DNA of 64,000 bases, taken from assembly GCF_000022905.1 (NCBI RefSeq), contig NC_012590.1:2170001-2234000 (forward strand), read 5' to 3'. The number at the start of each line of letters is the position of its first letter. The first letter of the stretch is position 1. The position numbers were made by a program, and so were the translations under genes. The notes beneath the pieces were generated by a model. The model made no database searches, had not been told where the DNA came from, and worked only from the letters and a program-made list of their open reading frames with translations. This document shows, in pieces, positions 1 to 64,000 of this stretch. Source of the stretch: Corynebacterium aurimucosum ATCC 700975. GTDB lineage: Bacteria > Actinomycetota > Actinomycetes > Mycobacteriales > Mycobacteriaceae.

Positions 1-3000
1 AGCCAGTGTTTCCACCAATCGCTAGGGCTGGTATCTGCCCGCCGTGCTCACGGCTCAGCCACTGGCCAACCTTCCTACCCACGAAGGTTACCGTGGTGGT
101 CATCGGGCGGGTGAGCATACCAATCATGTCCATCATGGCGCGGGCCTTCGCCATGAACGACGAATTATCCATATCCGACTTCGGGGTGGGGCGCTGCTCC
201 CCAAGGTTCGCGGTCTTCACCAAAGCATCCGACACACCAGCATCAAGCAGGGACTTCTCAAGGTCGGCGGTGGGCACAGCCTTCTCCTGGCTCAGCATGT
301 TCAGCTCACCAACGGATACATCCTTGCCCTGGAGGAGCTTCTCAATAATCAGGTCGGCTTCGGGGGATACGTCCAGCCCGTCCAGCTCCTCACCAATGGC
401 GCGGGCCTGCTCGGCATTCAGTCCGAACTCGGTCGTATCCAGCTCGGCTGTGGCCTTGGCGTGCAGCCCGTCAATCTCGTCCACCTTGGAGTGAAGATCG
501 TCCAGCTCCTCGATGTTCACATCAGCGGTAGAAGTGATCTCGATGTTGCCGTTGGGTAGGTGCTCAATCTTGTAGCCCATGTCCTCGAGGGCAAGCACCA
601 CAGCGGGGTCTGGCGGGGCAATCTCAACGGAGTTGCCTTCCTTCAATCCGGCCAGCCCGGTCTCCAGCTTGGCTATCTGCTGCTCAACCGTGTCCGCGCC
701 CTTCATTTCAAGCGGGAGGGCGAGGACTTCACGGGTGATGCCGTAGGACTGCATCAGGTTCTGGAACTGCTCCTCGGTCAGGCCTAGGGCGTTGCGTAGC
801 CCCTCCATGTTGTCGGCCTGCAAGGCAAAGATTTCATCCACATCAACCCCAGCCACAGCGGCCTCCGCCATACTGTCACCAAGCTCAGTAATCATGGATA
901 CAGCCTTCGCGCCGGAGCTGGTAGTGGCGTCAATCGTGCCGTCGGGGTCAAGCTCAATCGGCCCAACCTCGGCCACAGCCTTGGCAAGGGCCTCAACCTG
1001 CTCAGCCTGCTGCTCAATATCCCCCACAAGGGCGGCCTGCGCCTGGTCCTTACTCAACGCGCCACCAGACATTTCATCCATGATGCGCTTCAGAGCGGAA
1101 AGCTTATCCTCAGCCGAGGCCGCCTCGTCCGCCAGCACACCAATGGACTCGCCAATGGCCTGGAAGGCGGGGTCGGCACTACGCGCCGCATCAATAGCCA
1201 TTTCGTACTCGTGGCGTGCAGACTCAAGGTCTGCCACAGCCTTCTGGGCGGCTTCACCCTGGTCATTCCACCAGTGCCCCTCGACACTATTGAGCTGCGC
1301 GATAACGTCTTTGTATTCCTGGCCGCCCCGGGCCACAATCTCGCCCAGGTCTTCCCAATCCTTACCCTGGGCCTTCAGAGCGTCGCCGGTGAGGAGGCTG
1401 GCCTCACCCATAATCTCGGCCTGCTTAATGGTCTCCTGCCACGCCTTGCTCTGGCTTGAGCCGAGTAACCCGGCCACATCAACGGCCTTAATGGCTTCAC
1501 CGCGCCAGCCTGCCATGGTTTCACCGTTCATGCGGATGCTGGCGGTGTAGCCCTCAGCCACCAGCTTGGCGTCTTCGAACTGTTCCTTGGTGAATGGGGC
1601 GTGGGTGCCTGCGAGGGCACTATTGAGCCGTTCCTGCGCTTCAGCCGCCGACCGTGTGGCGTCCTTGTAGTCTTCCTGCGCCTGCGAGGCCCTCCGGTTG
1701 AAGGCGATAACGTCAGTTATGACAGCCGTCGCGGCTGCCAGGGCAATGCCCCACGGCCCGCCGAACATGTCCATCACGCCCATACCGGCAGCCTTGAGCT
1801 TAGACATGCCAGCGGCAGCTACGCCGCCCTGCCCGCCGAGGACGCGCATGGCGGCACCGGCGCGGCTCATCTCGGGGTTGGCTTGCCGCATGTAGCCGTA
1901 GGCCTCCGACATGGAGGAGCCAAAGATTTTAAGGCTTGACTTGGTGTTAGCGAAGGACTCAGCCAGCTTGGTTACCGCGTTTGCGCCCCGCTCGGTGCGA
2001 AGAAGCTTCATCGCCATATTCACCGCACCAAGGGCGACGGCGGTGTCCTTCACCGGGCCGGGCAGCTTGCCCCACAGCTCCACCGTCTTGCCCAAGCCGT
2101 CCATCGAGGTACCGGCCAGGCCCGCCATACTGGAGGCGAACGCCTCAATCTTGGGGGCGGCGGCGTCAAGGGCGTCTACCGCGCCGTTGCCCATGCGCAC
2201 CAGCTGGTCATCCACCTGGTCGAACACGCCGAGGGAGAGGTCCTCCATGGTGTTCTGCACGCGCTCCCACACGCCCGGCAAGCCCTGTGTCTGTGCTGCG
2301 GCGACCTCAGCGGCCTGCCCCTGCCTGGTGACGGCTTCCTTGAGCGTGTCGAAGCCCTCAGAGCCTTGCACCGCAGCGACACCGGCAAGGCGCATAGCAT
2401 CCGAGCCGAACAGCACGGCGGTGGCCGCCTGGTACTGCTCCTCCGTCATCGACTCCGAGGCAGATTTGAGTTGCCCCAGGAGGTCAGACATGCCAACAAA
2501 CTTGCCGTTGGCGTCGTACACCGTAAGGCCCAGCTCCTCAATCGCCGCCTGTGCCGGTTTACCCTGGTCCGTCAGCGCCAGCATCGCAGACTTCAGCAGA
2601 GTACCGGCGTCGGAGCCTTGAATACCGGCGTTAGCCAGCATCGCTAGGGACGTGGCGGTGTCGTCAATAGTCAGGCCAAACTGGTTGGCCACGGTACCGG
2701 CCTGCTGAAGGCCTTGCGCGATACCAGTCATCTCAGCCGAGGAAGCATTAGCCGCACCGGCCAGAATGTCGGACACCCGAGCCGCCTCGTCAGCCCCAAG
2801 GTTGAACGCCTGCAGCGCTTGGGATTGGATAGTCGCCGCGTCTGCCGCCTCAACCTGCGCCGCAGCCGCCAGCTGAAGGGTGCCCTTCGCCGCCGTCATC
2901 GACTGCTCAACGGTGAAGCCACCCTTAGCCAGCTCAGTCATGGCTGCCGCCGCGTCAGAGGCCGAGGTGGCTGTCAGGGAGGCATCGGTGCCCAACTCTC

Positions 3001-3520
3001 GGGCCTTGGTGCCAACCGCCGCCAGCTGCGCGCCAGTCGCCCCAGAAACAGCGGATAGGGTGTTCATCTGGGACTGGAAGTCCATACCGGCAGACGCCAC
3101 AGCCTTAGCCGCCGTGGCAATAGAACCAAGGCTTACAGCCGCGCCAACAAACTTGGCGATACCGCCAGCCGCACCGGAGAACACGGAGCCGGTTTCACCG
3201 GCGTGGGAGTTCAGCTCCCCCATGCTCCCGGCAGCCTCAGCCGCCGCTGTCTTCACCTGCCCCAAGCCCCCGGTCTCCACACTGGGGGCCACACGCTTGC
3301 TGCCTACCTGGTCAAGCGCACCAGCCGCGTCCCTAGCCGAGGACTGGAGTTTATCGAGCTGCCCGCCGTCGGCCTTGACGGAAAGCTTCTTCTTGCCGGT
3401 ATTGTCGAGCTGCTTGTCTACCTTCCTGGCGGCCTGCTCAACACGGCCCATAGCACGGTCAAACTCGCCGGTCTCAACCGTGATTTTGAAACCAAGATCG
3501 CCAAGGTCCAGGGCGGCCAT
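1..3520 (-). CDS. Phage tail tape measure protein (partial, C-terminus beyond left edge)
   Basis: Sets tail length and helps DNA ejection in siphoviruses. The reading frame starts at ATG 3520 and stays open to the edge, so about 1,173 codons are visible and the end is missing. The N-terminus is followed by a Lys/Ala-rich segment and then the TP901-type core, with the visible motifs ARELGTDASLTATSASDA and MTGIAQGLQQAGTVANQFGL. Alanine-rich helices follow, as usual for tape measures. It lies directly after the tail chaperone frameshift pair, the canonical position. The long plus-strand readings here are antisense shadows. Confidence 0.93.
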   Translation of the reverse strand, partial: MAALDLGDLGFKITVETGEFDRAMGRVEQAARKVDKQLDNTGKKKLSVKADGGQLDKLQSSARDAAGALDQVGSKRVAPSVETGGLGQVKTAAAEAAGSMGELNSHAGETGSVFSGAAGGIAKFVGAAVSLGSIATAAKAVASAGMDFQSQMNTLSAVSGATGAQLAAVGTKARELGTDASLTATSASDAAAAMTELAKGGFTVEQSMTAAKGTLQLAAAAQVEAADAATIQSQALQAFNLGADEAARVSDILAGAANASSAEMTGIAQGLQQAGTVANQFGLTIDDTATSLAMLANAGIQGSDAGTLLKSAMLALTDQGKPAQAAIEELGLTVYDANGKFVGMSDLLGQLKSASESMTEEQYQAATAVLFGSDAMRLAGVAAVQGSEGFDTLKEAVTRQGQAAEVAAAQTQGLPGVWERVQNTMEDLSLGVFDQVDDQLVRMGNGAVDALDAAAPKIEAFASSMAGLAGTSMDGLGKTVELWGKLPGPVKDTAVALGAVNMAMKLLRTERGANAVTKLAESFANTKSSLKIFGSSMSEAYGYMRQANPEMSRAGAAMRVLGGQGGVAAAGMSKLKAAGMGVMDMFGGPWGIALAAATAVITDVIAFNRRASQAQEDYKDATRSAAEAQERLNSALAGTHAPFTKEQFEDAKLVAEGYTASIRMNGETMAGWRGEAIKAVDVAGLLGSSQSKAWQETIKQAEIMGEASLLTGDALKAQGKDWEDLGEIVARGGQEYKDVIAQLNSVEGHWWNDQGEAAQKAVADLESARHEYEMAIDAARSADPAFQAIGESIGVLADEAASAEDKLSALKRIMDEMSGGALSKDQAQAALVGDIEQQAEQVEALAKAVAEVGPIELDPDGTIDATTSSGAKAVSMITELGDSMAEAAVAGVDVDEIFALQADNMEGLRNALGLTEEQFQNLMQSYGITREVLALPLEMKGADTVEQQIAKLETGLAGLKEGNSVEIAPPDPAVVLALEDMGYKIEHLPNGNIEITSTADVNIEELDDLHSKVDEIDGLHAKATAELDTTEFGLNAEQARAIGEELDGLDVSPEADLIIEKLLQGKDVSVGELNMLSQEKAVPTADLEKSLLDAGVSDALVKTANLGEQRPTPKSDMDNSSFMAKARAMMDMIGMLTRPMTTTVTFVGRKVGQWLSREHGGQIPALAIGGNTG

Positions 3521-3523
3521 ACG

Positions 3524-4362
3524 CTACTCCTTCAAGCTGGGTGTTTTGCGTAATCCAAGGCCACGGGCGATGGCTGTATCCTCGCCCAGTAGCCTGATTA
3601 GCCGTATTCTGAACCACCGCCAGCGGCGGTCAGCTAGCACACCGTCACCAAGGTCTATCTGGTAGAAGTGATGAAAGTCGGTTTCTATGTCGTCCCAGCG
3701 GGAGAGCATGGAGGGCCATGTCAGTTTAGACATATCCACGTCGGGCCGTTCTTGAATCTTCTCCGCCCACCACTCACGTACGTACTCGCCGTATGTCTCA
3801 AGGATGAAGAGGTCTGGCGGCCCGCCTCCCGGATCGTTCTCCGAGTATGCCCCCGCGTAGGGGTCGTACCAGAGGTCACTGTCCGGGGCGTAGGCCCACC
3901 CATCGGGGTCACGTCTTAGTCGTCCCCACTGGTCTCGCCACTCGTCTGGCCCGTCTCCTGGTTCTCCTGGGAGTCGTTGTTCAACTTCTCGAGTGCTTTT
4001 TTTACCGACCCGGTTTCAAAGTACGCCTTAGCCAGGTCGTCGCCGCTCGTGTACTTGATGTGAATGGTTTCCACGATGTGGTTGAGCTGTGGGAAGGTGG
4101 CGCCGTCCTTCATTAGCTGGCCGAGGAGGCCCCCGGTAATCTTGCCGGTCTCGGTATCGAACTTCGACCCGACGAGGTGTGCGACGCGCTCGAAGGTGGC
4201 GAGGCCCTGCCCCGCCGCCGTTTTCTCGGTGCTCGAGTTCAGGTGTACGTGAAACTTGAGTACGTCCTGCGCGGTGGGGTCCACCGTGTACTCCTTGCCG
4301 TTCAGCGTGAACTTTACGTCGTTGGAGTCGAGGTGCTCCTGTAGTTGCCCGAAGTCGGTCAT
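3524..4362 (-). CDS. Tail assembly chaperone fusion (gpG-T type) made by -1 frameshift
   Basis: The predicted long product joins the first 122 residues of the upstream chaperone to a 157-residue extension in the -1 frame, total about 279 aa. From the A7 slippery run (3997-4003) the -1 frame is open without a stop to TGA/TAA at 3524. The extension contains FHHFYQIDLGDG and RLIRLLGED, the pattern of downstream halves of tail chaperones. The fused form binds the tape measure during tail assembly. The region 3524-3915 has no strong independent start (an internal ATG exists at 3739), which supports frameshift expression. Confidence 0.85.
3916..4362 (-). CDS. Tail assembly chaperone, short form (gpG type)
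   Basis: A 148-aa protein starting at ATG 4362 with AGGAAAGG upstream; it begins MTDFGQLQEHLDSNDV. An upstream in-frame extension exists but lacks a ribosome site and covers a terminator-like hairpin. It lies between the major tail protein and the tape measure, where all siphoviruses carry this chaperone. The C-terminus is acidic and Ser/Thr rich. The codons Val-Lys-Lys at 120-122 (GTA AAA AAA) form the frameshift site. Confidence 0.88.
   Translation of the reverse strand: MTDFGQLQEHLDSNDVKFTLNGKEYTVDPTAQDVLKFHVHLNSSTEKTAAGQGLATFERVAHLVGSKFDTETGKITGGLLGQLMKDGATFPQLNHIVETIHIKYTSGDDLAKAYFETGSVKKALEKLNNDSQENQETGQTSGETSGDD
3997..4003 (-). other. Programmed -1 ribosomal slippery site (A AAA AAA)
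   Basis: On the minus strand the zero frame reads GTA AAA AAA GCA, giving the slippery heptamer A AAA AAA. Slipping back one base enters a frame open for 157 codons. Conserved placement between tail protein and tape measure makes this a confident functional call. Confidence 0.85.
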
Positions 4363-4444
4363 CGCATGTCCTTTCCTATGCGCTTGTGTTTCAACACCCT
4401 GGATTATGAACGGTCCGCATACGCGGTCAGTTACGGCATGACGA

Positions 4445-4482
4445 AACCCCCGCGCAGGAAAGGACAAAGCAACGCGGGGGTT
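4445..4482 (-). terminator. Hairpin after the major tail gene
   Basis: A 10-bp perfect stem (AACCCCCGCG / CGCGGGGGTT) encloses an 18-nt loop in the gap between the major tail protein and the chaperone gene. On the minus strand it is followed by TTTCGTC. Probably a partial terminator that lowers expression of genes after the highly made tail protein. Confidence 0.6.
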
Positions 4483-4534
4483 CGCTCACCCGCCACTGGG
4501 GCGGGGAGAATTGGGGTTTAGGCTGCCGCTCTGG

Positions 4535-5152
4535 CTACTGGTCAGAAGCGCCAGGCACACCGCCCGGGTTTCCAGACTCGGCTGCTGCTGCACCCTTCGG
4601 GCGAATAATCTTCAGCAGCTCGTCTTCATCAATCGGGGTAGATTCCTTCTTCTCCTCGCCCTTCTTCACGGAGTGAATACGGGTCGGCTCACAGGAAGAC
4701 TTGAGATCGGAGGTGAAGGTGCGGAGGTCGTTCGCGCCACCGGAACCGGAGGTGAACGAGTTAGTCGCCGTACCCTCCCAGCCCTCGTCAATGTCGGTGC
4801 GCCAGGTGCGGAAGTCAACCTTGCCGTCCGAGCCGAGCTCCTCACCGGTCACCTTCAGCAGCTGCTGGTCCTCGGTGAGGAGGTCAAGGTCACCCTTGCG
4901 GGCAAACTGGCCCTCAACCGAAATAGTGAGGGAACGAGAGGTCTTTTCCTCGGACGCCCAGCCGTTAGAGTCAATATCGGAAGCGTCGACGGTGTTGGTC
5001 TCGATGTTGACGCCGAGGCTGGTGACGCCTCGCACGAACTTGTATTCTGCCGGGTCGGCGCCTACCGGCTTAACCTGCAATGCCCAGCCACGGTTGAGCT
5101 GCTTATTCAGCTCGCACGAGTTCGGGGCCGTCGCGTACTTAGCAATTGCCAT
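4535..5152 (-). CDS. Major tail tube protein
   Basis: A 205-aa protein forming the siphovirus tail tube. It starts MAIAKYATAPNS, carries the two-layer beta pattern of tail tube proteins (RSLTISVEGQFARKGDLDLL), and ends in a Lys/Glu-rich then Gly/Pro-rich tail. It lies between connector genes and the tail chaperones and is followed by a hairpin terminator, both typical for this gene. The assignment rests on context and length more than on a signature motif. Confidence 0.8.
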   Translation of the reverse strand: MAIAKYATAPNSCELNKQLNRGWALQVKPVGADPAEYKFVRGVTSLGVNIETNTVDASDIDSNGWASEEKTSRSLTISVEGQFARKGDLDLLTEDQQLLKVTGEELGSDGKVDFRTWRTDIDEGWEGTATNSFTSGSGGANDLRTFTSDLKSSCEPTRIHSVKKGEEKKESTPIDEDELLKIIRPKGAAAAESGNPGGVPGASDQ

Positions 5153-5161
5153 GATGGTCTC

Positions 5162-5626
5162 CTAGGGAGTTGATGGGACTGCCAGCACTGCCTCGTAGGT
5201 GTCGATGCTATGCCAGCGAATGTTTGAATCCGGCACTGGTGGATCATTTAAGACCCGTCGGCAGACTAGGACGCCCTGCTGCGCGGTCAGCTGAATATCG
5301 GTGAGGTCATGCAGGGCATTCATGGCGCGGGCTGCGTCCCTAGCTGGGGTCAGCTGGTCCTCGGATGCGCCACGGAATGCGAGACTGAACCGGGCTGTCG
5401 GGTTGCTGTCGGACCAGTCGTTCCCGATGCTCACGTTGAAGATGCAGAGGGCGCGGTCCGGTTGGTCTAGCATCCTCCCGATGAACACGGCCGGGGTGTC
5501 CCCGTCTTCCTGGTTTCCTGTAGGGTCCGCGCACACACCCTGGGCGTGGAGGTAGGCGGCGAGGTGGTCGGCGAAGTCCTCATGGGTGGCGGGGCGTGGT
5601 TCGCTCTGCGTGTTGTACTCGGGCAC
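5162..5626 (-). CDS. Tail terminator / minor capsid protein 3-like
   Basis: 154 aa. The sequence DFADHLAAYLHAQGV followed by PAVFIGRMLDQPDRALCIF and QLTAQQGVLV resembles tail-completion proteins of the minor capsid 3 / gpU-like type, which cap the tail tube at the neck. It is the last connector gene before the major tail protein. Its stop is 1 bp from the next gene's start region. Function is by position and general fold pattern. Confidence 0.65.
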   Translation of the reverse strand: MPEYNTQSEPRPATHEDFADHLAAYLHAQGVCADPTGNQEDGDTPAVFIGRMLDQPDRALCIFNVSIGNDWSDSNPTARFSLAFRGASEDQLTPARDAARAMNALHDLTDIQLTAQQGVLVCRRVLNDPPVPDSNIRWHSIDTYEAVLAVPSTP

Positions 5627-5977
5627 CTAGATCATCCCCTTAACATGATTCCGAATAATTTGGGCCACTCTCTCGGCGTTCTGGGCCCGCGCCGTCTCCA
5701 GGTACTTGGCCTGGCCCGCACGCGGGTGGTTCCAGGTGGTCTCCTCATGCTGGCGGCGGATGTAGGGCAGGCCGTCGTAGCGAACAACGCCCTCAACCTT
5801 GCCGCCTGTATCCGTGCCGGGCACTGCTTGTGCGGACTGGCGTAGGTTTCCTGTCTCGCCCAGCGGGGTGAGGTCGACGGAGGTGGCCTCAACGACACGC
5901 GCCGCCTCCGACACGCCTTGTACCGCGCCCTGTTTCACCCGCTGCTTGACCTGCTCGGTGTTGAGTCGAAGGCTCAT
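5627..5977 (-). CDS. Head-tail connector, HK97 gp10 / minor capsid 2-like
   Basis: 116 aa. DLTPLGETGNLRQSAQA followed by YDGLPYIRRQHEETTWNHP is the pattern of neck proteins of the minor capsid 2/gp10 group, which join the head to the tail. It overlaps the upstream gene by 4 bp (ATGA), so translation is likely coupled. Confidence 0.68.
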   Translation of the reverse strand: MSLRLNTEQVKQRVKQGAVQGVSEAARVVEATSVDLTPLGETGNLRQSAQAVPGTDTGGKVEGVVRYDGLPYIRRQHEETTWNHPRAGQAKYLETARAQNAERVAQIIRNHVKGMI

Positions 5978-6348
5978 AGGATAGTCACCTCCACATGGTC
6001 CGGTGTTAACCCGGTTCCGGTGTAGGCTCTGCGGGCTGTGACGACTTTCCGCTGCGGTTTCGCCCCGAACTCTGACGGTATCGTCACCGTGGAGCCGATA
6101 GCTGGGAGTGGCCCCTCCACATCCCAGTTGAGGGTACCGGCCACGGTGACCTCCTCCCCACGCCCTACGCCGGACTGCACCACGCGGGACTGCATGTTGA
6201 TAGACGCCATGACGGTGCGCTCCGGCCCGTATGTGACGCCCCTAGCGGTTCGTATCTCCTCACCCTGGAGCTTCACCTCATGCCTAAACCAGAGGCGCGC
6301 CAGGGTCTCGCTCGTGTTGCTACGCATCGCCTCTACACCCGAATCCAT
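5974..6348 (-). CDS. Head closure / stopper protein
   Basis: 124 aa from ATG 6348, overlapping the upstream gene by 16 bp; an internal ATG at 6327 is an alternative start. A beta-rich sequence (TVAGTLNWDVEGPLPAIGST) with the size and position of a head-closure protein, which seals the connector after DNA packaging. No decisive motif, so the call is from gene order. Confidence 0.6.
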   Translation of the reverse strand: MDSGVEAMRSNTSETLARLWFRHEVKLQGEEIRTARGVTYGPERTVMASINMQSRVVQSGVGRGEEVTVAGTLNWDVEGPLPAIGSTVTIPSEFGAKPQRKVVTARRAYTGTGLTPDHVEVTIL

Positions 6349-6782
6349 GGCTGGACACCAATAAGACCGGCGTCCTCCAGGATGAGGAGCGCGCCCTCGG
6401 ACGGCTCCCCGGCGAGAAGACGGGTACGGGCTGCGGTAGATACGCTGTTATCGAAAGACACCGACGAGCCGTTGTTAGATGAGGAGGCCACGGATGCCTC
6501 CACATTGGCGCCGCCGGTCGACAACTCCCCCACAACCCCGGCCTCAACCCAAGCAAGTACCTGGGCACTCGTGGCGTCACGGAATGCCGACCGAATACGG
6601 TCACTTGTCGGCATCCCGTACTCGTCTACCGCGTAGACAGCGGATTTAGTGTAGCGGCGCATCAGCATCGATGCCCGGGTAATGAGACTGTCTAGCTGAG
6701 CATCGTCTAAACCGTCATAGGTGCCGGGAATAGCGTCAGCAATAAGCTCCGTCCGGTCAATGTAGTTCATTTCAATGTTCAC
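6333..6782 (-). CDS. Head-tail adaptor (HK97 gp6-like)
   Basis: 149 aa. The N-terminal helices (DDAQLDSLITRASMLMRRYT) and position right after the capsid gene match head-tail adaptor proteins that bind the portal ring. The internal stretch ASSSNNGSSVSFDN and the C-terminus are polar. First gene of the connector series, downstream of the capsid terminator. Confidence 0.68.
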   Translation of the reverse strand: MNIEMNYIDRTELIADAIPGTYDGLDDAQLDSLITRASMLMRRYTKSAVYAVDEYGMPTSDRIRSAFRDATSAQVLAWVEAGVVGELSTGGANVEASVASSSNNGSSVSFDNSVSTAARTRLLAGEPSEGALLILEDAGLIGVQPWIRV

Positions 6783-6833
6783 CGCTCCCCACCTCCAAAA
6801 GGGGAAACATCATTGTGTTGTAGGTATGGAAAA

Positions 6834-6889
6834 GGGCGGGCTACCCAACACCCCTCTAGCACCTATCTAGAGGATGGGTAGACCGCCCT
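6834..6889 (-). terminator. Strong terminator after the capsid gene
   Basis: Long hairpin in the gap 6783-6947. The stem pairs AGGGCGG-TCTACCCA with TGGGTAG-CCCGCCCT, with an inner CCTCTAG / CTAGAGG stem. On the minus strand it ends CCCGCCCTTTTCC. It would reduce readthrough from the abundant capsid message into the connector genes. Confidence 0.8.
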
Positions 6890-6947
6890 ATGTAGCGCCC
6901 GCCCTAGGTCGCCGTGCCGGTGGCAACCGTAGGTAGGGCACTAGCTG

Positions 6948-7856
6948 CTAGGCCGCGTCGGCGGGTGCAGCGGAGCCGAGGGCGCCCTGAGCCACGTCGG
7001 TCTCGACGTAGACCAGACCCTTCGGGTTGACTACCTTCGCGCCGAAGACCTGAAGGCCACGGATAATATCGCCGAAGCGATCCGGGTCACGGAACGCCTC
7101 CAGCTCACGGAGCTGGGTAGCGAACGCCAGGGCACCAGGAACACCCGCCACAATGCCCTCGCGGCCTGCGGTGACCGGGGCGTTGTTGGACTGGTACACG
7201 TTCAGACCAAGCTGCGGGATAGACGAGATGAGGCCATTACGGGCCACAATGTCAGTACCCGCTGCATGCGCCTGGGTGACGCGACGGTCCGCAAGAAGGG
7301 CGGAGCCGAAGTTAGGACCGACCACGATCCAGCGCTGGGCGGTGGGTGCGGACACCTTGTTCAGCTCGGTGGCGAGCTTGCGAACAACGTCCCACGCGGT
7401 GATCTGGCCCTTTCCGGGGCGGTAGAAGTCGGAGCCGTCAAACACCGTCTGGTTCGGCAGCTTGTTGCTAGCACCCTCCTTCAATGCCTTTGCGACAGCC
7501 TTATCAATCTCGTCGGCCATTTCGGAGCCGTGCTGGTTGGTAGCGGCGGAGGCGAAGTCACCGGCCGCCTGCACACGGTCAACGTCGGAGACGCGGAAAC
7601 CGTAGTACTTCTCCTGGTCCATGACCAGCTTCACAGAGGTCGTGGTCAGGTCGTCGTACTCAAGGTCCTTGGTACGGTCGTGGTTCTTGATGGTGGCGTT
7701 GCCGATGGAGTTAATCTCCACGGTGTCGCCACTGTTCTGGAGCATTGGCTGGTACTTGGTGTCAGCGATGCCCGGCTGGGTGTAGATGCTGGACTTCTGG
7801 AACGGAACGATGAGTTCCGGTGCCCAGAGCTTAGGGATAAAGGATGCGACAGACAT
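6948..7856 (-). CDS. Major capsid protein
   Basis: 302 aa, forms the icosahedral shell. It starts MSVASFIPKLWAPELIVPF, then has GDTVEINSIG and MDQEKYYGFRVSDVDRVQA. This is the pattern of P22-coat/HK97-fold capsids of actinophages. The P-domain-like core has APTAQRWIVVGPNF and a C-terminal GDIIRGLQVFGAKVV. The upstream neighbour is a scaffold protein and the downstream gap holds a strong terminator. No protease gene or N-terminal delta domain is seen, consistent with a separate scaffold. Confidence 0.9.
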   Translation of the reverse strand: MSVASFIPKLWAPELIVPFQKSSIYTQPGIADTKYQPMLQNSGDTVEINSIGNATIKNHDRTKDLEYDDLTTTSVKLVMDQEKYYGFRVSDVDRVQAAGDFASAATNQHGSEMADEIDKAVAKALKEGASNKLPNQTVFDGSDFYRPGKGQITAWDVVRKLATELNKVSAPTAQRWIVVGPNFGSALLADRRVTQAHAAGTDIVARNGLISSIPQLGLNVYQSNNAPVTAGREGIVAGVPGALAFATQLRELEAFRDPDRFGDIIRGLQVFGAKVVNPKGLVYVETDVAQGALGSAAPADAA

Positions 7857-7868
7857 ACGCGTATCTCC

Positions 7869-8546
7869 TTAGAATAGGTGGTTTAGCTTCCCGGCCTTAC
7901 GCGCCTCGTAGATTTCCTCAGGGGACATGTTGTCCAGGTCCTCTACGGTGAGCTTGCGGGAGCCACTGTTTTCGGATGGTGTCGGAGCGTTACCGGAAGA
8001 TGCGGGCGCCACCTGGGCGCGCAGCTTCGGGGTTGCTGCCACCGTCTCCGAGACGAGCTCAGCCACCTGGGCTTCGTAGTCATCGGCGGACGGGTCAAGG
8101 GCTGCGAATGCTTCACCGCCCTTAATGAAGGGGACAGTCAGATCCGGGTCGGCCTTAGCCTTCTGTACCGCTTCGCTGAGCGCTACCCGCTGACGCAGCT
8201 GGTTGTACCGCTCATCGGCGGCCTTAGCCTGCTCCTGGTACTTCTTGCCGAGGTCCTCGACGTCTTCCTCCTCCGCGAGGCCCATGACCTTAGCCAGGTT
8301 CTGCTTGTAGGACTCGAACTGCTGCTCGATCTCCTGCTGGCGTTTCTCGAACTCGGCGGTCGCCTTTTCCTGCTCGCGGAACTTCGTGCGCCACTTCGCG
8401 GCCTCAGCGTTGAGTTGGGAGATACGGTCATCGCCCTCCTCGTTGTGCTGCGGGCTGGTGGGCTCCTGGCCTTCCTCCTGCCCCGGCTGCTGGGTGGTGT
8501 TCTCAGTGTTCTGCTCGTCGGCGACGGAGGCGGTGGTGTCTGACAT
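7869..8546 (-). CDS. Capsid scaffolding protein
   Basis: 225 aa, guides capsid assembly and leaves the mature head. Acidic, Gln/Glu-rich N-terminus (QQPGQEEGQEPTSPQHNEEG), a long predicted coiled coil at about residues 45-130 (KFREQEKATAEFEKRQQEIE), and a C-terminal LTVEDLDNMSPEEIYEARKA typical of actinophage scaffolds that contact the capsid. 12 bp upstream of the capsid gene. Confidence 0.9.
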   Translation of the reverse strand: MSDTTASVADEQNTENTTQQPGQEEGQEPTSPQHNEEGDDRISQLNAEAAKWRTKFREQEKATAEFEKRQQEIEQQFESYKQNLAKVMGLAEEEDVEDLGKKYQEQAKAADERYNQLRQRVALSEAVQKAKADPDLTVPFIKGGEAFAALDPSADDYEAQVAELVSETVAATPKLRAQVAPASSGNAPTPSENSGSRKLTVEDLDNMSPEEIYEARKAGKLNHLF

Positions 8547-8627
8547 ATGGGTGTCCCTTCATTGTCTTGGTTTGTGGTAACTCCTGGTCTGCCACTGCCC
8601 CAGATGATGCGGGTGTTGTGTGTGCGG

Positions 8628-10613
8628 TCAGCTTCTCGGTCGTTCGCGGTGCGACCATCGGGTGAGGTGCTCGTGGTTATTGACGTGCTCCCGGATGCGC
8701 CGGTTCCACCCTTTCGTTTTGGCGCGGGCAGTGTCCCGGTCAAGTGGGGAGAGAGCTACGGCCTCGCGGCGTTTCCAGCGGCGGAGTTGCCGCTCCATGT
8801 ACCGCTGCTGTTGTGTCGCCTTGTACTTACGTTTGTTCTCAGCGGGGCTATCCATCGGGACCTGTGGTGTTGGGTCGCCCGGGGTGTAGGCGGTATCGCG
8901 GTGCCGACAGTTGTGTACTACAATTCCATTCAAAGCATAGAAACCTAGTTCGGTTTGGAAGTCGTACGCATGGCCCCTAAATATGAATTTCTCGACACTA
9001 ACCACCTCGTCCGACTCCACAACGCCGGGCACAGCTGCACAGACATCGGACGGATGTTCGGAGTCTCCAGGTCGACGGTAGGAAAGCGCCTCAAGGCTGC
9101 CGGTCTCCCGCCCATCAAGGCCCGGCGCAACATCAACATCCCCGAAGTTATCGACCTGTACGAAACCGGCCTCAGCTGCGAGCAGATTGGCTCCCAGCTT
9201 GGGGTTAGCGGCACCACCATTAGGCGACGCCTCAAGAAGGAAGGCATCACCTTGAGGCAAGGCCCCTCCTACCGGAGTAGCAACTCCATGGAGCAGCGAA
9301 TGAAGACCGCTATGACCAACTGCTTCGCCCCTACCCATATCGGGCCAAACGAAACGCACTTCGCCGGTTTCCTTAACGATCTTGGTGTCGGGTACAGGCA
9401 GCAAACAGTCATCGGCCATTACAACGTCGACTTCACCCTTGAGAAACTGCCTGTCGTCATTGAAGTGGTATCCGGAGGTAGTAGCGCTAGTGCTCGTGCC
9501 ATAGCGTTTGAGCGAAGCAAATTCATCCTCAACAGTGGCTGGCATCTCTTCGAGCTTCGGCTCACCTCCGATAACGGGTACCGTCCGGTCACTCTCGACG
9601 GTGTTGAAAAGATGATCGCCTACGCGGATGCTCTCGGCAGTACGCCACCCTCTGCTGGTAAGTATCGGGTGTTCAGGGGAGACGGTCGCCTTGTGTCCCT
9701 TCGCGGTGCGAATCGTGAACGCTGGGCCGAAGTAGGTGCCCTTTGATGCGCCTACGGTTCCGGCGAAGGTGTCGATAGTCTGCTCTCCTCCGAGGATTGC
9801 GTTGGGGTGGTGATATCCCTTGCTGATTGCACCCCTCAGCGTGTCCTTGACATGCACCGTCACCTGCTCCCCCGTCGCCGGGTCTACCATCTCACGTACC
9901 CCTGCCCCGCCCGAGATCGCCAAAAGTTGATTCTGGAACGGGTAGCACTGCGGCGCCGAGGCCGTGTGCCACGAAGCGCGCACCAGCTCCACACCGGCCT
10001 GCTCATAACCGGATAGGTGCCCCTCCTGGGTGGCCTGATTCCTCATCGTCCTTACGGACATGTCCACGTAGGAGTCAAGCGCCCATTTACGCCCGGCCCT
10101 ATCCACAAATGCGGTGATGCCCCTGTCGGCGTATTGGTTGAGGGCGTGCCTCATTGCTGCCCTATGGTCAGCCCCGGCAATAATCGAGGACTGTACCGTC
10201 TGGGCGGTGATACTGCGGTACACGTCGGAGACTTCACGGACGACCCTGAGATGTGTGGACGCTATCGCCTGCGAGGCGCCGGTGGCCGCTACCTGTACGG
10301 CTGACAGGGCGGCCACGGTGGGTATCGCCTCAGCACTGCGCCCCACATCTTCTAGGACTCCGAGCATCGCGGCCTTAAACTCCGCCACGGCCAACTCCTC
10401 GACCATGCTGGTGGTCTTAGCCCCAGCGGCGGTAAGGATACGACGGGCCCGCTCTAAGAGCTTCCGAACCTCAGCGTCGCGGTAGAGGAGCCGGTTAACA
10501 TCCTCATAGGTGCCGTGCTTAATAGCTGCCGAGAGCTCACGAAGGATCAGTATTTCCGCGTCCTCATAGAGGCGCACAAGGCGGGCAGCCTGCCTGTCTT
10601 TACTGTCCGCCAT
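8628..10613 (-). CDS. MuF-type minor capsid protein interrupted by an intein
   Basis: 661 aa precursor. Residues 1-271 and 569-661 are the extein, a minor capsid protein of the Mu gpF / Phage_min_cap2 kind that sits inside the head at the portal. Its signature HPNCRH is split, with N271 joined to A272 of the intein and C569 restoring CRH after N568. Splicing would give a 364-aa protein. It is 3 bp downstream of the portal gene. The C-terminus is very basic (RRWKRREAV). A second gene is encoded antisense within the intein part. Confidence 0.9.
   Translation of the reverse strand: MADSKDRQAARLVRLYEDAEILILRELSAAIKHGTYEDVNRLLYRDAEVRKLLERARRILTAAGAKTTSMVEELAVAEFKAAMLGVLEDVGRSAEAIPTVAALSAVQVAATGASQAIASTHLRVVREVSDVYRSITAQTVQSSIIAGADHRAAMRHALNQYADRGITAFVDRAGRKWALDSYVDMSVRTMRNQATQEGHLSGYEQAGVELVRASWHTASAPQCYPFQNQLLAISGGAGVREMVDPATGEQVTVHVKDTLRGAISKGYHHPNAILGGEQTIDTFAGTVGASKGTYFGPAFTIRTAKGHKATVSPEHPILTSRGWRTAESIRVGDHLFNTVESDRTVPVIGGEPKLEEMPATVEDEFASLKRYGTSTSATTSGYHFNDDRQFLKGEVDVVMADDCLLPVPDTKIVKETGEVRFVWPDMGRGEAVGHSGLHSLLHGVATPVGGALPQGDAFLLEASPNGGAANPKLGANLLAAEAGFVQVDNFGDVDVAPGLDGRETGSLEALSYRRPGDSEHPSDVCAAVPGVVESDEVVSVEKFIFRGHAYDFQTELGFYALNGIVVHNCRHRDTAYTPGDPTPQVPMDSPAENKRKYKATQQQRYMERQLRRWKRREAVALSPLDRDTARAKTKGWNRRIREHVNNHEHLTRWSHRERPRS
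8910..9800 (-). other. Intein in the minor capsid protein (Ala1, HN|C junction)
   Basis: 297-aa intein, residues 272-568 of the precursor. Block A starts AILGGEQTIDT with Ala instead of Cys or Ser. Block B is TVSPEHPILT (His315). Block F is GHAYDFQTELGFYALNG and block G IVVHN before Cys569. Ala1 with Asp in block F and Cys+1 fits class 2 inteins, in which Cys+1 attacks directly. The middle part reads YHFNDDRQFLKGEVDVV and lacks a recognisable in-frame endonuclease. The insertion is at the most conserved extein motif, HPN|CRH. Confidence 0.88.
8970..9746 (+). CDS. Antisense nested homing endonuclease candidate (HTH + PD-(D/E)XK/Vsr-like)
   Basis: 258 aa on the plus strand, entirely inside the intein coding region of the minus strand. 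ATG 8970 has GGAAG 8 nt upstream; a TTG at 8955 is an alternative. Two resolvase-like helix-turn-helix units occur: SCTDIGRMFGVSRSTVGKRL and SCEQIGSQLGVSGTTIRRRL. A Vsr/DUF559-like nuclease core follows, with THFAGFLNDLGV, GHYNVDFTLEKLPVVIEVV and SGWHLFELRL. HTH plus Vsr-like nuclease is a known homing endonuclease design. Each codon is the exact reverse complement of an intein codon. The function is inferred; coding is supported by two intact domains. Confidence 0.75.
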   Translation: MAPKYEFLDTNHLVRLHNAGHSCTDIGRMFGVSRSTVGKRLKAAGLPPIKARRNINIPEVIDLYETGLSCEQIGSQLGVSGTTIRRRLKKEGITLRQGPSYRSSNSMEQRMKTAMTNCFAPTHIGPNETHFAGFLNDLGVGYRQQTVIGHYNVDFTLEKLPVVIEVVSGGSSASARAIAFERSKFILNSGWHLFELRLTSDNGYRPVTLDGVEKMIAYADALGSTPPSAGKYRVFRGDGRLVSLRGANRERWAEVGAL

Positions 10614-10616
10614 GGG

Positions 10617-12191
10617 CTACTCACTATCGGATAGTGGGGCCATATCCTCACCCAGCCCAAGAAGCGGGTCCTGCGGCATGGCGGCGGCCTGGTCCTGCTT
10701 GATTCTGAGCTCCTCAGCCTCGACCTCCTCCGGCGTCCACTCGGGGTGCAGCTTTGTGAGGGCGGCGCGGATAGACATGAGCCCGCTCGTGTACACGGTG
10801 GTGACACTGCCGGTCAGCTCTTGCTCGGAGACCTCTATCTGGTCCGGGAGGGACACGACCACGGGTTTGGTTGGTGGCGTGTAGCCGTTCAGCAACGCGT
10901 CCATGTGGAGATAGGCGGTGAGGATGTGAGAGAGGTGGGCGCGCTCGTGGCGGCCCTTCGTGTCGGCGGTGGCGCGGGTGCGTCGGGTGCGGGCCCGTGT
11001 CTCCGTTGCCGTCATCTCACCAGTTGCCTGAGCGTCCATGTCTACGGTGAAGGGAGATAGGCCCAGCGCGGATACAGCCTTACGGATACCGGAGTCGATG
11101 AGAGTGAGGTATTGCTCCACACGCATGTCGAATTGGATCTGCTCGAAGGTTGGCTTCGCTTCAACGCTGGCGGACATTGACGCCTTGTACACGTCGCGGA
11201 ACCAATCGAGGTACGAGCCCTGCCCCGGCCCGTCACTCTCTAGGAGTTCCTCGGAGACAAAGAGACGCCCGCGTGCTGCCTCAACCTCGTGTTGAAGTTG
11301 TGACCAATTATGGTCGATGTTCTCGAAGATTCCCGCTGCACGCGCCACATCCGACGTGTGGTAGTAGCGCAGTAGTTTCTTCTGCCGCCAGGCGTGGCGT
11401 GGCCTGTAGTTGTCCAGCATGTCGGCGGTAATGAGCCCCGAGCCGGTTGGGAGAATAGTCCCCTCCCGTAGGCCCTCAAGCTCCATGAGATACGCGGCTT
11501 CCGGTATCTCGTCATAGGGCACCGGGTGGCCGAGACTACTGTCTGACCCCTTGAACAACTGGTATTCAATCTGGCCCGGCGTGTGCCGCTGGAGGAGGCG
11601 GAAATAGTCATCGTCGTGCTGGTAGGTGTCCCAGAATAGGATCGCTATCTGGCGCCCGTTCTCAAACTCGGCCATGCCGTTATCCGCGTCAACCCACTCA
11701 ATCCATGGGTGCGGGTCCACTGATTGATTCCATACCACGCGGCCATATACCCAGCCGTGTGACCCGGCTCTGTAGACCGCGCCCCACCAGTCGGAGGCGA
11801 AGCGGTCTGAGGATACGAGACGGTCTAGGGCCTCGGCTGCCTCCATGTTGCCCTCATCCTCGGCGGAGAGTTTTGCCTGCGGTGGTTTGCCTGCCATGTA
11901 GTCAGCTAGGGCGGTGGTGAGCTCGTCAGCAATGGGCAAATGATGCGTCACAAGGTGAGACGCTTCGGGGGTGCTGCGCTGTGGTTTGCCAAGGAAAGCG
12001 CGGGATGCTGCACCGACCACACCGCCGTTGAACTGGGTGCGGTGGGTGTATGGCCTGCCATTCTGCCTAGCCCGACGCTCATTAATGACGTCTGTATCGC
12101 CGGAGATTAGCGCATCGTCACGGCGGATTGCCTCAAGTGCCGGGGCGTATTCCTCGGGTGGCCACGGCGTGTTTGGGGCGGGCATTGGCAT
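10617..12191 (-). CDS. Portal protein (SPP1 gp6-like)
   Basis: 524 aa, forms the dodecameric portal through which DNA is packaged. ATG 12191 follows AAGGAGGAA; longer readings upstream run through a structured non-coding gap. Visible features are the N-terminal INERRARQNGRPYTHRTQFN, the beta-domain WNQSVDPHPWIEWVDADNG, the stem/crown helices SGIRKAVSALGLSPFTVDMD, and an acidic C-terminus. It lies between terL and the MuF gene in standard order. Confidence 0.9.
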   Translation of the reverse strand: MPMPAPNTPWPPEEYAPALEAIRRDDALISGDTDVINERRARQNGRPYTHRTQFNGGVVGAASRAFLGKPQRSTPEASHLVTHHLPIADELTTALADYMAGKPPQAKLSAEDEGNMEAAEALDRLVSSDRFASDWWGAVYRAGSHGWVYGRVVWNQSVDPHPWIEWVDADNGMAEFENGRQIAILFWDTYQHDDDYFRLLQRHTPGQIEYQLFKGSDSSLGHPVPYDEIPEAAYLMELEGLREGTILPTGSGLITADMLDNYRPRHAWRQKKLLRYYHTSDVARAAGIFENIDHNWSQLQHEVEAARGRLFVSEELLESDGPGQGSYLDWFRDVYKASMSASVEAKPTFEQIQFDMRVEQYLTLIDSGIRKAVSALGLSPFTVDMDAQATGEMTATETRARTRRTRATADTKGRHERAHLSHILTAYLHMDALLNGYTPPTKPVVVSLPDQIEVSEQELTGSVTTVYTSGLMSIRAALTKLHPEWTPEEVEAEELRIKQDQAAAMPQDPLLGLGEDMAPLSDSE

Positions 12192-12224
12192 GGGTGTTCC
12201 TCCTTGGCTACGTCTGCCGGGGTG

Positions 12225-12394
12225 GTGCAAGGGCGCAGCCCCCGTCAACCGCCGAAGTTGGCGACGGAGCGCGCAGCCTAGCCGTTGGGGAACGAGCGCG
12301 GATAGTGGCCTATCCGACCCTATGGCGGCCGACGATTGGCTGGCGCGGGGTGGCTTACGTGCCCGAGAATGCGAACGACACAACGCCCTTGCAC
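12225..12394 (-). ncRNA. Candidate structured RNA between terL and portal
   Basis: The 211-bp gap 12192-12402 has no convincing gene. It is closed by an 11-bp perfect inverted repeat, GTGCAAGGGCG (12225-12235) and CGCCCTTGCAC (12384-12394). Inside are further hairpins: CCGTC..GCC/GGC..GACGG (12242-12267), CGTT-GGGG-AACG (12283-12294) and CGGATAG-TGGC-CTATCCG (12299-12316). It could be a leader element, processing structure or packaging-related RNA; no known family is recognised. Confidence 0.45.
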
Positions 12395-12402
12395 GGCTAT
12401 GA

Positions 12403-14658
12403 CTATGCGGCCGTCTGGGGTGCGGTCAGCTGGGCCCTCAGCTTCTCAACGTGACGCCCCCACAAGTGGCGGGACGAGTACACGGCGTACCGCATGGCGT
12501 CGCAGTTGTGGGTGACCAAGCCCTCGGCGAGGTAAGTGTGTGCCCCGGCAACGGTGAGGTTATACACCGGCTCGGTTCTTTCTTCTTCGGTAACCTCCAG
12601 CACACGCACGGGAACAGCACGCAGCTCGGGAATACTTACTGGTTGTGAACTCTTCACCGCAGTAGGCGCAGGTTCGTTGCTCATTATCGACACCGGATGC
12701 GCGTCGCCAAGCGGACTTGCAAGAGTTGCTACAGAATCGGGCGATTCTATTAGTTGCTGCGACCGTGAAGCAGGTACCGCAGTGTTCACACGTGTATTGA
12801 CGCTCAACGAGACACTTGCCGAGTGAGTTAGCCCAGTGCCGGGAGTGCCACTCGTGCCCTTCGCTGCTGGCGTGCCATTCCTTTGTAAGTTCACGGATAC
12901 GGGCAAGATGCTGCTGGTTGCTGCCTGCCCACTCCGGATCAGACTGGTTGATGCCCGCATGGTAGCGAGAGTGCTCCGAAGCGCTAACGAGTTGAAGATT
13001 CTCAGGCCGGTTGTCCAAGGTGTCATGGTTGATGTGGTGGACGTGATAGCCTTCCGGGATTTCTTCTCGGTTGTGGTGGTCGCGCCAGATTTCGCGGTGA
13101 AGGTAATCGACTCCGCGTTGTTTGTCCCCAACGCCGGGCACGAAGTATTTGCGGTGTGCGGGCACTGGCGAATCTGGGTAGCGGCGGAATCGGATTCCTT
13201 TGTAGGTGATGGTTTCGGAGCGTGCCATGAGGTTAGTGCTTGTCCTTTCTGAATGTCCCCAAGTTGCACCCACTGGCCGTTAACGAGCATGGGGTGGTTC
13301 GGGGTGCCGGTGATGCTTCTGCCGTCTGATAGATGAAGCGTGATGGTGTGTGCAGCCGGGTTGGTCATCTCGTGCGCAGCAATTGGGAACACGCCCAGGG
13401 GCGTGGCCACGAGGTCACCGACGTTGAGGGTGTCTAAGCGTTGTGGGCCGGTTGGGGTGGCGATCATTGTGCTGCCGACCAGGCAGTGGTCGTCTAGTTC
13501 CTTTACCGGGGCGTCCTTGCCGCGTTCTGCCGCTGAGGCGTCCCACCTGTAGCCGGGTATCTCCTCAATGAGTCTCTTGCAGTCCTGGGCGATGGTGAGT
13601 GCCCCGCTGGTGAGTAGCGAGTCAACCTGCCGGATACCATCAACAACGCTGTTATCAGCCTTAGTAGTCCTGACTTTTCGGCGGCGGAGCTCCTCATGGA
13701 ATGAGGCGGCGGCAGGGTCGATATATAGACCCTTAGGCTGGTTCGGTAGGGTGCTCAGCCACTCTTGTAGGGAGTCCGCTAGTTCTCCGTCTGTGAGGCG
13801 TGTACGGCCCCCTAGGCCCGTTGTTTGAGGCGACCACTCGTGTGTTACCTGTAGCCCGTCCTCGGTCACGGTGAGCGCGTACCCAGCCGAAGGGTGATTG
13901 GTTCCGTAGTCAATTCCGACAGCCAGCACAGTCCCCACGGCCCGGCCTTTCACCATGGTGTCCGGGTCCCATGATTCATACACCGCGCCCTCGGCAGCGG
14001 CCCACTCGCCCCGAATCATGCGGCGGTAGAAGATACCCGTATAGGACGCCTTCATGCGCTCCTTGTACTCCTCGGTGAGGCCTGGGTTATCGTCCATTGT
14101 GAACAGGCGGGCGTAGGTGTCGGTCTCGCCCGGCTTGTCGATAAAGTTCGTCTTGAGGTAGTGGGCCGGTGTTGCCGGGTTGGTGGTGGCGAACACTCGA
14201 GGGGGGTTTGGGTTGCCCGTGGCGCGCATGCGTGACCAGAGCATTTCCCACACGTTTTCCGGGCAAAGAGTCAACTCGTCATAAAAGAGGAGCTGGTAGG
14301 TGCCGCCTCGAATCCTGCCCTCAGCCCCCTGGTCGTTCACCCCGATGACCTGAACCTCGCGGCCGAAGATGGTAGCCGTCGGGTTGCGCCTCACGTAGTG
14401 GATGAAGGGGGCGGCGGTCGCAAAGATAGGCTCCGTCTGCAGGGGCATGAACACGTTCTGGTAGATCGCGTCAAGTGATTTTCCGCAGATGACGATACTG
14501 CCGGACTTACCGGCCTGCTTTATCTCTCCGAGCATCATGAATAGCCAGGCGAGTGTCTTACCGGATGACACGGAGCCGTACCAGATATTGAGGGCGTGGG
14601 TTGAGTGTGCGATAGCGGTGACCTGCCCCCGCGAGAAACGGAAACCCTCGTTACTCAT
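12403..14658 (-). CDS. Terminase large subunit containing an intein
   Basis: 751 aa precursor. Extein residues 1-391 and 719-751. The ATPase has Walker A YGSVSSGKT (27-35), Walker B LLFYDELTL and the coupling motif TTNPATPAHYLK. The nuclease has GIDYGTNHPS (Asp249), YIDPAAAS (Asp314) and the last acidic motif split at DDH|CDAMRYA. Splicing would leave about 424 aa. The start overlaps terS by 8 bp. It packages phage DNA into the head with terS and portal. Confidence 0.93.
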   Translation of the reverse strand: MSNEGFRFSRGQVTAIAHSTHALNIWYGSVSSGKTLAWLFMMLGEIKQAGKSGSIVICGKSLDAIYQNVFMPLQTEPIFATAAPFIHYVRRNPTATIFGREVQVIGVNDQGAEGRIRGGTYQLLFYDELTLCPENVWEMLWSRMRATGNPNPPRVFATTNPATPAHYLKTNFIDKPGETDTYARLFTMDDNPGLTEEYKERMKASYTGIFYRRMIRGEWAAAEGAVYESWDPDTMVKGRAVGTVLAVGIDYGTNHPSAGYALTVTEDGLQVTHEWSPQTTGLGGRTRLTDGELADSLQEWLSTLPNQPKGLYIDPAAASFHEELRRRKVRTTKADNSVVDGIRQVDSLLTSGALTIAQDCKRLIEEIPGYRWDASAAERGKDAPVKELDDHCLVGSTMIATPTGPQRLDTLNVGDLVATPLGVFPIAAHEMTNPAAHTITLHLSDGRSITGTPNHPMLVNGQWVQLGDIQKGQALTSWHAPKPSPTKESDSAATQIRQCPHTANTSCPALGTNNAESITFTAKSGATTTTEKKSRKAITSTTSTMTPWTTGLRIFNSLALRSTLATMRASTSLIRSGQAATSSILPVSVNLQRNGTPAAKGTSGTPGTGLTHSASVSLSVNTRVNTAVPASRSQQLIESPDSVATLASPLGDAHPVSIMSNEPAPTAVKSSQPVSIPELRAVPVRVLEVTEEERTEPVYNLTVAGAHTYLAEGLVTHNCDAMRYAVYSSRHLWGRHVEKLRAQLTAPQTAA
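12505..13485 (-). other. Class 1 intein in terminase large subunit
   Basis: 327 aa, residues 392-718. Block A is CLVGSTMIATPTGPQRLDTL with Cys1, block B is SITGTPNHPMLVNGQW, block F is EPVYNLTVAGAHTYLAEGL, and block G is VTHN before Cys719. The middle in this frame (about residues 480-680) is Ser/Thr/Ala/Pro-rich low-complexity sequence with no endonuclease motif. In the -1 frame the same DNA encodes an HNH protein. The in-frame linker therefore looks like a by-product of the other gene. Confidence 0.92.
12560..13228 (-). CDS. HNH homing endonuclease nested out of frame in the terL intein
   Basis: 222 aa from ATG 13228; GTG 13273 is an alternative, and AAAGGA lies 14 nt before ATG 13228. HNH core: LHREIWRDHHNREEIPEGYH then VHHINHDTLDNRPENLQLVS (His44, His64-65, Asn73/77). 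Two zinc-ribbon units follow: CEHCGTCF..RFCSNSCKSAW and CAYCGEEF..ACCSRACAGG. It is in the -1 frame relative to the intein and lies wholly within it. It probably cleaves intein-free terL genes to drive intein homing. Expression could be by internal initiation or frameshift. Confidence 0.88.
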   Translation of the reverse strand: MARSETITYKGIRFRRYPDSPVPAHRKYFVPGVGDKQRGVDYLHREIWRDHHNREEIPEGYHVHHINHDTLDNRPENLQLVSASEHSRYHAGINQSDPEWAGSNQQHLARIRELTKEWHASSEGHEWHSRHWANSLGKCLVERQYTCEHCGTCFTVAATNRIARFCSNSCKSAWRRASGVDNEQRTCAYCGEEFTTSKYSRAACCSRACAGGYRRRKNRAGV

Positions 14659-15073
14659 CGTCTAGCGTCGCACCCATAGCCTCGATACTTGCCCGGAAGC
14701 TTGTGATAGCCGAGGCGAACTCATCACCGCCTGTAACCTCAATGTCGAGCTTCACGGCGCCCTCCAGCCCCCATAGTTGGGCGAGTTGCTTATTAATGTC
14801 GAGGATAAGGCGGGCGGCCTTAATGTCCCCATCCAGTGCTCGTTTCCAGTAGGCGGCGTGTAGGCGGTTGAGACGCCTGGTGAGTTTAGCGAAGACGTGC
14901 CGAGCCTGGTCTGGCCGGGCATCCTCCATGGCTCGCTCGTAGTCGTTCCTAGCCTGCGTGTAGCTAATTCCGAGCTGCTTTGCGATGACCTCGAAGGTGG
15001 CTCCGCCGTCGTGCAGTGTGACGACTTTGGCGGCGCGTTCGGCGCGTTTAGGGGTCATGCCTCGTTTAGCCAT
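14651..15073 (-). CDS. Terminase small subunit
   Basis: 140 aa. A helix-turn-helix at about residues 25-50 (TFEVIAKQLGISYTQARNDY) binds the packaging site. A helical middle (RLNRLHAAYWKRALDGDIKA) and a C-terminal segment for contact with the large subunit follow. Overlaps terL by 8 bp. Confidence 0.85.
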   Translation of the reverse strand: MAKRGMTPKRAERAAKVVTLHDGGATFEVIAKQLGISYTQARNDYERAMEDARPDQARHVFAKLTRRLNRLHAAYWKRALDGDIKAARLILDINKQLAQLWGLEGAVKLDIEVTGGDEFASAITSFRASIEAMGATLDDE

Positions 15074-15131
15074 TGGTGTCTCCTATTTAGCTTATTATCA
15101 GTAGTTCATGGGGTCAGATGATGCTTGGGTG

Positions 15132-15440
15132 CTACTGGTTCTTGTGGGTTCCTTTCCAGATGCGTTGTATCCCGCCGTGTCGTGGCCCGTGGGTTGATTG
15201 CCTGTATCCGATGGGGGTGATGGTCCCGTTGGTTCTCCAGGCGGAGAAGAGGCCGCCCCAGGCGTTGTTGTGTGCTGGGGTGAGTCCGTCGGGTATGAGG
15301 GCGCGTACATCGTCGGCGGTGAAGGGCTGGCCGGTGGCGGCTAGTTGTTTGATTGCTTTGTCGGCGTGGTGTGCCCAGTCTCCGAGGGCGTGGCATTCCC
15401 GCATGTATGGGGCTTGTATGAGTTGCAGCTGTTCCATCAT
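15132..15440 (-). CDS. Small phage protein of unknown function
   Basis: 102 aa from ATG 15440. Longer in-frame readings overlap the upstream gene and are Arg/Pro rich, so the inner ATG is preferred. The sequence TADDVRALIPDGLTPAHNNA and GGIQRIWKGTHKNQ has a winged-helix-like look often seen in phage proteins beside terminase or resolvase genes. No activity can be assigned. Confidence 0.6.
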   Translation of the reverse strand: MMEQLQLIQAPYMRECHALGDWAHHADKAIKQLAATGQPFTADDVRALIPDGLTPAHNNAWGGLFSAWRTNGTITPIGYRQSTHGPRHGGIQRIWKGTHKNQ

Positions 15441-15474
15441 GGCTGAGTGTGCCGGGCGGGGTGTCGCGGTCGGT

Positions 15475-15687
15475 TTAGCCTTCTTTCTCCTCGGCGTAGT
15501 GCATGGCGGTGTAGGTGGTTTGGCGGCGGACGATGCGGACGTCCGGGATGCCACTCATGGTGTGGATTGGTGCGGTTCCTCTTGCCTGGCCGAGGGTTGC
15601 GTGTTCGGAGAGGATCACCATCTTCCTGTGGTTGAAGCGGTCCCCTTGCTTGCTCACGCATAGCCATGTGGTGTCGGTGTGGCTCAT
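15475..15687 (-). CDS. Small hypothetical protein
   Basis: 70 aa, ATG 15687 overlapping the upstream stop (ATGA). Sequence MSHTDTTWLCVSKQGDRFNH. Coupled translation with its neighbours. Not recognised. Confidence 0.55.
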   Translation of the reverse strand: MSHTDTTWLCVSKQGDRFNHRKMVILSEHATLGQARGTAPIHTMSGIPDVRIVRRQTTYTAMHYAEEKEG

Positions 15688-15869
15688 GGGGCGTCTCGGT
15701 AGTCGATGGTTTTCCACACGCCGGGGGCGTAGGTGCGGGTGGTGTCGCCGTTCTTGTCTATGATGTTGAGCTCTCCCGCCTCCCCGATTGTTGCGGTGAG
15801 GGCGTCCCAGCGTTCCTCCTCCCAGACGGTTACGACCCCAGTCTGGACGTAGGTGACGATGATGTTCAC
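15684..15869 (-). CDS. Small hypothetical protein
   Basis: 61 aa starting at GTG 15869, whose G is shared with the upstream ParB-like gene's stop. Beta-rich sequence with EEERWDALTATIGEAGEL. Not recognised; part of the ParB/formyltransferase transcription unit. Confidence 0.55.
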   Translation of the reverse strand: MNIIVTYVQTGVVTVWEEERWDALTATIGEAGELNIIDKNGDTTRTYAPGVWKTIDYRDAP

Positions 15870-16495
15870 TAGCCCGCCTCCTGCCCGTTGTGGTCGAGGA
15901 GGTACTCGAGAGCTTCCTCATCGCTGTCGAAAGCGGTGGTGTGCGTGAGCCATTGCCGTGCAAGGTGCGGGGGAAGTTGTAGCCGTACGGTGATGAAGTC
16001 CTCGTAGGGGTTCGTCACGTCCTCCTGGGGCGGTTCCTCTGCGGGGTTGAGGGCGTCCTCTAGGGCGGTGAGGTCTTCCTGCGTGTAGCCGGTGGCGTCG
16101 AGGTCTGGGAGCCAGTCAAGGAGGTCGAGTAGGGCCTCGTCGTTGTAGGTGGCCTCGTCGGATGTTTTGTTGTCCACGAGGACGATCTCAGCGGCTTGGG
16201 TGGCGTCAACGTCGATGATGTAGCAGGGCACCATGAGGTGTGGCTGGTCTAGGCCCTCTTCCTGGGCCTCCGCGTTCAGCTCGCGCATCGCGGCGAGCGT
16301 GTGATTCCCAGCGAGCACGGCCCACTCCTCCCCGGTTTGCGTGCCGGTGTTCACAAGGAGTGGCTTAAACTGCCCGTGGCTCTTGAGACTGTTTTTAATC
16401 GCCGGGATACTGCCCTTGCGTGGGTTCCGGCTGTAGTTGCGGAGCTGCTCGATGGGGAGGTGTTCGAGGTGCCCCGTGGTGTCCTTTGCTTCCAT
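15869..16495 (-). CDS. ParB-like nuclease-fold protein 1
   Basis: 208 aa. The ParB/Sulfiredoxin-type core is visible: YSRNPRKGSIPAIKNSLKSH, VLAGNHTLAAMREL (GxxR-like box), IIDVDATQAAEIVLVDNKTS and a helical region. Such proteins occur in phage DNA-modification and partition contexts. Here it sits with a formyltransferase, an ABC-ATPase/GNAT fusion and a second ParB-like gene, so a role in base modification is a better guess than partitioning. The C-terminus adds a short ITVRLQLPPHLARQW domain. Confidence 0.75.
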   Translation of the reverse strand: MEAKDTTGHLEHLPIEQLRNYSRNPRKGSIPAIKNSLKSHGQFKPLLVNTGTQTGEEWAVLAGNHTLAAMRELNAEAQEEGLDQPHLMVPCYIIDVDATQAAEIVLVDNKTSDEATYNDEALLDLLDWLPDLDATGYTQEDLTALEDALNPAEEPPQEDVTNPYEDFITVRLQLPPHLARQWLTHTTAFDSDEEALEYLLDHNGQEAG

Positions 16496-16526
16496 GATGC
16501 TGAGTGTCGGACACTATGGGGGGCGG

Positions 16527-16700
16527 TCAGCCGGGGGCTACGGTTGAGCGGGGTAGGCTCAGGTTTGTGGCGGCTCCGTCAAACGCCTCCTGCATGGCGG
16601 CTATCGCCGGTTGCGGGTCCCAGGGGTCGTTAGCCTCGGCGGTCACGGTAGCTCCAGTAGCTCGGGCCGGTAGAGGGGCTTTGAGTCTAGGGACGGCTCC
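16527..16700 (-). CDS. Small hypothetical protein overlapping the formyltransferase end
   Basis: 57 aa from ATG 16700 with AGGAAGG 5 nt upstream, a strong ribosome site. It overlaps the end of the formyltransferase gene by 58 bp. Sequence MGAVPRLKAPLPARATGATV with a C-terminal EANDPWDPQPAIAAMQEAF. Real by its ribosome site; function unknown. Confidence 0.5.
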   Translation of the reverse strand, partial: GAVPRLKAPLPARATGATVTAEANDPWDPQPAIAAMQEAFDGAATNLSLPRSTVAPG

Positions 16701-17272
16701 CATGTTGCCTTCCTTTCGTCCTGTGGTTGGTAGGGGACGTTCCCGGCGTCTACGGCGTCGGCGGTGTCGACCACCATCTCTACCCCGAGGGGGAATAGGT
16801 ATTCGCGCCAGATTTCGGAGGCGGTGAGGTGGGGCGGGAGGATTACATGGCGCTGGGCGGCGATTGGGCCGCCGTCTACGTTGTCGGTGAGGTGGTAGAT
16901 AGTGCCCCCGGTGACGCGCTCGTTCATGCGGGCGGTCCACTCGACGGCGGCGCGGCCCCTGTGGAGGGGTAGGAGGCTGGGGTGGTAGCCGAGGGCGTAG
17001 GGGGCGCGGGCGCGGGTTTTTCTGCCTACGAAGGCGTGGGAGTGGGCGGTGAGGATGAGGTCCGTGCCGTCGGGGATGTCGTCGGCCCGTAGTAGGGCGT
17101 TGGAGGTGCGGGGTAGGTGGCGGCTCATGGCCCAGTTGGTGAGGGCTTCGCCCCGCCCGCCGCGTCCTTCTTCGGGGGCGGCGATGCCGAGGAGTGTGTG
17201 CCCGGCGTTGGTGAGGGCCTGGGCGCAGGCCGCGCCGAATGCGCCTGAACCGGCGAGGTAGATTTTTGCCAT
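16643..17272 (-). CDS. Formyltransferase-fold protein
   Basis: 209 aa. A Rossmann-like N-terminus (MAKIYLAGSGAFGAACAQAL) and the formyltransferase signature YHPSLLPLHRGRAAVEW, with TGGTIYHLTDNVDGGPIAAQ after it, match the methionyl-tRNA/GAR formyltransferase catalytic domain. The anticodon-binding C-domain of methionyl-tRNA formyltransferase is absent. A formyl group transfer to a small sugar, amine or nucleotide is likely. Its place between a ParB-like protein and an ABC-ATPase/GNAT fusion suggests synthesis of a modified base. Confidence 0.8.
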   Translation of the reverse strand: MAKIYLAGSGAFGAACAQALTNAGHTLLGIAAPEEGRGGRGEALTNWAMSRHLPRTSNALLRADDIPDGTDLILTAHSHAFVGRKTRARAPYALGYHPSLLPLHRGRAAVEWTARMNERVTGGTIYHLTDNVDGGPIAAQRHVILPPHLTASEIWREYLFPLGVEMVVDTADAVDAGNVPYQPQDERKATWEPSLDSKPLYRPELLELP

Positions 17273-18460
17273 TTATGGGGTGCCTTTCTTGTAGTTGTCG
17301 CCGTAGTAGCGGAAGCCTTGGACGGCGCGGAGGTGGCCGCCGTATCCAAGTTTTCTACCCCGGCTGGAGGTTGCGGCCATTGAGGTCTCCGACCTTCCCT
17401 TGTTTACGCCGGAGGTCATGCTGGACACCTGTCGCCACTTCCCGGAGTGCCGGAGGTACCCGCAGAGCGCCGGGTGGGAGGTGTGGAACACCGTTGTCAT
17501 TTTGCGGCCCGGGAGTACCCCGTTACCGTCGAGCTGAATCTGGCAAACCGTGTTGAGGAACCGTGTACCCACCCCGGCCCCCTGCCACTCGGGCATCGTG
17601 ACCATGCGGCAGGCGCGGGCCTCAACCGCCTGTAGGCGTCTGCCGTTACGCCTCACGGGTACGTTCCGTGTTCCCACGCCGAGGTGTACTACCGGCTCGC
17701 CATCTACGAAACCGGCGTAGCACTTCGCCATTGGCATAGGGCCGGAGTCTAGGTAGTGATGCGGCTTAAAAAGCGGCCATAGCTCCCACCCGCCCATCCG
17801 GATCTCCACGTCGATCCTTGGCCTTTTAAAGTGTTGAACCCCCTCCCGTCCACGGAACTCGCCCGTTGCCGTATCAAATACCCAGTCGGGCTCCAGCCAA
17901 TCCAGGACGTCGTAGTGGCAGGAAAGTAGTACGGCCTTACCCGGCCCACGCCGCCAGCCCTTGGCGAACGCCCCCGCCCCGACCCTGGCGATCTGCCGGT
18001 CAACGACGGAGGAGAACTCGTCGATAATCACCCGGTCCGGACGCTCGGCCAGTATCTTCGCGAGGTCGGCCCGGAACTTCTGCCCGTTTGAGAGGACGTG
18101 ATAGGGGCGTAGCCACGCGGGCACGTCGCCAAGCCCGGCCTGGGAGAGCGCCCCGGTTACCGCGTCGAAGTCCCCGCCGGGGGCGATACAGTCGACGATG
18201 GGCTTATCGTGCTCCCACCCGCTGGGCTCGTAGATGTGGCCGCCGCCGAAGAGCTGCCTTCCGATTGAGGTTTTCCCGGAGCCGGACGGCCCGACGACGA
18301 CGCCGATTTGCCAGTCCCCGTCCTCCTCGACGCCGAGGGTGGCGTCAAGGGAGAAGTGTGTAGCCTGCTCACTTGTAGCGTTAAACATCGACTTAACGCG
18401 GTTTGCTCGGTATGTGTTTGAGTCGGCGCACCTATTGTTCACGGTGATTTCGATAGGCAC
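17273..18460 (-). CDS. ABC-type ATPase fused to GNAT acyltransferase
   Basis: 395 aa from GTG 18460. Residues about 50-215 are a complete ABC ATPase: Walker A VVGPSGSGKTSIG, signature LSNGQKFRADLAKIL, Walker B RVIIDEFSSVVDR, H-loop LLSCHYDV. Residues about 245-395 are GNAT-like, with CRMVTMPEWQGAGVGTRFL and HTSHPALCGYLRHSGKW. No membrane segment, so it is not a transporter. GNAT-fold Mom proteins modify phage adenine; a DNA-modifying acyltransferase powered or gated by the ATPase is an inference. Confidence 0.8.
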   Translation of the reverse strand: MPIEITVNNRCADSNTYRANRVKSMFNATSEQATHFSLDATLGVEEDGDWQIGVVVGPSGSGKTSIGRQLFGGGHIYEPSGWEHDKPIVDCIAPGGDFDAVTGALSQAGLGDVPAWLRPYHVLSNGQKFRADLAKILAERPDRVIIDEFSSVVDRQIARVGAGAFAKGWRRGPGKAVLLSCHYDVLDWLEPDWVFDTATGEFRGREGVQHFKRPRIDVEIRMGGWELWPLFKPHHYLDSGPMPMAKCYAGFVDGEPVVHLGVGTRNVPVRRNGRRLQAVEARACRMVTMPEWQGAGVGTRFLNTVCQIQLDGNGVLPGRKMTTVFHTSHPALCGYLRHSGKWRQVSSMTSGVNKGRSETSMAATSSRGRKLGYGGHLRAVQGFRYYGDNYKKGTP

Positions 18461-19078
18461 TTAGACGGTCACCACCTTGCAGTCGTAGCCCTCCCCGGTT
18501 AGGCGGTTAAACACCTTCTCTTGTTCCTCGGCGTCGGAGCACACGACGGTGACGGCGTATGTTTCCCGGTAGGTGTCGGTGTCCGGCTCGTCGAGTAGCC
18601 CCGCGCTGCCGGGCGCCTCACCGTTTTCCTCCACAAGGGATCGGAGGTCGTCTACGTCTCCGTAATCGTAGCCCGTACCGTCGAGGTCGTAGTCCACGGT
18701 TTCGAGAAGACCGAGTAGCTCCTCGTTGTCGTATGAGCCGAGGTCTGCGGTGCGGTTGTCCGCCAGAACGATGCGGGCGGCGCGTTCACTATCAACGTCC
18801 ACCATCCACACATCTACATGCTGCCAACGCGCATCGTCGGGGTGTTCCTCGGCAAGCTCACGAATTGCTTTCGCCGTGTGATTACCGGCTAGAATTTCGT
18901 TCGGCTTGTCGGTGTAGGTTCCCTTGTTGACGACTACGGGCCGGAAGATGCCGTTAGCTACGATGCTTCCTTTGATTGCCTGGGTGTCGCCCACCCTTGG
19001 ATTCTTGTGATATAGGTTGAGGTCTGTTAGTGGCACGCGTTGTGGGGTGCCGATGTTCGCTGTGTCCTTTTCCGTCAT
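18461..19078 (-). CDS. ParB-like nuclease-fold protein 2
   Basis: 205 aa. Same layout as the ParB-like protein at 15869: YHKNPRVGDTQAIKGSIVAN, EILAGNHTAKAIRELAEEHP, DVDSERAARIVLADNRTADL. The acidic C-terminus ends YAVTVVCSDAEEQEKVF, like a small ferredoxin-fold tail. The two copies are diverged paralogues at the two ends of the cassette. Followed without a gap by the ABC/GNAT gene. Confidence 0.78.
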   Translation of the reverse strand: MTEKDTANIGTPQRVPLTDLNLYHKNPRVGDTQAIKGSIVANGIFRPVVVNKGTYTDKPNEILAGNHTAKAIRELAEEHPDDARWQHVDVWMVDVDSERAARIVLADNRTADLGSYDNEELLGLLETVDYDLDGTGYDYGDVDDLRSLVEENGEAPGSAGLLDEPDTDTYRETYAVTVVCSDAEEQEKVFNRLTGEGYDCKVVTV

Positions 19079-19124
19079 GCCTACGCAGGCTAGGGAGGCT
19101 CCCCCGGCGGTCAGCGGAAACCCG

Positions 19125-19364
19125 CTAAAGTTTCTCGGCCCACACAGAATCCCCCTCGGATATAAGCCGCCAGCCGTAACTCTTAAACAGCCACCTCAGC
19201 TCCCACGTGCGTAGGGTATGCCAATCCCCCGGGCTAGACGGGCTATCTACGAGACAACCAGCGGGGATATAGAACCAGTCCACTGTCTTCAGCGTGTCGC
19301 CGTCTAGCGCCCTGATTTCGGCGACCTGCGGGTGGTTGAAGTTGAACCAGACGTCGTACCTCAT
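19125..19364 (-). CDS. Small hypothetical protein
   Basis: 79 aa, ATG 19364 overlapping the upstream gene's end by 4 bp. Trp-rich: MRYDVWFNFNHPQVAEI and WHTLRTWELRWLFKSYGW. Not recognised. Confidence 0.6.
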   Translation of the reverse strand: MRYDVWFNFNHPQVAEIRALDGDTLKTVDWFYIPAGCLVDSPSSPGDWHTLRTWELRWLFKSYGWRLISEGDSVWAEKL

Positions 19365-19786
19365 GCCGCGTCGTCCTCGGTCTCGGCGTTGTTGAAGTAC
19401 TCGACAATCATGTCCGCCGTGAGCTGAGAGATCGTTATCCCCCGGGCGTCGGCAAGCCAGCGCATGTGATCAATCGCCGGTGACGGTAGCCGGAAGCTTG
19501 TTTGCTCAGCGGTCCGGGTGTTCGCCACGACACGGTTCTCCGGCGTGTACTGAGTGTCGGAGGAGAGATAGCCCAGGATGATTTCAATGAGCATCCCGTT
19601 TCGCGCTATCCCCCACTGATCGGCCGCGTCGCACACCCGACGCTTCAAGTGCGGCGGCAGGTGAAGCGTACAGATTTCCAGCTTCATGTGCTCAGCCGAA
19701 CGCAGATAATTGAGCGTCTCATGGTCCGCGAGTAGTCCCCTGAACTCTTCACGTGAGTGCCAGAGGGGTGATTTTTTGATAGCCAT
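19361..19786 (-). CDS. Small DNA-binding-like hypothetical protein
   Basis: 141 aa. Two stretches resemble ribbon-helix-helix units: CTLHLPPHLKRRVCDAADQW with GMLIEIILGY, and TSFRLPSPAIDHMRWLADAR with TISQLTADMIVEYF. A two-RHH regulator is plausible. Starts in a TAATG overlap with the upstream gene. Confidence 0.6.
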   Translation of the reverse strand: MAIKKSPLWHSREEFRGLLADHETLNYLRSAEHMKLEICTLHLPPHLKRRVCDAADQWGIARNGMLIEIILGYLSSDTQYTPENRVVANTRTAEQTSFRLPSPAIDHMRWLADARGITISQLTADMIVEYFNNAETEDDAA

Positions 19787-19977
19787 TAGCAGCCCCCAAG
19801 CAGTGCGTCGTACTGGTCGCCGTTAACCTTTAGGCATCCCCTACCGATTTGGTCCCCCTCGTGGTAGAAGACGCCGATTAGTACGCCGGTCGGGTGCTTG
19901 CCGGTGGGGGTGAAGCTGAGTCCGTCGCCGAGGCGGTACACCTGTACCTCTTCGTTGAGGCGTTGCTCGATGCTCAT
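19786..19977 (-). CDS. Small hypothetical protein
   Basis: 63 aa, beta-rich (GDGLSFTPTGKHPTGVLIGV). Preceded by AGAAAGGA and the CUGCAA hairpin at 20004. Not recognised. Confidence 0.6.
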   Translation of the reverse strand: MSIEQRLNEEVQVYRLGDGLSFTPTGKHPTGVLIGVFYHEGDQIGRGCLKVNGDQYDALLGGC

Positions 19978-20003
19978 GGTGGTTCCTTTCTGCGTGGTGG
20001 TGT

Positions 20004-20023
20004 GCGCCGCTTGCAGGTGGCGC
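20004..20023 (-). promoter_or_regulatory. CUGCAA start-associated hairpin 1
   Basis: Stem GCGCCRC / GYGGCGC, 7 bp with one G-T pair, around loop CTGCAA (minus strand). AGAAAGGA and the start codon 19977 follow. Confidence 0.8.
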
Positions 20024-20076
20024 TAGTGCCCGTCAAGGACTCGAACCTTGATGTCCGCCAGTCGGGCCGTTGTGGC

Positions 20077-20349
20077 TTACGCCGGGAACTTCCGCACGAT
20101 CTCCTTGACCTGCCCCGTAATCTTCAGGGCTACGTCCGCCGCGATGCTGATTTGGACGGCGTAGTCATTTGCTTCATCTACGGTCATGGAGGAGAGGATC
20201 CTAGGGGTGACCTTGGCCTGGTCGTCTTCCCAGGTGATGTTCGCGGCAATATCGTCGCGCTGCTCGATGTTCACGAAGTGCATGTTCTTATTGCCGGTGA
20301 CGGTGATGGTCCAGCCGTTTACGGTGAGGGTGGTGGTCTGGGGGTTCAT
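20077..20349 (-). CDS. Small hypothetical protein
   Basis: 90 aa from ATG 20349 after AGAAAGGAATCACA; an upstream in-frame extension reads through the leader hairpin and promoter and is rejected. Sequence MNPQTTTLTVNGWTITVTGN then DEANDYAVQISIAADVALKI. First gene after promoter A. Confidence 0.65.
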   Translation of the reverse strand: MNPQTTTLTVNGWTITVTGNKNMHFVNIEQRDDIAANITWEDDQAKVTPRILSSMTVDEANDYAVQISIAADVALKITGQVKEIVRKFPA

Positions 20350-20365
20350 TGTGATTCCTTTCTGC

Positions 20366-20383
20366 GGGCTCTTGCAGGAGCCT
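20366..20383 (-). promoter_or_regulatory. CUGCAA start-associated hairpin 2
   Basis: Stem GGCTC / GAGCC (plus an outer G-T pair) around loop CTGCAA, upstream of AGAAAGGA and ATG 20349. Confidence 0.85.
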
Positions 20384-20401
20384 TTCTTGCTTACATACCC
20401 C

Positions 20402-20430
20402 AGTATATACGAGAGTTTACTGTTTGTAAA
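20402..20430 (-). promoter_or_regulatory. Phage promoter A with TTTAC-N5-GTAAA operator
   Basis: Minus strand: TTTACA, 17 bp, TATACT. The inverted repeat TTTAC-N5-GTAAA (20416-20430) overlaps the -35 box. Nearly identical to promoters at 22959 and 31607. Confidence 0.8.
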
Positions 20431-20440
20431 ATTGAGGCAT

Positions 20441-20872
20441 CTACGCAGTGCTATCAGTGGAACCAATACCGTCAGAACCGCGCTCAGTGGCAGAAAGCTG
20501 CGGGACCTGGTTGAGTCGAACCTCCGGGATGGGGAGGATGACCAACTGTGCGATGTAGTGGCCTTCGGGGATGGTTTGCATGTGCCTGCCGGTGTTGTGC
20601 AACGAGAGCACGATTTCCCCGGTGTAGCCCGCGTCGATGATGCCGGTGCCATTGCTCAACACGAGGTGTTTCTTAATCCCCGTTGAGCTGCGCACGAACA
20701 TCATGCCCACATGCCCCTTGGGGATTGCTACGTGCACTCCTGTGTGGCAGAGGCGGTGCTGGCCTGCTGGGATTACCGCCGGGTGATTCAGCGCCAGGTC
20801 TGTACCAGCGTCGTCGGTGTAGGCGCGGCGCGGCGGGTAAGCATGAGTATCGAGTGAATAGTTGACGTTCAT
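20441..20872 (-). CDS. dut: dUTP diphosphatase (trimeric)
   Basis: 143 aa. Hydrolyses dUTP to dUMP, keeping uracil out of phage DNA. All five trimeric dUTPase motifs are visible: DAGTDLAL, VRSSTGI, NGTGIIDAGYTGEI, AQLVILPIP and the C-terminal Arg-Gly arm ATERGSDGIGSTD. Full length for the family. Confidence 0.95.
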   Translation of the reverse strand: MNVNYSLDTHAYPPRRAYTDDAGTDLALNHPAVIPAGQHRLCHTGVHVAIPKGHVGMMFVRSSTGIKKHLVLSNGTGIIDAGYTGEIVLSLHNTGRHMQTIPEGHYIAQLVILPIPEVRLNQVPQLSATERGSDGIGSTDSTA

Positions 20873-20878
20873 TGGTTC

Positions 20879-21085
20879 CTAGGATTCGGGGTCAATAAGG
20901 ACTGGTGCGGCGGCTGGGAGGGCGAAGCGCCCGTCACGGGTTGCGCCGGACACGTGGTCACCTTCTTGGGCGGCGTAGACCAGACGGTCAGGCACAAGGC
21001 GCGGGTCATAAGAATCTGGGTTGAGGACGATGCGGCAAACCTTGTATCGGGGTAGGTCTGCCGCTGTCATCCGCTGGTAGGGCAT
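20879..21085 (-). CDS. Small hypothetical protein
   Basis: 68 aa, sequence MPYQRMTAADLPRYKVCRIV. Directly upstream of dut. Not recognised. Confidence 0.55.
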   Translation of the reverse strand: MPYQRMTAADLPRYKVCRIVLNPDSYDPRLVPDRLVYAAQEGDHVSGATRDGRFALPAAAPVLIDPES

Positions 21086-21125
21086 CTATCTAAACTGGCG
21101 TCTAATAAGGGTTATAAGGTGTTCT

Positions 21126-21395
21126 TTACGATTCCTCGTACCAGAGGTCGAGGACATCCCACATAGGTTTCGGCTGAATCGGTTCGCCATAGTGGTCGCG
21201 CTTGTAGAACTGGTGGCAGCGGCGGAAGAGTCCCGGTTCCGGTTCCTCGAATTGAAGTTCTGGGGGTTCTGGCCGGTCGCGGCGTGCTTGGGTGCAGGAT
21301 TCTACGGTGCCGTCCACCTTGACGCGCTGCACCTCCCCCACGAGGGGCTTGTACGGTGGCATGATGGTAGTGGTCCGGGTACAAAGCACGGTCAT
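21126..21395 (-). CDS. Small hypothetical protein
   Basis: 89 aa from ATG 21395, overlapping the preceding 36-codon gene (ATGA). Contains PPYKPLVGEVQRVKVDGTVE and an aromatic C-terminus. Not recognised. Confidence 0.6.
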   Translation of the reverse strand: MTVLCTRTTTIMPPYKPLVGEVQRVKVDGTVESCTQARRDRPEPPELQFEEPEPGLFRRCHQFYKRDHYGEPIQPKPMWDVLDLWYEES

Positions 21396-21502
21396 GCGAA
21401 CACCTTCAATAGCCACAGCAAGGCGTACACAGGATGATTCGGGTCAGCCAGACCACCATCCGGGGTGTAGGCGGTGGAGAGAATATCAATGATTTTGCTC
21501 AC
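21392..21502 (-). CDS. Tiny gene, 36 aa
   Basis: GTG 21502 with AAGGAG 5 nt upstream; ends in an ATGA overlap with the next gene. Product VSKIIDILSTAYTPDGGLAD, then a hydrophobic C-terminus ALLWLLKVFA. Possibly a small membrane-associated peptide. Confidence 0.5.
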   Translation of the reverse strand: MSKIIDILSTAYTPDGGLADPNHPVYALLWLLKVFA

Positions 21503-21558
21503 AAGATCTCCTTAGATAGGGGGAATAGTTTTCAAACTCGGCTCTCGTCCCACTCGGT

Positions 21559-21885
21559 TCAGATCGCCTCCTCGAGCTCTGGAAGCCGACCGGTGGCGGC
21601 GATAAATTGGAGCTCTTTCACTAAAGCCCCTCGCTTGCCCCCGGGGTTCGCAGGGCCGCCACACATCCAGCCGGTGGTCCATAGCCCTGCGCGAACAAGA
21701 CCAAAAGAATCATGCCGTAGAACATCCTCGGCGCACTCCGCAATAACAGGGCAGCCCTCGCAGAGTCTGCGCGCCATTGATCGTTTAGCCTCAAGGGGCC
21801 TTTTATCGCCCTGAAGGTCGAAGATGTCCGGGTGTAGGGATCTACATTTAGCGTCTTCAGCCCAGTGGTAGGCGTCGCCCCGCAT
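21559..21885 (-). CDS. WhiB-like iron-sulfur regulator 1
   Basis: 108 aa. Four cluster-binding cysteines are present in WhiB spacing: Cys14, Cys42, Cys45, Cys51 (CEGCPVIAEC), then the turn GLWTTGW and a basic C-terminal stretch GGKRGALV. WhiB proteins bind a 4Fe-4S cluster and the sigma factor; phage copies can act as repressors of host WhiB2. Overlaps its upstream neighbour by one base. Confidence 0.9.
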   Translation of the reverse strand: MRGDAYHWAEDAKCRSLHPDIFDLQGDKRPLEAKRSMARRLCEGCPVIAECAEDVLRHDSFGLVRAGLWTTGWMCGGPANPGGKRGALVKELQFIAATGRLPELEEAI

Positions 21886-22067
21886 TAGTAGCTCACCTCG
21901 TTAAATAGGAGTCTCATTTCCGGTTTCGTCCACGCCTCAATACCGGCCTCGGAGAGGATGCGAACACGGAAGTTCGCGGCCCATTTGGACCTGTAGGTGC
22001 CAACCTCCCGAACGCCCCCGCCTACTTCACAGAACACCGTGGTCCTACCCGTTCTCTGCCGGAACAC
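21885..22067 (-). CDS. Small hypothetical protein
   Basis: 60 aa, overlapping both neighbours. Contains EVGTYRSKWAANFRVRILSE. Not recognised. Confidence 0.55.
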   Translation of the reverse strand: MFRQRTGRTTVFCEVGGGVREVGTYRSKWAANFRVRILSEAGIEAWTKPEMRLLFNEVSY

Positions 22068-22251
22068 GGTAAATCACCTCCTGTACGTGCCGCTCAACGA
22101 CTCTGAACACGGCACGGGGGAATAGTGTTTCCATCCGGCGCATTTCCTTTACTGCCCCGTTGGGGGTGGCGTGCTCGCTGGTGCCGAACCATGACCACGT
22201 GTCATCTTCTCGGCCCCAGCGCTGCACCCTGTAGGTGATTTTGTGGGTCAC
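22045..22251 (-). CDS. Small hypothetical protein
   Basis: 68 aa from GTG 22251 (GTGA overlap with the 36-codon gene upstream). Contains YRVQRWGREDDTWSWFGTSE. Not recognised. Confidence 0.55.
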   Translation of the reverse strand: MTHKITYRVQRWGREDDTWSWFGTSEHATPNGAVKEMRRMETLFPRAVFRVVERHVQEVIYRVPAENG

Positions 22252-22358
22252 TTCCCCGCGCCACCTTTCATCCCGGATTGGTGCTCAGCAATGAGCATCC
22301 GTGCGTGACGTGAGTTGGGGATGTTGTGTGGCCAGTGACGGCCCTTGCGCTTGAACAT
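22248..22358 (-). CDS. Tiny basic gene, 36 aa
   Basis: ATG 22358 after AGAAAGGAATCCACA and hairpin 3. Product begins MFKRKGRHWPHNIPNSRHAR, basic with many His and Arg. Stop overlaps the next start (GTGA). The dedicated hairpin leader supports its being real. Confidence 0.6.
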   Translation of the reverse strand: MFKRKGRHWPHNIPNSRHARMLIAEHQSGMKGGAGK

Positions 22359-22377
22359 TGTGGATTCCTTTCTGCGA

Positions 22378-22389
22378 CGCTTGCAGGCG
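22378..22389 (-). promoter_or_regulatory. CUGCAA start-associated hairpin 3
   Basis: Short stem CGC / GCG around loop CTGCAA, before AGAAAGGA and ATG 22358. Confidence 0.65.
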
Positions 22390-22390
22390 C

Positions 22391-22651
22391 TTATACGGTT
22401 TCGGGCTGGTGCTCAGCTAGGCGGGTGAGGAGCGCCGCGCAGTCTCCTATCTCCTGTGGGTTGTCTAGATCGAAGTAGTAGGTGTTGTATTCCTCATCGG
22501 AACCCCAACCCTCGTTGATTTCGGTGTCCAGCTTGAGGAATGTATCTAGTCCGGTGTAGATGTATGGGCCGGTGCTCGATGGGGTGATGCTGAATCCTAG
22601 CGATTCTGCGAGTGCGGTTAGGCCCTTTATAGCGAGGTATGGGTCCGTCAT
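22391..22651 (-). CDS. Small hypothetical protein
   Basis: 86 aa, acidic. MTDPYLAIKGLTALAESLGF then FYFD-like aromatic segment and CAALLTRLAEHQPE. Has its own hairpin leader at 22680. Not recognised. Confidence 0.6.
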   Translation of the reverse strand: MTDPYLAIKGLTALAESLGFSITPSSTGPYIYTGLDTFLKLDTEINEGWGSDEEYNTYYFDLDNPQEIGDCAALLTRLAEHQPETV

Positions 22652-22679
22652 TGCGATTCCTTTCTTGTGGTGATTGTGT

Positions 22680-22695
22680 CGCGCTTGCAGGCGCG
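22680..22695 (-). promoter_or_regulatory. CUGCAA start-associated hairpin 4
   Basis: Stem CGCGC / GCGCG, 5 bp, around loop CTGCAA. AGAAAGGA lies about 17 nt downstream, before ATG 22651. Confidence 0.85.
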
Positions 22696-22710
22696 GTTAG
22701 GGGGCGGCGA

Positions 22711-22905
22711 TTATAGGGCGTTGTTTGCGACGATGTTCCAGAAGTCGGCGTCCGGGTTGATGTAGTACACCGGGTCGAGGCCGGTGCCGTCGCAGATGAT
22801 CAGTTCGTCGGCGATGGCGTCGATGTTGTGTTCTGCGGCGTACTCACCGAGCGGCTCAATGATTTCGCGGGTGATAGCGTCGTCGCGGCGGGCGTAGGTG
22901 GTCAT
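22711..22905 (-). CDS. Small hypothetical protein
   Basis: 64 aa, acidic: MTTYARRDDAITREIIEPLG. First gene after promoter B with hairpin 5 leader. Not recognised. Confidence 0.6.
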   Translation of the reverse strand: MTTYARRDDAITREIIEPLGEYAAEHNIDAIADELIICDGTGLDPVYYINPDADFWNIVANNAL

Positions 22906-22924
22906 TTTCTTTTCCTTTCTGCTT

Positions 22925-22938
22925 GCCCTTGCAGGGGC
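22925..22938 (-). promoter_or_regulatory. CUGCAA start-associated hairpin 5
   Basis: Stem GCCC / GGGC around loop CTGCAA, followed by GCAGAAAGGA and ATG 22905. Confidence 0.8.
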
Positions 22939-22958
22939 TGTTCTTGCTTACGTGTTTA

Positions 22959-22987
22959 AGTATATATGACAGTTTACGGAATGTAAA
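22959..22987 (-). promoter_or_regulatory. Phage promoter B with TTTAC-N5-GTAAA operator
   Basis: Minus strand TTTACA, 17 bp, TATACT. Operator repeat 22973-22987 overlaps the -35 box. The stretch from promoter to hairpin is nearly identical to promoter C. Confidence 0.82.
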
Positions 22988-22997
22988 ATTGAGACTT

Positions 22998-23474
22998 CTA
23001 GCCTGCCCTAACGTAAGGCTCAGGGGCGCTCTCGCACACCCACAAATCCATCCACATACGGCCGCGCAACCCCTTCGCGGCGGACCAAATGACCGGCTCT
23101 GGCTTACCCATAAACTTCGGCAAGTCATCCGGCACCAGCCCCAAGCCGGGAATCTGCTTAGACCCCCTCGACAGCGCGTCATAAATCGGCTTCCCAGACG
23201 CCGCCACATTATCCGTATCCCGGCCCCTATTATCGCGGGGCCGATAGTGCAGCTGGACAATCAGATAGTGCATGCCCTCCGGCATCCGCACGTTACGGGC
23301 CAAGAGATGAACGGCCTGCTGAATCTCTCGCTTCTTCGCGGCGCGGCCCCACACGGCACCTCTCGATGCCGGGGCGGAATCATTCAGACTCAGGGGCGGC
23401 TTCTCCCACGGGAGCTCGATAGTCGCGAGGTGCTTTGGATCGTCCGGGTAGGACATGAGGAACGGTGTTGTCAT
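22998..23474 (-). CDS. RusA-like Holliday junction resolvase
   Basis: 158 aa. Cleaves four-way junctions in replicating or packaging DNA. The RusA motifs are visible: the Asp-rich RGRDTDNVAASGKPIYDAL and GLVPDDLPKFM with a later metal ligand. Typical length. Overlaps the upstream WhiB-like gene by 4 bp. Confidence 0.85.
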   Translation of the reverse strand: MTTPFLMSYPDDPKHLATIELPWEKPPLSLNDSAPASRGAVWGRAAKKREIQQAVHLLARNVRMPEGMHYLIVQLHYRPRDNRGRDTDNVAASGKPIYDALSRGSKQIPGLGLVPDDLPKFMGKPEPVIWSAAKGLRGRMWMDLWVCESAPEPYVRAG

Positions 23475-24037
23475 GCTGGAATCTCAAATAAGGTTGGCTG
23501 GATAGTTACGGCCCCTCGCTTGCGGGGCGGTGCGGAGTGGCGCTTGCGGTCTATCGGCTTCCTCAGCCCCCGCTGCTCTGTGGGGTTCTCTTTCTTCCAC
23601 TGGGCGTAGGCGGAGCGGCAGGCGGTACAGAAGCCCCGGGCATAGTGCATTTGGTAGCCTTCCGGCTGCTCCTCATGCCGGTTCCACTTGATCATCGGGC
23701 GGTTGCAGTTTCGGCACCTGTCGGGGCGTCGGGCGCCGATATTGTCGCGGCGCGTCGTCTCGATAAGGTAGGCGGGGACTTCAACCTGGGCGATGGCGGC
23801 GAGCTTGTAGGCGGTGTCTAGGTCGCCGTGGCAGACGACGCCTGCCTGTATGACGTCGGCGGCGGGTGCCCTCAAGTCCTCGCTTAGGCTTGTGCCTGAG
23901 GTGAGGGCATCGGAGGCGCAGTGCTTGAGGAGTGGGCAGGCGTGGCACATTTTGAGCGCTGCCTCGATGCTGTTGTGCGGTGCTCTGGCGGGGTTGATGA
24001 ATGCTCGGTTCTTGGTGTTGGTGCAGGCTGGCTTCAC
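23471..24037 (-). CDS. WhiB-like regulator 2 with C-terminal zinc ribbon
   Basis: 188 aa from GTG 24037 (AGGGA upstream). The N-terminal domain has Cys5, Cys31, Cys34, Cys40 in WhiB spacing (CHACPLLKHC), then AGVVCHGD in place of the usual Trp turn. The C-terminal part holds CRNCNRPM and CTACRSAY, a likely zinc ribbon, and a basic tail. A WhiB-zinc ribbon fusion is seen mainly in actinophages. Confidence 0.75.
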   Translation of the reverse strand: MKPACTNTKNRAFINPARAPHNSIEAALKMCHACPLLKHCASDALTSGTSLSEDLRAPAADVIQAGVVCHGDLDTAYKLAAIAQVEVPAYLIETTRRDNIGARRPDRCRNCNRPMIKWNRHEEQPEGYQMHYARGFCTACRSAYAQWKKENPTEQRGLRKPIDRKRHSAPPRKRGAVTIQPTLFEIPA

Positions 24038-24148
24038 GACGTTCCCTAGTGGTGCTGGTGGGATTCTTGTGTCGTGGGCTATTGTTCACCGTTCGATCTT
24101 GTGTGCCAATACCCCGCATCTCGCGGGACGCAATAAGACACCATAAGA

Positions 24149-24346
24149 CTAGATGGGGGCGGCGGAAAGATGCCCCCGATGAGCCCACAAACCTCGCGCC
24201 AGTACCTCCGCCTGCTCGGCACTCAAATCAACCTGAACACCCGCGACTTCCAGCGATACAGCGGCGTACTCGTCACCTGGCGTCGTGTCAGTAAACGACT
24301 CCACACGGACAGTGCCACTAGCGGACTCAATAACGGTAGGCGGCAT
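24149..24346 (-). CDS. Small hypothetical protein
   Basis: 65 aa from ATG 24346 with AGGAGA 4 nt upstream. Beta-rich then helix SAEQAEVLARGLWAHRGHLS. Not recognised. Confidence 0.6.
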   Translation of the reverse strand: MPPTVIESASGTVRVESFTDTTPGDEYAAVSLEVAGVQVDLSAEQAEVLARGLWAHRGHLSAAPI

Positions 24347-24438
24347 GGCGTCTCCTCACTCTCGGCGGCTAACGAAGGCCATATTAGAACATAGGGGCGA
24401 CACCCGCCCCCACTGTGGACGTATTCGCAGGCCACCTA

Positions 24439-24903
24439 TCAGAACGGTGGCTCCGAGCTCCCACCGCTGAAGCCGCCCTGTGGGGCGCTATTCCACGGGT
24501 CCTGCTGCGGCGCCTGCTGCCCACCGCCCTGCTGAGCCTTCGACATGCTGCCCACCATCCACATCAACGACGGGCCAAGCGCCCCCTTGCCCGGGTTCAC
24601 GGTCACCTCCAGCGCGGTACGCTCGACACCCTCCCTGGTCGTGTAATTACGGGCTGTGAACTTGCCCTTCACGATAACCTCCATGCCCTTAGCGAGAGTT
24701 TCGGCGGCATGTTCCCCTAGCTGCTTCCATGCGCTCACGCGGTAGAACGTGGTGTCTCCGTCCTCCCATTGGTTCGTCTCACGGTTGAGGCGGCGCTCAT
24801 TTACCGCGACACTGAACTGGGCCACCGGGGTGCCCTGCGGGGTGTATCGGAGCTCTACGTCGGTGCTGATATTTCCGACGATCGTGACGTCTTGAATGGT
24901 CAT
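24439..24903 (-). CDS. ssb: Phage single-stranded DNA-binding protein
   Basis: 154 aa. OB fold at residues 1-110 (VTIVGNISTDVELRYTPQG, FYRVSAWKQLGEHAAETLAK), then a Gln/Gly-rich linker and the acidic tip SSEPPF that recruits repair and replication proteins. Coats phage ssDNA. Leader has an extra GGGGC/GCCCC hairpin and a CUGCAA hairpin. Confidence 0.93.
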   Translation of the reverse strand: MTIQDVTIVGNISTDVELRYTPQGTPVAQFSVAVNERRLNRETNQWEDGDTTFYRVSAWKQLGEHAAETLAKGMEVIVKGKFTARNYTTREGVERTALEVTVNPGKGALGPSLMWMVGSMSKAQQGGGQQAPQQDPWNSAPQGGFSGGSSEPPF

Positions 24904-24941
24904 GGGTGTATCCTTTCTGATTTTTTGGGGCGGTCAGCCCC

Positions 24942-24961
24942 GCGACGGTTGCAGCCGCCGC
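24942..24961 (-). promoter_or_regulatory. CUGCAA start-associated hairpin 6 (ssb leader)
   Basis: Stem of 3 bp, one mismatch, 3 bp (GCGGCGG / CCGTCGC) around loop CTGCAA. A second hairpin GGGGC-N5-GCCCC with an A6 tract lies between it and AGAAAGGA. Confidence 0.65.
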
Positions 24962-24975
24962 TTTAGGGGAAGTTT

Positions 24976-25410
24976 CTAGAATCCTGCTTTTTCGTAGCCC
25001 GTGAGGGATGCTCCCGCCGAGGCGCAAGCCGTCGGCGCTGATACTCCGGCGCAGGAGATGTACCAGTGATCGCCGTAGATTAGGGCCGTATTATCAACCT
25101 GCTCGGCGGCGCCAACCATTGCCTGCACAAGCTTGCCGGTCGGGTCGGTGTTCACGATGTACGAGACGCCAGACGTCTCACAGGTCAACCCCTGCTCGAT
25201 GCTGTCGGTATTCGCGCATGTCACATTCTGGCCCTGTAGGTAGTTCAGTACCTGGATAGCCGATTCGAATGTCTCCGGGGCCGTCTTGCCCGGGGCTGCC
25301 TCGGTGGCCGTTACCTGCTCACTGGTGGGCGTTGGGGTGTCCTCAGCCCCACCGCCGCATCCCGATAGGAGTAGCGGGGCGGCGCAGGCCACGGTCAAAA
25401 TTTTACGCAT
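24976..25410 (-). CDS. Phage-encoded lipoprotein
   Basis: 144 aa from ATG 25410 with AAGGAC 6 nt upstream. Signal peptide MRKILTVACAAPLLLSGC with lipobox LLSGC. A Thr/Pro linker is followed by a domain with several Cys (NVTCANTDSIEQGLTCE, YISCAGVSAPTACASAG). Surface lipoproteins made by prophages often block superinfection; that role is inferred only. Overlaps nothing downstream and follows a small HTH gene. Confidence 0.75.
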   Translation of the reverse strand: MRKILTVACAAPLLLSGCGGGAEDTPTPTSEQVTATEAAPGKTAPETFESAIQVLNYLQGQNVTCANTDSIEQGLTCETSGVSYIVNTDPTGKLVQAMVGAAEQVDNTALIYGDHWYISCAGVSAPTACASAGASLTGYEKAGF

Positions 25411-25427
25411 TGATTTGTCCTTTTCTC

Positions 25428-25655
25428 TCATCGTTCACCTTTAGCAATAAGGGACAGCATGGGCTTAGAAACACCGAGTTGCTCAGCCATTTTTCCCATT
25501 GGCACACCGGCGGCACTTGCCCGACGAACAGCGTTAGATCTCTTGGTCTTAGCAGCGCGCATGGCGTCCTTCAAGTCCTCCACCTCCCGGTGTGCCTTTT
25601 TCGCATCCTTTAGGTACCGCCCCTGAAGTGCGGCGAGTTCGTCATCGGTCATCAT
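25428..25655 (-). CDS. Small helix-turn-helix protein
   Basis: 75 aa. N-terminal helix/coiled coil (YLKDAKKAHREVEDLKDAMR) and C-terminal HTH GVPMGKMAEQLGVSKPMLSL. Likely regulator immediately upstream of the lipoprotein gene. Confidence 0.65.
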   Translation of the reverse strand: MMTDDELAALQGRYLKDAKKAHREVEDLKDAMRAAKTKRSNAVRRASAAGVPMGKMAEQLGVSKPMLSLIAKGER

Positions 25656-25689
25656 GTCTCTATCGTATCTAGGGGTAGCTACGCCGCGC

Positions 25690-26004
25690 TCATGCTTCCT
25701 CCACTAGGTTGGCCACGTCTAGCAGGAAGCCCGCTAGTGGTTTCCATTCGTGTGGTGCGAGGTTAAAGGTGTCGCCGCCTGATTTGAGGTGAATATACTC
25801 TCGCTTGTTGGTGGCGGTGAGGTCACAGAATGCGCCGCTTGGGTCTTCAATGGTGATGTCCGGGGCTAGCCGGGAATAACGGTCGGCGTAGTCCATGGCC
25901 TCGCGCCAGGTGGGGAAGGATTCATAGCGCTCCCGCCCGTATTCGTACACGTGCCATTCGTAATACGCTTTGAAGATTCTCCACCGGCTCATGCTTGCTC
26001 CCAT
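25690..26004 (-). CDS. Hypothetical phage protein
   Basis: 104 aa. Aromatic N-terminus (MSRWRIFKAYYEWHVYEYGR) and a second part with LAPHEWKPLAGFLLDVANLV. Start within the end of the upstream gene. Not recognised. Confidence 0.6.
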   Translation of the reverse strand: MGASMSRWRIFKAYYEWHVYEYGRERYESFPTWREAMDYADRYSRLAPDITIEDPSGAFCDLTATNKREYIHLKSGGDTFNLAPHEWKPLAGFLLDVANLVEEA

Positions 26005-26435
26005 TCCCCTACCCAGCGGCGGGCTTTGCCCTCACCCTCACCAAACTTATCTAGCTTCACCTCAATACCGTTAGGCGGAGCATCGTAGTAGCTCATGCCA
26101 CCCTCTGACAGTCCCTCGATGCTTACCGCGTCCTTGAGAATCCAGGGGTCTGGATCATCGTAGGAAACAAACACATGACCGTCCTCCCACTCGCCGGGAA
26201 CCGGCTGTCCGTCTGGTGCCCAGGCTCTAGGGAGGTCTAGGCGTGGGGTGAGGTTCTCGGGGATGGTGAGGGTGCCTAGCTGGCCTTCGTGGATTAGCTC
26301 ACAGAATCCTTTATGGTTTGGGCTGTCGCCTACGTAGATTGCGAGGTTGGTGCGCTCGTCGGGGTCCGGGAAGTCACACCACATTCCTCGGCACTGTGCT
26401 CTTTCTTCGGGTGTGAGGTCTGCGAGAGTAGTCAT
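25989..26435 (-). CDS. Hypothetical phage protein
   Basis: 148 aa. MTTLADLTPEERAQCRGMWC and DEFVxYDDPDPWILKD-like mid part. A type common in actinophage early regions. ATGA overlap with the gene upstream. Function unknown. Confidence 0.6.
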   Translation of the reverse strand: MTTLADLTPEERAQCRGMWCDFPDPDERTNLAIYVGDSPNHKGFCELIHEGQLGTLTIPENLTPRLDLPRAWAPDGQPVPGEWEDGHVFVSYDDPDPWILKDAVSIEGLSEGGMSYYDAPPNGIEVKLDKFGEGEGKARRWVGEWEQA

Positions 26436-26647
26436 GCTTGTCCCTTGATGCGGTCGTAGATGGGTGTAGCTTCGGGGAGTTGGTGGCTGTCGCCGTCGAG
26501 TTGAACACTGTCCGCGTAGACAGCGAGGTGCACGCGGTGGAGGTTAGGGCTGAGGGTTTCGACTCTTGGGGCTTCGTCACTGTGTATAAGTGGGATACCG
26601 TCGAGGGTGACGCCGCGTGGGCTGACACGGATCTTGTGGGGCCTCAT
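26432..26647 (-). CDS. Small hypothetical protein
   Basis: 71 aa from ATG 26647, overlapping the upstream gene's end. MRPHKIRVSPRGVTLDGIPL, beta-rich. Longer readings upstream are an Arg/Pro-rich shadow. Confidence 0.55.
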   Translation of the reverse strand: MRPHKIRVSPRGVTLDGIPLIHSDEAPRVETLSPNLHRVHLAVYADSVQLDGDSHQLPEATPIYDRIKGQA

Positions 26648-26874
26648 GCTTTCTCCCATGGGCCTGTGAGTCTGCGTGCGCGGGTTGCGTGGCCTCCTAG
26701 GTCTGGGCCTTTTTCTGTGGGTTCGTCCACGGTGTAGAAGCGGGGTGGCCGGTAGTCCACTTCTTGGTAGTCCATCGCGGCGATGGTCTCCAATGCCTGC
26801 TGCGCGATGTAAGGCGGGATGATTGGTGGGCGTGTACCGTCCCCTAGCCAGTAGCGTGCGTCTTCCGGTGTCAT
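26644..26874 (-). CDS. Small hypothetical protein
   Basis: 76 aa. MTPEDARYWLGDGTRPPIIP. ATGA overlaps on both sides. Not recognised. Confidence 0.55.
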   Translation of the reverse strand: MTPEDARYWLGDGTRPPIIPPYIAQQALETIAAMDYQEVDYRPPRFYTVDEPTEKGPDLGGHATRARRLTGPWEKA

Positions 26875-27227
26875 TCCTCCCCCTCCTTGTGCTTGGATGC
26901 TGCGAGTATCGTCCGTCCAATGGTGTCTGCCTCTGCTTCGTTGAGGACTAGGCGGAAGGACTTTTCTTGGCAGTCGTGGCCGAAGATGACGATGTGCTCC
27001 CTCATGCGGCGAATGTCGCCTATCGGCCCGGGTAGGTACCAGACTGCGCCGCCTGAGCCCATGCCCCTAGACGGCTTAGGCAAATCCTCTGCCAGTAGCC
27101 CCGCCTCAGCGAGTTCATTAGCTATGCGGTAATGCGCGGGGACTTCTTCATCCTGCTTATTGTTTTCCCGCATCGCTATCAGGGCTGCGTGCCCCTTGTT
27201 GTTAATCCTGAATCCTTTAATGGTCAT
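26871..27227 (-). CDS. Early-region paralogue family member
   Basis: 118 aa. Shares the pattern helix - LAEAGLLAEDLPKPSRG - beta domain - ADTIGRTILAASKHKEGE with the genes at 28103 and 28419. These are probably tandem duplicates. Function unknown. Confidence 0.6.
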   Translation of the reverse strand: MTIKGFRINNKGHAALIAMRENNKQDEEVPAHYRIANELAEAGLLAEDLPKPSRGMGSGGAVWYLPGPIGDIRRMREHIVIFGHDCQEKSFRLVLNEAEADTIGRTILAASKHKEGEE

Positions 27228-27868
27228 GCTTCCTCCTTTGCGTATTGGGCTGCTGCGAGTAGATCTGCAAGATAGATCTTCGTTTTCGTGCCGTTAATGA
27301 TGTCTTGGTACTTCAAGTCGGCCAGTTGCTTGAAAATAACCTTGTACTGTTTACGTCCTTGAATGGCCCCATGCGCACGCTGGCAGGCTAAGCAACGACG
27401 CTTGCCGTGCCTGTTTAATTGGCCAGGGTCTAGATTTCGTCCGCTAAGTGGGTGGCCCACAGGGCAACTTGTTTTCCTGGCTTCAACATGGGTGCCGTGC
27501 TTGATTTCATCTGCAATATTTCCGGCGTATGTGTCCCACCGAAGATTTGATAAATGATTGTGAGACGGGTTGCCATCATTGTGGCAGCAAACCTCTCCTA
27601 CTTTTTCATTCCTAACAAAAGCACGTAGAACTAACTGATGAACAAAAAAGCTCTTTTTATTTCCGTCTTTGGAAAGTGAAACCTTTTCGTAGCCGTCGCG
27701 GTTAGTGTAAGGAACTAGTGTTCTTCCAGGAATTGGGCGCGGGCCACGAACGGTATCAACAATTGCCGGTATTCGTTTGACTTTCCCGGTATCTGAAACT
27801 TCATACAGGCCCTCGTATCCGGGGATCGGTCGCCATTCTTCGGGTTGGGTATAGGTATGCTGGAGCAT
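27224..27868 (-). CDS. Free-standing HNH homing endonuclease (NUMOD4-type)
   Basis: 214 aa from ATG 27868; in-frame upstream codons overlap the next gene. NUMOD4 unit EEWRPIPGYEGLYEVSDTGK, HNH core FVHQLVLRAFVRNEKVGEVC and CHNDGNPSHNHLSNLRWDT, then a zinc motif CPVGH..CLACQRAHG. Cleaves DNA at a homing site. It sits between two paralogous small genes, as an inserted mobile gene. Confidence 0.88.
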   Translation of the reverse strand: MLQHTYTQPEEWRPIPGYEGLYEVSDTGKVKRIPAIVDTVRGPRPIPGRTLVPYTNRDGYEKVSLSKDGNKKSFFVHQLVLRAFVRNEKVGEVCCHNDGNPSHNHLSNLRWDTYAGNIADEIKHGTHVEARKTSCPVGHPLSGRNLDPGQLNRHGKRRCLACQRAHGAIQGRKQYKVIFKQLADLKYQDIINGTKTKIYLADLLAAAQYAKEEA

Positions 27869-27884
27869 AGCCCTTTTCACGCTC

Positions 27885-28100
27885 CTATCGTGATTTTGGG
27901 TTAGGCCCTCGCGTGGTGTTGGTAGCACCTGCGGGGGCTGGCTTATTGTTGCCATTATACCAGTTCACTGCCGGTTTTTCTTCTGGCATGAGTAGCCCCG
28001 CGTTGGCGAGTGCTTCTACCGCATCTGTGGGGTGGATGCGTAGGTCTCCGGGCCGTCGGGCGGCTTCGAGTATATGGAGGGCTTGGTCAAAATTGGTCAT
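27885..28100 (-). CDS. Small protein of the early paralogue family (short)
   Basis: 71 aa from ATG 28100. Helical start MTNFDQALHILEAARRPGDL, then VEALANAGLLMPEEKPA, like the helix-GLL-E-P pattern of the genes at 26871, 28103 and 28419, but its beta domain is absent. The endonuclease gene begins right after it, so truncation by insertion is possible. Confidence 0.55.
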   Translation of the reverse strand: MTNFDQALHILEAARRPGDLRIHPTDAVEALANAGLLMPEEKPAVNWYNGNNKPAPAGATNTTRGPNPKSR

Positions 28101-28102
28101 GC

Positions 28103-28426
28103 TTATTCCTGATTCTCTGCGTAGTTTTCTGCGGCGTGGAGTGCTTGGCGTATGGTGCGGGCTTGCGCGAGGGTGAGCGACTCGCCAGGGTCGTAGTAGC
28201 ACCGTATTTTGACGTCGCTGCTGCCGGATTGTGCCTCCACCGTGAATCTGTGCGTGGCATCCCATACGGGGTATTCATGCTCGACCCCTTTGACGACGAA
28301 TGACGGTTCGAGTAGGTCTTCAGCTAGTAGCCCGAATTTGTCTAGCAGGGTGGCGATTTGGTCTGGGGCGTAGCCGCGTTTGATGCCGAATTTGATTGCT
28401 TTGGCGGCTCTGCTGTGCTTACTCAT
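28103..28426 (-). CDS. Early-region paralogue family member
   Basis: 107 aa from ATG 28426. MSKHSRAAKAIKFGIKRGYA, then IATLLDKFGLLAEDLLEPSF, beta domain, and LTLAQARTIRQALHAAENYA. Related to neighbours at 26871 and 28419. Confidence 0.6.
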   Translation of the reverse strand: MSKHSRAAKAIKFGIKRGYAPDQIATLLDKFGLLAEDLLEPSFVVKGVEHEYPVWDATHRFTVEAQSGSSDVKIRCYYDPGESLTLAQARTIRQALHAAENYAENQE

Positions 28427-28817
28427 CTTGTGCGTCCTTGTGGTTGCAGGCGGCGAGGATTGCGTAGGCAGTCTCACGCCCCTTGGTGGTGGTGGAGAAG
28501 CGGAGTTCAGCCCAATCGGGCATCAATGCGTCCGGCTCATTGTCATCATTCGTCTCATCATGGATGACATGAATAATGCCGCCCTCCACGGAGACGTAGC
28601 CGTCGTCCATGTGCCATTCATGCTCCCCCGTATCCGGGTAGATGCACGGCTCCGGCGGGCCTGGGGTGAGTAGCCCGTAGTCGGCCAGATGCCTTGCGAT
28701 ACGTGCGGGGCTGTCCCCGTTTTTCATGCCGTGAGTAATGATGTGCGCGGCTTGGGCCATTTTGTCGGCTCCAGCGGCGATGTGCGCTAGGGAGCGGTGA
28801 AGCTTGTCTTTATCCAT
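28419..28817 (-). CDS. Early-region paralogue family member
   Basis: 132 aa. DKMAQAAHIITHGMKNGDSP, then IARHLADYGLLTPGPPEPCI, beta domain, and GRETAYAILAACNHKDAQDE. Overlaps both neighbours. Function unknown. Confidence 0.6.
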   Translation of the reverse strand: MDKDKLHRSLAHIAAGADKMAQAAHIITHGMKNGDSPARIARHLADYGLLTPGPPEPCIYPDTGEHEWHMDDGYVSVEGGIIHVIHDETNDDNEPDALMPDWAELRFSTTTKGRETAYAILAACNHKDAQDE

Positions 28818-29205
28818 CGTGGTCTCCTAGGATGCGGCTAATTTCGTCTTCCGCGTAGTTGTCCTCAAGCTGTATGCCGTCGAGCGGGTCTGTTGATAGT
28901 TCCACTTTTCCGTAGTGCTCGCTTCTCTTTTTGAGCTGGTCTCGGAGTTCCCGCAATTCCTCACGCATCCGTAGGACTTCCTGCGCGAGTTGTGGGGCGA
29001 GGGCGGCGAGCTTGAAGTTCGCATATTCCTCTTCCGCTGGCGGCTCGCGCCCCACGTCATACATGCTGTTATGGCCCATGTGGAGTGCTAGCCAGTGCTC
29101 GTCCCACCCCTCGGGAACGCCTGCCGCGCCAACTTCGGCGCGCCACGGGCCGGGCGTAGCCTCAGCGAGTAGGCGCTTCAGATTAGCGGTGCTCAGGTCA
29201 GTCAT
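28810..29205 (-). CDS. Hypothetical phage protein
   Basis: 131 aa from ATG 29205. The start TDLSTANLKRLLAEATPGPW is a widespread phage early-protein motif. A Lys/Glu coiled coil follows (EVLRMREELRELRDQLKKRS). Function unknown. Confidence 0.65.
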   Translation of the reverse strand: MTDLSTANLKRLLAEATPGPWRAEVGAAGVPEGWDEHWLALHMGHNSMYDVGREPPAEEEYANFKLAALAPQLAQEVLRMREELRELRDQLKKRSEHYGKVELSTDPLDGIQLEDNYAEDEISRILGDHDG

Positions 29206-29902
29206 CCTGCACCTCTGTGAGGGTGTAGCGCTTGCCAGTCGGGGTGAGGTCTTCGCGGGCTGCAATGTATACCTCGCCTTTGACTGCGCAGCGGATAGAC
29301 CCAAATCTATCGTGGTAAATCATGACCATTTTGCCCCAGCTCACGTGCTCCGCCTCTGCGAGGTAGTGCTTATCGTCGTCCCATTCCTCCTCGGCCATTG
29401 TGGGTTGTGGCTTCGGTGGCAGGGCGCGGAGTACCAATTCCTGCAATTCTTCCGCCTGCTCGCTGCTATGAATACAAGTATCGGTTAGCGTTTCTAGCGC
29501 TTCGTGCGCGGTGATGATTTCTTGGCGGGTTGGTTGGGTCATGGTGTGTGTATCCTTTGCTTGTTCTGCTAGGCGGCGGGTTTCCGCCTCGACTTCCTCC
29601 CATGTCCAGGTATGGCCGGTGAAGTGGGAGGGGTACGCGTTTGGGGCGTCGGGGTGCTGTCCATCCCCAAGGTGGTTGGTGTCGAAGCCGATTACGCGGC
29701 CTTCGTGGTAGGTGATTCCTCCGTGAACTTCGATGTCGGGGTGCACCTCAAGCGTGTCAGGGAAATCAAGCCACGGGTGGTTTTCGGGTAGTTCGATGTA
29801 TCCGTTGATGGTGAATGGCCCCAGCTGCGTCATACAGCTGATGCCCTGGTGGGTGAAATAGCGGGCGGTGTCGTTGGCGATGCAGGAGAATGGGTTGGCC
29901 AT
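29198..29902 (-). CDS. Hypothetical phage protein, two-part
   Basis: 234 aa. The N-terminal half has ELPENHPWLDFPDTLEVHPD and EVHGGITYHEGRVIGFDTNH, typical of actinophage early proteins. A helical middle (EIITAHEALETLTDTCIHSS) and beta-rich C-terminal part follow. It may be two fused small genes. Function unknown. Confidence 0.6.
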   Translation of the reverse strand: MANPFSCIANDTARYFTHQGISCMTQLGPFTINGYIELPENHPWLDFPDTLEVHPDIEVHGGITYHEGRVIGFDTNHLGDGQHPDAPNAYPSHFTGHTWTWEEVEAETRRLAEQAKDTHTMTQPTRQEIITAHEALETLTDTCIHSSEQAEELQELVLRALPPKPQPTMAEEEWDDDKHYLAEAEHVSWGKMVMIYHDRFGSIRCAVKGEVYIAAREDLTPTGKRYTLTEVQDD

Positions 29903-30222
29903 TAGCTTGCCTTTCTCATAGCCAGGGTGAGCGCGGAGGGGCGGTAGAGCTGGTCAAACTCGGGTGTGACGCCGTCCCAAATATCGAGGTCTACAAGCTC
30001 CTCCGCGCTGCGCATAGCTTGGGCAAACTCGTCAAAGTTGACCGGCTCGTAGTCCTCGTTATCCCAGGCCTCCAGCAGGTCAGGGCGCTCGTCATAGACG
30101 GGGGCGTTCATGATGAGGCCGTGGCGGGTGGTGGTGCCGTCGGGGTGGGCGAGGGTGGCGACGGCTTCGACTTCGGTGTAGTCGTCGTGGGGCTCGTCGT
30201 AGCGCGGGTATGGGAGGCTCAT
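29902..30222 (-). CDS. Hypothetical phage protein
   Basis: 106 aa from ATG 30222, ATGA overlap with the membrane protein gene. MSLPYPRYDEPHDDYTEVEA then an acidic helical part. Not recognised. Confidence 0.6.
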   Translation of the reverse strand: MSLPYPRYDEPHDDYTEVEAVATLAHPDGTTTRHGLIMNAPVYDERPDLLEAWDNEDYEPVNFDEFAQAMRSAEELVDLDIWDGVTPEFDQLYRPSALTLAMRKAS

Positions 30223-30440
30223 TCTTCCCCCTCCCAGTCCTGTCCCGGCAGAGACGCCGGGGAGGTGGCAAAGCGGTACCAGAATGCGACAGAGATAGCC
30301 GAAAGAAGGACGGCCACGGCGATGCCGATAGACCAGTGAAAACTCCGCCCGGCCTGAACCCCGGCCACTACCGGGGCCCACACGATGGTGATCAATAAAG
30401 CAAGGTCAATGAAGATTAAATCTAGGGTGCGCGATGACAT
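30219..30440 (-). CDS. Small two-helix membrane protein
   Basis: 73 aa. Two hydrophobic segments, about residues 6-28 (LIFIDLALLITIVWAPVVAG) and 37-56 (SIGIAVAVLLSAISVAFWYR). Could be a holin-like or exclusion protein, but it is far from any lysis gene. Hairpin leader at 30461. Confidence 0.6.
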   Translation of the reverse strand: MSSRTLDLIFIDLALLITIVWAPVVAGVQAGRSFHWSIGIAVAVLLSAISVAFWYRFATSPASLPGQDWEGEE

Positions 30441-30460
30441 GCGCTGATTCCTTTCTGTCA

Positions 30461-30476
30461 GCCGCTTGCAGGCGGC
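30461..30476 (-). promoter_or_regulatory. CUGCAA start-associated hairpin 7
   Basis: Stem GCCGC / GCGGC, 5 bp, around loop CTGCAA; then ACAGAAAGGA and ATG 30440. Confidence 0.85.
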
Positions 30477-30544
30477 ATTATTTCTGATTAGGTGGGGTGG
30501 TCGGTGGCGTGAACGTCATCCCCATCACGCTCACGCCCCGGGCC

Positions 30545-30844
30545 TTACCCAGCGTTCAGGATTTCCCGGAACTCAGTAACCATCTCCACTCCGAGCTGAA
30601 CATCCTCAACATATGAACGGAGGTTCAGAGAGTCACGGGCGATACGTGGAAGAAACTCCACCTTCACATCCCAAACTTCCTTAACGCCGTTCCAGTAGGC
30701 GGATAGGCTGAACGGGGAGGCCTTATCATCCCCGAGGTACTCGATCTCGACGTCTTTATCTTGTGGGCGCTTTCCGGTCTCAGTGACTCGCATTTCGTAG
30801 GCAAGCCCGTTATGGCTATATACGGAGCTCGTTGTGACGCTCAT
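30545..30844 (-). CDS. Small hypothetical protein
   Basis: 99 aa. MSVTTSSVYSHNGLAYEMRV, beta-rich, with helix SYVEDVQLGVEMVTEFREIL. Leader hairpin 8. Not recognised. Confidence 0.6.
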   Translation of the reverse strand: MSVTTSSVYSHNGLAYEMRVTETGKRPQDKDVEIEYLGDDKASPFSLSAYWNGVKEVWDVKVEFLPRIARDSLNLRSYVEDVQLGVEMVTEFREILNAG

Positions 30845-30863
30845 TGTGATTCCTTTCTATGTA

Positions 30864-30875
30864 CCCTTGCAGGGG
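30864..30875 (-). promoter_or_regulatory. CUGCAA start-associated hairpin 8
   Basis: Stem CCC / GGG around loop CTGCAA; then ATAGAAAGGAATCACA and ATG 30844. Confidence 0.7.
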
Positions 30876-30921
30876 CTTGGCGTGAGCGTGATTCGTGGAA
30901 TGCGCTCCCCTCCAAGGCCTG

Positions 30922-31215
30922 TTATTTGACTCGCTCGATCATGTCGCCCGCGATGAAGAACTTCACGATGTTGCCCTGTCTCTTAATTGGGGGTCCCATG
31001 ACGGTGGCGAACATGTAGGTTCCTGCGGCGGAGTTATCGGTGCTGGTGAGGTTACGCCCCGCCCAGTACTTGGATTCATCCTTCGGGCTGCGAAGCGTGT
31101 AGCAGGGTCGCTGTTCGCCGTTGTCGTAGATGAAGACGTCACGGTACAGGTCATACGTTTGGGTAGTGACTTTAACGCTGGCGATGTATTCGTGGGTGAC
31201 TTCAACGAGGTCCAT
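30922..31215 (-). CDS. Small hypothetical protein
   Basis: 97 aa from ATG 31215 (AGAAAGGAATCACA upstream); an in-frame upstream ATG would translate the hairpin and is rejected. MDLVEVTHEYIASVKVTTQT. Not recognised. Confidence 0.6.
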   Translation of the reverse strand: MDLVEVTHEYIASVKVTTQTYDLYRDVFIYDNGEQRPCYTLRSPKDESKYWAGRNLTSTDNSAAGTYMFATVMGPPIKRQGNIVKFFIAGDMIERVK

Positions 31216-31232
31216 TGTGATTCCTTTCTCGT

Positions 31233-31248
31233 AACCCTTGCAGGGGTT
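31233..31248 (-). promoter_or_regulatory. CUGCAA start-associated hairpin 9
   Basis: Stem AACCC / GGGTT, 5 bp, around loop CTGCAA; then GAGAAAGGA and ATG 31215. Confidence 0.85.
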
Positions 31249-31298
31249 CATGTAGTGCGCGTGACTAGGGTGAATGCGTGCCCCTCCCGTACTGGTGG

Positions 31299-31556
31299 TT
31301 AGCTGTTCACCTTCGCGTACATGTCGCAGTTAGCTGGTGTCCAGTCGTAAACCTCGACCTCCGCGCCGTTCTCGCTGATGCTGATGATGCGCTCAAAGGT
31401 TTCCTTCTCGGCCTTGGTGTAGCCCTCGATGATTGCGATGCGGCACATGAAGGAGTTTCCGCCAAGGTGGTACTTGGGCTGGCCTCCCACGGTCACCATG
31501 TCGAGGTCGGATTCGTTGGTGATGTTGTAGGCGACGTAGTAGTCGGTGGAGTTCAT
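31299..31556 (-). CDS. Small hypothetical protein
   Basis: 85 aa. MNSTDYYVAYNITNESDLDM, mixed alpha/beta. First gene after promoter C with hairpin 10. Not recognised. Confidence 0.6.
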   Translation of the reverse strand: MNSTDYYVAYNITNESDLDMVTVGGQPKYHLGGNSFMCRIAIIEGYTKAEKETFERIISISENGAEVEVYDWTPANCDMYAKVNS

Positions 31557-31572
31557 TTTTTCCTTTCTGCTT

Positions 31573-31586
31573 GCCCTTGCAGGGGC
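31573..31586 (-). promoter_or_regulatory. CUGCAA start-associated hairpin 10
   Basis: Stem GCCC / GGGC around loop CTGCAA, identical to hairpin 5; then GCAGAAAGGA and ATG 31556. Confidence 0.8.
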
Positions 31587-31606
31587 TGTTCTTGCTTACG
31601 TGTTTA

Positions 31607-31635
31607 AGTATAGATCATAGTTTACAAAAAGTAAA
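31607..31635 (-). promoter_or_regulatory. Phage promoter C with TTTAC-N5-GTAAA operator
   Basis: Minus strand TTTACT, 17 bp, TATACT. Operator TTTAC-AAAAA-GTAAA at 31621-31635. The leader downstream is the same as at promoter B. Confidence 0.82.
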
Positions 31636-31643
31636 ATTGAGTG

Positions 31644-32096
31644 CTATGAATTGCCCGTCCTCCCTCGTAAACCGCGCTTTATACGCTCCACAATACCCGC
31701 CGTATCAACCTCCCCGGCGTGACCAACCTCCAACGGCTTATAGCCCCGAAGCTCACCGAAAGTCCCCGCCGCCAACTGCGCGTCACGCTCCTTACGCAAC
31801 CGCTCACGGTGAGCATCCAGCTGACGCTTCCGAACCGGATCGGACTCCCACCGGTCACGCACCGCAAACGCCGCCTGCTTAAGGTCACGCGGCGTCACCA
31901 TACGTGGCCCGGCAAGCTCCAGCGCCCACAGCTTCACCGCATCCGGCCACACCTGCGGAGGCAGGGACACCGTGGCTAGAACATCTCCCCACGCGTCCAC
32001 CACCTCAGCCGACGGCTGCGGAAACCGATCCGGGGCCAGGCGCTTCCCATACTCGAGGACGTAGGCGGCTAACTCGCGCTGCTGTGGTGTGCTCAT
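31644..32096 (-). CDS. Probable replication accessory protein
   Basis: 150 aa, ATGA overlap with the DnaD-like initiator gene. It starts MSTPQQRELAAYVLEYGKRL, is helical (RKRQLDAHRERLRKERDAQL) and ends in a basic tail. Its place after the initiator suggests a helicase-loader or initiator partner; no loader motif is clear. Confidence 0.55.
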   Translation of the reverse strand: MSTPQQRELAAYVLEYGKRLAPDRFPQPSAEVVDAWGDVLATVSLPPQVWPDAVKLWALELAGPRMVTPRDLKQAAFAVRDRWESDPVRKRQLDAHRERLRKERDAQLAAGTFGELRGYKPLEVGHAGEVDTAGIVERIKRGLRGRTGNS

Positions 32097-32989
32097 TCTG
32101 GATACTCCTCAAATAGTGCCTGCGGCCCCGTAGGCGGCTCAATACCGGGCGGCAGGGGTGAATATGTAGAACTAGGCAGTTCGCCGCCGTACGGGGCGTT
32201 AAAGGACGGATTACGGGGTGTAGAGCTAGATGGGGCGAAGTCAAGGAAGCTCGGGGCCTTCTGCCCACCTCCCCTAGCCGGAAGCGGATCATCATCCCAC
32301 CTCTCCGCATTCAGCCACGACGAAGGATGAGCGGTGAACTCATCCTCGCGGTTCGGGTCATCCCGATACCGGCGCATCCCCTCAATGATGACCTGAGGGT
32401 CCGCTTTCTTCACCGCTTTCGCCCACGCCTTACGCGCCGCCCCCTTACCAACTTTTCGCGGAACCGTGCCCCAGAACTCATCGAAGCGATCATCCGCAGG
32501 ATGATCAATATCTTTAGTTCTATGGTTCTCGTTCTTATGGTTTTTGTTTGTGTACCCCTGGGGGCATGGGGAGGGGTCACTAGTGGGTAGGGGGTGGGGT
32601 CCCTCTGGGGTACCCACCCCACCACTACGTCGTGGCCGGTCAAACAGCCTGTACCCGTTCGACGTCTGATTGAATCCCTTGCGGGACTCGTAGATGACCT
32701 CCAGCGCGTTCGTCTCCTCATTCCACCGAGACCAACGCGGAAACACCTCCAGCCACCCAGCCTTAGCGAGGACCTTCACAGCGGCATCAACCGACTTCGT
32801 TGTCTTGTAGCCCATGAGCTTCGCCAGAGTCTCACGCTTCGGATGGGCAAGACCTGTAGACCAGTCAGCAAACTTCATCAGGTGCGCATACAGGGCAATA
32901 GCGACCGGATCGGCCACCTCATCGAGAAGCTGGTGCGGGACACTAGCGAACCGCACACCCTCATAGTGGACGTCTGGATGAATTGTCAC
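32093..32989 (-). CDS. Phage replication initiator (winged helix, DnaD-like tail)
   Basis: 298 aa from GTG 32989, overlapping the HNH gene stop (GTGA); upstream codons are rejected. N-terminal winged helix: VADPVAIALYAHLMKFADWS, RETLAKLMGYKTTKSVDAAV. Proline-rich linker. C-terminal helical domain FDEFWGTVPRKVGKGAARKA with SSWLNAERWDDD, the usual ending of phage O/DnaD-type initiators. Opens phage origin and recruits helicase. Confidence 0.82.
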   Translation of the reverse strand: MTIHPDVHYEGVRFASVPHQLLDEVADPVAIALYAHLMKFADWSTGLAHPKRETLAKLMGYKTTKSVDAAVKVLAKAGWLEVFPRWSRWNEETNALEVIYESRKGFNQTSNGYRLFDRPRRSGGVGTPEGPHPLPTSDPSPCPQGYTNKNHKNENHRTKDIDHPADDRFDEFWGTVPRKVGKGAARKAWAKAVKKADPQVIIEGMRRYRDDPNREDEFTAHPSSWLNAERWDDDPLPARGGGQKAPSFLDFAPSSSTPRNPSFNAPYGGELPSSTYSPLPPGIEPPTGPQALFEEYPE

Positions 32990-33351
32990 GGCCTTGCCTC
33001 CGTGGCCTCCATGCCGCCATCGGGCAGCAACATGAACCAGCGTCCACGAACGCACATCGGCACACTGCCCGGGTCGGGATGATGTGAATGAACAATGAGG
33101 CCGCGCTCACGACCCTCTGCCGGGGACACGTGCGTGATGTGATGGTGGCAGGCGCGGCACAATGCAGCCGAGTTCACAACCGTGTCATTGCCACGCTGCC
33201 GACGCTGCCGATGATGGAAGTCAGTAGCGTTCTTTTCACACCCCGGCAGCCCGGCTTCACAAAGCCCACGAGCGCGCTTGAACATCGTAGTCTCATAGAC
33301 CTCTTGGGGCATTCTGCCGCCACGGCGCGGTTTACGCTTGATGTAGCCCAC
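32986..33351 (-). CDS. HNH endonuclease
   Basis: 121 aa. Compact phage HNH: GLCEAGLPGCEKNATDFHHR, NSAALCRACHHHITHV. Four cysteines hold zinc. It may nick DNA in replication or packaging, or be a homing enzyme; its coupling to the initiator gene suggests a phage function. Confidence 0.78.
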   Translation of the reverse strand: MGYIKRKPRRGGRMPQEVYETTMFKRARGLCEAGLPGCEKNATDFHHRQRRQRGNDTVVNSAALCRACHHHITHVSPAEGRERGLIVHSHHPDPGSVPMCVRGRWFMLLPDGGMEATEARP

Positions 33352-33353
33352 CT

Positions 33354-34013
33354 CTACTTACCGCCCTTTGCCTCAATAATGTTGAGATCAAACTTCTTAT
33401 GACAGGAGACGCAGCGGGGCGAATAGTCCCAGATGTTGGCGCTATAAGAGACCACCCCACCCTTCTCATGGGTTTCTGAAAGTTCATGCTCCGCGCAGTG
33501 GTTATAAGACCAGTGCCTTGCTTTCCTCCCGCAATCAACGCATGAGTACTTAGACGCACTTCCGCGTGCGGTTTTTACCCTTCGGTGGGCGTTCTTATAC
33601 CCCAGTTCGCTCTCACTGACCCAGTTGTACGCCAGCTCCCCACGAGCGTGATTCTTTAAGTCTCCATTTCGCTTCATGCCCAGACTGTGGTTTCTACATA
33701 GCCCTTCGGTAGTGAAAGCCTTTTTATCGCAGCCTCCTACAACGCATTCGGAGTCTGGCACGCGAGGAGCAACGATGCTAAGTGTTCCGTTACGGCGAAG
33801 GCGGTAGTAGTGCATCTCGCAGTAGCTTGCACCTCCCGAGCGCGGCTTCCGCTCACACCCGTCGGCTTGGCAGACCGAAAACTTTTCTTTATCGGGGCGA
33901 ACCTCGCCCCATGACTTCACCTGTTGGTAGTGCTTGGTGCACATCGAACGCGCCCTTGACGGGCGATCGCACCATTCAACGGAGCATTGCGTTTTACTAG
34001 GGGATCGTTTCAT
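33354..34013 (-). CDS. Zinc-finger HNH-like endonuclease, free standing
   Basis: 219 aa. Three repeated Cys/His units: CSVEWCDRPSRARSMCTKHY, CQADGCERKPRSGGASYC.., CVVGGCDKKAFTTEGLCRNH. The C-terminal nuclease has CVDCGRKARHWSYNHCAEHE and YSPRCVSCHKKFDL, an HNH variant known from phage homing genes. It has taken the CUGCAA hairpin leader. It lies between recombinase and replication genes. Confidence 0.78.
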   Translation of the reverse strand: MKRSPSKTQCSVEWCDRPSRARSMCTKHYQQVKSWGEVRPDKEKFSVCQADGCERKPRSGGASYCEMHYYRLRRNGTLSIVAPRVPDSECVVGGCDKKAFTTEGLCRNHSLGMKRNGDLKNHARGELAYNWVSESELGYKNAHRRVKTARGSASKYSCVDCGRKARHWSYNHCAEHELSETHEKGGVVSYSANIWDYSPRCVSCHKKFDLNIIEAKGGK

Positions 34014-34051
34014 CCCAAAGATTCCTTTCTGCTACTCCCCCACACCGCTCA

Positions 34052-34063
34052 CGGTTGCAGCCG
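34052..34063 (-). promoter_or_regulatory. CUGCAA start-associated hairpin 11
   Basis: Inner stem CGG / CCG around loop CTGCAA within a possible outer CCCCAC / GTGGGG stem (about 34037-34076); AGAAAGGA and ATG 34013 follow. Confidence 0.6.
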
Positions 34064-34136
34064 CGTACAGGTGGGGTACATGGATTATTGTAGGGCGGCC
34101 CTTGTATGGCCCGGGCCGCAGGGCACGAAAAGATAG

Positions 34137-34188
34137 CTAGGCCGGTGGCGCAGTCACCCGCCGGGGGTCTGCAATCCCACCGGCCTAG
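34137..34188 (-). terminator. Terminator-like hairpin after the recombinase gene
   Basis: Perfect 12-bp stem CTAGGCCGGTGG / CCACCGGCCTAG with a 28-nt loop, 18 bp past the recombinase stop. On the minus strand it is followed by CTATCTTTTC. No gene is seen in 34014-34205. Confidence 0.65.
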
Positions 34189-34205
34189 GGCAGTGAGGAA
34201 TGTAG

Positions 34206-35279
34206 TTAGGCGGCGTCGGCGGTCGGCTCGACCACCTCACCGTCCAGCACGTTCCCGACGGTCTCCTGCGCCTTCTCCATGCGTTGGGCCTTCTCTAGGC
34301 GGTCTAGCGTGTCGCGGGCCATGCCAACGAGCTCACGATCCGACCTCGATTCGTAGTAGCGCAGCGCCCGGCGAAGGGTATCCACGTCCCCGGAGGACTC
34401 CGCCTGGAGTAGCCCCTGAGTCTGCTTAGAGACGTATGCCTTCCGCTCCTCCGCCTGCTCCTCGGCGGCCTTAGCGGCCTGCTTCTCCTCACTGAACTCC
34501 CCATCGGGGCGGGTCTCCACAAACGTGCTCGGGGCGGCGTCGGCACCAATCCCCATACCGTCCAGCAGCTTCGCAACTGAGAAGTCGTTGAACGTCATCT
34601 CGGCACCGGGTTGGAGCTGAAGCTCGGGAACCGTGGTAGCGATCTTCGTCATCGTCCACTGGCGCGGAGCCCTCGCCTGAACCACAACCTGGCAGTTGAA
34701 CGGCAGATTCTTCTCCGCCTGCACCTTCCAGAATTTATCCCGCGTCGGGTTGCCCTTCTCATCCATCGCCGTCACAAGTTCGAGCCGGGAGGTCATGAGT
34801 ACCGGGCCGGGGAACTGACGGCACTGCTGCAAGATGCCGTTCCATGTAGACTTAATCTGATTCCACAGGTCCATGCTGAGCCGCACACCGTCCTCCGGCA
34901 CCTTGCGGCCCTTGCTACGAGCACGGCGGTTCGCTTCCTCCTGGCCGTTGTCCTGAAGCAGCTGCCAGATTTCGGTCATCGAGTCGATGATGAGGAGGTT
35001 GTGCTTACCCTCAGCCGGGGCCTGCTGGGAAGCCCAGTGGATAGCCCCACGAATCTGCCCAACGGTTCCGTCGTGCTCAACTATCAGAAAATCAGCACCA
35101 GGGACTGCGCCATAAGCATCCGCCTGAGACTCTCCAACTTCAATAAAAAATGCCTTGTCAACTGCGCTCATTGATGTGGACTCGACAGCTGCCCACGTCT
35201 TACCGGCGCCCTCGACACCGGCGAGAAGCACCAACGGGAATGAAGCCTTGCAAGATGGTCGGCGGGTTGTGAACTCCAT
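34206..35279 (-). CDS. Sak4-like RecA-fold recombinase (AAA ATPase)
   Basis: 357 aa. Walker A AGVEGAGKTWAAVES, Walker B HNLLIIDSMTEIW, sensor-like PVLMTSRLELV, and a long acidic, Glu/Ala-rich C-terminus. This is the short RecA-like fold of phage single-strand annealing proteins of the Sak4 group, which work with phage SSB. It shares the operon with ssb and replication genes. Confidence 0.83.
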   Translation of the reverse strand: MEFTTRRPSCKASFPLVLLAGVEGAGKTWAAVESTSMSAVDKAFFIEVGESQADAYGAVPGADFLIVEHDGTVGQIRGAIHWASQQAPAEGKHNLLIIDSMTEIWQLLQDNGQEEANRRARSKGRKVPEDGVRLSMDLWNQIKSTWNGILQQCRQFPGPVLMTSRLELVTAMDEKGNPTRDKFWKVQAEKNLPFNCQVVVQARAPRQWTMTKIATTVPELQLQPGAEMTFNDFSVAKLLDGMGIGADAAPSTFVETRPDGEFSEEKQAAKAAEEQAEERKAYVSKQTQGLLQAESSGDVDTLRRALRYYESRSDRELVGMARDTLDRLEKAQRMEKAQETVGNVLDGEVVEPTADAA

Positions 35280-35281
35280 GA

Positions 35282-35848
35282 TTATTTCCTTTCCATGATT
35301 GTGTTGAAGTAGCTATCTGAAAGTTCTTGCGCTGTATCTGCAAGTCCCGGATGATTAATCAGATAAGCGCGAGTACGAGAGCACGCCAGGCAGTCCCTGT
35401 AGCCTTTCTTGGCTATTGACGGAACCAGGTTTGGCGCGGTAAGCAGATGCCCTCTTTTGCACGTTGTTTTCTTGCTCTGGAAGTGCGTGCCATGACGAAT
35501 AATGTCGCGGATGTTTTCAGCGTGGGTGTCATAGCGTAGGTTCTCTACGCGGTTATTCGCTGGGTTGCCGTCGTTGTGGCATACCTCCATGCCTGCAGAA
35601 CGTGGTCCTATAAATGCCTCGGCAACGATTACGTGAACGCGCTTAGTTCGGGGATGCGAGTCTTTTAGCAGATTCACATAAAGGTGCCCACTCTTACGCA
35701 CGCCAGGCTTCAGAATGCGCTCGCGTACTGTGATGGTTCCGCTGGACTTATGCGGTACTTTGCGCTGCAGACTCTTTATTTTTCCGTGGCTAGAGACTTC
35801 ATAAAGTCCCTCAAATCCGATTACTGGTTTCCAGATTTCCTCACCCAT
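35282..35848 (-). CDS. Free-standing HNH homing endonuclease (NUMOD4-type)
   Basis: 188 aa. NUMOD4 EEIWKPVIGFEGLYEVSSHG, HNH core RVHVIVAEAFIGPRSAG.. and CHNDGNPANNRVENLRYDTH, zinc motif CKRGH..CLACSRTRA. Same design as the gene at 27224, but diverged. Inserted between the gene at 35852 and the recombinase with 2-3 bp spacing. Confidence 0.88.
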   Translation of the reverse strand: MGEEIWKPVIGFEGLYEVSSHGKIKSLQRKVPHKSSGTITVRERILKPGVRKSGHLYVNLLKDSHPRTKRVHVIVAEAFIGPRSAGMEVCHNDGNPANNRVENLRYDTHAENIRDIIRHGTHFQSKKTTCKRGHLLTAPNLVPSIAKKGYRDCLACSRTRAYLINHPGLADTAQELSDSYFNTIMERK

Positions 35849-35851
35849 GAT

Positions 35852-36439
35852 TTACTTCTCTCCTGCTTCGAGTGCGAGGACAGTGCCCGCCTCTTTTACA
35901 AGATGATCAATTGCTGCACGCGCCGCGTTAGAACGCTTGGAATTGATAGCGACCCGTGGCGATGAGGCTTCCTTGATTTCCCAACCGGTAGGAAGATGTC
36001 CGCTGATTTGCCAGTCTTCGAGAACTTTCGCGGCGATTTCGTCCGCATCCTCCTTCACGACAGCGGACTCAAGTAGGTCAGTGCGCCCAAGCTCCATGAG
36101 GAGGCGAATAATTTCCTCATGGCGGGGATCAGACGGCGACGGTAGCCCGTCAACAATTTCACGGCCCTGCTCCTCAGCCATAGCGAGAAGCACAGCACTG
36201 TCGGTACAGACCGCTTTCATTCCGGGCGCGGACTTCGATACGCTGCCCAGCTCAAGGCCCTGGGCGTTCTTCACGGTGCGCTTGTCGCCCGGGTTCATGT
36301 CGCGGGTGATGCTGTCCTTGAACTCCTTATGGATGCCGTTGAGCTTCCTTAGCACGACGGCCTGGAGTAGGACCTTCTCGTACGGGTCGCGCTCTGCGGT
36401 TTCGAGCGCCGGTGTCGGGGTGTTATCATGTGTGTGCAT
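35852..36439 (-). CDS. Sak4-associated hypothetical protein
   Basis: 195 aa. YEKVLLQAVVLRKLNGIHKE, MNPGDKRTVKNAQGLELGSV, and a helical C-terminus. Proteins of this type travel with Sak4-like recombinases in actinophages, so a recombination accessory role is likely. Hairpin leader at 36469. Confidence 0.6.
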   Translation of the reverse strand: MHTHDNTPTPALETAERDPYEKVLLQAVVLRKLNGIHKEFKDSITRDMNPGDKRTVKNAQGLELGSVSKSAPGMKAVCTDSAVLLAMAEEQGREIVDGLPSPSDPRHEEIIRLLMELGRTDLLESAVVKEDADEIAAKVLEDWQISGHLPTGWEIKEASSPRVAINSKRSNAARAAIDHLVKEAGTVLALEAGEK

Positions 36440-36468
36440 CGTGTTTAGATTCCTTTCTGCCGATGCGG

Positions 36469-36500
36469 CCCCTCACTTATGGAGTTGCAGCTCCGAGGGG
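36469..36500 (-). promoter_or_regulatory. CUGCAA hairpin 12 within an outer stem
   Basis: Inner stem GGAG / CTCC around the loop, outer stem CCCCTC / GAGGGG. AGAAAGGA and ATG 36439 follow on the minus strand. On the plus strand the outer stem is followed by TCTTTTT, so it may also be a plus-strand terminator. Confidence 0.65.
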
Positions 36501-36512
36501 TCTTTTTACGTT

Positions 36513-36707
36513 TTAGGCTGCGTTCAGTAGCTCCTGCATCTCAATGCAGCGGTCTAGGTCGGCTTTCTTGAAAAAGACTCGCCACCCTAGTTTGGTCTCC
36601 GCGAGTAGCCCGTCCCTCCGGAGTAGATAAAGCGTGTTCCGTGAGATGCCTCCCAGGTATTGGCAGGCCTCCTTCTGGTTGTATAGCCCATCGTTTTTGT
36701 AGGCCAT
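36513..36707 (-). CDS. Excisionase-like winged HTH protein
   Basis: 64 aa. MerR/HTH_17-type: NQKEACQYLGGISRNTLYLL then GLLAETKLGWRVFFKKADLD. First gene of the leftward operon and closest to the switch; probably excisionase or early regulator. Confidence 0.75.
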   Translation of the reverse strand: MAYKNDGLYNQKEACQYLGGISRNTLYLLRRDGLLAETKLGWRVFFKKADLDRCIEMQELLNAA

Positions 36708-36723
36708 ATAGTGATTCCTTTCT

Positions 36724-36735
36724 GCCTTGCAGGGC
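36724..36735 (-). promoter_or_regulatory. CUGCAA start-associated hairpin 13
   Basis: Stem GCC / GGC around loop CTGCAA, directly beside the operator at 36737; then AGAAAGGA and ATG 36707. Confidence 0.7.
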
Positions 36736-36736
36736 T

Positions 36737-36809
36737 GTACCGTCCGGTACTAGTTGGGCTCGTTTTGAACCCTTACCCAGTATTATAATGTACTATCCGG
36801 TACCGCGCA
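36737..36809. promoter_or_regulatory. Genetic switch: early leftward promoter and two operators
   Basis: Operators GTACCGTCCGGTAC (36737-36750, perfect 6-bp half sites) and GTACTATCCGGTAC (36790-36803). Leftward promoter: TTGCGC (36804-36809), 17-bp spacer filled by the second operator, TATAAT (36784-36789 region). Repressor binding would block it. The rightward promoter for the repressor is less clear (TTGAAC at 36765 with TGTACT 18 bp on). Confidence 0.75.
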
Positions 36810-36844
36810 AAATTAAATACACACCCACTGATAACCTCATAGCC

Positions 36845-37222
36845 ATGACCACACCCCAGCAGTGGCCTGCTGGCCAACTCCTCCAACACGCCCGCGAACG
36901 CGAGGGCCTATCCAAGGCCGAAGCCGCCCGACGATCCCGCCTATCAGAATCCTGGTGGCGCCGACTCGAGACCGGAATCAACATCCGAGACGGCAAAAAG
37001 ATCCCCATCACACCCACCCCGGAAGCGCTAGCGAAAGCCGCCCAGGCCGTCAACCTCCCCGTGAACCAGGTACTCGAGGCGGCGGGTCTCGCCCCGGAAC
37101 GGGAGAACCCGGAAGACCTACAGGACGAGGCGGCGCAGCTACTCAAGGCCCTACCCATTCCACTACAGCGGGAAGCCGTCGCCTACCTGAGGGGACTGAC
37201 CGTAGGAAGTCGGCAGGGCTAG
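36845..37222 (+). CDS. Prophage repressor (XRE-family HTH)
   Basis: 125 aa from ATG 36845; upstream in-frame codons cross the operators and are rejected. HTH: LLQHAREREGLSKAEAARRS, SWWRRLETGINI. No protease-like C-domain is present, so it is not SOS-cleavable in the lambda way. The only phage gene of the early region on the plus strand. Its 3' end overlaps the convergent integrase gene by 60 bp. Confidence 0.83.
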   Translation: MTTPQQWPAGQLLQHAREREGLSKAEAARRSRLSESWWRRLETGINIRDGKKIPITPTPEALAKAAQAVNLPVNQVLEAAGLAPERENPEDLQDEAAQLLKALPIPLQREAVAYLRGLTVGSRQG

Positions 37223-38431
37223 CCTCTCCGCGTACTGGGCTAGCGCGGCCTGAGCCTGCGCCCGCCCCACATGCACATACCCAAGCGTCGTATCCACAGT
37301 GGACTGACCAAGGATGACCCCAATCACCTGAGGCGGTACCCCGCACTCAGCCAGCAGAGACGCCGCCGTATGCCTAGCCGTGTGGAGGTCAACGACAGGC
37401 AGCCCCGCCGCCTTCAGGGCAGACTTCCACCTAGCCAACGCCACCTTCGGGCGCAGCGGTAGCCCGCGCTCGGACACCCACATGAGCCCCCACTTGTTCG
37501 GAGGTGCGGCCTGCACATACTGCCAGAGCATCGCATCCAGCGGAGCCGGAACATGTACGAGACGAACCGAGGATGAGGTCTTCGGTGGCGCCAAAATCAG
37601 ATTCCCCCACAGGGGCTCGAAGTCATACCCAGGAGGTAAAGCAAGGCCACGGGTGGGGCACTTGCTCGGCCTCACACCATCGATGCACCGGCAGCCCTCG
37701 CCATGCGCCCAGGACACCTCGACCAGCGCCCTATCAAGCTCGGCTGTGCAGCCAGCCGGGGAGAAGTTCACCTTGTTGCGCTGCAAACCCAGTAGTTCGC
37801 CCTTACGGGGACCAAGGAATAGAAACGCCGCCCAGAGCGTTGCGAACGGGTCCCCCACTTGAGCCGAGTGAACTATAAGATGACGCGCCTCATCCGCCGT
37901 CAGCGACGTCCTCTTCTTCGACACCGCCCTAGGCCGAGGCACCTGAGAACACGGGTTCCGCTCGATGAGCCCACGCTTCACCGCATCCTCCATACAAACA
38001 GACAGCGAGGACCTCACCATCTGCACCGTCCGGCTGGATACGTGGGCATCTCGCACCGCTTTATCAAGCTCGCGCACCTCGTCCGCCCCGACGTCACTGA
38101 GCTTGTATTCGCCGAGCGTTGGGATGATGTACTTGGTGGCGTAGGACTTATGATTCCGCAAATTGTTCGGGGAGAAAGTTTCAGCCGCCGTAGTTTCAAG
38201 CCAGCGGGTGACGTGGGTTTCAACCGTGATTTCCTCGGGCGTGGAACGTCCTTTTTTGAGCTTGATAAATAGCTCGTTCCTACGCCTCACGCATTCCGCT
38301 TGCGTCTTGGCGGAGACAGTGCGGCGCACCTGGCGCCCCTTGCCGTCGTAGCCAACGGTGATAGCGGCGCGATACCGGCCGTCCTTGGTCTGGTATATGG
38401 AGCCCATGGTGAGGTCTCGTACTGGTCGCAT
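37163..38431 (-). CDS. int: Tyrosine integrase
   Basis: 422 aa; ATG 38431 has AGGAT upstream, and ATG 38407 is an alternative. N-terminal arm-binding domain (GSIYQTKDGRYRAAITVGYD), SAM-like core-binding domain, catalytic domain with Arg in LGPRKGELLGL, HTARHTAASLLAECG (His-x-x-Arg) and the nucleophile Tyr in STVDTTLGYVHVG. Recombines attP with the tRNA-Gly attB. Confidence 0.95.
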   Translation of the reverse strand: MRPVRDLTMGSIYQTKDGRYRAAITVGYDGKGRQVRRTVSAKTQAECVRRRNELFIKLKKGRSTPEEITVETHVTRWLETTAAETFSPNNLRNHKSYATKYIIPTLGEYKLSDVGADEVRELDKAVRDAHVSSRTVQMVRSSLSVCMEDAVKRGLIERNPCSQVPRPRAVSKKRTSLTADEARHLIVHSAQVGDPFATLWAAFLFLGPRKGELLGLQRNKVNFSPAGCTAELDRALVEVSWAHGEGCRCIDGVRPSKCPTRGLALPPGYDFEPLWGNLILAPPKTSSSVRLVHVPAPLDAMLWQYVQAAPPNKWGLMWVSERGLPLRPKVALARWKSALKAAGLPVVDLHTARHTAASLLAECGVPPQVIGVILGQSTVDTTLGYVHVGRAQAQAALAQYAERLALPTSYGQSPQVGDGFPL

Positions 38432-38452
38432 TCGAACATCCTGAGTCGGTTG

Positions 38453-38538
38453 GTAGCTGGTCTTGGTAGCTAATTTTGTAGCTATCCTCCGATACAGGCT
38501 AGTACACGCTAGTACAAGTGCGGTAGATCGATGTAGCT
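38453..38538. promoter_or_regulatory. Candidate integrase arm-type sites
   Basis: Four GTAGCT repeats (38453, 38466, 38478, 38533) with 12-13 bp spacing for the first three, plus a direct repeat GCTAGTACA (38498, 38508). They lie between int and the att core, as arm sites do. Confidence 0.45.
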
Positions 38539-38593
38539 GGAACTAAGTCAGAAACCCACCCTGTACTGGTACAGGAAAAACCCGACACTCAGA

Positions 38594-38637
38594 CTTCCAA
38601 GCTGAAGACGCGGGTTCGATTCCCGTCATTCCCTCCA
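38594..38637 (+). tRNA. tRNA-Gly(TCC) 3' half, phage attachment core
   Basis: Contains the anticodon loop CTTCCAA, the T arm GCGGGTTCGATTCCCGT, acceptor strand CATTCCC, discriminator T and CCA. The 5' half is not here; upstream sequence is phage. The intact tRNA should be at the far left end of the prophage, outside the window. This marks the phage-host boundary. Confidence 0.88.
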
Positions 38638-38643
38638 AGAAAG

Positions 38644-38680
38644 GCTGCACTGAGCACCTCTTTTAGGTAGCCGGTGCAGC
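38644..38680 (+). terminator. tRNA terminator
   Basis: Stem GCTGCAC / GTGCAGC with inner ACCT / AGGT pairing, followed by TTTAGTCGTTTT. Host terminator of the tRNA gene. Confidence 0.65.
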
Positions 38681-38790
38681 TTTAGTCGTTTTCGCACCCG
38701 CTGGGGATGACCGCTCGGATTGCCGCCGCATCATGCCTGGCCATGCATCTTTTCTGTCAGAAGGCGCCGCCCCTACGTAGAGTGGGCCGC

Positions 38791-39618
38791 ATGACTGTAC
38801 CCAATATTGAACTCAACGATGGCAACACCATCCCCCAGCTCGGCTACGGCGTCTTCAAGGTAGACCCCGACAAGACCGAGGAACTGGTCCTCGAAGCCCT
38901 CAAGGTGGGCTACCGCCACATCGATACCGCTGCGATCTACGGCAACGAGGAGGGCGTGGGCCGCGCGATTGCTAAGTCTGGCATCCCGCGCGAGGAGCTG
39001 TTCATCACCACGAAGCTGTGGAATGACCGCCAGACTGATGCGGCCGCAGCTCTCGACGAGTCCCTAGAGAAGCTGGGCCTTGATTACGTGGACCTCTACC
39101 TCATCCACTGGCCCTGCCCAGATAACGGCCACTACGTCGAAGCGTGGAAACAGCTCATCGAGCTGAAGAAGGCCGGCAAGGCCAAGTCCATTGGTGTTTC
39201 CAACTTCGAGCTCGAGCACCTGGACCAGCTGGAAACGCAGACTGATGAAACCCCCGTGGTCAACCAGGTGGAGCTGCACCCCTACCTGCAGCGCTGGCGC
39301 GAGCTCGATGCCTTCCGCGCCCACCAGGTGCACATCGAAGCCTGGGGCCCACTAGGCCAGGGCAAGACAGATCTCTTCGAGCAGCCGGAAATCACCGAGC
39401 CTGCCGAGAAATACGGCGTTTCCCCCGCCCAGGTGATTATCCGCTGGCATCTGCAAAATGGCGTCATCGTATTCCCGAAGTCCGAAAACCCGGAGCGCAT
39501 CGCGCAGAACTTCGATGTATTCGGCTTCGAGCTTGATGAATCCGAGATGGCTGCGATTACTGATCTTGACCTCGGGGAAGAGGGCCGCGGCGGCACCCAC
39601 CCCAAGGATATGAACTAA
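38791..39618 (+). CDS. Aldo/keto reductase (2,5-diketo-gluconate reductase type)
   Basis: 275 aa from ATG 38791; earlier codons overlap non-coding sequence. NADPH-dependent reductase with a TIM barrel. Visible motifs: GYRHIDTAAIYGNEEGVGRA (catalytic Asp and Tyr), TKLWND (Lys), LIHWPCP (His), IGVSNFELEHL, VVNQVELHPYL and the NADPH-binding FPKSENPERIAQNFDVF. Converges on rpiB with a 4-bp overlap. Confidence 0.93.
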   Translation: MTVPNIELNDGNTIPQLGYGVFKVDPDKTEELVLEALKVGYRHIDTAAIYGNEEGVGRAIAKSGIPREELFITTKLWNDRQTDAAAALDESLEKLGLDYVDLYLIHWPCPDNGHYVEAWKQLIELKKAGKAKSIGVSNFELEHLDQLETQTDETPVVNQVELHPYLQRWRELDAFRAHQVHIEAWGPLGQGKTDLFEQPEITEPAEKYGVSPAQVIIRWHLQNGVIVFPKSENPERIAQNFDVFGFELDESEMAAITDLDLGEEGRGGTHPKDMN

Positions 39619-40088
39619 GCCTCCGGAAGCTCCGGCGGAATGTTGGTGCGCTCGTACTCGGCAAGAATGTCGATGCGGCGCTGGTGGCGCTCAGCACGGG
39701 ACCATTCCTGATCAAGGAAGGCGTCCACGATGGCGAGCGCCTCCTCCTCGGAGTGCATGCGGCCGCCGATGCCGATGAGCTGGGCGTTGTTGTGCTCGCG
39801 GGCCAGGCGTGCAGTCTCCGGGGACCACGCCAGGGCGCAGCGCGCGCCCTTCACCTTGTTAGCGGCGATCTGCTCACCGTTGCCGGAACCGCCCAGCACG
39901 ATGCCGAGCGAGCCCGGATCGTTGACGGTCCGCAGCGCGGCTTCAATGCAAAATGCCGGGTAGTCATCCTCGGCGTCGTACTCATGGGCACCGCAGTCAA
40001 TGACGTCGTGGCCCTGCTTCTTCAGGTGTTCGGCGATGACGTTCTTCGTCTCGAACCCTGCGTGGTCTGCTCCTAAATAAACGCGCAT
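39615..40088 (-). CDS. rpiB: Ribose-5-phosphate isomerase B
   Basis: 157 aa from ATG 40088. Converts ribose-5-phosphate and ribulose-5-phosphate in the pentose phosphate pathway. MRVYLGADHAGFETKNVIAE, DYPAFCIEAA, GIVLGGSGNGEQIAANKVKG (GSGNG phosphate loop, actinobacterial type) and the His in REHNNAQLIGIGGR are present. Confidence 0.95.
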   Translation of the reverse strand: MRVYLGADHAGFETKNVIAEHLKKQGHDVIDCGAHEYDAEDDYPAFCIEAALRTVNDPGSLGIVLGGSGNGEQIAANKVKGARCALAWSPETARLAREHNNAQLIGIGGRMHSEEEALAIVDAFLDQEWSRAERHQRRIDILAEYERTNIPPELPEA

Positions 40089-40125
40089 GGCCCACATCCT
40101 ACCGGCCTGTGGGCCATCCCACGTA

Positions 40126-40740
40126 CTAAACCTGCGGGGATTCGGTGCGGGAGCGCTTGAGTTCGAAGAAGTACGGGAACTGGGCGAGGCGCACGGAGGC
40201 GTCGAAAAGCTCGCCGGCTTCCTCGCCGGTGGGAACGCGCGTAATGACCGGGCCGAAGAAAGCGGTATCGCCGAACTTCACCACCGGGGTGCCGACCTCA
40301 TCGCCGACCTCAGAAATGCCCCGGTTGTGAAACTCGGTGAGCTTCTCATCCATCTCTTCGGTGTTGGCCACGGAGGCGAAGGTGGAGGGGAGGGAGGCGT
40401 CGTCAAGCGCCTGCTTAATGATGTCATCGTAGGCACCGTAACCCTTCTTACCGCCCTGGCCCTCCGTGTGGATGCGGGTGCCCATGGCGGTGTAGAAGGC
40501 ATCAACCTTCTCCGGGGCCTCCACGGCAATCTTGGCCGCCACGCGGGCAGGGCCCCAGTTGGCCTCCATCATCTTCATGTACTCCGGATCCAGGTCGCGG
40601 CCCTTGTTGAGCACGGACAGGGACATCGGTTCGAAGGTCACCTCGATATCGCGAACCTTCTCCACTTCCTTAATCCAGCGCGAGGTCAGCCACGCGAAGG
40701 GGCAGGAGCAGTCGAACCAGAACGTCACTTGTTGAGCCAC
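40126..40740 (-). CDS. DsbA-family mycothiol-dependent oxidoreductase, altered active site
   Basis: 204 aa from GTG 40740 with AAGGAGA upstream. Close in layout to the mycobacterial mycothiol-dependent nitroreductase Rv2466c: WLTSRWIKEVEKVRDIEV, DEVGTPVVKFGDTAFFGPVI, PYFFELKRSRTESP. The active site reads CSCPFAW, so the usual CPWC second cysteine is Ala and an extra Cys lies two residues before. Cytosolic redox enzyme; substrate unknown. Confidence 0.82.
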   Translation of the reverse strand: MAQQVTFWFDCSCPFAWLTSRWIKEVEKVRDIEVTFEPMSLSVLNKGRDLDPEYMKMMEANWGPARVAAKIAVEAPEKVDAFYTAMGTRIHTEGQGGKKGYGAYDDIIKQALDDASLPSTFASVANTEEMDEKLTEFHNRGISEVGDEVGTPVVKFGDTAFFGPVITRVPTGEEAGELFDASVRLAQFPYFFELKRSRTESPQV

Positions 40741-40841
40741 GGTAAATCTCCTTTGCTTGTGTAGTCTTTGGCACCCCACCCTAGGCGTGTGACTACGCTG
40801 GTGCAGAGACTTTAGGTACAGAGAAAGAGGAGATGCACCTT

Positions 40842-43382
<2,541 letters not shown>

Positions 43383-43393
43383 CACACGCGTCT

Positions 43394-43417
43394 AGCCCCT
43401 CACTTGAGGGGCTTTTC
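43394..43417 (+). terminator. pepN terminator
   Basis: Stem AGCCCCTC / GAGGGGCT, 4-nt loop, then TTTTCTCG. Strong intrinsic terminator. Confidence 0.88.
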
Positions 43418-44061
43418 TCGTTCCAACTCCACGCCCGCCACGCGCGCCTAGGACCAAACCGCACTCCTCACCATGCCAGCCCCCGCGCGCCGATGGGGTC
43501 TGCGTTCACCCCGCACCGTTCCAGCATCTTATCCCTTGCTGCACGTTCACCACACCACCTGAACAGGCATTTTCCTCCTCTGGTTGCGGGGTACATAGAC
43601 CTGTTTTAGTCTCTGTGCCCATGGGGGATATCGAAACCTACATCCACCTACGCAACTCGGGGATCGCGCTGGTGGAACATATACCTGGCACACCCGACGA
43701 GCTCCGCGCGCTCGGCGCAGATGCCTCCGATGCCGCCGAGCTTTCACACCTACATCAGGTGTATTTCGGGCCGACCCGCTTTACGGGTAAACAACGCAAA
43801 GCCCGCACCGCAGCCCTTCAACAACGCCACAGCCTGGGCACCCTGACACTGATTGAAACCTACACATCCAAGGTGAAAAAGACCCTGGATGCCTGGAACC
43901 TCCGAGCAAAACTCGCCGCCACCCCCGCACACCGCATCCGCCAGGTCGCCACCGCACGACTGAAAGAACTCAAGCGTAAAAGAACCGCCAAATGAGGTTA
44001 CCCTCGTTTAGTGGACACCCTATTTGTACGGATCTTGTGTCCGTAAGAGAGGATGTTCATT

Positions 44062-44370
44062 GTGAGTCAACAGCGCAAGAAGTACACGCCTGAGTACCGG
44101 CGTGAAGCCGCGAACCTGGTAATCGAGTCAGAGCGCCCGATTGCCCATGTGGCTAAAGAGATTGGTGTTTCCGCCGGGCTTTTAGGCCGGTGGGTCAAAC
44201 TAGAGCGTGAACGCCGAGGAGCCTCGGATGGGATGAGTGAGGCTGATCTTCGTGCTGAGAATGCTCGTCTGCGCCGTGAGTTGGCGGAAGCCAAGATGGA
44301 TAACGAGTTTTTGTCAAAAGCGACAGCCTTCTTCGCCGCGAAGCAACGCGAGCAGAAAAGTTCGAACTAA
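44062..44370 (+). CDS. IS3-family OrfA (helix-turn-helix)
   Basis: About 102 aa from GTG 44062 (AGAGAGG upstream; ATG 44053 is possible). HTH_Tnp_1-type KYTPEYRREAANLVIESERP, IAHVAKEIGVSAGLLGRWVK and a leucine zipper-like end LRAENARLRRELAEAKMDNE. Binds the inverted repeats. AAAAG at 44356-44360 is the likely -1 frameshift site making the OrfAB transposase. Confidence 0.92.
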   Translation: MSQQRKKYTPEYRREAANLVIESERPIAHVAKEIGVSAGLLGRWVKLERERRGASDGMSEADLRAENARLRRELAEAKMDNEFLSKATAFFAAKQREQKSSN

Positions 44371-45269
44371 TGCAGCAGGAGAAGGCGAACTACAGCATCA
44401 AGCGCATGGCACGACTATTAAAAGTATCTCGGTCTGGATACTACAAATGGGCCCATGTGCAGCAGAAACGACTATCCGGAAAGGATGATCGGGCAGCATT
44501 TTACGATGATGTTGACCGTAAGATTCATCAGATTTGGAAAGACTCTGATGAGGTTTATGGTGCTCCGCGGATCACCGCAGAGCTCGCCGAGCGCTACCGC
44601 ATTTCGCTTAACCGTAAGACTGTGGCGAAGCGGATGCGCATGATGGGCATTGAAGGGATTTCACCGCGTGCCTTTGTCCCGGTGACTACAATCCAAGCCA
44701 AGCGTAAGTCGAGTCTTCCTGACCTGGTCAAGCGCATGTTTGATACTGGTGAGCTCAACCGGGTGTGGATGTCGGATATTACCTACCTTCGCACCGGTGA
44801 GGGCTGGCTGTATTTGTGCGCGGTCCGCGATGGTCATTCCCGCAGGGTATTGGGCTGGGCTATGGATAGCGTGCAAGACACAAGTTTGGTCGAACGGGCC
44901 CTGCGGATGGCGCATACACTGCGCGGTGATGTTCCTGATGGGCTGGTGTTTCACGCTGACCGCGGAACGCAATTTACCAGTGAGAAGCTCTGGGAGGTCT
45001 GCAGCAGACTGGGCATTGCTCAGTCTGTGGGGCGTACTGGTGTGTGCTTCGATAACGCGATGGCTGAGTCGTTCTGGTCGACGCTAAAGACTGAATTCTA
45101 CGACCGTAAGCGCTGGGCGAGCCGTGATGCTGCACGCAAGGCTGTTGCCTACTGGATTGAAGTCGTCTACAACCGTCGGCGCCGGCACTCTGCACTCGGA
45201 ATGGTCAGCCCCGTCGACTTCGAGAACCACGCCGGCGCAATCAACAGCAGAAAAGAAATAGCTGCCTAA
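44370..45269 (+). CDS. IS3-family OrfB transposase (DDE)
   Basis: 299 aa, -1 frame relative to OrfA, overlapping in TAATG. HTH_21 region KRMARLLKVSRSGYYKW, then the rve catalytic core: Asp in WMSDITYL, Asp in FHADRGTQFTS, Glu in NAMAESFWSTLKTE. Complete catalytic triad. Confidence 0.95.
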   Translation: MQQEKANYSIKRMARLLKVSRSGYYKWAHVQQKRLSGKDDRAAFYDDVDRKIHQIWKDSDEVYGAPRITAELAERYRISLNRKTVAKRMRMMGIEGISPRAFVPVTTIQAKRKSSLPDLVKRMFDTGELNRVWMSDITYLRTGEGWLYLCAVRDGHSRRVLGWAMDSVQDTSLVERALRMAHTLRGDVPDGLVFHADRGTQFTSEKLWEVCSRLGIAQSVGRTGVCFDNAMAESFWSTLKTEFYDRKRWASRDAARKAVAYWIEVVYNRRRRHSALGMVSPVDFENHAGAINSRKEIAA

Positions 45270-46343
45270 CCACTAGGTAGCTCCACTACGTGTCCACGAT
45301 TTGCGGGCAACCCCACAAACCAGGCGTACGCATCACCTACCGCGAACAAGGCCCCAACACCCTCTCCATAACCGATGACGCCACCACGATTGCCAACATG
45401 CGCGGCGTACTCGAATCCACCAACAACACCGACCTACTCCAAGCCGCCAACGACGTCTTCTTCAAAGAGTCAGGCGGTTCTAAACCCGCGGTGCGCACCC
45501 AAGTCATCGTCACCCTCAACGAGCTAGACCAGATTATTAACGGCGACGGGGATGACATCGAACTCAACCTCACCAACGGCGCGCGCATGACAGGCGCAGA
45601 ATTCTTAACCCACAAGTTCGCCGAAATAGGCTACGCCACCCTCGTCCACCCCCTCGACGGGCCCATCAACACCTGGCGACTATCACGTGGAGCAAACCTC
45701 AACCAACGCCTTAGCCTGCACGCCGAATCCCACACCTGCTCACGTCCTGGGTGTAATAAACCAGCTGATTACTGCCAAGTCCATCACCTTATCCCCTGGC
45801 AGGCAGGTGGCTACACCAACATCAACAACCTGACCTTCTTGTGTGCCTACCACAACGGCATTAATGATGATGACCCTTTAAGACCTACCGGGCGCGGCTA
45901 CATGTACCGGCTGAACACCGGGGTCAGCTTCATCCCACCCTGGGGTGCACCAATTACCGCGATGCCGGAATACCAAGAAGCACTAGCCAGACTCAACGCT
46001 GAGCGGGAAACAGCCACAAAGACACAGGCCCCAGCACCAGCCCAAGGACCACCGGCCCAAACCCCAATCACAGCGCCAGCCCAACCACCAGACCCACCAC
46101 CCGACACCAGCTAACACCCACAACCAGCAAACGCAGCAACGACAGAAAGGACAGGGCTCACCGCCAGCAACAACACCGCCACCCACCAACCGAGGGAAGC
46201 TTCGCGGGTACATCGGCGATCCTTCAGACAGCACCACCCGCGGACCGCAACAAGGTACGCGGGAATTCGGAGATCCCAGACCACGGTTGATGCACCACAA
46301 AATGCAGCGGGAGAGCGAGACCCTTAAGCCCTTAAAGAACGAG

Positions 46344-46372
46344 ACCCGCCAACCGGATGGTGGGTGGCGGGT
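46344..46372. terminator. Terminator-like hairpin before gntR
   Basis: Stem ACCCGCCA / TGGCGGGT followed by TTCCC on plus, CTCGTTCTTT on minus. The rest of the 46115-46436 gap holds no recognisable gene; it is AC-rich remnant sequence downstream of the split gene. Confidence 0.55.
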
Positions 46373-46436
46373 TTCCCGGCGTACGCATTCGCATTTTCGG
46401 CAGGAAAGAGCTTATGGCGGTTCCCTCGCTGGGTTT

Positions 46437-47183
46437 CTAGTCGAGGGTCGGCGTGGGATCCTCGCCGATGACAACTTCCACCGTGACCGCATCGGGGCGC
46501 AGGGTCTCTTCCAACTGAGCGGCCACGACGCCGCTTTCCGCCTTGATGGTTCGCGTAATGCGCAAGACCGGCTGGTTGCGTCCCACGCCCAGTGCTTTTT
46601 GTTCCTCCGTGCGAGCGGTGGCGGCCACGAGAGAATCACGCTTAAACACTGGTGCCAGGTCAAGCTCCGTCAACAGCTCGGTCAGGGGCTTCTGTATATC
46701 TTCTTCCGCGAGGCTCGGCGCCAAGGCCTGCGGGATAAGGAGCGTGGAGGCCATGATGGGCGAGCCCGCCGATACCTGCACCGTGCGGCATTCCCACACG
46801 GAATCCCCCTCCTCAATCCCGAAGGTGGAGGCAACATGCCCCGGGGCTTCAATAAACACCAACGACAGCACCCGCACCTCCACATCGAGGCCATGCTCAC
46901 GCAACTGGTCAAGGGCACTGCGCCCACTCGTCAGGCTCAGCGTCGGCGGGGTGGCACGCACGAAGGTGCCGCCGGTGCGTCCGCGCTTGCGGTCGATAAG
47001 GCCCTCAATCTGGACGATATCGAGCGCGTGGCGCACCGTCATGCGCGCGACCTTGTATTCCTGAACCAATTCCCGCTCGGTGGGAAAGCGGTCGCCCGGC
47101 TTCAACTCGCCGGACTCGATCTTGCTCCTAAGCGAATCCGCGATCACCAAGTAGGCGGGGCGGCGGCGTTGAGAGGTGGACAC
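46437..47183 (-). CDS. GntR-family regulator with UTRA domain (HutC subfamily)
   Basis: 248 aa. Winged HTH residues about 10-75: YLVIADSLRSKIESGELKPG, FPTERELVQEYKVARMTVRH. UTRA effector-binding domain follows (SVWECRTVQVSAGSPIMAST, LGVGRNQPVLRITRTIKAES). Usually senses a sugar phosphate or amino-acid-related metabolite. Target genes are not evident here. Confidence 0.88.
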   Translation of the reverse strand: MSTSQRRRPAYLVIADSLRSKIESGELKPGDRFPTERELVQEYKVARMTVRHALDIVQIEGLIDRKRGRTGGTFVRATPPTLSLTSGRSALDQLREHGLDVEVRVLSLVFIEAPGHVASTFGIEEGDSVWECRTVQVSAGSPIMASTLLIPQALAPSLAEEDIQKPLTELLTELDLAPVFKRDSLVAATARTEEQKALGVGRNQPVLRITRTIKAESGVVAAQLEETLRPDAVTVEVVIGEDPTPTLD

Positions 47184-47239
47184 GTCTCATAACTGTACCG
47201 TGTGCTGGGTTTCTCGCATCTTGAGCGAAAACTCGCCAC

Positions 47240-47914
47240 CTACTTGCGCTGGTTCAGCTCAATACGCGGGCGCACGCGGACCTCTGTCAGCTGCGTCGTC
47301 GGCCCAGCGTCGACGGTGGCGCGAATAGCCTTCGCCACCTCCACAGGGGCGATGACGTGCTCCGGGTTATAGTCCTGCAGTCCCTGCAACATCGGGGTAT
47401 CCGTCGGGCCCGGCGCGACGGTGGAAACGCGGATGCCGAGCTCGCCGAGGCGGAGGCCGTCGGCAAGCGCGTAGAGCGCGTGCTTCGTGGCAGCGTAAAT
47501 AACGTTGTCGCCGTAGGAGTGGATGCCGGCACCGGAGTTGATGAACACCGCAAGCCCCTCCGCCGCACGCAGCGCAGGCAGCAGCAGTCGGGTCAGCTCG
47601 GCTGGCACGTGCACGTTGAGGTCCATCTGCGCGCGCCAATCCTCTGGCCTAGCGCTTTCCACAGAGCGCTTATCCGCCCGGGCCGCCGCGTGCACAAGCA
47701 CGTCGACGCGCTCCAGCGAAGCCAGCTCGGCGGGAAGCGCGGCGCCGTCGAGAAGCGACAGCAAGTCGATTTCTACCGGCACGATGTTTTCTGCCTCCGG
47801 CAGCTCCCCGGCGCGCCGCCCCAGGGCATACACGCGGTGGTCTCGGGCAAGGTCCTTGATGATCTCCACGCCCATTCCACCGGTTGCGCCGGTCACAACA
47901 GCAGTCTTCACCAT
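47240..47914 (-). CDS. Short-chain dehydrogenase/reductase
   Basis: 224 aa. Rossmann motif VVTGATGGMGVEIIKDLA, substrate-side NSGAG and catalytic YAATKHALYALADG (YxxxK), then VAPGPTDTPM. Complete classical SDR. Substrate unknown. Neighbour genes suggest an oxidation/reduction pathway with the next protein. Confidence 0.9.
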   Translation of the reverse strand: MVKTAVVTGATGGMGVEIIKDLARDHRVYALGRRAGELPEAENIVPVEIDLLSLLDGAALPAELASLERVDVLVHAAARADKRSVESARPEDWRAQMDLNVHVPAELTRLLLPALRAAEGLAVFINSGAGIHSYGDNVIYAATKHALYALADGLRLGELGIRVSTVAPGPTDTPMLQGLQDYNPEHVIAPVEVAKAIRATVDAGPTTQLTEVRVRPRIELNQRK

Positions 47915-47931
47915 GATTATTCCTCCTTCAT

Positions 47932-49119
47932 TTAGCGGAAGCGCTTCGGCACATCGGGCTCCCCCAGCGTCAGCATCAGGCGGTTTGCCCAGTTGAAGAA
48001 CGCGGAGGAGTTGATGACGTCGATGATTGCCAGCGTATCGAATCCCACGGCCTCGAGGCGCTCAACGTGGGAGGCGTCGAAGTCAAAAGGCGACTTGGTC
48101 AGGACCAGGGCGGCATCGCGGATGGCGGACCACTGCGCCGAGCCCAGGTCAGCGTCCACGCCTTCCTCAAGCAGGCGGTCAACCGCTGCCGCGTCACCGC
48201 CCTCTTCCTTGGCGCGCTGCTGGTGCACCGATGCGCAGTACTCGCAGCCATTAAGGCGCGAGACCACCGTGGCGGCCAGCTCACGTTCGGCGCGCCCCAA
48301 TCCACCGTCGGTGTTGTAGAAGATGTCCAGGTCCGTGAGCGTGCGCGCCTTGAGCGCTGCCGGGTCGCGGGCCAGCAGACGGAAATACTCCATGTCGATG
48401 CGCTCGGGCTTAATCAGCGCGTCACGCTGCGCATCCGTGAACTCCTCCTTCGGCTGCGGCGGCACCCACGGCTTCCAGCCCAGCGAGTGCGCCACAAAGC
48501 CCTGCGGCTTGGCGACGTCCGGCACCAACGTCCCCTCCCCCGGCACCCATTCCGGGGTCTGGGTGGGACGCGGCGCCTCAGTCACGGGCGCGGGCTGCGC
48601 GGTACCGGCAAGCACGGAGAGGCCGTGCGCCACGCGCAGCTGGAAAGACAGGAAGCTGATGAGCTGTGCCAGCGTCACGATGTCATCGTCGGACCAGCCT
48701 GCCGCCTGCAGGTGACCAATCGCGGCCGGGGAAGCGTCCTTAGGGTGGAAGGCCAGCAGGTGGGCGAAGTCGAGGGCGGCGGCAAGGCGCGGGGAGCCGT
48801 CGAAAAGCGTGAAGCCGCCATCGATATAAGGGCCGGTGGTGATGCCGCGCTCCACCGCGCGGGTTATCTCGGCGGCGAGCTCCTCCGATTCCTCCGCCAG
48901 CAGGTCGGAGTAAAAGTCGACGGCAGGCGCCGCCTGGTACACGCCCGCCACAAAGGTAGCGATGGCGTAGCGCTCCGCATAGCTGAACGTACCGGGCTCC
49001 GCAGGCTCGAGGAGCGCGGCGAAGGAGGCCTGCGCGTTCTCCTTGGCTTCGGGCCGACGCTCGCGCAGCTGAGCGACGTCCCCTTCGACCCCCGCTACTA
49101 GGTTAATGATGTCTGCCAT
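47932..49119 (-). CDS. Fused carboxymuconolactone-decarboxylase-like (AhpD-fold) protein
   Basis: 395 aa. The N-terminal half is a helical CMD domain without the redox pair (VDFYSDLLAEESEELAAEIT). The C-terminal half has the AhpD-type motif NGCEYCASVHQQRAKEEGGD (Cys-x-x-Cys, His) and SSAFFNWANRLMLTLGEP. I recall two separate families, Avi_7170 and Avi_7169, next to peptide ABC transporters; here they look fused. Probable peroxidase or thiol-dependent role. Confidence 0.8.
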   Translation of the reverse strand: MADIINLVAGVEGDVAQLRERRPEAKENAQASFAALLEPAEPGTFSYAERYAIATFVAGVYQAAPAVDFYSDLLAEESEELAAEITRAVERGITTGPYIDGGFTLFDGSPRLAAALDFAHLLAFHPKDASPAAIGHLQAAGWSDDDIVTLAQLISFLSFQLRVAHGLSVLAGTAQPAPVTEAPRPTQTPEWVPGEGTLVPDVAKPQGFVAHSLGWKPWVPPQPKEEFTDAQRDALIKPERIDMEYFRLLARDPAALKARTLTDLDIFYNTDGGLGRAERELAATVVSRLNGCEYCASVHQQRAKEEGGDAAAVDRLLEEGVDADLGSAQWSAIRDAALVLTKSPFDFDASHVERLEAVGFDTLAIIDVINSSAFFNWANRLMLTLGEPDVPKRFR

Positions 49120-49148
49120 GATCTAATCCTTTCTTTTCCGGCCCCAGG

Positions 49149-50897
49149 CTACAGGCCCAGGTTGAGGTCGCCGGCGCGGTAACGCGAGCCGGGGATGGCC
49201 TCGATGAGCTTCCGGGTAAACGGTGACTGTGGGTTGCTAAAGACCTCGGCCGTGGGGCCGCATTCCACCTGCTGGCCCTTCGAGAGCACCGAGACAGTAT
49301 CGGAGATCTGGTTGACCACCGCCAGGTCGTGCGAGATGAAAATGTAGGTCAGGCCAAGCTCCTCCTGGAGCCGGGAAAGCAGCCGCAGGATCTGGGCCTG
49401 CACGGTGACGTCGAGGGCGGAAACGGCCTCGTCGAGGATGACCAGCTCCGGTTCCACGATCATGGCGCGCGCGATGGCCACGCGTTGGCGCTGACCGCCG
49501 GAGAGCTCGCGCGGACGCCGGTCATAATAATCCGGGTTGAGAGCTACCAGGTCCAAGAACTCCTTGGCCTTTTCCTTGGCCGCGCTGGCACGCGCCCCCT
49601 TCAAATTCCGCAGCGGCTCCGCCACCGTCTGGCCAATCGTCTGCTTGGGGTCCAGCGAGCCATAAGGGTTCTGGTAGACCAGCTGGATGTTGTTTCGCTC
49701 TTCGCGCAAGGCCTTACCGCGCAGGCCCACAATGTCGCGCCCGCCCACGGTGATGTTGCCCGATGTCGGGGTGTTGAACATGGCGATGCTGCGCCCCGTC
49801 GTGGTCTTGCCGGAGCCGGACTCGCCCACGATGGCGTGGGTCGAGCCCTTGGCCACGGTGAAGGAGATGCCATCGACCGCAGTGAAATCACCGAAGCGCT
49901 GGGTCAGGCCTTCAACGCGCACCAAGGGTTCGCCAGTCGCCGCGCCGTGGGAAACAGAAGAAGCGCGTTCAGCGGTTGCACCAGCCTTCGCAGCGGCGCC
50001 GGTGGTTGCTGTGCTGGCGCCGGCGTCGGTGAGTGTGCGGGGGTCAGGCTTGGCGGTACTGCGTGGAGCGGATGTGCCGGCGTCGGCGACGGTGAGGGAG
50101 GGGGCGTCGGCAAGCAGGCGTTTGGTGTAGTCGTGGCACGGGTTCGTCAGCACCGTGGCGGCCAAGCCCTCCTCGCGCAGCTGGCCGGATTCCATGACCA
50201 CGACGCGGTCGGCGCGGTCACCGGCCACGGCGAGGTCGTGGGTAATGAAGAGGATGCCCATGCCGAGCTCCGCGCGCATGTCATCGAGAAGATCGAGGAT
50301 GATCTTTTGCACGGTGACATCCAGCGCAGAGGTTGGCTCGTCCGCGATGATGAGGTCAGGCTCCAGCGCCACGGCGGCAGCAATGAGCACGCGCTGCTTC
50401 ATGCCGCCGGACAGCTCGTGCGGGTACTGGTGATAGCGGCGCTCAGGGTCATCGATGCCGACGCGCTCCAGGAGTTCCAGTGCCTTAGCTTTGCGCTCGG
50501 CCGCGGTGCCGACCTTGTGGATGCGCAGCCCCTCCTCCACCGAGGCGCCGATGGTCTGCACCGGGTTGAGGGAGTTATTGGGGTCCTGCGGGATAAGCCC
50601 GATGCGCCGCCCCCGCAGCTCACGCCACTCGCGGCGGCGCAGCGAGGTGATATCGCGGCCATCGAAGGTGATGGTTCCGGCACCGATAGTGGCATTCGAG
50701 GGCAGCAAACCGATGGCTGCCATAGCGGAGGTGGTCTTGCCGGAGCCAGACTCGCCCACGATGGCGGTCATCTGTCCTGGACGAACCTCGAGGTTAACGC
50801 CTTGCACGGCGGAAACGTCACCACCTGCGGTGGAATAGGACACGTTGAGGTCCCGCACGCGCAGCAGGGGCTGCGCTGCATTCTTTGTAACAAACAT
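49149..50897 (-). CDS. Dipeptide-type ABC transporter, fused double ATPase
   Basis: 582 aa. Two nucleotide-binding domains: Walker A GESGSGKTTSAM (about 51) and GESGSGKTTTGR (about 356), signatures LSGGMKQR and LSGGQRQR, Walker B LIIADEPTSALD and LVILDEAVSALD. A poorly conserved Ala/Thr linker lies between. Same layout as DppDF fusions. It powers the two permeases upstream. Confidence 0.93.
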   Translation of the reverse strand: MFVTKNAAQPLLRVRDLNVSYSTAGGDVSAVQGVNLEVRPGQMTAIVGESGSGKTTSAMAAIGLLPSNATIGAGTITFDGRDITSLRRREWRELRGRRIGLIPQDPNNSLNPVQTIGASVEEGLRIHKVGTAAERKAKALELLERVGIDDPERRYHQYPHELSGGMKQRVLIAAAVALEPDLIIADEPTSALDVTVQKIILDLLDDMRAELGMGILFITHDLAVAGDRADRVVVMESGQLREEGLAATVLTNPCHDYTKRLLADAPSLTVADAGTSAPRSTAKPDPRTLTDAGASTATTGAAAKAGATAERASSVSHGAATGEPLVRVEGLTQRFGDFTAVDGISFTVAKGSTHAIVGESGSGKTTTGRSIAMFNTPTSGNITVGGRDIVGLRGKALREERNNIQLVYQNPYGSLDPKQTIGQTVAEPLRNLKGARASAAKEKAKEFLDLVALNPDYYDRRPRELSGGQRQRVAIARAMIVEPELVILDEAVSALDVTVQAQILRLLSRLQEELGLTYIFISHDLAVVNQISDTVSVLSKGQQVECGPTAEVFSNPQSPFTRKLIEAIPGSRYRAGDLNLGL

Positions 50898-50898
50898 G

Positions 50899-51753
50899 TT
50901 AGGCCTCCACGGGGAAGTTTTGGGACAGGCGGTTGGCGGACATCACCACTGCGACCAGCGCAATGCCGGGCAGGATGATGAGCCACCAGGCGGTGGCCAT
51001 GAAGTCGCGGCCCTCGGCGATGATAAGCCCCCACTCCGGGGTCGGCGGCGGGGCGCCGTAGCCCAGGAATCCGAGGATGGACAGCTGCAGGATGGCGGTG
51101 CCGAATTGCAGGGTGGCCAGGGCGATAACAGGGGTGAGTGAATTAGGAAGGATATGGCGGAAAAGCACCGTGGCGTGGGTGGCGCCGGCACCGTAGGCGG
51201 CCTCGATGTAGTCCGAGCTGGCCACGGTGATCACCTGGGAGCGGGCCAGGCGCGCGAAGGTCGCCACCGAGGTCGCGCCGACGGCCACCGCCGCCTGCAC
51301 GGAGCCGAAGCCCAGCACGATGATGATCGACAGCGACAACAAGATGCCGGGGATGGACAGCAGCACGTCGACGACGCGCATGAGAACGCTATCCACCGCT
51401 CCTCGCAGGGAGCCGGCGAGAAGACCGATCAGCGTGCCGACGACGAGGCCGACGGCCACGGCGATCAGCGCGCCGAGCAGCGACTGGCGGGCACCATAAA
51501 CGATGCGCGCGTAGAGATCGCGGCCCACCGCGTCCGTTCCCATAAGGTGGCCGGACTCCCCCGGCGGCAACAGGGCCACATCGGTGCCCGCATAGGGGTC
51601 AGCCGAGGTGAACAAGCTCGGGAAGAACGCAGCCAGGAAGGCAATCGCGAGGATCACAATGGCGATGAGGGAACCCGGCGCGAGCCACGGGTTCGCGGTG
51701 TGGCGGCGCGGCGCCCGTGTAGAACGCAGCGGTTTGGTGTGCGTCATGCTCAT
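50899..51753 (-). CDS. Dipeptide-type ABC permease (DppC-like)
   Basis: 284 aa. Six predicted membrane segments, beginning GSLIAIVILAIAFLAAFFPS. EAA loop at YIEAAYGAGATHATVLFRHI. Inner permease subunit. Start overlaps DppB by 4 bp. Confidence 0.92.
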   Translation of the reverse strand: MSMTHTKPLRSTRAPRRHTANPWLAPGSLIAIVILAIAFLAAFFPSLFTSADPYAGTDVALLPPGESGHLMGTDAVGRDLYARIVYGARQSLLGALIAVAVGLVVGTLIGLLAGSLRGAVDSVLMRVVDVLLSIPGILLSLSIIIVLGFGSVQAAVAVGATSVATFARLARSQVITVASSDYIEAAYGAGATHATVLFRHILPNSLTPVIALATLQFGTAILQLSILGFLGYGAPPPTPEWGLIIAEGRDFMATAWWLIILPGIALVAVVMSANRLSQNFPVEA

Positions 51754-52760
51754 GAGCGCACCGTCCTTTCCGAAGTAGCGGCCGACGTGGTGGCGGAATC
51801 TGTGCTGCGGCGAGCGGCACGCTCCGAGGCGCTGGCACGCAGGCGCGGGTCCAGCACCGGGTAGAGCAGATCCACGACGAGGTTAATGATGATGTAGGAA
51901 GTTGCGGCGATGAGAACCACCGCCAGCAGAACCGGGGTATCACGGTTAGCCACGGCCTGGGCCACCATGTAGCCCAAGCCGGTGCGGCCGAAGACGGTTT
52001 CGGTAACCACGGCACCACCGACGAGCTCGCCGAAGAGCAGGCCCGCCATGGTCAAGGTGGGCAGCAACGAATTACGCAGGACGGTGCGCCAGAAGATCCA
52101 GGACTCCGAGGCACCACGAGAGCGCACCGCCTGGACGAAGGGCCGCGACTGCGTCTCATCAATGGAGCGAATCAACACCTGAATCAACGGCGCGGCCATG
52201 GGCACCGACAGCGTCAGGGTGGGCAGGATGAGGCCCTCCACGCTGCCGGGTTCGATAACACGCACCCAGCCCAGCTGGAAGGAAAAGAACTGGATGAGCA
52301 GGATGGCGATCCAGAATCCCGGCAGCGAGACCATGAAGGAAGGCAGGCCCCGGAAGAAGGAACCGATGGCACCGAGGCCCGGTAGCGTCGCCAAGAAGGC
52401 AACAAGCACGGCCACAATGAGCGCGAGACCGATGGCGCTGGCGGCGAGGATGAGGGTGTGGGGAAGGGCGTCGGCAAGCAGCGTGGCTACCGGGGCGCCC
52501 GACTGCGTGGAATTGCCAAAGTGCCCGGTGAGGAAGCCGCCCAGGGAGGTGAAGTACTGCACCACGAGCGGCTTGTCGACGCCCATCTCCTCCCGAATAG
52601 CCTCAATCTCCGCCTGGGACAGGCCCAGGGCTGGGTCGCCGAAGCGCGACTGGACGGCATCCGACGGCAGCGCCGAAAGTAGCAGGAAGGCCACGGTATA
52701 AGTAATGAGCAGCACGAGGAGGGCCTGCCCAATGCGGCTGAGAATTTGGCGGGTTGTCAT
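51750..52760 (-). CDS. Dipeptide-type ABC permease (DppB-like)
   Basis: 336 aa. N-terminal membrane anchor LVLLITYTVAFLLLSALPSD, EAA loop FVQAVRSRGASESWIFWRTV, and GELVGGAVVTETVFG. Partner of the DppC-like subunit; directly abuts the binding-protein gene. Confidence 0.92.
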   Translation of the reverse strand: MTTRQILSRIGQALLVLLITYTVAFLLLSALPSDAVQSRFGDPALGLSQAEIEAIREEMGVDKPLVVQYFTSLGGFLTGHFGNSTQSGAPVATLLADALPHTLILAASAIGLALIVAVLVAFLATLPGLGAIGSFFRGLPSFMVSLPGFWIAILLIQFFSFQLGWVRVIEPGSVEGLILPTLTLSVPMAAPLIQVLIRSIDETQSRPFVQAVRSRGASESWIFWRTVLRNSLLPTLTMAGLLFGELVGGAVVTETVFGRTGLGYMVAQAVANRDTPVLLAVVLIAATSYIIINLVVDLLYPVLDPRLRASASERAARRSTDSATTSAATSERTVRS

Positions 52761-54398
52761 TTATTTCTCCTCCTCATTCGACGCGGCGTCGATGCTGACC
52801 TCGTAGAACCACGGGCGGGCTACCGATTCCGGGCTAAAGCCAGTGATGCCCGGTCGCACGGCATAGACCACGGGCTCCTCGAAGAGCGGAAGCACGTAGG
52901 CCTGCTCGGTGATGTAGTCCTGGACTTCTTCCGTGGCCTTGATGCGGCCTTCTTTGTCGGGGGTGTCGAGGACGGCGTCGAGAAGCCCCTGCAGGTGCTC
53001 GTCGATGGGATTGCCCTCCGCGTCCTGGTTGAGGAAGGCATCACGGTTGTTGATGCCGTAGAGCGAGGTGATGACGTCATAGTCGGCTCGGCCCACCATC
53101 GAGTGGTAGATCTGCACCTTGTCGACGTCCTTGGCATCGGCGTTCTGCGTGGCCTGGTCGCCGGCATTGACTCGGATGCCGATGCCCAGCTCACCCAGCT
53201 GGTCCTGCACCATGGTCATGACCTCTTTGGAGCGCGGCTGCGGCAAGGCGGTATTGGTGCGCAAGACGAGGCGCTGGCCGTCCTTGACGCGGATGCCATC
53301 GGGACCGGCCTCCCAGCCGGCCTCGTCGAGAAGCCGCTTGGACTCCTCGGGGTCGAAGGTGTAGGCGGCGGACTGGTCCTTGTAGGCCAGGCCGGTCTTG
53401 GCCACCGTCGAGGTGGCCAGTGGGTAAGACTCGGAGAAGAGAACGCGGAGAATCTCCTCGCGGTCCACGCCGTGGATGATGGCCTCGCGCACGCGCTTAT
53501 CTTGCAGCAGCGGGTGGTCGAAGCGGAAGGCGAATTGGTTGTTCATGGAGTTGGTACCGCTCGAGACGATGTCAACGCCTTGTTCTTTCAGCAGCGACTC
53601 CTGCGGGGCGGAGATCTGGCGGGCGATATCGGCCTGGCCGGAGAGGATAGCGCCGGTGCGCACGGACTCTTCGGCGGCGAGGATGTAGTGGACGCCGTCG
53701 ATGTCCGCGCGGCCCTGGTGCTTGACCGCTGGCGGAGCCCAGTCATAGTCCTCGCGGGTCTTGAGCTTGAGGTCGGTGCCGATTTCTTCCGATTCCACCA
53801 CGAAGGGGCCGGAGCCAATAACGTTGACCGCGTTGCCGGGGCCGAAGCCCTCGTTGTCTAAAGCCAACGTGGAATCGGAGAGCAACCCGGCGTTATAAGC
53901 AGAGGTGGCCTGGAGGAAGCCCGGGGAGGGCTGAGTGAAGTAGAACTTCACGGTGTCCTCGTCCACGACTTCGCCGCGGTCATAGTTGGCGATCTGCTCG
54001 GAGCTGGTCAGCGTGCGGGATTTATCGCCGCGGCCGAAGAGGTCGAAGTTGGCCACGACGTTCTCGGCGGTCAAAGGAGAACCATCGGAGTAGGTGACGT
54101 CGGTGCGGATAGTAAACGTGTATTCCGTGGCATCGGCGTTGACCTTGGGCATCTCCGTGGCGATCCATGGCGAGAGTTCCAGGGTCTCGGGATCCTGATA
54201 AAGGAGGCGGTCGGTCAGCTGGTTGACCACGCCACCGTTGGGGTAAAAGCCGGCGGCCGGCGGATAGAGCGTGCGGAAGAATTGCGGCTCGAGGTAGGTG
54301 AGGACGTTATCCTCCCCGTCCGGCCGATCCGCGGCAGAGCAGCCCGCTAAGGCGAGGGCTGCTGCCAGGGTGGCGGCGAGTGCGCGTAGAGTTTTCAC
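52761..54398 (-). CDS. ABC transporter substrate-binding lipoprotein
   Basis: 545 aa from GTG 54398. Signal peptide VKTLRALAATLAAALALAGC with lipobox LAGC; earlier codons are rejected. SBP_bac_5-type fold: YTFTIRTDVTYSDGSPLTAE, RADIDGVHYILAAEESVR. Captures a peptide or similar solute outside the membrane. First gene of the transporter operon. Confidence 0.9.
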   Translation of the reverse strand: MKTLRALAATLAAALALAGCSAADRPDGEDNVLTYLEPQFFRTLYPPAAGFYPNGGVVNQLTDRLLYQDPETLELSPWIATEMPKVNADATEYTFTIRTDVTYSDGSPLTAENVVANFDLFGRGDKSRTLTSSEQIANYDRGEVVDEDTVKFYFTQPSPGFLQATSAYNAGLLSDSTLALDNEGFGPGNAVNVIGSGPFVVESEEIGTDLKLKTREDYDWAPPAVKHQGRADIDGVHYILAAEESVRTGAILSGQADIARQISAPQESLLKEQGVDIVSSGTNSMNNQFAFRFDHPLLQDKRVREAIIHGVDREEILRVLFSESYPLATSTVAKTGLAYKDQSAAYTFDPEESKRLLDEAGWEAGPDGIRVKDGQRLVLRTNTALPQPRSKEVMTMVQDQLGELGIGIRVNAGDQATQNADAKDVDKVQIYHSMVGRADYDVITSLYGINNRDAFLNQDAEGNPIDEHLQGLLDAVLDTPDKEGRIKATEEVQDYITEQAYVLPLFEEPVVYAVRPGITGFSPESVARPWFYEVSIDAASNEEEK

Positions 54399-54517
54399 GG
54401 TAATGCTTTCAGAAAGTCGGTAGTCGGTTTGTGCTGTGTCTCTGGATTTAACACAACGCATACTGAGCGGTATTATTCCACTAGACAGCACAGTCTAAAA
54501 GTTTGAGGTTGATTTAT
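54399..54517. promoter_or_regulatory. Divergent promoter region, transporter and FAD protein
   Basis: The 119-bp gap drives genes on both strands. It has an inverted repeat GTGCTGT (54431) and ACAGCAC (54486), a possible operator. An exact -10/-35 pair is not clear. Confidence 0.4.
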
Positions 54518-56398
54518 ATGCCCGCCATCGCCATCGTCGGGGCCGGCCCGCGCGGTATCTCGCTGGTCGAGCGCCTTGCGGCCCATCTGCGCGCGACCCC
54601 CCTTCATTCACCCCTGCGACTCCACATCATCGACGATGCCCCGCTGGGCGCTGGCCGCATTTGGGATACCGAGCAGACCCGCACGCTGTGTATGAACACG
54701 TTGGCTGGCGCGGTCACGCTATTTACTGAGCCCGGCTCCACGACCACCGCGCCGGTACTCGAAGGCCCCATCCTCTACGAGTGGATTCAGCTTCTGCGCG
54801 GCGAGCGCCCCTCCATCTCCCCCGCCAAACTAGAGCTTTATGATTCCCACCCGCCACGCGAAGGGCTTGCTGCCTCTTTTGCCGAAGAGCTCGCGCAGAC
54901 CCGCCCGGAATCCAACCCCTCCCGCGCGCTCTACGGCGCCTACCTGGAGTGGGTCTTCGAGGTTGCGCTGGCTCAGCTGCCGGAGAGCGTGGACGTCGTC
55001 CAGCACCGCGCCCGCGCGCTGTCCGTGGAGGAGCACGGTGAGCAGGACGCCATCAAGCTTTCGGACGGCACTACCGTCACCGCCGACGCCACCGTCCTGG
55101 CCTATGGCTGGCAGGTGCCTGCGCTGAGCGAATCCGAGCGCTCACTGGCGGAGGCTGCGGATTCCGGCCTGCACTGGGTGCGCCCGGATAACCCCGTGGA
55201 GCAGCCGGTATCTGAGGTCCCTGCGGGCGAGAAGGTCCTGGTCCGCGGCCTGGGCATGGGCTTCTTCGATGTCATGGCGCTGCTCACCATCGACCGTGGC
55301 GGCGAGTTCGTGGAGGATCCCTCCACCCGCTCCGGCCTGCGCTACGAGCCGAACGGTGAGGAGCCGCACTTCATCGTTTCCTCCGGCCGCGGCTATCCCT
55401 ATATCCCGAAGTCGGAGTACCACGCGCTGCCGCCGAAGGCTGCGCTGACCCGCTTCCGCGCCGCGGTCGCCGCGATTGATCCGGAGGCGGAGTTTGACTT
55501 TGGCACGCAGCTACTGCCACACATTCTGCGCGATGCTTACGCCGAGTACTACGAGAACCAGGCCCGTGTATCCCCTAATGCCCTGCAGCGCCCGCTCGAG
55601 GATATCCTCGCCACGATTGATGCCACCGCGGTGGATGCCGACGACCTGGCAGACATGGCGGACCAGCTGCGCGTCGCGCTCGACGGCGTTTCGACTGAGC
55701 CGCTCGACCTTGCGCACTGGGCGCACCCGCTGGCGGACTTCGAGGGCACTGAGATCACCGAGTACATCGCCGAAGGCTTGGCGCGGGATATCGTCGAAGC
55801 TGTCGCCGCCGCCGATTCCCCGCTGAAGTCCGCGCTGTGGGCCATTTCCGCAGCGCGCAAGCCCTCCTCCATCGCCGGTTCGGAAGGCCGAATGACGTGG
55901 GAGTCCCGCACCAGCACGTACAAGGAGTTCATGGCTTTCGGACAGATGGTGGGGTCGGGTCCGCCGCTCTTCCGCACTCGCCAGCTGCTCGCGCTTGTCG
56001 ACGCCGGCCTCGTCACCTTCCTGGGCCAGCGCCCCCAGCTGGAGATCAGCGAGAAGTTCTCGCTGCGCACCGCGCACGGTGAGGCTTCCTCCACCTGGCT
56101 TATCGACGCCTGGATGCACTCCCCCGATGTCCGCCGCGCCGGCGATCCACTCGCGGTGTCCCTCAATGGGCGCGTGCGCGCCTTCGTCGATCATGGCCAG
56201 GCCACCGGCTCGCCGGAGACGACGTGGAACCGCCGCGCGGTCAACCCCGGTGGCACCGAGGACCCGCGCCTGCACATCGTGGGCATCCCCACCTATTCGC
56301 AGTGGCCGGATACCACCATCTCCCCCATGCCGGGCACGGATCCGCTCATGCTGCAGGAGACCGACCGCACGGCCGGATCCCTGCTCACTTCCCTCTAA
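54518..56398 (+). CDS. FAD/NAD(P)-binding oxidoreductase (NAD_binding_9 type)
   Basis: 626 aa from ATG 54518. N-terminal dinucleotide site AIAIVGAGPRGISLVERLAA and a second region EKVLVRGLGMGFFDVMALLT. Large family of uncharacterised monooxygenase-like flavoproteins. Divergent from the peptide-type transporter, so it may act on the imported substrate. Its C-terminus includes DPRLHIVGIPTYSQWPDTTI. Confidence 0.85.
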   Translation: MPAIAIVGAGPRGISLVERLAAHLRATPLHSPLRLHIIDDAPLGAGRIWDTEQTRTLCMNTLAGAVTLFTEPGSTTTAPVLEGPILYEWIQLLRGERPSISPAKLELYDSHPPREGLAASFAEELAQTRPESNPSRALYGAYLEWVFEVALAQLPESVDVVQHRARALSVEEHGEQDAIKLSDGTTVTADATVLAYGWQVPALSESERSLAEAADSGLHWVRPDNPVEQPVSEVPAGEKVLVRGLGMGFFDVMALLTIDRGGEFVEDPSTRSGLRYEPNGEEPHFIVSSGRGYPYIPKSEYHALPPKAALTRFRAAVAAIDPEAEFDFGTQLLPHILRDAYAEYYENQARVSPNALQRPLEDILATIDATAVDADDLADMADQLRVALDGVSTEPLDLAHWAHPLADFEGTEITEYIAEGLARDIVEAVAAADSPLKSALWAISAARKPSSIAGSEGRMTWESRTSTYKEFMAFGQMVGSGPPLFRTRQLLALVDAGLVTFLGQRPQLEISEKFSLRTAHGEASSTWLIDAWMHSPDVRRAGDPLAVSLNGRVRAFVDHGQATGSPETTWNRRAVNPGGTEDPRLHIVGIPTYSQWPDTTISPMPGTDPLMLQETDRTAGSLLTSL

Positions 56399-56411
56399 TC
56401 ACACACAGCGC

Positions 56412-56442
56412 AAGCGCCGAGGCCCACACTGCCTTGGCGCTT
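56412..56442. terminator. Bidirectional terminator
   Basis: Stem AAGCGCC / GGCGCTT with inner AGGC / GCCT, between two convergent genes. Confidence 0.65.
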
Positions 56443-56476
56443 AGCGTGCACAGCAGCCCTCGACGCTGCGATGGTA

Positions 56477-57637
56477 TTAATGGAGCGCGTCGAGGGCCTG
56501 CTCCAAGTCCGCGAGCAGGTCATCAATGGACTCGATACCCACGGAAATGCGCACAAGGTCTGCTGGCGGGACGAGCTCGGAGCCCTCAGCGGAGATGTGT
56601 GTCATGTTCTGCGGGTGCTCGATGAGGGACTCCACGCCGCCGAGGGACTCCGCCAGCGAGATGAGCTTGGTATTGAGGCAAATCTGGCGGGCATGCTCCT
56701 CGCTGTGGAAGCGCACGGACATCATGCCGCCGAAGCCGCGCATCTGCTTCTTCGCCAGCTCGTGGCCCGGGTGCGAGGGCAGGCCCGGGTAGAGAACCTG
56801 CTTGACCTCTGGGCGGGACTCCAAGAACTCAGCCACAGCCTGCGCATTGGAACAGTGGCGATCCATGCGGACTTCCAAGGTCTTGATGCCGCGGGCGGTG
56901 AGGTAGGCGTCGAAAGGCGAGGACACCGCACCGACGTTGCCTTGGAAGTACAGCAGGCGCTCATCCATCTCCGCGGAGTTGGTCACGACCGCGCCGCCCA
57001 GCACATCCGAGTGGCCGCCCAGGTACTTCGTGGTGGAGTGCAGGACATGATCCGCGCCCAGCTCCAAAGGATTCTGCAGGTGGGGCGTGGCAAAGGTGTT
57101 GTCGACGACAATCTGGGCGTCGCCAGTCGCCTTGACCACCTTAGCGACCGCAGCGATATCCGTGATCGTCGTCGCCGGATTGGTCGGGGTCTCCAACCAG
57201 ATCAGCTTGGTGTTCTCCTTCAACGCCGCCTCCACCGCCGCGGTATCGGCGGTATTGACGATGGACAGCTCGATTCCCCACTCACCGTAATCATGGTGCA
57301 GGAGACGGTACATGCCGCCATAGGCATCGTTGCCGAGGATGACGTGGTCACCCGGGCGCACGAGGATGCGGATGAGGGTATCCACCGCCGCCATGCCCGT
57401 GGCGAAACAGCGGGCGTATTCAGCGTTCTCTAGCGCGGCGAGAGTTTTCTCCAGAGAGTGAACGGTGGGATTGGCCACGCGCCCGTACTCATAGCCGCCG
57501 CGCAGCTGCGCGAGGCCATCTTGTTGGTACGTGGTGGAGGCATAGATCGGTACATTGATGGATCCCATGTAAGGATCCGGCTGGTAACCGGCATGGATGG
57601 AACGGGAGGAAAAGCCAAGAGTGCGGTTGTCAGTCAT
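56477..57637 (-). CDS. metB: Cystathionine gamma-synthase
   Basis: 386 aa from ATG 57637. PLP enzyme joining an activated homoserine and cysteine to cystathionine in methionine synthesis. MTDNRTLGFSSRSIHAGYQP, YEYGRVANPTVHSLEKTLAA, CFATGMAA, and PLP lysine in HSTTKYLGGHSDVLGG. Related lyases share the fold, but the sequence matches corynebacterial MetB in layout. Confidence 0.88.
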   Translation of the reverse strand: MTDNRTLGFSSRSIHAGYQPDPYMGSINVPIYASTTYQQDGLAQLRGGYEYGRVANPTVHSLEKTLAALENAEYARCFATGMAAVDTLIRILVRPGDHVILGNDAYGGMYRLLHHDYGEWGIELSIVNTADTAAVEAALKENTKLIWLETPTNPATTITDIAAVAKVVKATGDAQIVVDNTFATPHLQNPLELGADHVLHSTTKYLGGHSDVLGGAVVTNSAEMDERLLYFQGNVGAVSSPFDAYLTARGIKTLEVRMDRHCSNAQAVAEFLESRPEVKQVLYPGLPSHPGHELAKKQMRGFGGMMSVRFHSEEHARQICLNTKLISLAESLGGVESLIEHPQNMTHISAEGSELVPPADLVRISVGIESIDDLLADLEQALDALH

Positions 57638-57752
57638 GAGGCACAAGTCTAGACCAAGCTGTTCAGTTGTGAGAAAGGCTAGCTTTTTATATTCAACTCT
57701 CTTCCCTACCATCGGTAGGCGTCAGTCGTGAGCGATAGCAGAAAGGACACAC

Positions 57753-58754
57753 GTGACCAGATCAACCACATACCTCAGAGCTTCCGCCGTGCAGAGCGAC
57801 GGGGCTGTCGACGCGGTCACCCGCTGGTGGCAAACAGAAAACATGCAGTCCTGGCTCATCGACAAACCCATCGGCATCGCGCTCATCCTCGTCGTCGCCA
57901 TCATCGGCAGTTGGCTGCTGCGCCGACTCATCACGAAGCTGGCCGACAACAGCATCAAGAAGGGCAAGCTCAGCTCGCCGCTCTCCCCGCGCAAAGCTCA
58001 CCGAACAACCGATAAGGTGCTCGAACAGACGCAGGAGGCACGGCGCACCTCCCGCATCCAGACCCTCGCCGGCGTCGGCCGCTCCGCGGTGGCTATTTTT
58101 GTCTGGGTGTGGGCAGCGCTGGCCATCTTGGACAAGCTCGGCGTCAACGTCGCCCCGCTCGTGGCCTCGGCCGGCGTGGTTGGTGTCGCGCTTGGTTTCG
58201 GCGCCCAGGCGCTGGTCAAAGACTTCCTGTCCGGCATCTTCATGCTCATGGAGGATCAGTACGGCATCGGTGACACCATCGACCTCGGCAACGGTGTCTT
58301 CGGCGACGTAGAGTCCATTTCCCTGCGCATCACCACGGTCCGCGATATCGATGGCGCACTGTGGTACGTCCGCAACGGCGAAATCTTGCAGGTGGCCAAC
58401 CATTCCGACCGCTACTCCGTAGCCCGCGTCCAGGTCCCGATTGCGCTGAGCAACGACCCCACCCGCGCAGTCGACGTCATCACCTCCGCGGCAGAGGACG
58501 CCGCCCGTGACTCCGAGATCAAGGACTTTATCCTGGCCACGCCGACGGTCAATGGCATGTCCGGCCTGGAAGTTGACCACATGTCCTACCGCGTTTCCGT
58601 CAAGACGCTACCGGGCAAGCAGTGGGACGTGCAGCGAGCGATGCAGGCAAGGATCCTCACCGCTATGCATTCAGAGGGGATCACTACGCCCTACCCACGC
58701 GGGATGGCTATCTTTGATCTGGAAGAACCCAGCCTGACGCGAAAGGAAGATTAG
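57753..58754 (+). CDS. MscS-family mechanosensitive channel
   Basis: 333 aa from GTG 57753 with AAAGGA upstream. Three membrane helices (ALILVVAIIGSWLLRRLITK, VAIFVWVWAALAILDKLGVN), then pore helix LVASAGVVGVALGFGAQALV and the beta domain IGDTIDLGNGVFGDVESISL. Opens under membrane tension to release solutes. Next gene starts 2 bp after its stop. Confidence 0.92.
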   Translation: MTRSTTYLRASAVQSDGAVDAVTRWWQTENMQSWLIDKPIGIALILVVAIIGSWLLRRLITKLADNSIKKGKLSSPLSPRKAHRTTDKVLEQTQEARRTSRIQTLAGVGRSAVAIFVWVWAALAILDKLGVNVAPLVASAGVVGVALGFGAQALVKDFLSGIFMLMEDQYGIGDTIDLGNGVFGDVESISLRITTVRDIDGALWYVRNGEILQVANHSDRYSVARVQVPIALSNDPTRAVDVITSAAEDAARDSEIKDFILATPTVNGMSGLEVDHMSYRVSVKTLPGKQWDVQRAMQARILTAMHSEGITTPYPRGMAIFDLEEPSLTRKED

Positions 58755-58756
58755 GC

Positions 58757-59146
58757 GTGCAACCAACAAGCGTGTACGAAGCCGTCGGTGGAATGGAGAC
58801 CTTTGAGAAACTCGTCGGCGGTTTCTACGCCCAGGTGCGCGAAGACGATCTCATCGGACCGATGTACCCACAGCAGGACTGGGAGGGCGCACAGCAGCGC
58901 CTGACCTGGTTCCTCGTGCAGTATTGGGGAGGCCCGCAGCTCTTCTCCGAACAGCGCGGCCACCCGCGCCTGCGCATGCGCCATGCGCCCTACCCCATCG
59001 ACATGGCAGCCCACGATCGCTGGCTCGAGCTCATGAGCAACTCCTTGGCACGGATCGACGAAGAGACCATCCCACCGGCCTATCGCGCCATGATTTGGGA
59101 CCACATGGAGCGAGTGGCGGCGATGCTCATCAACCGCGCCCCTTAA
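58757..59146 (+). CDS. glbO: Group II truncated globin
   Basis: 129 aa from GTG 58757. SVYEAVGGMETFEKLVGGFY, LVQYWGGPQLFSEQRGHPRL, RHAPYPIDMAAHDRWLELM. The proximal His lies in MRHAPY; Trp at the end of YW/DRW is typical of group II. Binds oxygen or NO. Forms an operon with the MscS gene and overlaps ald convergently by 4 bp. Confidence 0.93.
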   Translation: MQPTSVYEAVGGMETFEKLVGGFYAQVREDDLIGPMYPQQDWEGAQQRLTWFLVQYWGGPQLFSEQRGHPRLRMRHAPYPIDMAAHDRWLELMSNSLARIDEETIPPAYRAMIWDHMERVAAMLINRAP

Positions 59147-60225
59147 AGCCCGAAGGCGTCCTTTACTGGCTGGGACACCAGCTCTCCCCCACGCGTCATG
59201 AGTCCATCAGCTAGGCCCGGGAAGCGCTCAACCGCACCATCGAAACCATCAGCAGCCAGCGCGCGCATATAGGGCAGAGTGGCAGAGCCCAGCGCCCGGG
59301 CAGACGTATTCGCCACCGCGCCCGGCATGTTAGCCACGCAGTAGAAGATGGTGTCGTGCACCTTAAAGGTGGGCTCGTCGTGCGAGGTCTTGTGGGAGTT
59401 CTCGAAGCAGCCGCCTTGGTCAATGGCGACGTCGACAAGCACGGCGCCCTTCTTCATCCGCTTGACCACATCCTCGCGCACCAACTTCGGGGCCGCAGCA
59501 CCTGGAACAAGCACCGCGCCGATGACCAGGTCCGCCTCCAGCAGCTCTTCCTCCAGTGCCGATGGATCCGACACGATGGTGCGCACGCTGCCTTGATACT
59601 GCTCATCAAAGCGCTGCAGCACGTGCGGGTCCAGGTCCAACACCGTCACTTCGCCGCGCAGGCCATGCGCCATCGCGACTGCCGACGCCCCCACCTGGCC
59701 ACCGCCGATGACGACGACGCGAGCCGGCCGCGTACCTGGTACGCCGGAGACCAGCAACCCGCGCCCGCCTTCGGTGGACAGCAAATGATGCGTGCCCTCG
59801 ATTACTGCAAGACGACCAGCCACCTGGGACATCGGGGTCAGCAGTGGCAGGGTGCCGCGAGAGTCAGACACGGTTTCATAGGCTACGGCCGTCGTACCCG
59901 ACTTCATCAGGGCTTCCGTCAACGGGCGGTCCGCGGCTAGGTGCAGGTAGGTAAACAGCAGCAGATCCTCGCGCAAATAGCCATACTCGGACTCCAACGG
60001 TTCCTTGACCTTGACCACCATTTCCGCGGCCCAGGCCTCCGCAGCAGTGGGCACGATGGTCGCGCCGGCGGCCTGATACTCGGAGTCAGGGAAGGAGGCA
60101 CCTTCCCCCGCCATGGTCTCAACCAGAACCTCATGGCCGTCTTTAATCAGCGTGTCCGCCGCGCTCGGGGTCAGCGCGACGCGGTTTTCGTTGTTCATTA
60201 TTTCTTTGGGTACGCCAATACGCAT
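59143..60225 (-). CDS. ald: Alanine dehydrogenase
   Basis: 360 aa. NAD-dependent, L-alanine to pyruvate and ammonia. MRIGVPKEIMNNENRVALTP, KVKEPLESEYGYLREDLLLF, TYLHLAADRP, Rossmann VVVIGGGQVGASAVAMAHGL, DVAIDQGGCFENSHKTSHDE. All family signatures present. The 207-bp gap upstream (60226-60432) holds only the promoter region. Confidence 0.95.
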   Translation of the reverse strand: MRIGVPKEIMNNENRVALTPSAADTLIKDGHEVLVETMAGEGASFPDSEYQAAGATIVPTAAEAWAAEMVVKVKEPLESEYGYLREDLLLFTYLHLAADRPLTEALMKSGTTAVAYETVSDSRGTLPLLTPMSQVAGRLAVIEGTHHLLSTEGGRGLLVSGVPGTRPARVVVIGGGQVGASAVAMAHGLRGEVTVLDLDPHVLQRFDEQYQGSVRTIVSDPSALEEELLEADLVIGAVLVPGAAAPKLVREDVVKRMKKGAVLVDVAIDQGGCFENSHKTSHDEPTFKVHDTIFYCVANMPGAVANTSARALGSATLPYMRALAADGFDGAVERFPGLADGLMTRGGELVSQPVKDAFGL

Positions 60226-60432
60226 GCTTCGAGCAATCTCCTTTTGCTGAAGAAATAGAATTCGACCCCTTTAGGGTAACGCAGATCACCCCTTTTGTGT
60301 GCCGCCTCAGCCCAATCAGATCCAAGGTAGGCATAGCGCTCTGTGGCAGCCGTAGCGCTATTTATGCAAAGCCTCGCCGTGGACGGTCGCTGTAGGCGCC
60401 GCACTGGCGGGGTACGTATTGCTTTAGAACTT

Positions 60433-61089
60433 TTAGAACAAGGACAGCCGCGTCGAGTGATAGACGCTGCCATAGGGCGCGTCGAGGCGCACCCACCGCC
60501 CCTTGCCCGCCACGCGAAGGTGGCGGGGGATCTCGAGTGAGGCGGCAAAGCCCGGGATGAGACCCAAGCTCGTGCAGGCAAAGATCATCCGCATGGGAAT
60601 CTCCACCTGAGTCTCCGCATCATTCACGGTGAGCACCGTCTGATTCAACAGGCTCTTCGGAGGCCCCATCGGCCCGGAGAATTGGCGGGCCAGCTGGCGC
60701 CCCTTGTCCGCGAGTTCACGGACAACGTCGACCGGCAGCGAGTCAATTTCCCGAAAGCCCTGTTCCGGCGGCAAGGCCCCCGGCCAGGACGGGTCGCGCG
60801 CTGGGCCCAAATCAAGTTCCACGCCTCCTTCGTGGCCGAGGGAGTCGGGGGCGGTGTGGAGGGCGTCGAGAAGCGCCTGCGCCGATACCACGGCGCCGTC
60901 GCGGCCCACGGTCCCCTCGCAACGCCGCGCCACGACAACGTCGAACGGCGTGGTCACGAAGACCTCAGCCTGGTTGGTGTCGTACTGACGCAGGCGCACC
61001 GCTGCGGATGCATCCAGCCCCGTCGCGCGGGAGAGGAGGGCGCGAAGCCCTACCCCACCGCTGCGCAGTGTCAGAGTTTCGCTCTCCAT
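60433..61089 (-). CDS. Conserved actinobacterial protein of unknown function
   Basis: 218 aa. VGLRALLSRATGLDASAAVR, VFVTTPFDVVVARRCEG, SLLNQTVLTV and RMIFACTSLGLIPGF. Overlaps the thioesterase gene by one base, so likely co-translated. Uniform spacing beside thioesterase and ettA in relatives is recalled, but no function is known. Confidence 0.75.
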   Translation of the reverse strand: MESETLTLRSGGVGLRALLSRATGLDASAAVRLRQYDTNQAEVFVTTPFDVVVARRCEGTVGRDGAVVSAQALLDALHTAPDSLGHEGGVELDLGPARDPSWPGALPPEQGFREIDSLPVDVVRELADKGRQLARQFSGPMGPPKSLLNQTVLTVNDAETQVEIPMRMIFACTSLGLIPGFAASLEIPRHLRVAGKGRWVRLDAPYGSVYHSTRLSLF

Positions 61090-61547
61090 TACTGCTGCTC
61101 AAGCTCGACGACGGCGTGCTCCAAGATAATGTTGCGCTCCTGCTCAGAGACCTCTCGCGGCATCTGAGTAGCCGGGTCAATGGTGACCTGCACGCAATCA
61201 ATGACGCAGGCCACTTGGCCCCGCGCATCCTTGATCGTCTGGCGAGTCGTGAAAGACGTGGTGCCGAGACGCACCACCGTGGTTTCCACCGTCACCGTTC
61301 CATGGCGTCCATCCCACTTGATGGGGCGGACATAGTCCGCTTCGATGTGGCGAACGAAAGCCACCATGTTGACGCCGCGAGCGTAGAAGTGGTGCATGGC
61401 AAAAGCCAAGCGCGCTTCCTGCGCCAGCTCAATGAAGTTGGCGTTCATCATGTGGCCGTACATGTCAAAGTCCGACCAGCGCACGCCCACAGTAAGCGCG
61501 TGGACGTTGTCCTTGGTCTTCTCCGACACAACATTCTGAGCGGACAT
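61089..61547 (-). CDS. Acyl-CoA thioesterase (hot-dog fold)
   Basis: 152 aa. VRWSDFDMYGHMMNANFIEL is the 4HBT active-site helix region, followed by ARLAFAMHHFY and a beta sheet with TVTVETTVVRLGTTSFTTRQ. Hydrolyses acyl-CoA; substrate unknown. Confidence 0.87.
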   Translation of the reverse strand: MSAQNVVSEKTKDNVHALTVGVRWSDFDMYGHMMNANFIELAQEARLAFAMHHFYARGVNMVAFVRHIEADYVRPIKWDGRHGTVTVETTVVRLGTTSFTTRQTIKDARGQVACVIDCVQVTIDPATQMPREVSEQERNIILEHAVVELEQQ

Positions 61548-61596
61548 TCCAGGTTCCTTCCGGAGTTCGTGCTTTAACGCTAGGGACTAAAAGGCC

Positions 61597-63267
61597 CTAG
61601 CGGCTGAGCTTACGGTGGGTAACGCGGGACGGGCGTGCAGCCTCCTCGCCGAGGCGCTCGACCTTGTTCTTCTCGTAGTCGCCGAAGTTGCCCTCAAACC
61701 AGAACCACTGGCCTTCTGCGACGTTGCCCTCCCACGCCAAGATGTGGGTACAGGTGCGGTCGAGGAACCAGCGATCGTGGGAAATGACCACGGCGCAGCC
61801 AGGGAACTTCTCCAGGGCGTTTTCCAGGGAGCCCAGGGTTTCCACGTCCAAGTCGTTGGTCGGCTCATCGAGGAGGATCAGGTTGCCGCCTTCCTTAAGC
61901 GTCAAGGCCAGGTTCAGGCGGTTACGCTCACCACCGGAGAGAACCTTGGAAGGCTTTTGCTGGTCAGCGCCCTTGAAACCGAAAGCGGAGAGGTAGGCGC
62001 GGGACGGCATCTCGTTCTGACCAACGTGGATGTAATCCAGCCCGTCGGAGACGACCTCCCACACGGTGGCTTCCGGGTCGATGTTCTCGCGGCCCTGGTC
62101 AACATAAGACAGCTTGACGGTCTCGCCGACATCGACGGAACCGGAATCCGGCTGTTCCAATCCCACGATGGTCTTGAACAGGGTGGACTTACCCACACCG
62201 TTCGGTCCGATGACACCGACGATGCCGTTGCGCGGCAAGGTGAAGGAAAGATCCTTGATGAGGACGCGGCCGTCGAAGCCCTTGGTCAGGTTCTTGACCT
62301 CCACGACCTTGTTGCCCAGGCGCGGCGGAGTCGGAATCTGAATCTCTTCGAAGTCGAGCTTCTTGTACTGCTCGGCCTCCGCAGCCATTTCCTCGTAGCG
62401 CTGGAGACGAGCCTTGTTCTTGGCCTGGCGGGCCTTCGCTCCGGAGCGAACCCACGCGAGCTCGTCCTTGAGGCGCTTCTGCAGCTTCTTGTCCTTAGCG
62501 CCAGCAATCTCGAGACGCTCGGCCTTCTTCTCCAGGTAGGTGGAGTAGTTGCCCTCGTAGGGGTAGAGCTTGCCGCGGTCAACCTCACAGATCCAGCCCG
62601 CGACGTGGTCGAGGAAGTAGCGGTCGTGGGTCACGGCAAGGACCGCACCCGGGTAGGTCTCGAGGTGCTTCTCCAGCCACTGGACGGACTCGGCGTCCAG
62701 GTGGTTAGTAGGCTCGTCGAGCAGCAGCAGGTCCGGCTCACTCAGCAGCAGCTTGGCCAACGCAACGCGGCGGCGCTCACCACCGGAAAGGTTGGTCACC
62801 GGATCATCGGACGGCGGGCAGCGCAACGCTTCCATAGCCTGCTCGATCTTGGAATCTACTTCCCAGGCATCGGCGGCATCCAGCTCCTCCTGGAGCTTGC
62901 CCATCTCCTCCATGAGTTCATCGGAGTAGTTGGTGGCCATCTCTTCAGCAATCTCTTCGAAGCGCTGCTTCTTCTGGAAGATTTCTCCGAGGCCCTCTTC
63001 GACGTTCTCACGGACCGTCTTTTCCTCGTTGAGCGGCGGCTCCTGGAGGAGGATGCCGACGGTCTTGCCCGGATCGATGAAAGCCTCACCGTTGGAAGGC
63101 TGATCCAGTCCGGCCATAATCTTCAGGATCGAGGACTTACCTGCACCGTTGGGGCCCACGACGCCGATCTTGGCGCCCGGGTAGAAAGCCATGGTGACGT
63201 TGTCCAAAATAACCTTGTCACCGATGGCCTTACGCACGTTTTTCATCGTGTAGATGAATTCGCCCAT
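61597..63267 (-). CDS. ettA: Energy-dependent translational throttle protein EttA (ABC-F)
   Basis: 556 aa. Two ABC domains: Walker A GPNGAGKSS and GPNGVGKST, signatures LSGGERRRVALAKLLL and LSGGERNRLNLALTL, Walker B LLLLDEPTNHLDAESV and LILLDEPTNDLDVET. A basic P-site tRNA interaction motif-type linker lies between (about residues 245-325). Binds the ribosomal E site and gates translation by ATP/ADP. Confidence 0.96.
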   Translation of the reverse strand: MGEFIYTMKNVRKAIGDKVILDNVTMAFYPGAKIGVVGPNGAGKSSILKIMAGLDQPSNGEAFIDPGKTVGILLQEPPLNEEKTVRENVEEGLGEIFQKKQRFEEIAEEMATNYSDELMEEMGKLQEELDAADAWEVDSKIEQAMEALRCPPSDDPVTNLSGGERRRVALAKLLLSEPDLLLLDEPTNHLDAESVQWLEKHLETYPGAVLAVTHDRYFLDHVAGWICEVDRGKLYPYEGNYSTYLEKKAERLEIAGAKDKKLQKRLKDELAWVRSGAKARQAKNKARLQRYEEMAAEAEQYKKLDFEEIQIPTPPRLGNKVVEVKNLTKGFDGRVLIKDLSFTLPRNGIVGVIGPNGVGKSTLFKTIVGLEQPDSGSVDVGETVKLSYVDQGRENIDPEATVWEVVSDGLDYIHVGQNEMPSRAYLSAFGFKGADQQKPSKVLSGGERNRLNLALTLKEGGNLILLDEPTNDLDVETLGSLENALEKFPGCAVVISHDRWFLDRTCTHILAWEGNVAEGQWFWFEGNFGDYEKNKVERLGEEAARPSRVTHRKLSR

Positions 63268-63347
63268 GTTTCACCCTTTGCTTCTGTCAGGATTGGTAAA
63301 TAACAGTACAAAGACTACATGACATGGGCGGCGGTAGTCCTTTGTCC

Positions 63348-63992
63348 TTAGACCATCGCTTCTTCTGGCTCCGGTTCAAGGTATGGCTCAGCCCCGGACT
63401 GCGCTTGCTGACGGTCCGCTGCGGTGTCCTGCGGAGTATCTCCCGGCCGCAATGCAGCTGGCATTGTTTCTTCCGTTGGGTTCTCCGAACCTTCTGTGTT
63501 CTCTGTGTTCTGCGTATCCTCTGTGTTTTGCGTATGGCTCGGCGGTGCCGTGTAATCCACGTCCAGTACCGGCGGATTCTCCCCTAGCCAGAGGGCTTCG
63601 CTGCCCTCCTCGCCATAGGAGGTACCGATCTTTGTAGAGGTGACGCAAAAGCGGTTGAGGTCTAGACCCACATGGGCGATCTTAATGAAGGTCCGAGAGC
63701 GATTCGCACCGTGCTGGTCCTTCCATCGGTCCGTCACAATGGAGCCCATAACGAAGACGGGCATTCCCTTAAACAGGGACTTCTTCACGTTGATGGCGCA
63801 CTGCCCCCATACTTCCCCATCGATGAAGTTGAGATCCAGCTCGCGCCATACGGTTTTGCCCTCCTCGTCTTTCTCCGGAACGCTGCGGGAAGAAGCGATA
63901 CGGATGCGGGCCTTATACATGGTGTCGCTGATTTTGGTCAGGTGCGGGTTGTGGGTCAGGCGTCCTGTAATGGAGATTGGATATTGAGACAT
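63348..63992 (-). CDS. SSB-like single-stranded DNA-binding protein, host
   Basis: 214 aa. OB-fold: YPISITGRLTHNPHLTKISD, FIDGEVWGQCAINVKKSLFK, GMPVFVMGSIVTDRWKDQHG. The C-terminal tail has short Thr/Asn/Glu repeats (TQNTEDTQNTENTEGSENP) and ends EEAMV, not the usual DIPF tip. Second SSB type of Corynebacterium, probably for recombination or competence. Not the main host ssb. Confidence 0.82.
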   Translation of the reverse strand: MSQYPISITGRLTHNPHLTKISDTMYKARIRIASSRSVPEKDEEGKTVWRELDLNFIDGEVWGQCAINVKKSLFKGMPVFVMGSIVTDRWKDQHGANRSRTFIKIAHVGLDLNRFCVTSTKIGTSYGEEGSEALWLGENPPVLDVDYTAPPSHTQNTEDTQNTENTEGSENPTEETMPAALRPGDTPQDTAADRQQAQSGAEPYLEPEPEEAMV

Positions 63993-64000
63993 TGCGTGAT

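Follow-up and report, generated by a model that had tools for sequence, protein, structure and literature searches.

Classical inteins such as PI-SceI contain the endonuclease as one of their own domains, read in frame from the strand that encodes the intein. EDxHD homing endonucleases carry the active-site motif E-D-x-H-D. In the "fractured genes" that Dassa and colleagues described in 2009, inteins are reportedly split, with a free gene for a Vsr-like endonuclease lying between the intein halves. Nuclear group I introns can harbor antisense homing endonuclease genes, and one product, I-DsqI, is expressed and cuts the intron-lacking site, according to the accessible text of PMC9548176. The ShiLan insertion hides an HNH endonuclease in the "third frame" of a methylase; in the accessible part of PMC11855218, its authors report no splicing domain and propose that the insertion stays in the host protein. 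As in the initial annotation of the locus described here, which knew of no intein with an antisense endonuclease, we found no report of one in the literature searched. The words "antisense," "opposite," and "capsid" are absent from the accessible text of a 2016 survey of mycobacteriophage inteins (PMC5050341; word search). Judging by its title, a preprint from 2025 on actinobacteriophage inteins called "non-canonical" (10.1101/2025.01.02.630785), outside the literature searched, may overlap with the arrangement described here.

Here we analyze a 64,000-nucleotide stretch of the Corynebacterium aurimucosum ATCC 700975 genome ("the window"), in which a prophage minor capsid gene contains an intein whose DNA also carries a predicted endonuclease gene on the opposite strand. 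Like PI-SceI-type inteins, this locus would unite splicing and an endonuclease on one insert in a conserved gene motif, but here the endonuclease is a separate protein encoded on the opposite strand, by a gene that covers 86 to 95% of the intein, splicing block B included, in the 20 of 24 loci that were measurable. It resembles a full-size intein with a resident endonuclease in that an endonuclease of predicted activity is encoded inside the intein DNA, but on the opposite strand and not in frame. With the fractured genes, as these are said to be organized, it shares the association of a Vsr-like endonuclease gene with an intein; here, however, the intein is unbroken and overlaps the nuclease gene codon for codon. 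The antisense placement of a homing endonuclease gene relative to a self-splicing element recalls the nuclear group I introns, whereas theirs is an RNA intron in rDNA without an opposite protein frame (PMC9548176, accessible text) and here both strands code. In ShiLan, too, an insert that is left open in the host-gene frame conceals an endonuclease in a different frame (PMC11855218, accessible part). Our locus falls outside the ShiLan type, since it has a nuclease gene on the opposite strand, a nuclease of Vsr type, and a Hint intein.

Results

A predicted intein in the minor capsid gene

The minus-strand gene at 8628..10613 encodes an intein-bearing precursor of 661 amino acids that matches Phage_min_cap2 (Pfam, E = 2.1e-49). 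Alignment to an intein-free relative from the same genus (G149) delimits an N-extein of 271 residues ending in HHPN (9801..10613, minus) and a C-extein starting with CRHRDTAY (8628..8909, minus). Between them lies an intein of 297 residues (8910..9800, minus; 891 bp, precursor residues 272 to 568) that runs from Ala1 to a terminal His-Asn before Cys+1, with junctions reading ..HHPN/AILGG...GIVVHN/CRHRD.... The G149 exteins match query residues 1 to 271 (68%) and 568 to 661 (97%) contiguously; the second match starts at 568 because the last Asn of the intein is the same residue as the one that precedes the site. At the DNA level, the flanks of the insertion point show 86% and 92.5% identity, and the G149 junction is uninterrupted.

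Intein block B (TVSPEHPILT) is encoded at 9657..9686 and blocks F and G, from His277 (HAYDFQTELGFYALNGIVVHN), at 8910..8972, both on the minus strand. His44 in block B, Thr48, His277 in block F, and the last residue, Asn297, are among the residues that are invariant in 21 inteins, and a profile of these 21 sequences retrieves structures of the Mtu RecA intein (1.1e-9). The window intein scores 28.6 bits against Intein_splicing (PF14890), under the cut-off of 35.8, which two (L019 and L084) of 10 inteins scanned pass. Its AlphaFold2 model has an overall pLDDT of 60.8, with confident Hint ends (block means of about 74 to 95) and a disordered stretch at residues 132 to 247. A Foldseek search of this model against the PDB returned 88 matches, none at E 0.001 (best E, 1.6e-3), and the best 50 of the 88 are all intein or hedgehog Hint domains. 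No endonuclease family appears among the Pfam matches of the intein strand up to E 1.

The insert thus combines a block B of the form T/SxxH, a terminal Asn before Cys/Ser/Thr+1, a Hint fold, and a precise in-frame insertion; by these sequence hallmarks it is an intein and is predicted to splice. The 297-residue intein proposed in the initial annotation is borne out by the intein-free relative, the Hint conservation, and the profile match to the Mtu RecA intein.

An antisense gene for a Vsr-like nuclease within the intein

The predicted endonuclease gene occupies 8970..9746 on the plus strand and would encode 258 residues. It starts with ATG, an in-frame TTG being present at 8955 as well, and lies wholly within the intein, exactly as first annotated, with 60 bp to spare at the intein C-end and 54 bp at the other. 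Every plus codon is the exact reverse complement of an intein codon, so that plus position 1 stands opposite the intein wobble position. The overlap includes the intein splicing motifs: the complement of the His277 codon is the nuclease start ATG, and that of block B encodes nuclease residues 230 to 239 (GKYRVFRGDG), which belong to the plus motif GxYRV(I/F)RGDG.

The product comprises two helix-turn-helix (HTH) units, at residues 10 to 43 (8997..9098, plus) and 57 to 90 (9138..9239, plus), and a Vsr/EDxHD-like nuclease domain at residues 122 to 246 (9333..9707, plus). Pfam recognizes HTH_23 (6.6e-12) and DUF559 (22.8 bits; cut-off, 20.6); among 11 plus proteins scanned, only those of the window and L076 pass the DUF559 cut-off, and the plus proteins of L131 and of a free-standing relative (L130; see below) match no Pfam family at 0.001. 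The structural model (pLDDT 84) also contains two HTH units and a nuclease domain, the latter with its best structural matches to Vsr and to the homing endonuclease I-Bth0305I (PDB 3r3p). In Foldseek, only 1vsr reaches E 0.001. The modeled product therefore has a predicted Vsr-like nuclease fold, in agreement with the architecture read from the letters in the initial annotation. I-Bth0305I resembles it in catalytic fold and by profile similarity but differs in setting, since 3r3p is labeled a mobile intron protein and the gene described here is antisense to protein-coding DNA. Across the family, E128, Q145, Y151, N152, D154, E165, and R182 are invariant or nearly so. Four of them (E128, D154, E165, and R182) are candidates for the E-D-x-H-D motif, as judged by family alignment.

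A GGAAG motif at 8957..8961 (plus) lies 8 nt upstream of the ATG. The ribosome site first ascribed to this gene is thus present but weak in the window, and most representatives of the family have better motifs, of the GGAG or GAGG type. A scan of 8300 to 10000 for sigma-70-like promoters found none, with 0.4 expected.

The antisense arrangement recurs across phages

Homologues of the nuclease occur well outside this locus. A tblastn search with the window plus protein found 52 phage records, four of which (Caulobacter) match the HTH part only. A search with the protein of phage LPSE1 found 106, 65 of them from Salmonella phages; in 101, a single place covers 80% of the query. Genomic context was examined in the fetched loci. 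In all 59 loci from the nuclease-side searches, many of which are near copies of each other (e.g., L050 to L058, and L014 of L010), an intein-strand ORF spans the nuclease gene in the same phase. The matched stretch is stop-free in 57 of the 59 and overruns the gene's own stop by 9 bp in L006 and by 30 bp in L019. These counts exclude L011 (Caulobacter phage C1), which encodes a tandem-HTH protein without a nuclease, and L021 to L023; the one of these three that was read, L022, has a nuclease gene opposite an intein-bearing ORF.

Because choosing loci by the nuclease could favor intact nucleases, we also picked loci via the intein. These searches returned 41 and 131 records, and 10 were fetched, none of them among the 52 found with the window protein. 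All 10 carry an open antisense gene, of 242 to 303 aa. The frame disruption in related inteins that the initial annotation had set against its own reading was therefore not seen. The antisense frame is always in register with the intein, in loci of 38 to 70% GC. Hosts of the examined loci include, among the Actinobacteria, Corynebacterium, Gordonia, Rhodococcus, and Mycobacterium, as well as Salmonella, Escherichia, Klebsiella, Cronobacter, Pantoea, Pseudomonas, Vibrio, Edwardsiella, Aggregatibacter, Idiomarinaceae, and Helicobacter. A profile search of 242 same-genus genomes gave matches in 160; among the matches listed, only G000 (the window's own genome), G051, G069, and G070 reach the full-length E-value range, and the others are, by their matched ranges, HTH or DUF559 pieces. 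A profile search with alignment A4 found no viral relative.

Existing records annotate the intein strand as a head, minor capsid, capsid-maturation, or hypothetical protein, and an intein is named in three of the tblastn-matched records (KMB36, fEg-Eco06, and Snoke). Among the matches listed for both tblastn searches, no feature name is a nuclease. The vB_StyS-sam record has a plus-strand ORF at the site, but in a different frame, and in some Corynebacterium copies plus-strand fragments are annotated as HTH or DUF559 proteins.

Two loci depart from the common dimensions. In L018, the nuclease gene extends 12 bp beyond the intein end. Rhodococcus phage REQ3 (L009:1956-2498) has a shortened form of 181 aa, a nuclease without HTH units, inside a shorter intein; this short version is perhaps on its way to loss.

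Both strands are under constraint

An open antisense frame could arise as a coding artefact, in that a GC-rich gene read in register avoids antisense stops through codon bias. We calculated the probability of finding no antisense stop, conditioned on the intein residues and on local Leu/Ser codon usage (from small codon counts), for 39 representatives. Its log10 ranges from -0.5, in a GC-rich Gordonia phage, to -14.6, and is -1.6 in the window. Single GC-rich loci such as these two are thus not improbably open, as the artefact would have it, and the unremarkable value of the window means that the window alone is no proof of an antisense gene; the family supplies that proof. Loci of 34 to 48% GC have the frame open too, at log10 P values as low as -14.6, and the sum over the 39 representatives is -199, although the loci share ancestry and hence are not independent.

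The position of the start codon is conserved as well. Its distance from the intein C-end is 60 bp in 33 of 39 representatives (L008, L072, L075, L077, and L080 among them), and the same holds for 20 of 20 loci in a separate measurement. Other spacings are 63 bp (L012 and L013), 66 bp (L121), 69 bp (L006), and 114 bp (L009, the shortened gene); L131 is counted in the 39 without a spacing. Since an in-register ATG always stands opposite CAT, a raw tally of CAT over all starts is uninformative, and we restricted the test to the conserved block-F His. In 32 representatives with the 60-bp spacing, the start faces this residue, which is encoded by CAT in 31 and by CAC in 1, against 13.2 CAT expected from local usage (P of about 1e-13 if independent). 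Further, a Shine-Dalgarno motif (GGAG, GAGG, AAGG, or AGGA) precedes the gene in 32 of 39 representatives, with 10.2 expected under synonymous recoding; the GGAAG of the window is not counted among the 32. The sets of 39 used for the stop and motif tests and for the junction test differ by one member (L065 versus L016).

Substitution patterns point the same way. In 19 of 19 pairs, intein position 1 varies more than the wobble position inside the overlap, and the flanks show the reverse (Fisher p < 0.05 for 18 of the 19; members recur in several of the pairs, and L077 and L078 differ at a single site). Change on the intein strand is thus not confined to synonymous positions, the outcome that the initial annotation had said would speak against an antisense gene. 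In none of the 19 pairs does plus identity fall below minus identity. We consider the artefact scarcely credible: besides the low-GC loci, codon bias leaves unexplained the HTH and Vsr homology, the fold, the start codon, the ribosome motif, and the substitution pattern, and a free-standing copy of the nuclease exists. The low-GC loci together with the start, ribosome-motif, and substitution tests refute it, barring error in all of these lines.

The constraint is unevenly spread along the overlap. On the plus strand, p3/p1 (10 pairs pooled) is 1.68 in the HTH part and 1.45 in the nuclease core, against 0.73 opposite Hint blocks A to B, where the intein product is better conserved than the plus product (0.83 versus 0.79). 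In 165 distant pairs, intein-strand conservation compared with that forced by the plus residues is 0.395 versus 0.197 in the Hint zone, 0.236 versus 0.180 in the nuclease core, and 0.184 versus 0.166 in the HTH zone. Taken together, these zone tests mean that both strands are constrained, each most strongly at its own active site.

These values also bear on whether the intein still splices. Position 1 is Ala in the window, in its C. flavescens relative L016, and in REQ3 (L009) and Cys in the other 36 of 39 representatives, a count for which the N-junction was delimited by seeking a Cys. With Ala1 in place of Cys1, splicing in these three would presumably need a class 2-like route. Ala1 in the window, and an intein-strand middle that is mostly passenger sequence, would fit an insert that has lost splicing and, in line with the proposal for ShiLan, is retained in the capsid protein, with the nuclease gene merely keeping the host-gene strand open. 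That reading appears very unlikely to us, given the invariance of H44, T48, H277, and N297 in 21 sequences, Hint ends that fold confidently, and a Hint zone conserved above the level that the plus strand imposes. The insertion sites argue against it as well: in 26 of 39 representatives, a C-(R/K)-C motif of the host protein follows the insert immediately.

Empty sites, allele replacement, and a free-standing relative

Capsid protein relatives at E 1e-10 occur in 13 of the 242 same-genus genomes. Contiguous intein-free copies number 11, namely, those of 10 of the 13 plus an additional copy that the window's own genome carries; the G160 copy is intein-free with one stop in its C-part, G051 is intein-bearing, and G038 is a partial match. 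The second, intein-free minor capsid gene of the window's genome lies elsewhere (G000:C2:2128996-2129814) and is a possible homing target within the same cell. Gordonia phages Fosterous and Kewpiedoll have exteins that are 99.6% and 98.7% identical over stretches of 280 and 150 aa, and their inteins and nucleases at the same site are only 34.5% identical; one site is therefore occupied by two distant members of the family. At the level of sequence comparison, intein-free relatives and divergent inteins in near-identical exteins indicate mobility.

Other host genes and insertion points occur. The insert lies at different points in L007 (MuF) and L120 (an annotated capsid maturation protease), the host gene of L019 is probably a terminase (20.6 bits, below the Pfam cut-off of 23.2), and in L121 the intein sits in a dCMP deaminase (5.6e-11), within PC.. 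/C. The record for this last locus, from virus Rctr197k (L121:1108-2514), names a "putative head morphogenesis protein," although the protein matches dCMP deaminase and the intein adjoins a Cys of PC..C; the "head morphogenesis" name may come from the intein.

Acinetobacter phage vB_AbaM_IME285 (L130:455-1348) encodes a free-standing relative of the nuclease, an annotated CDS of 297 aa. Its gene is convergent with an uninterrupted, intein-less MuF-like head gene, which it overlaps by 7 bp, and it is possibly an ancestor or a descendant of the intein form. That a free-standing relative adjoins an intein-less head gene, and that HTH units dominate the N-terminal part of the plus product, would suit an antisense nuclease that is real and selected but whose main role is not homing, such as excluding or damaging intein-free competitor phages or acting as an HTH regulator. 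We rate such a role as improbable, though the least so of the alternatives weighed here. The fold and profile match the catalytic domain of a known homing endonuclease, exact empty sites and allele replacement suggest mobility, and exclusion would result from the same cut and is compatible with homing.

A second intein in the same prophage

Another intein (intein_Cterm, 31.6 bits; cut-off, 15.6) lies in the large terminase gene of this prophage (12403..14658, minus). An ORF at 12560..13273 (minus) overlaps it on that strand in a different frame and encodes a 237-aa HNH endonuclease (HNH_3, 4.4e-14). With the capsid intein, the prophage thus has two inteins, each with an endonuclease in an overlapping frame. 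Related HNH sequences lie out of frame in the intein-bearing terminase ORFs of phages TJE1 (L117), Highwayman (L118), and LS06 (L119).

Discussion

The boundaries of the insert, the nuclease fold, the conserved frame and start position, the ribosome motif, the constraint on two strands, the empty sites, and the allele replacement, all established here by computation, are best explained by a mobile unit with coding on both strands, one providing protein splicing and the other a homing endonuclease of the Vsr/EDxHD type. We hold this explanation to be very probable, with plus-strand expression, cleavage, homing, and splicing being the activities that we infer. The interpretation given in the initial annotation is thereby supported in a refined form, as a widespread class rather than a single case.

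On the capsid strand, the Hint-type intein would excise itself from the minor capsid protein posttranslationally. The nuclease would be produced from its own plus-strand message, and its HTH units may bind the codons of the conserved head-protein motif. Cleavage of intein-free capsid gene copies near the insertion site, followed by repair or recombination at the cut, would copy the whole unit in, and intein splicing would then leave the capsid protein unharmed. The opposite orientation may free the nuclease from late expression, with nuclease made early and capsid late. Splicing motifs lie at the intein ends and the catalytic residues opposite the intein middle, so that the essentials of each strand sit where the other is less critical.

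Somewhat less firmly, we favor a broader reading of this arrangement as a widespread and old class of intein that consists of a two-strand gene pair, set codon against codon within 0.7 to 1 kb. In this pair, the complement of block F would supply the nuclease with its start codon and ribosome site, and that of block B with its C-terminal motif. A free Vsr-type gene (compare IME285) possibly merged with a mini-intein, and the pair then spread among phages that infect Actinobacteria, Proteobacteria, and Campylobacterota, entering two gene families at the least and probably a third; its opposite orientation would allow an early nuclease transcript separate from the late capsid transcript.

If correct, this would be, as far as the literature searched extends, the first described intein whose homing endonuclease is encoded opposite to it, as a protein in its own right. 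Sequence-specific nucleases might be drawn from Vsr-type enzymes of this sort, whose HTH units would target conserved codons, and annotation of inteins should cover all six frames. The arrangement would be common, 106 phage records having a relative of the nuclease of one member, and would provide a long antisense gene pair, in register, in which constraint can be measured on either strand. In these phages, the uncoupling of splicing and homing in time would become testable.
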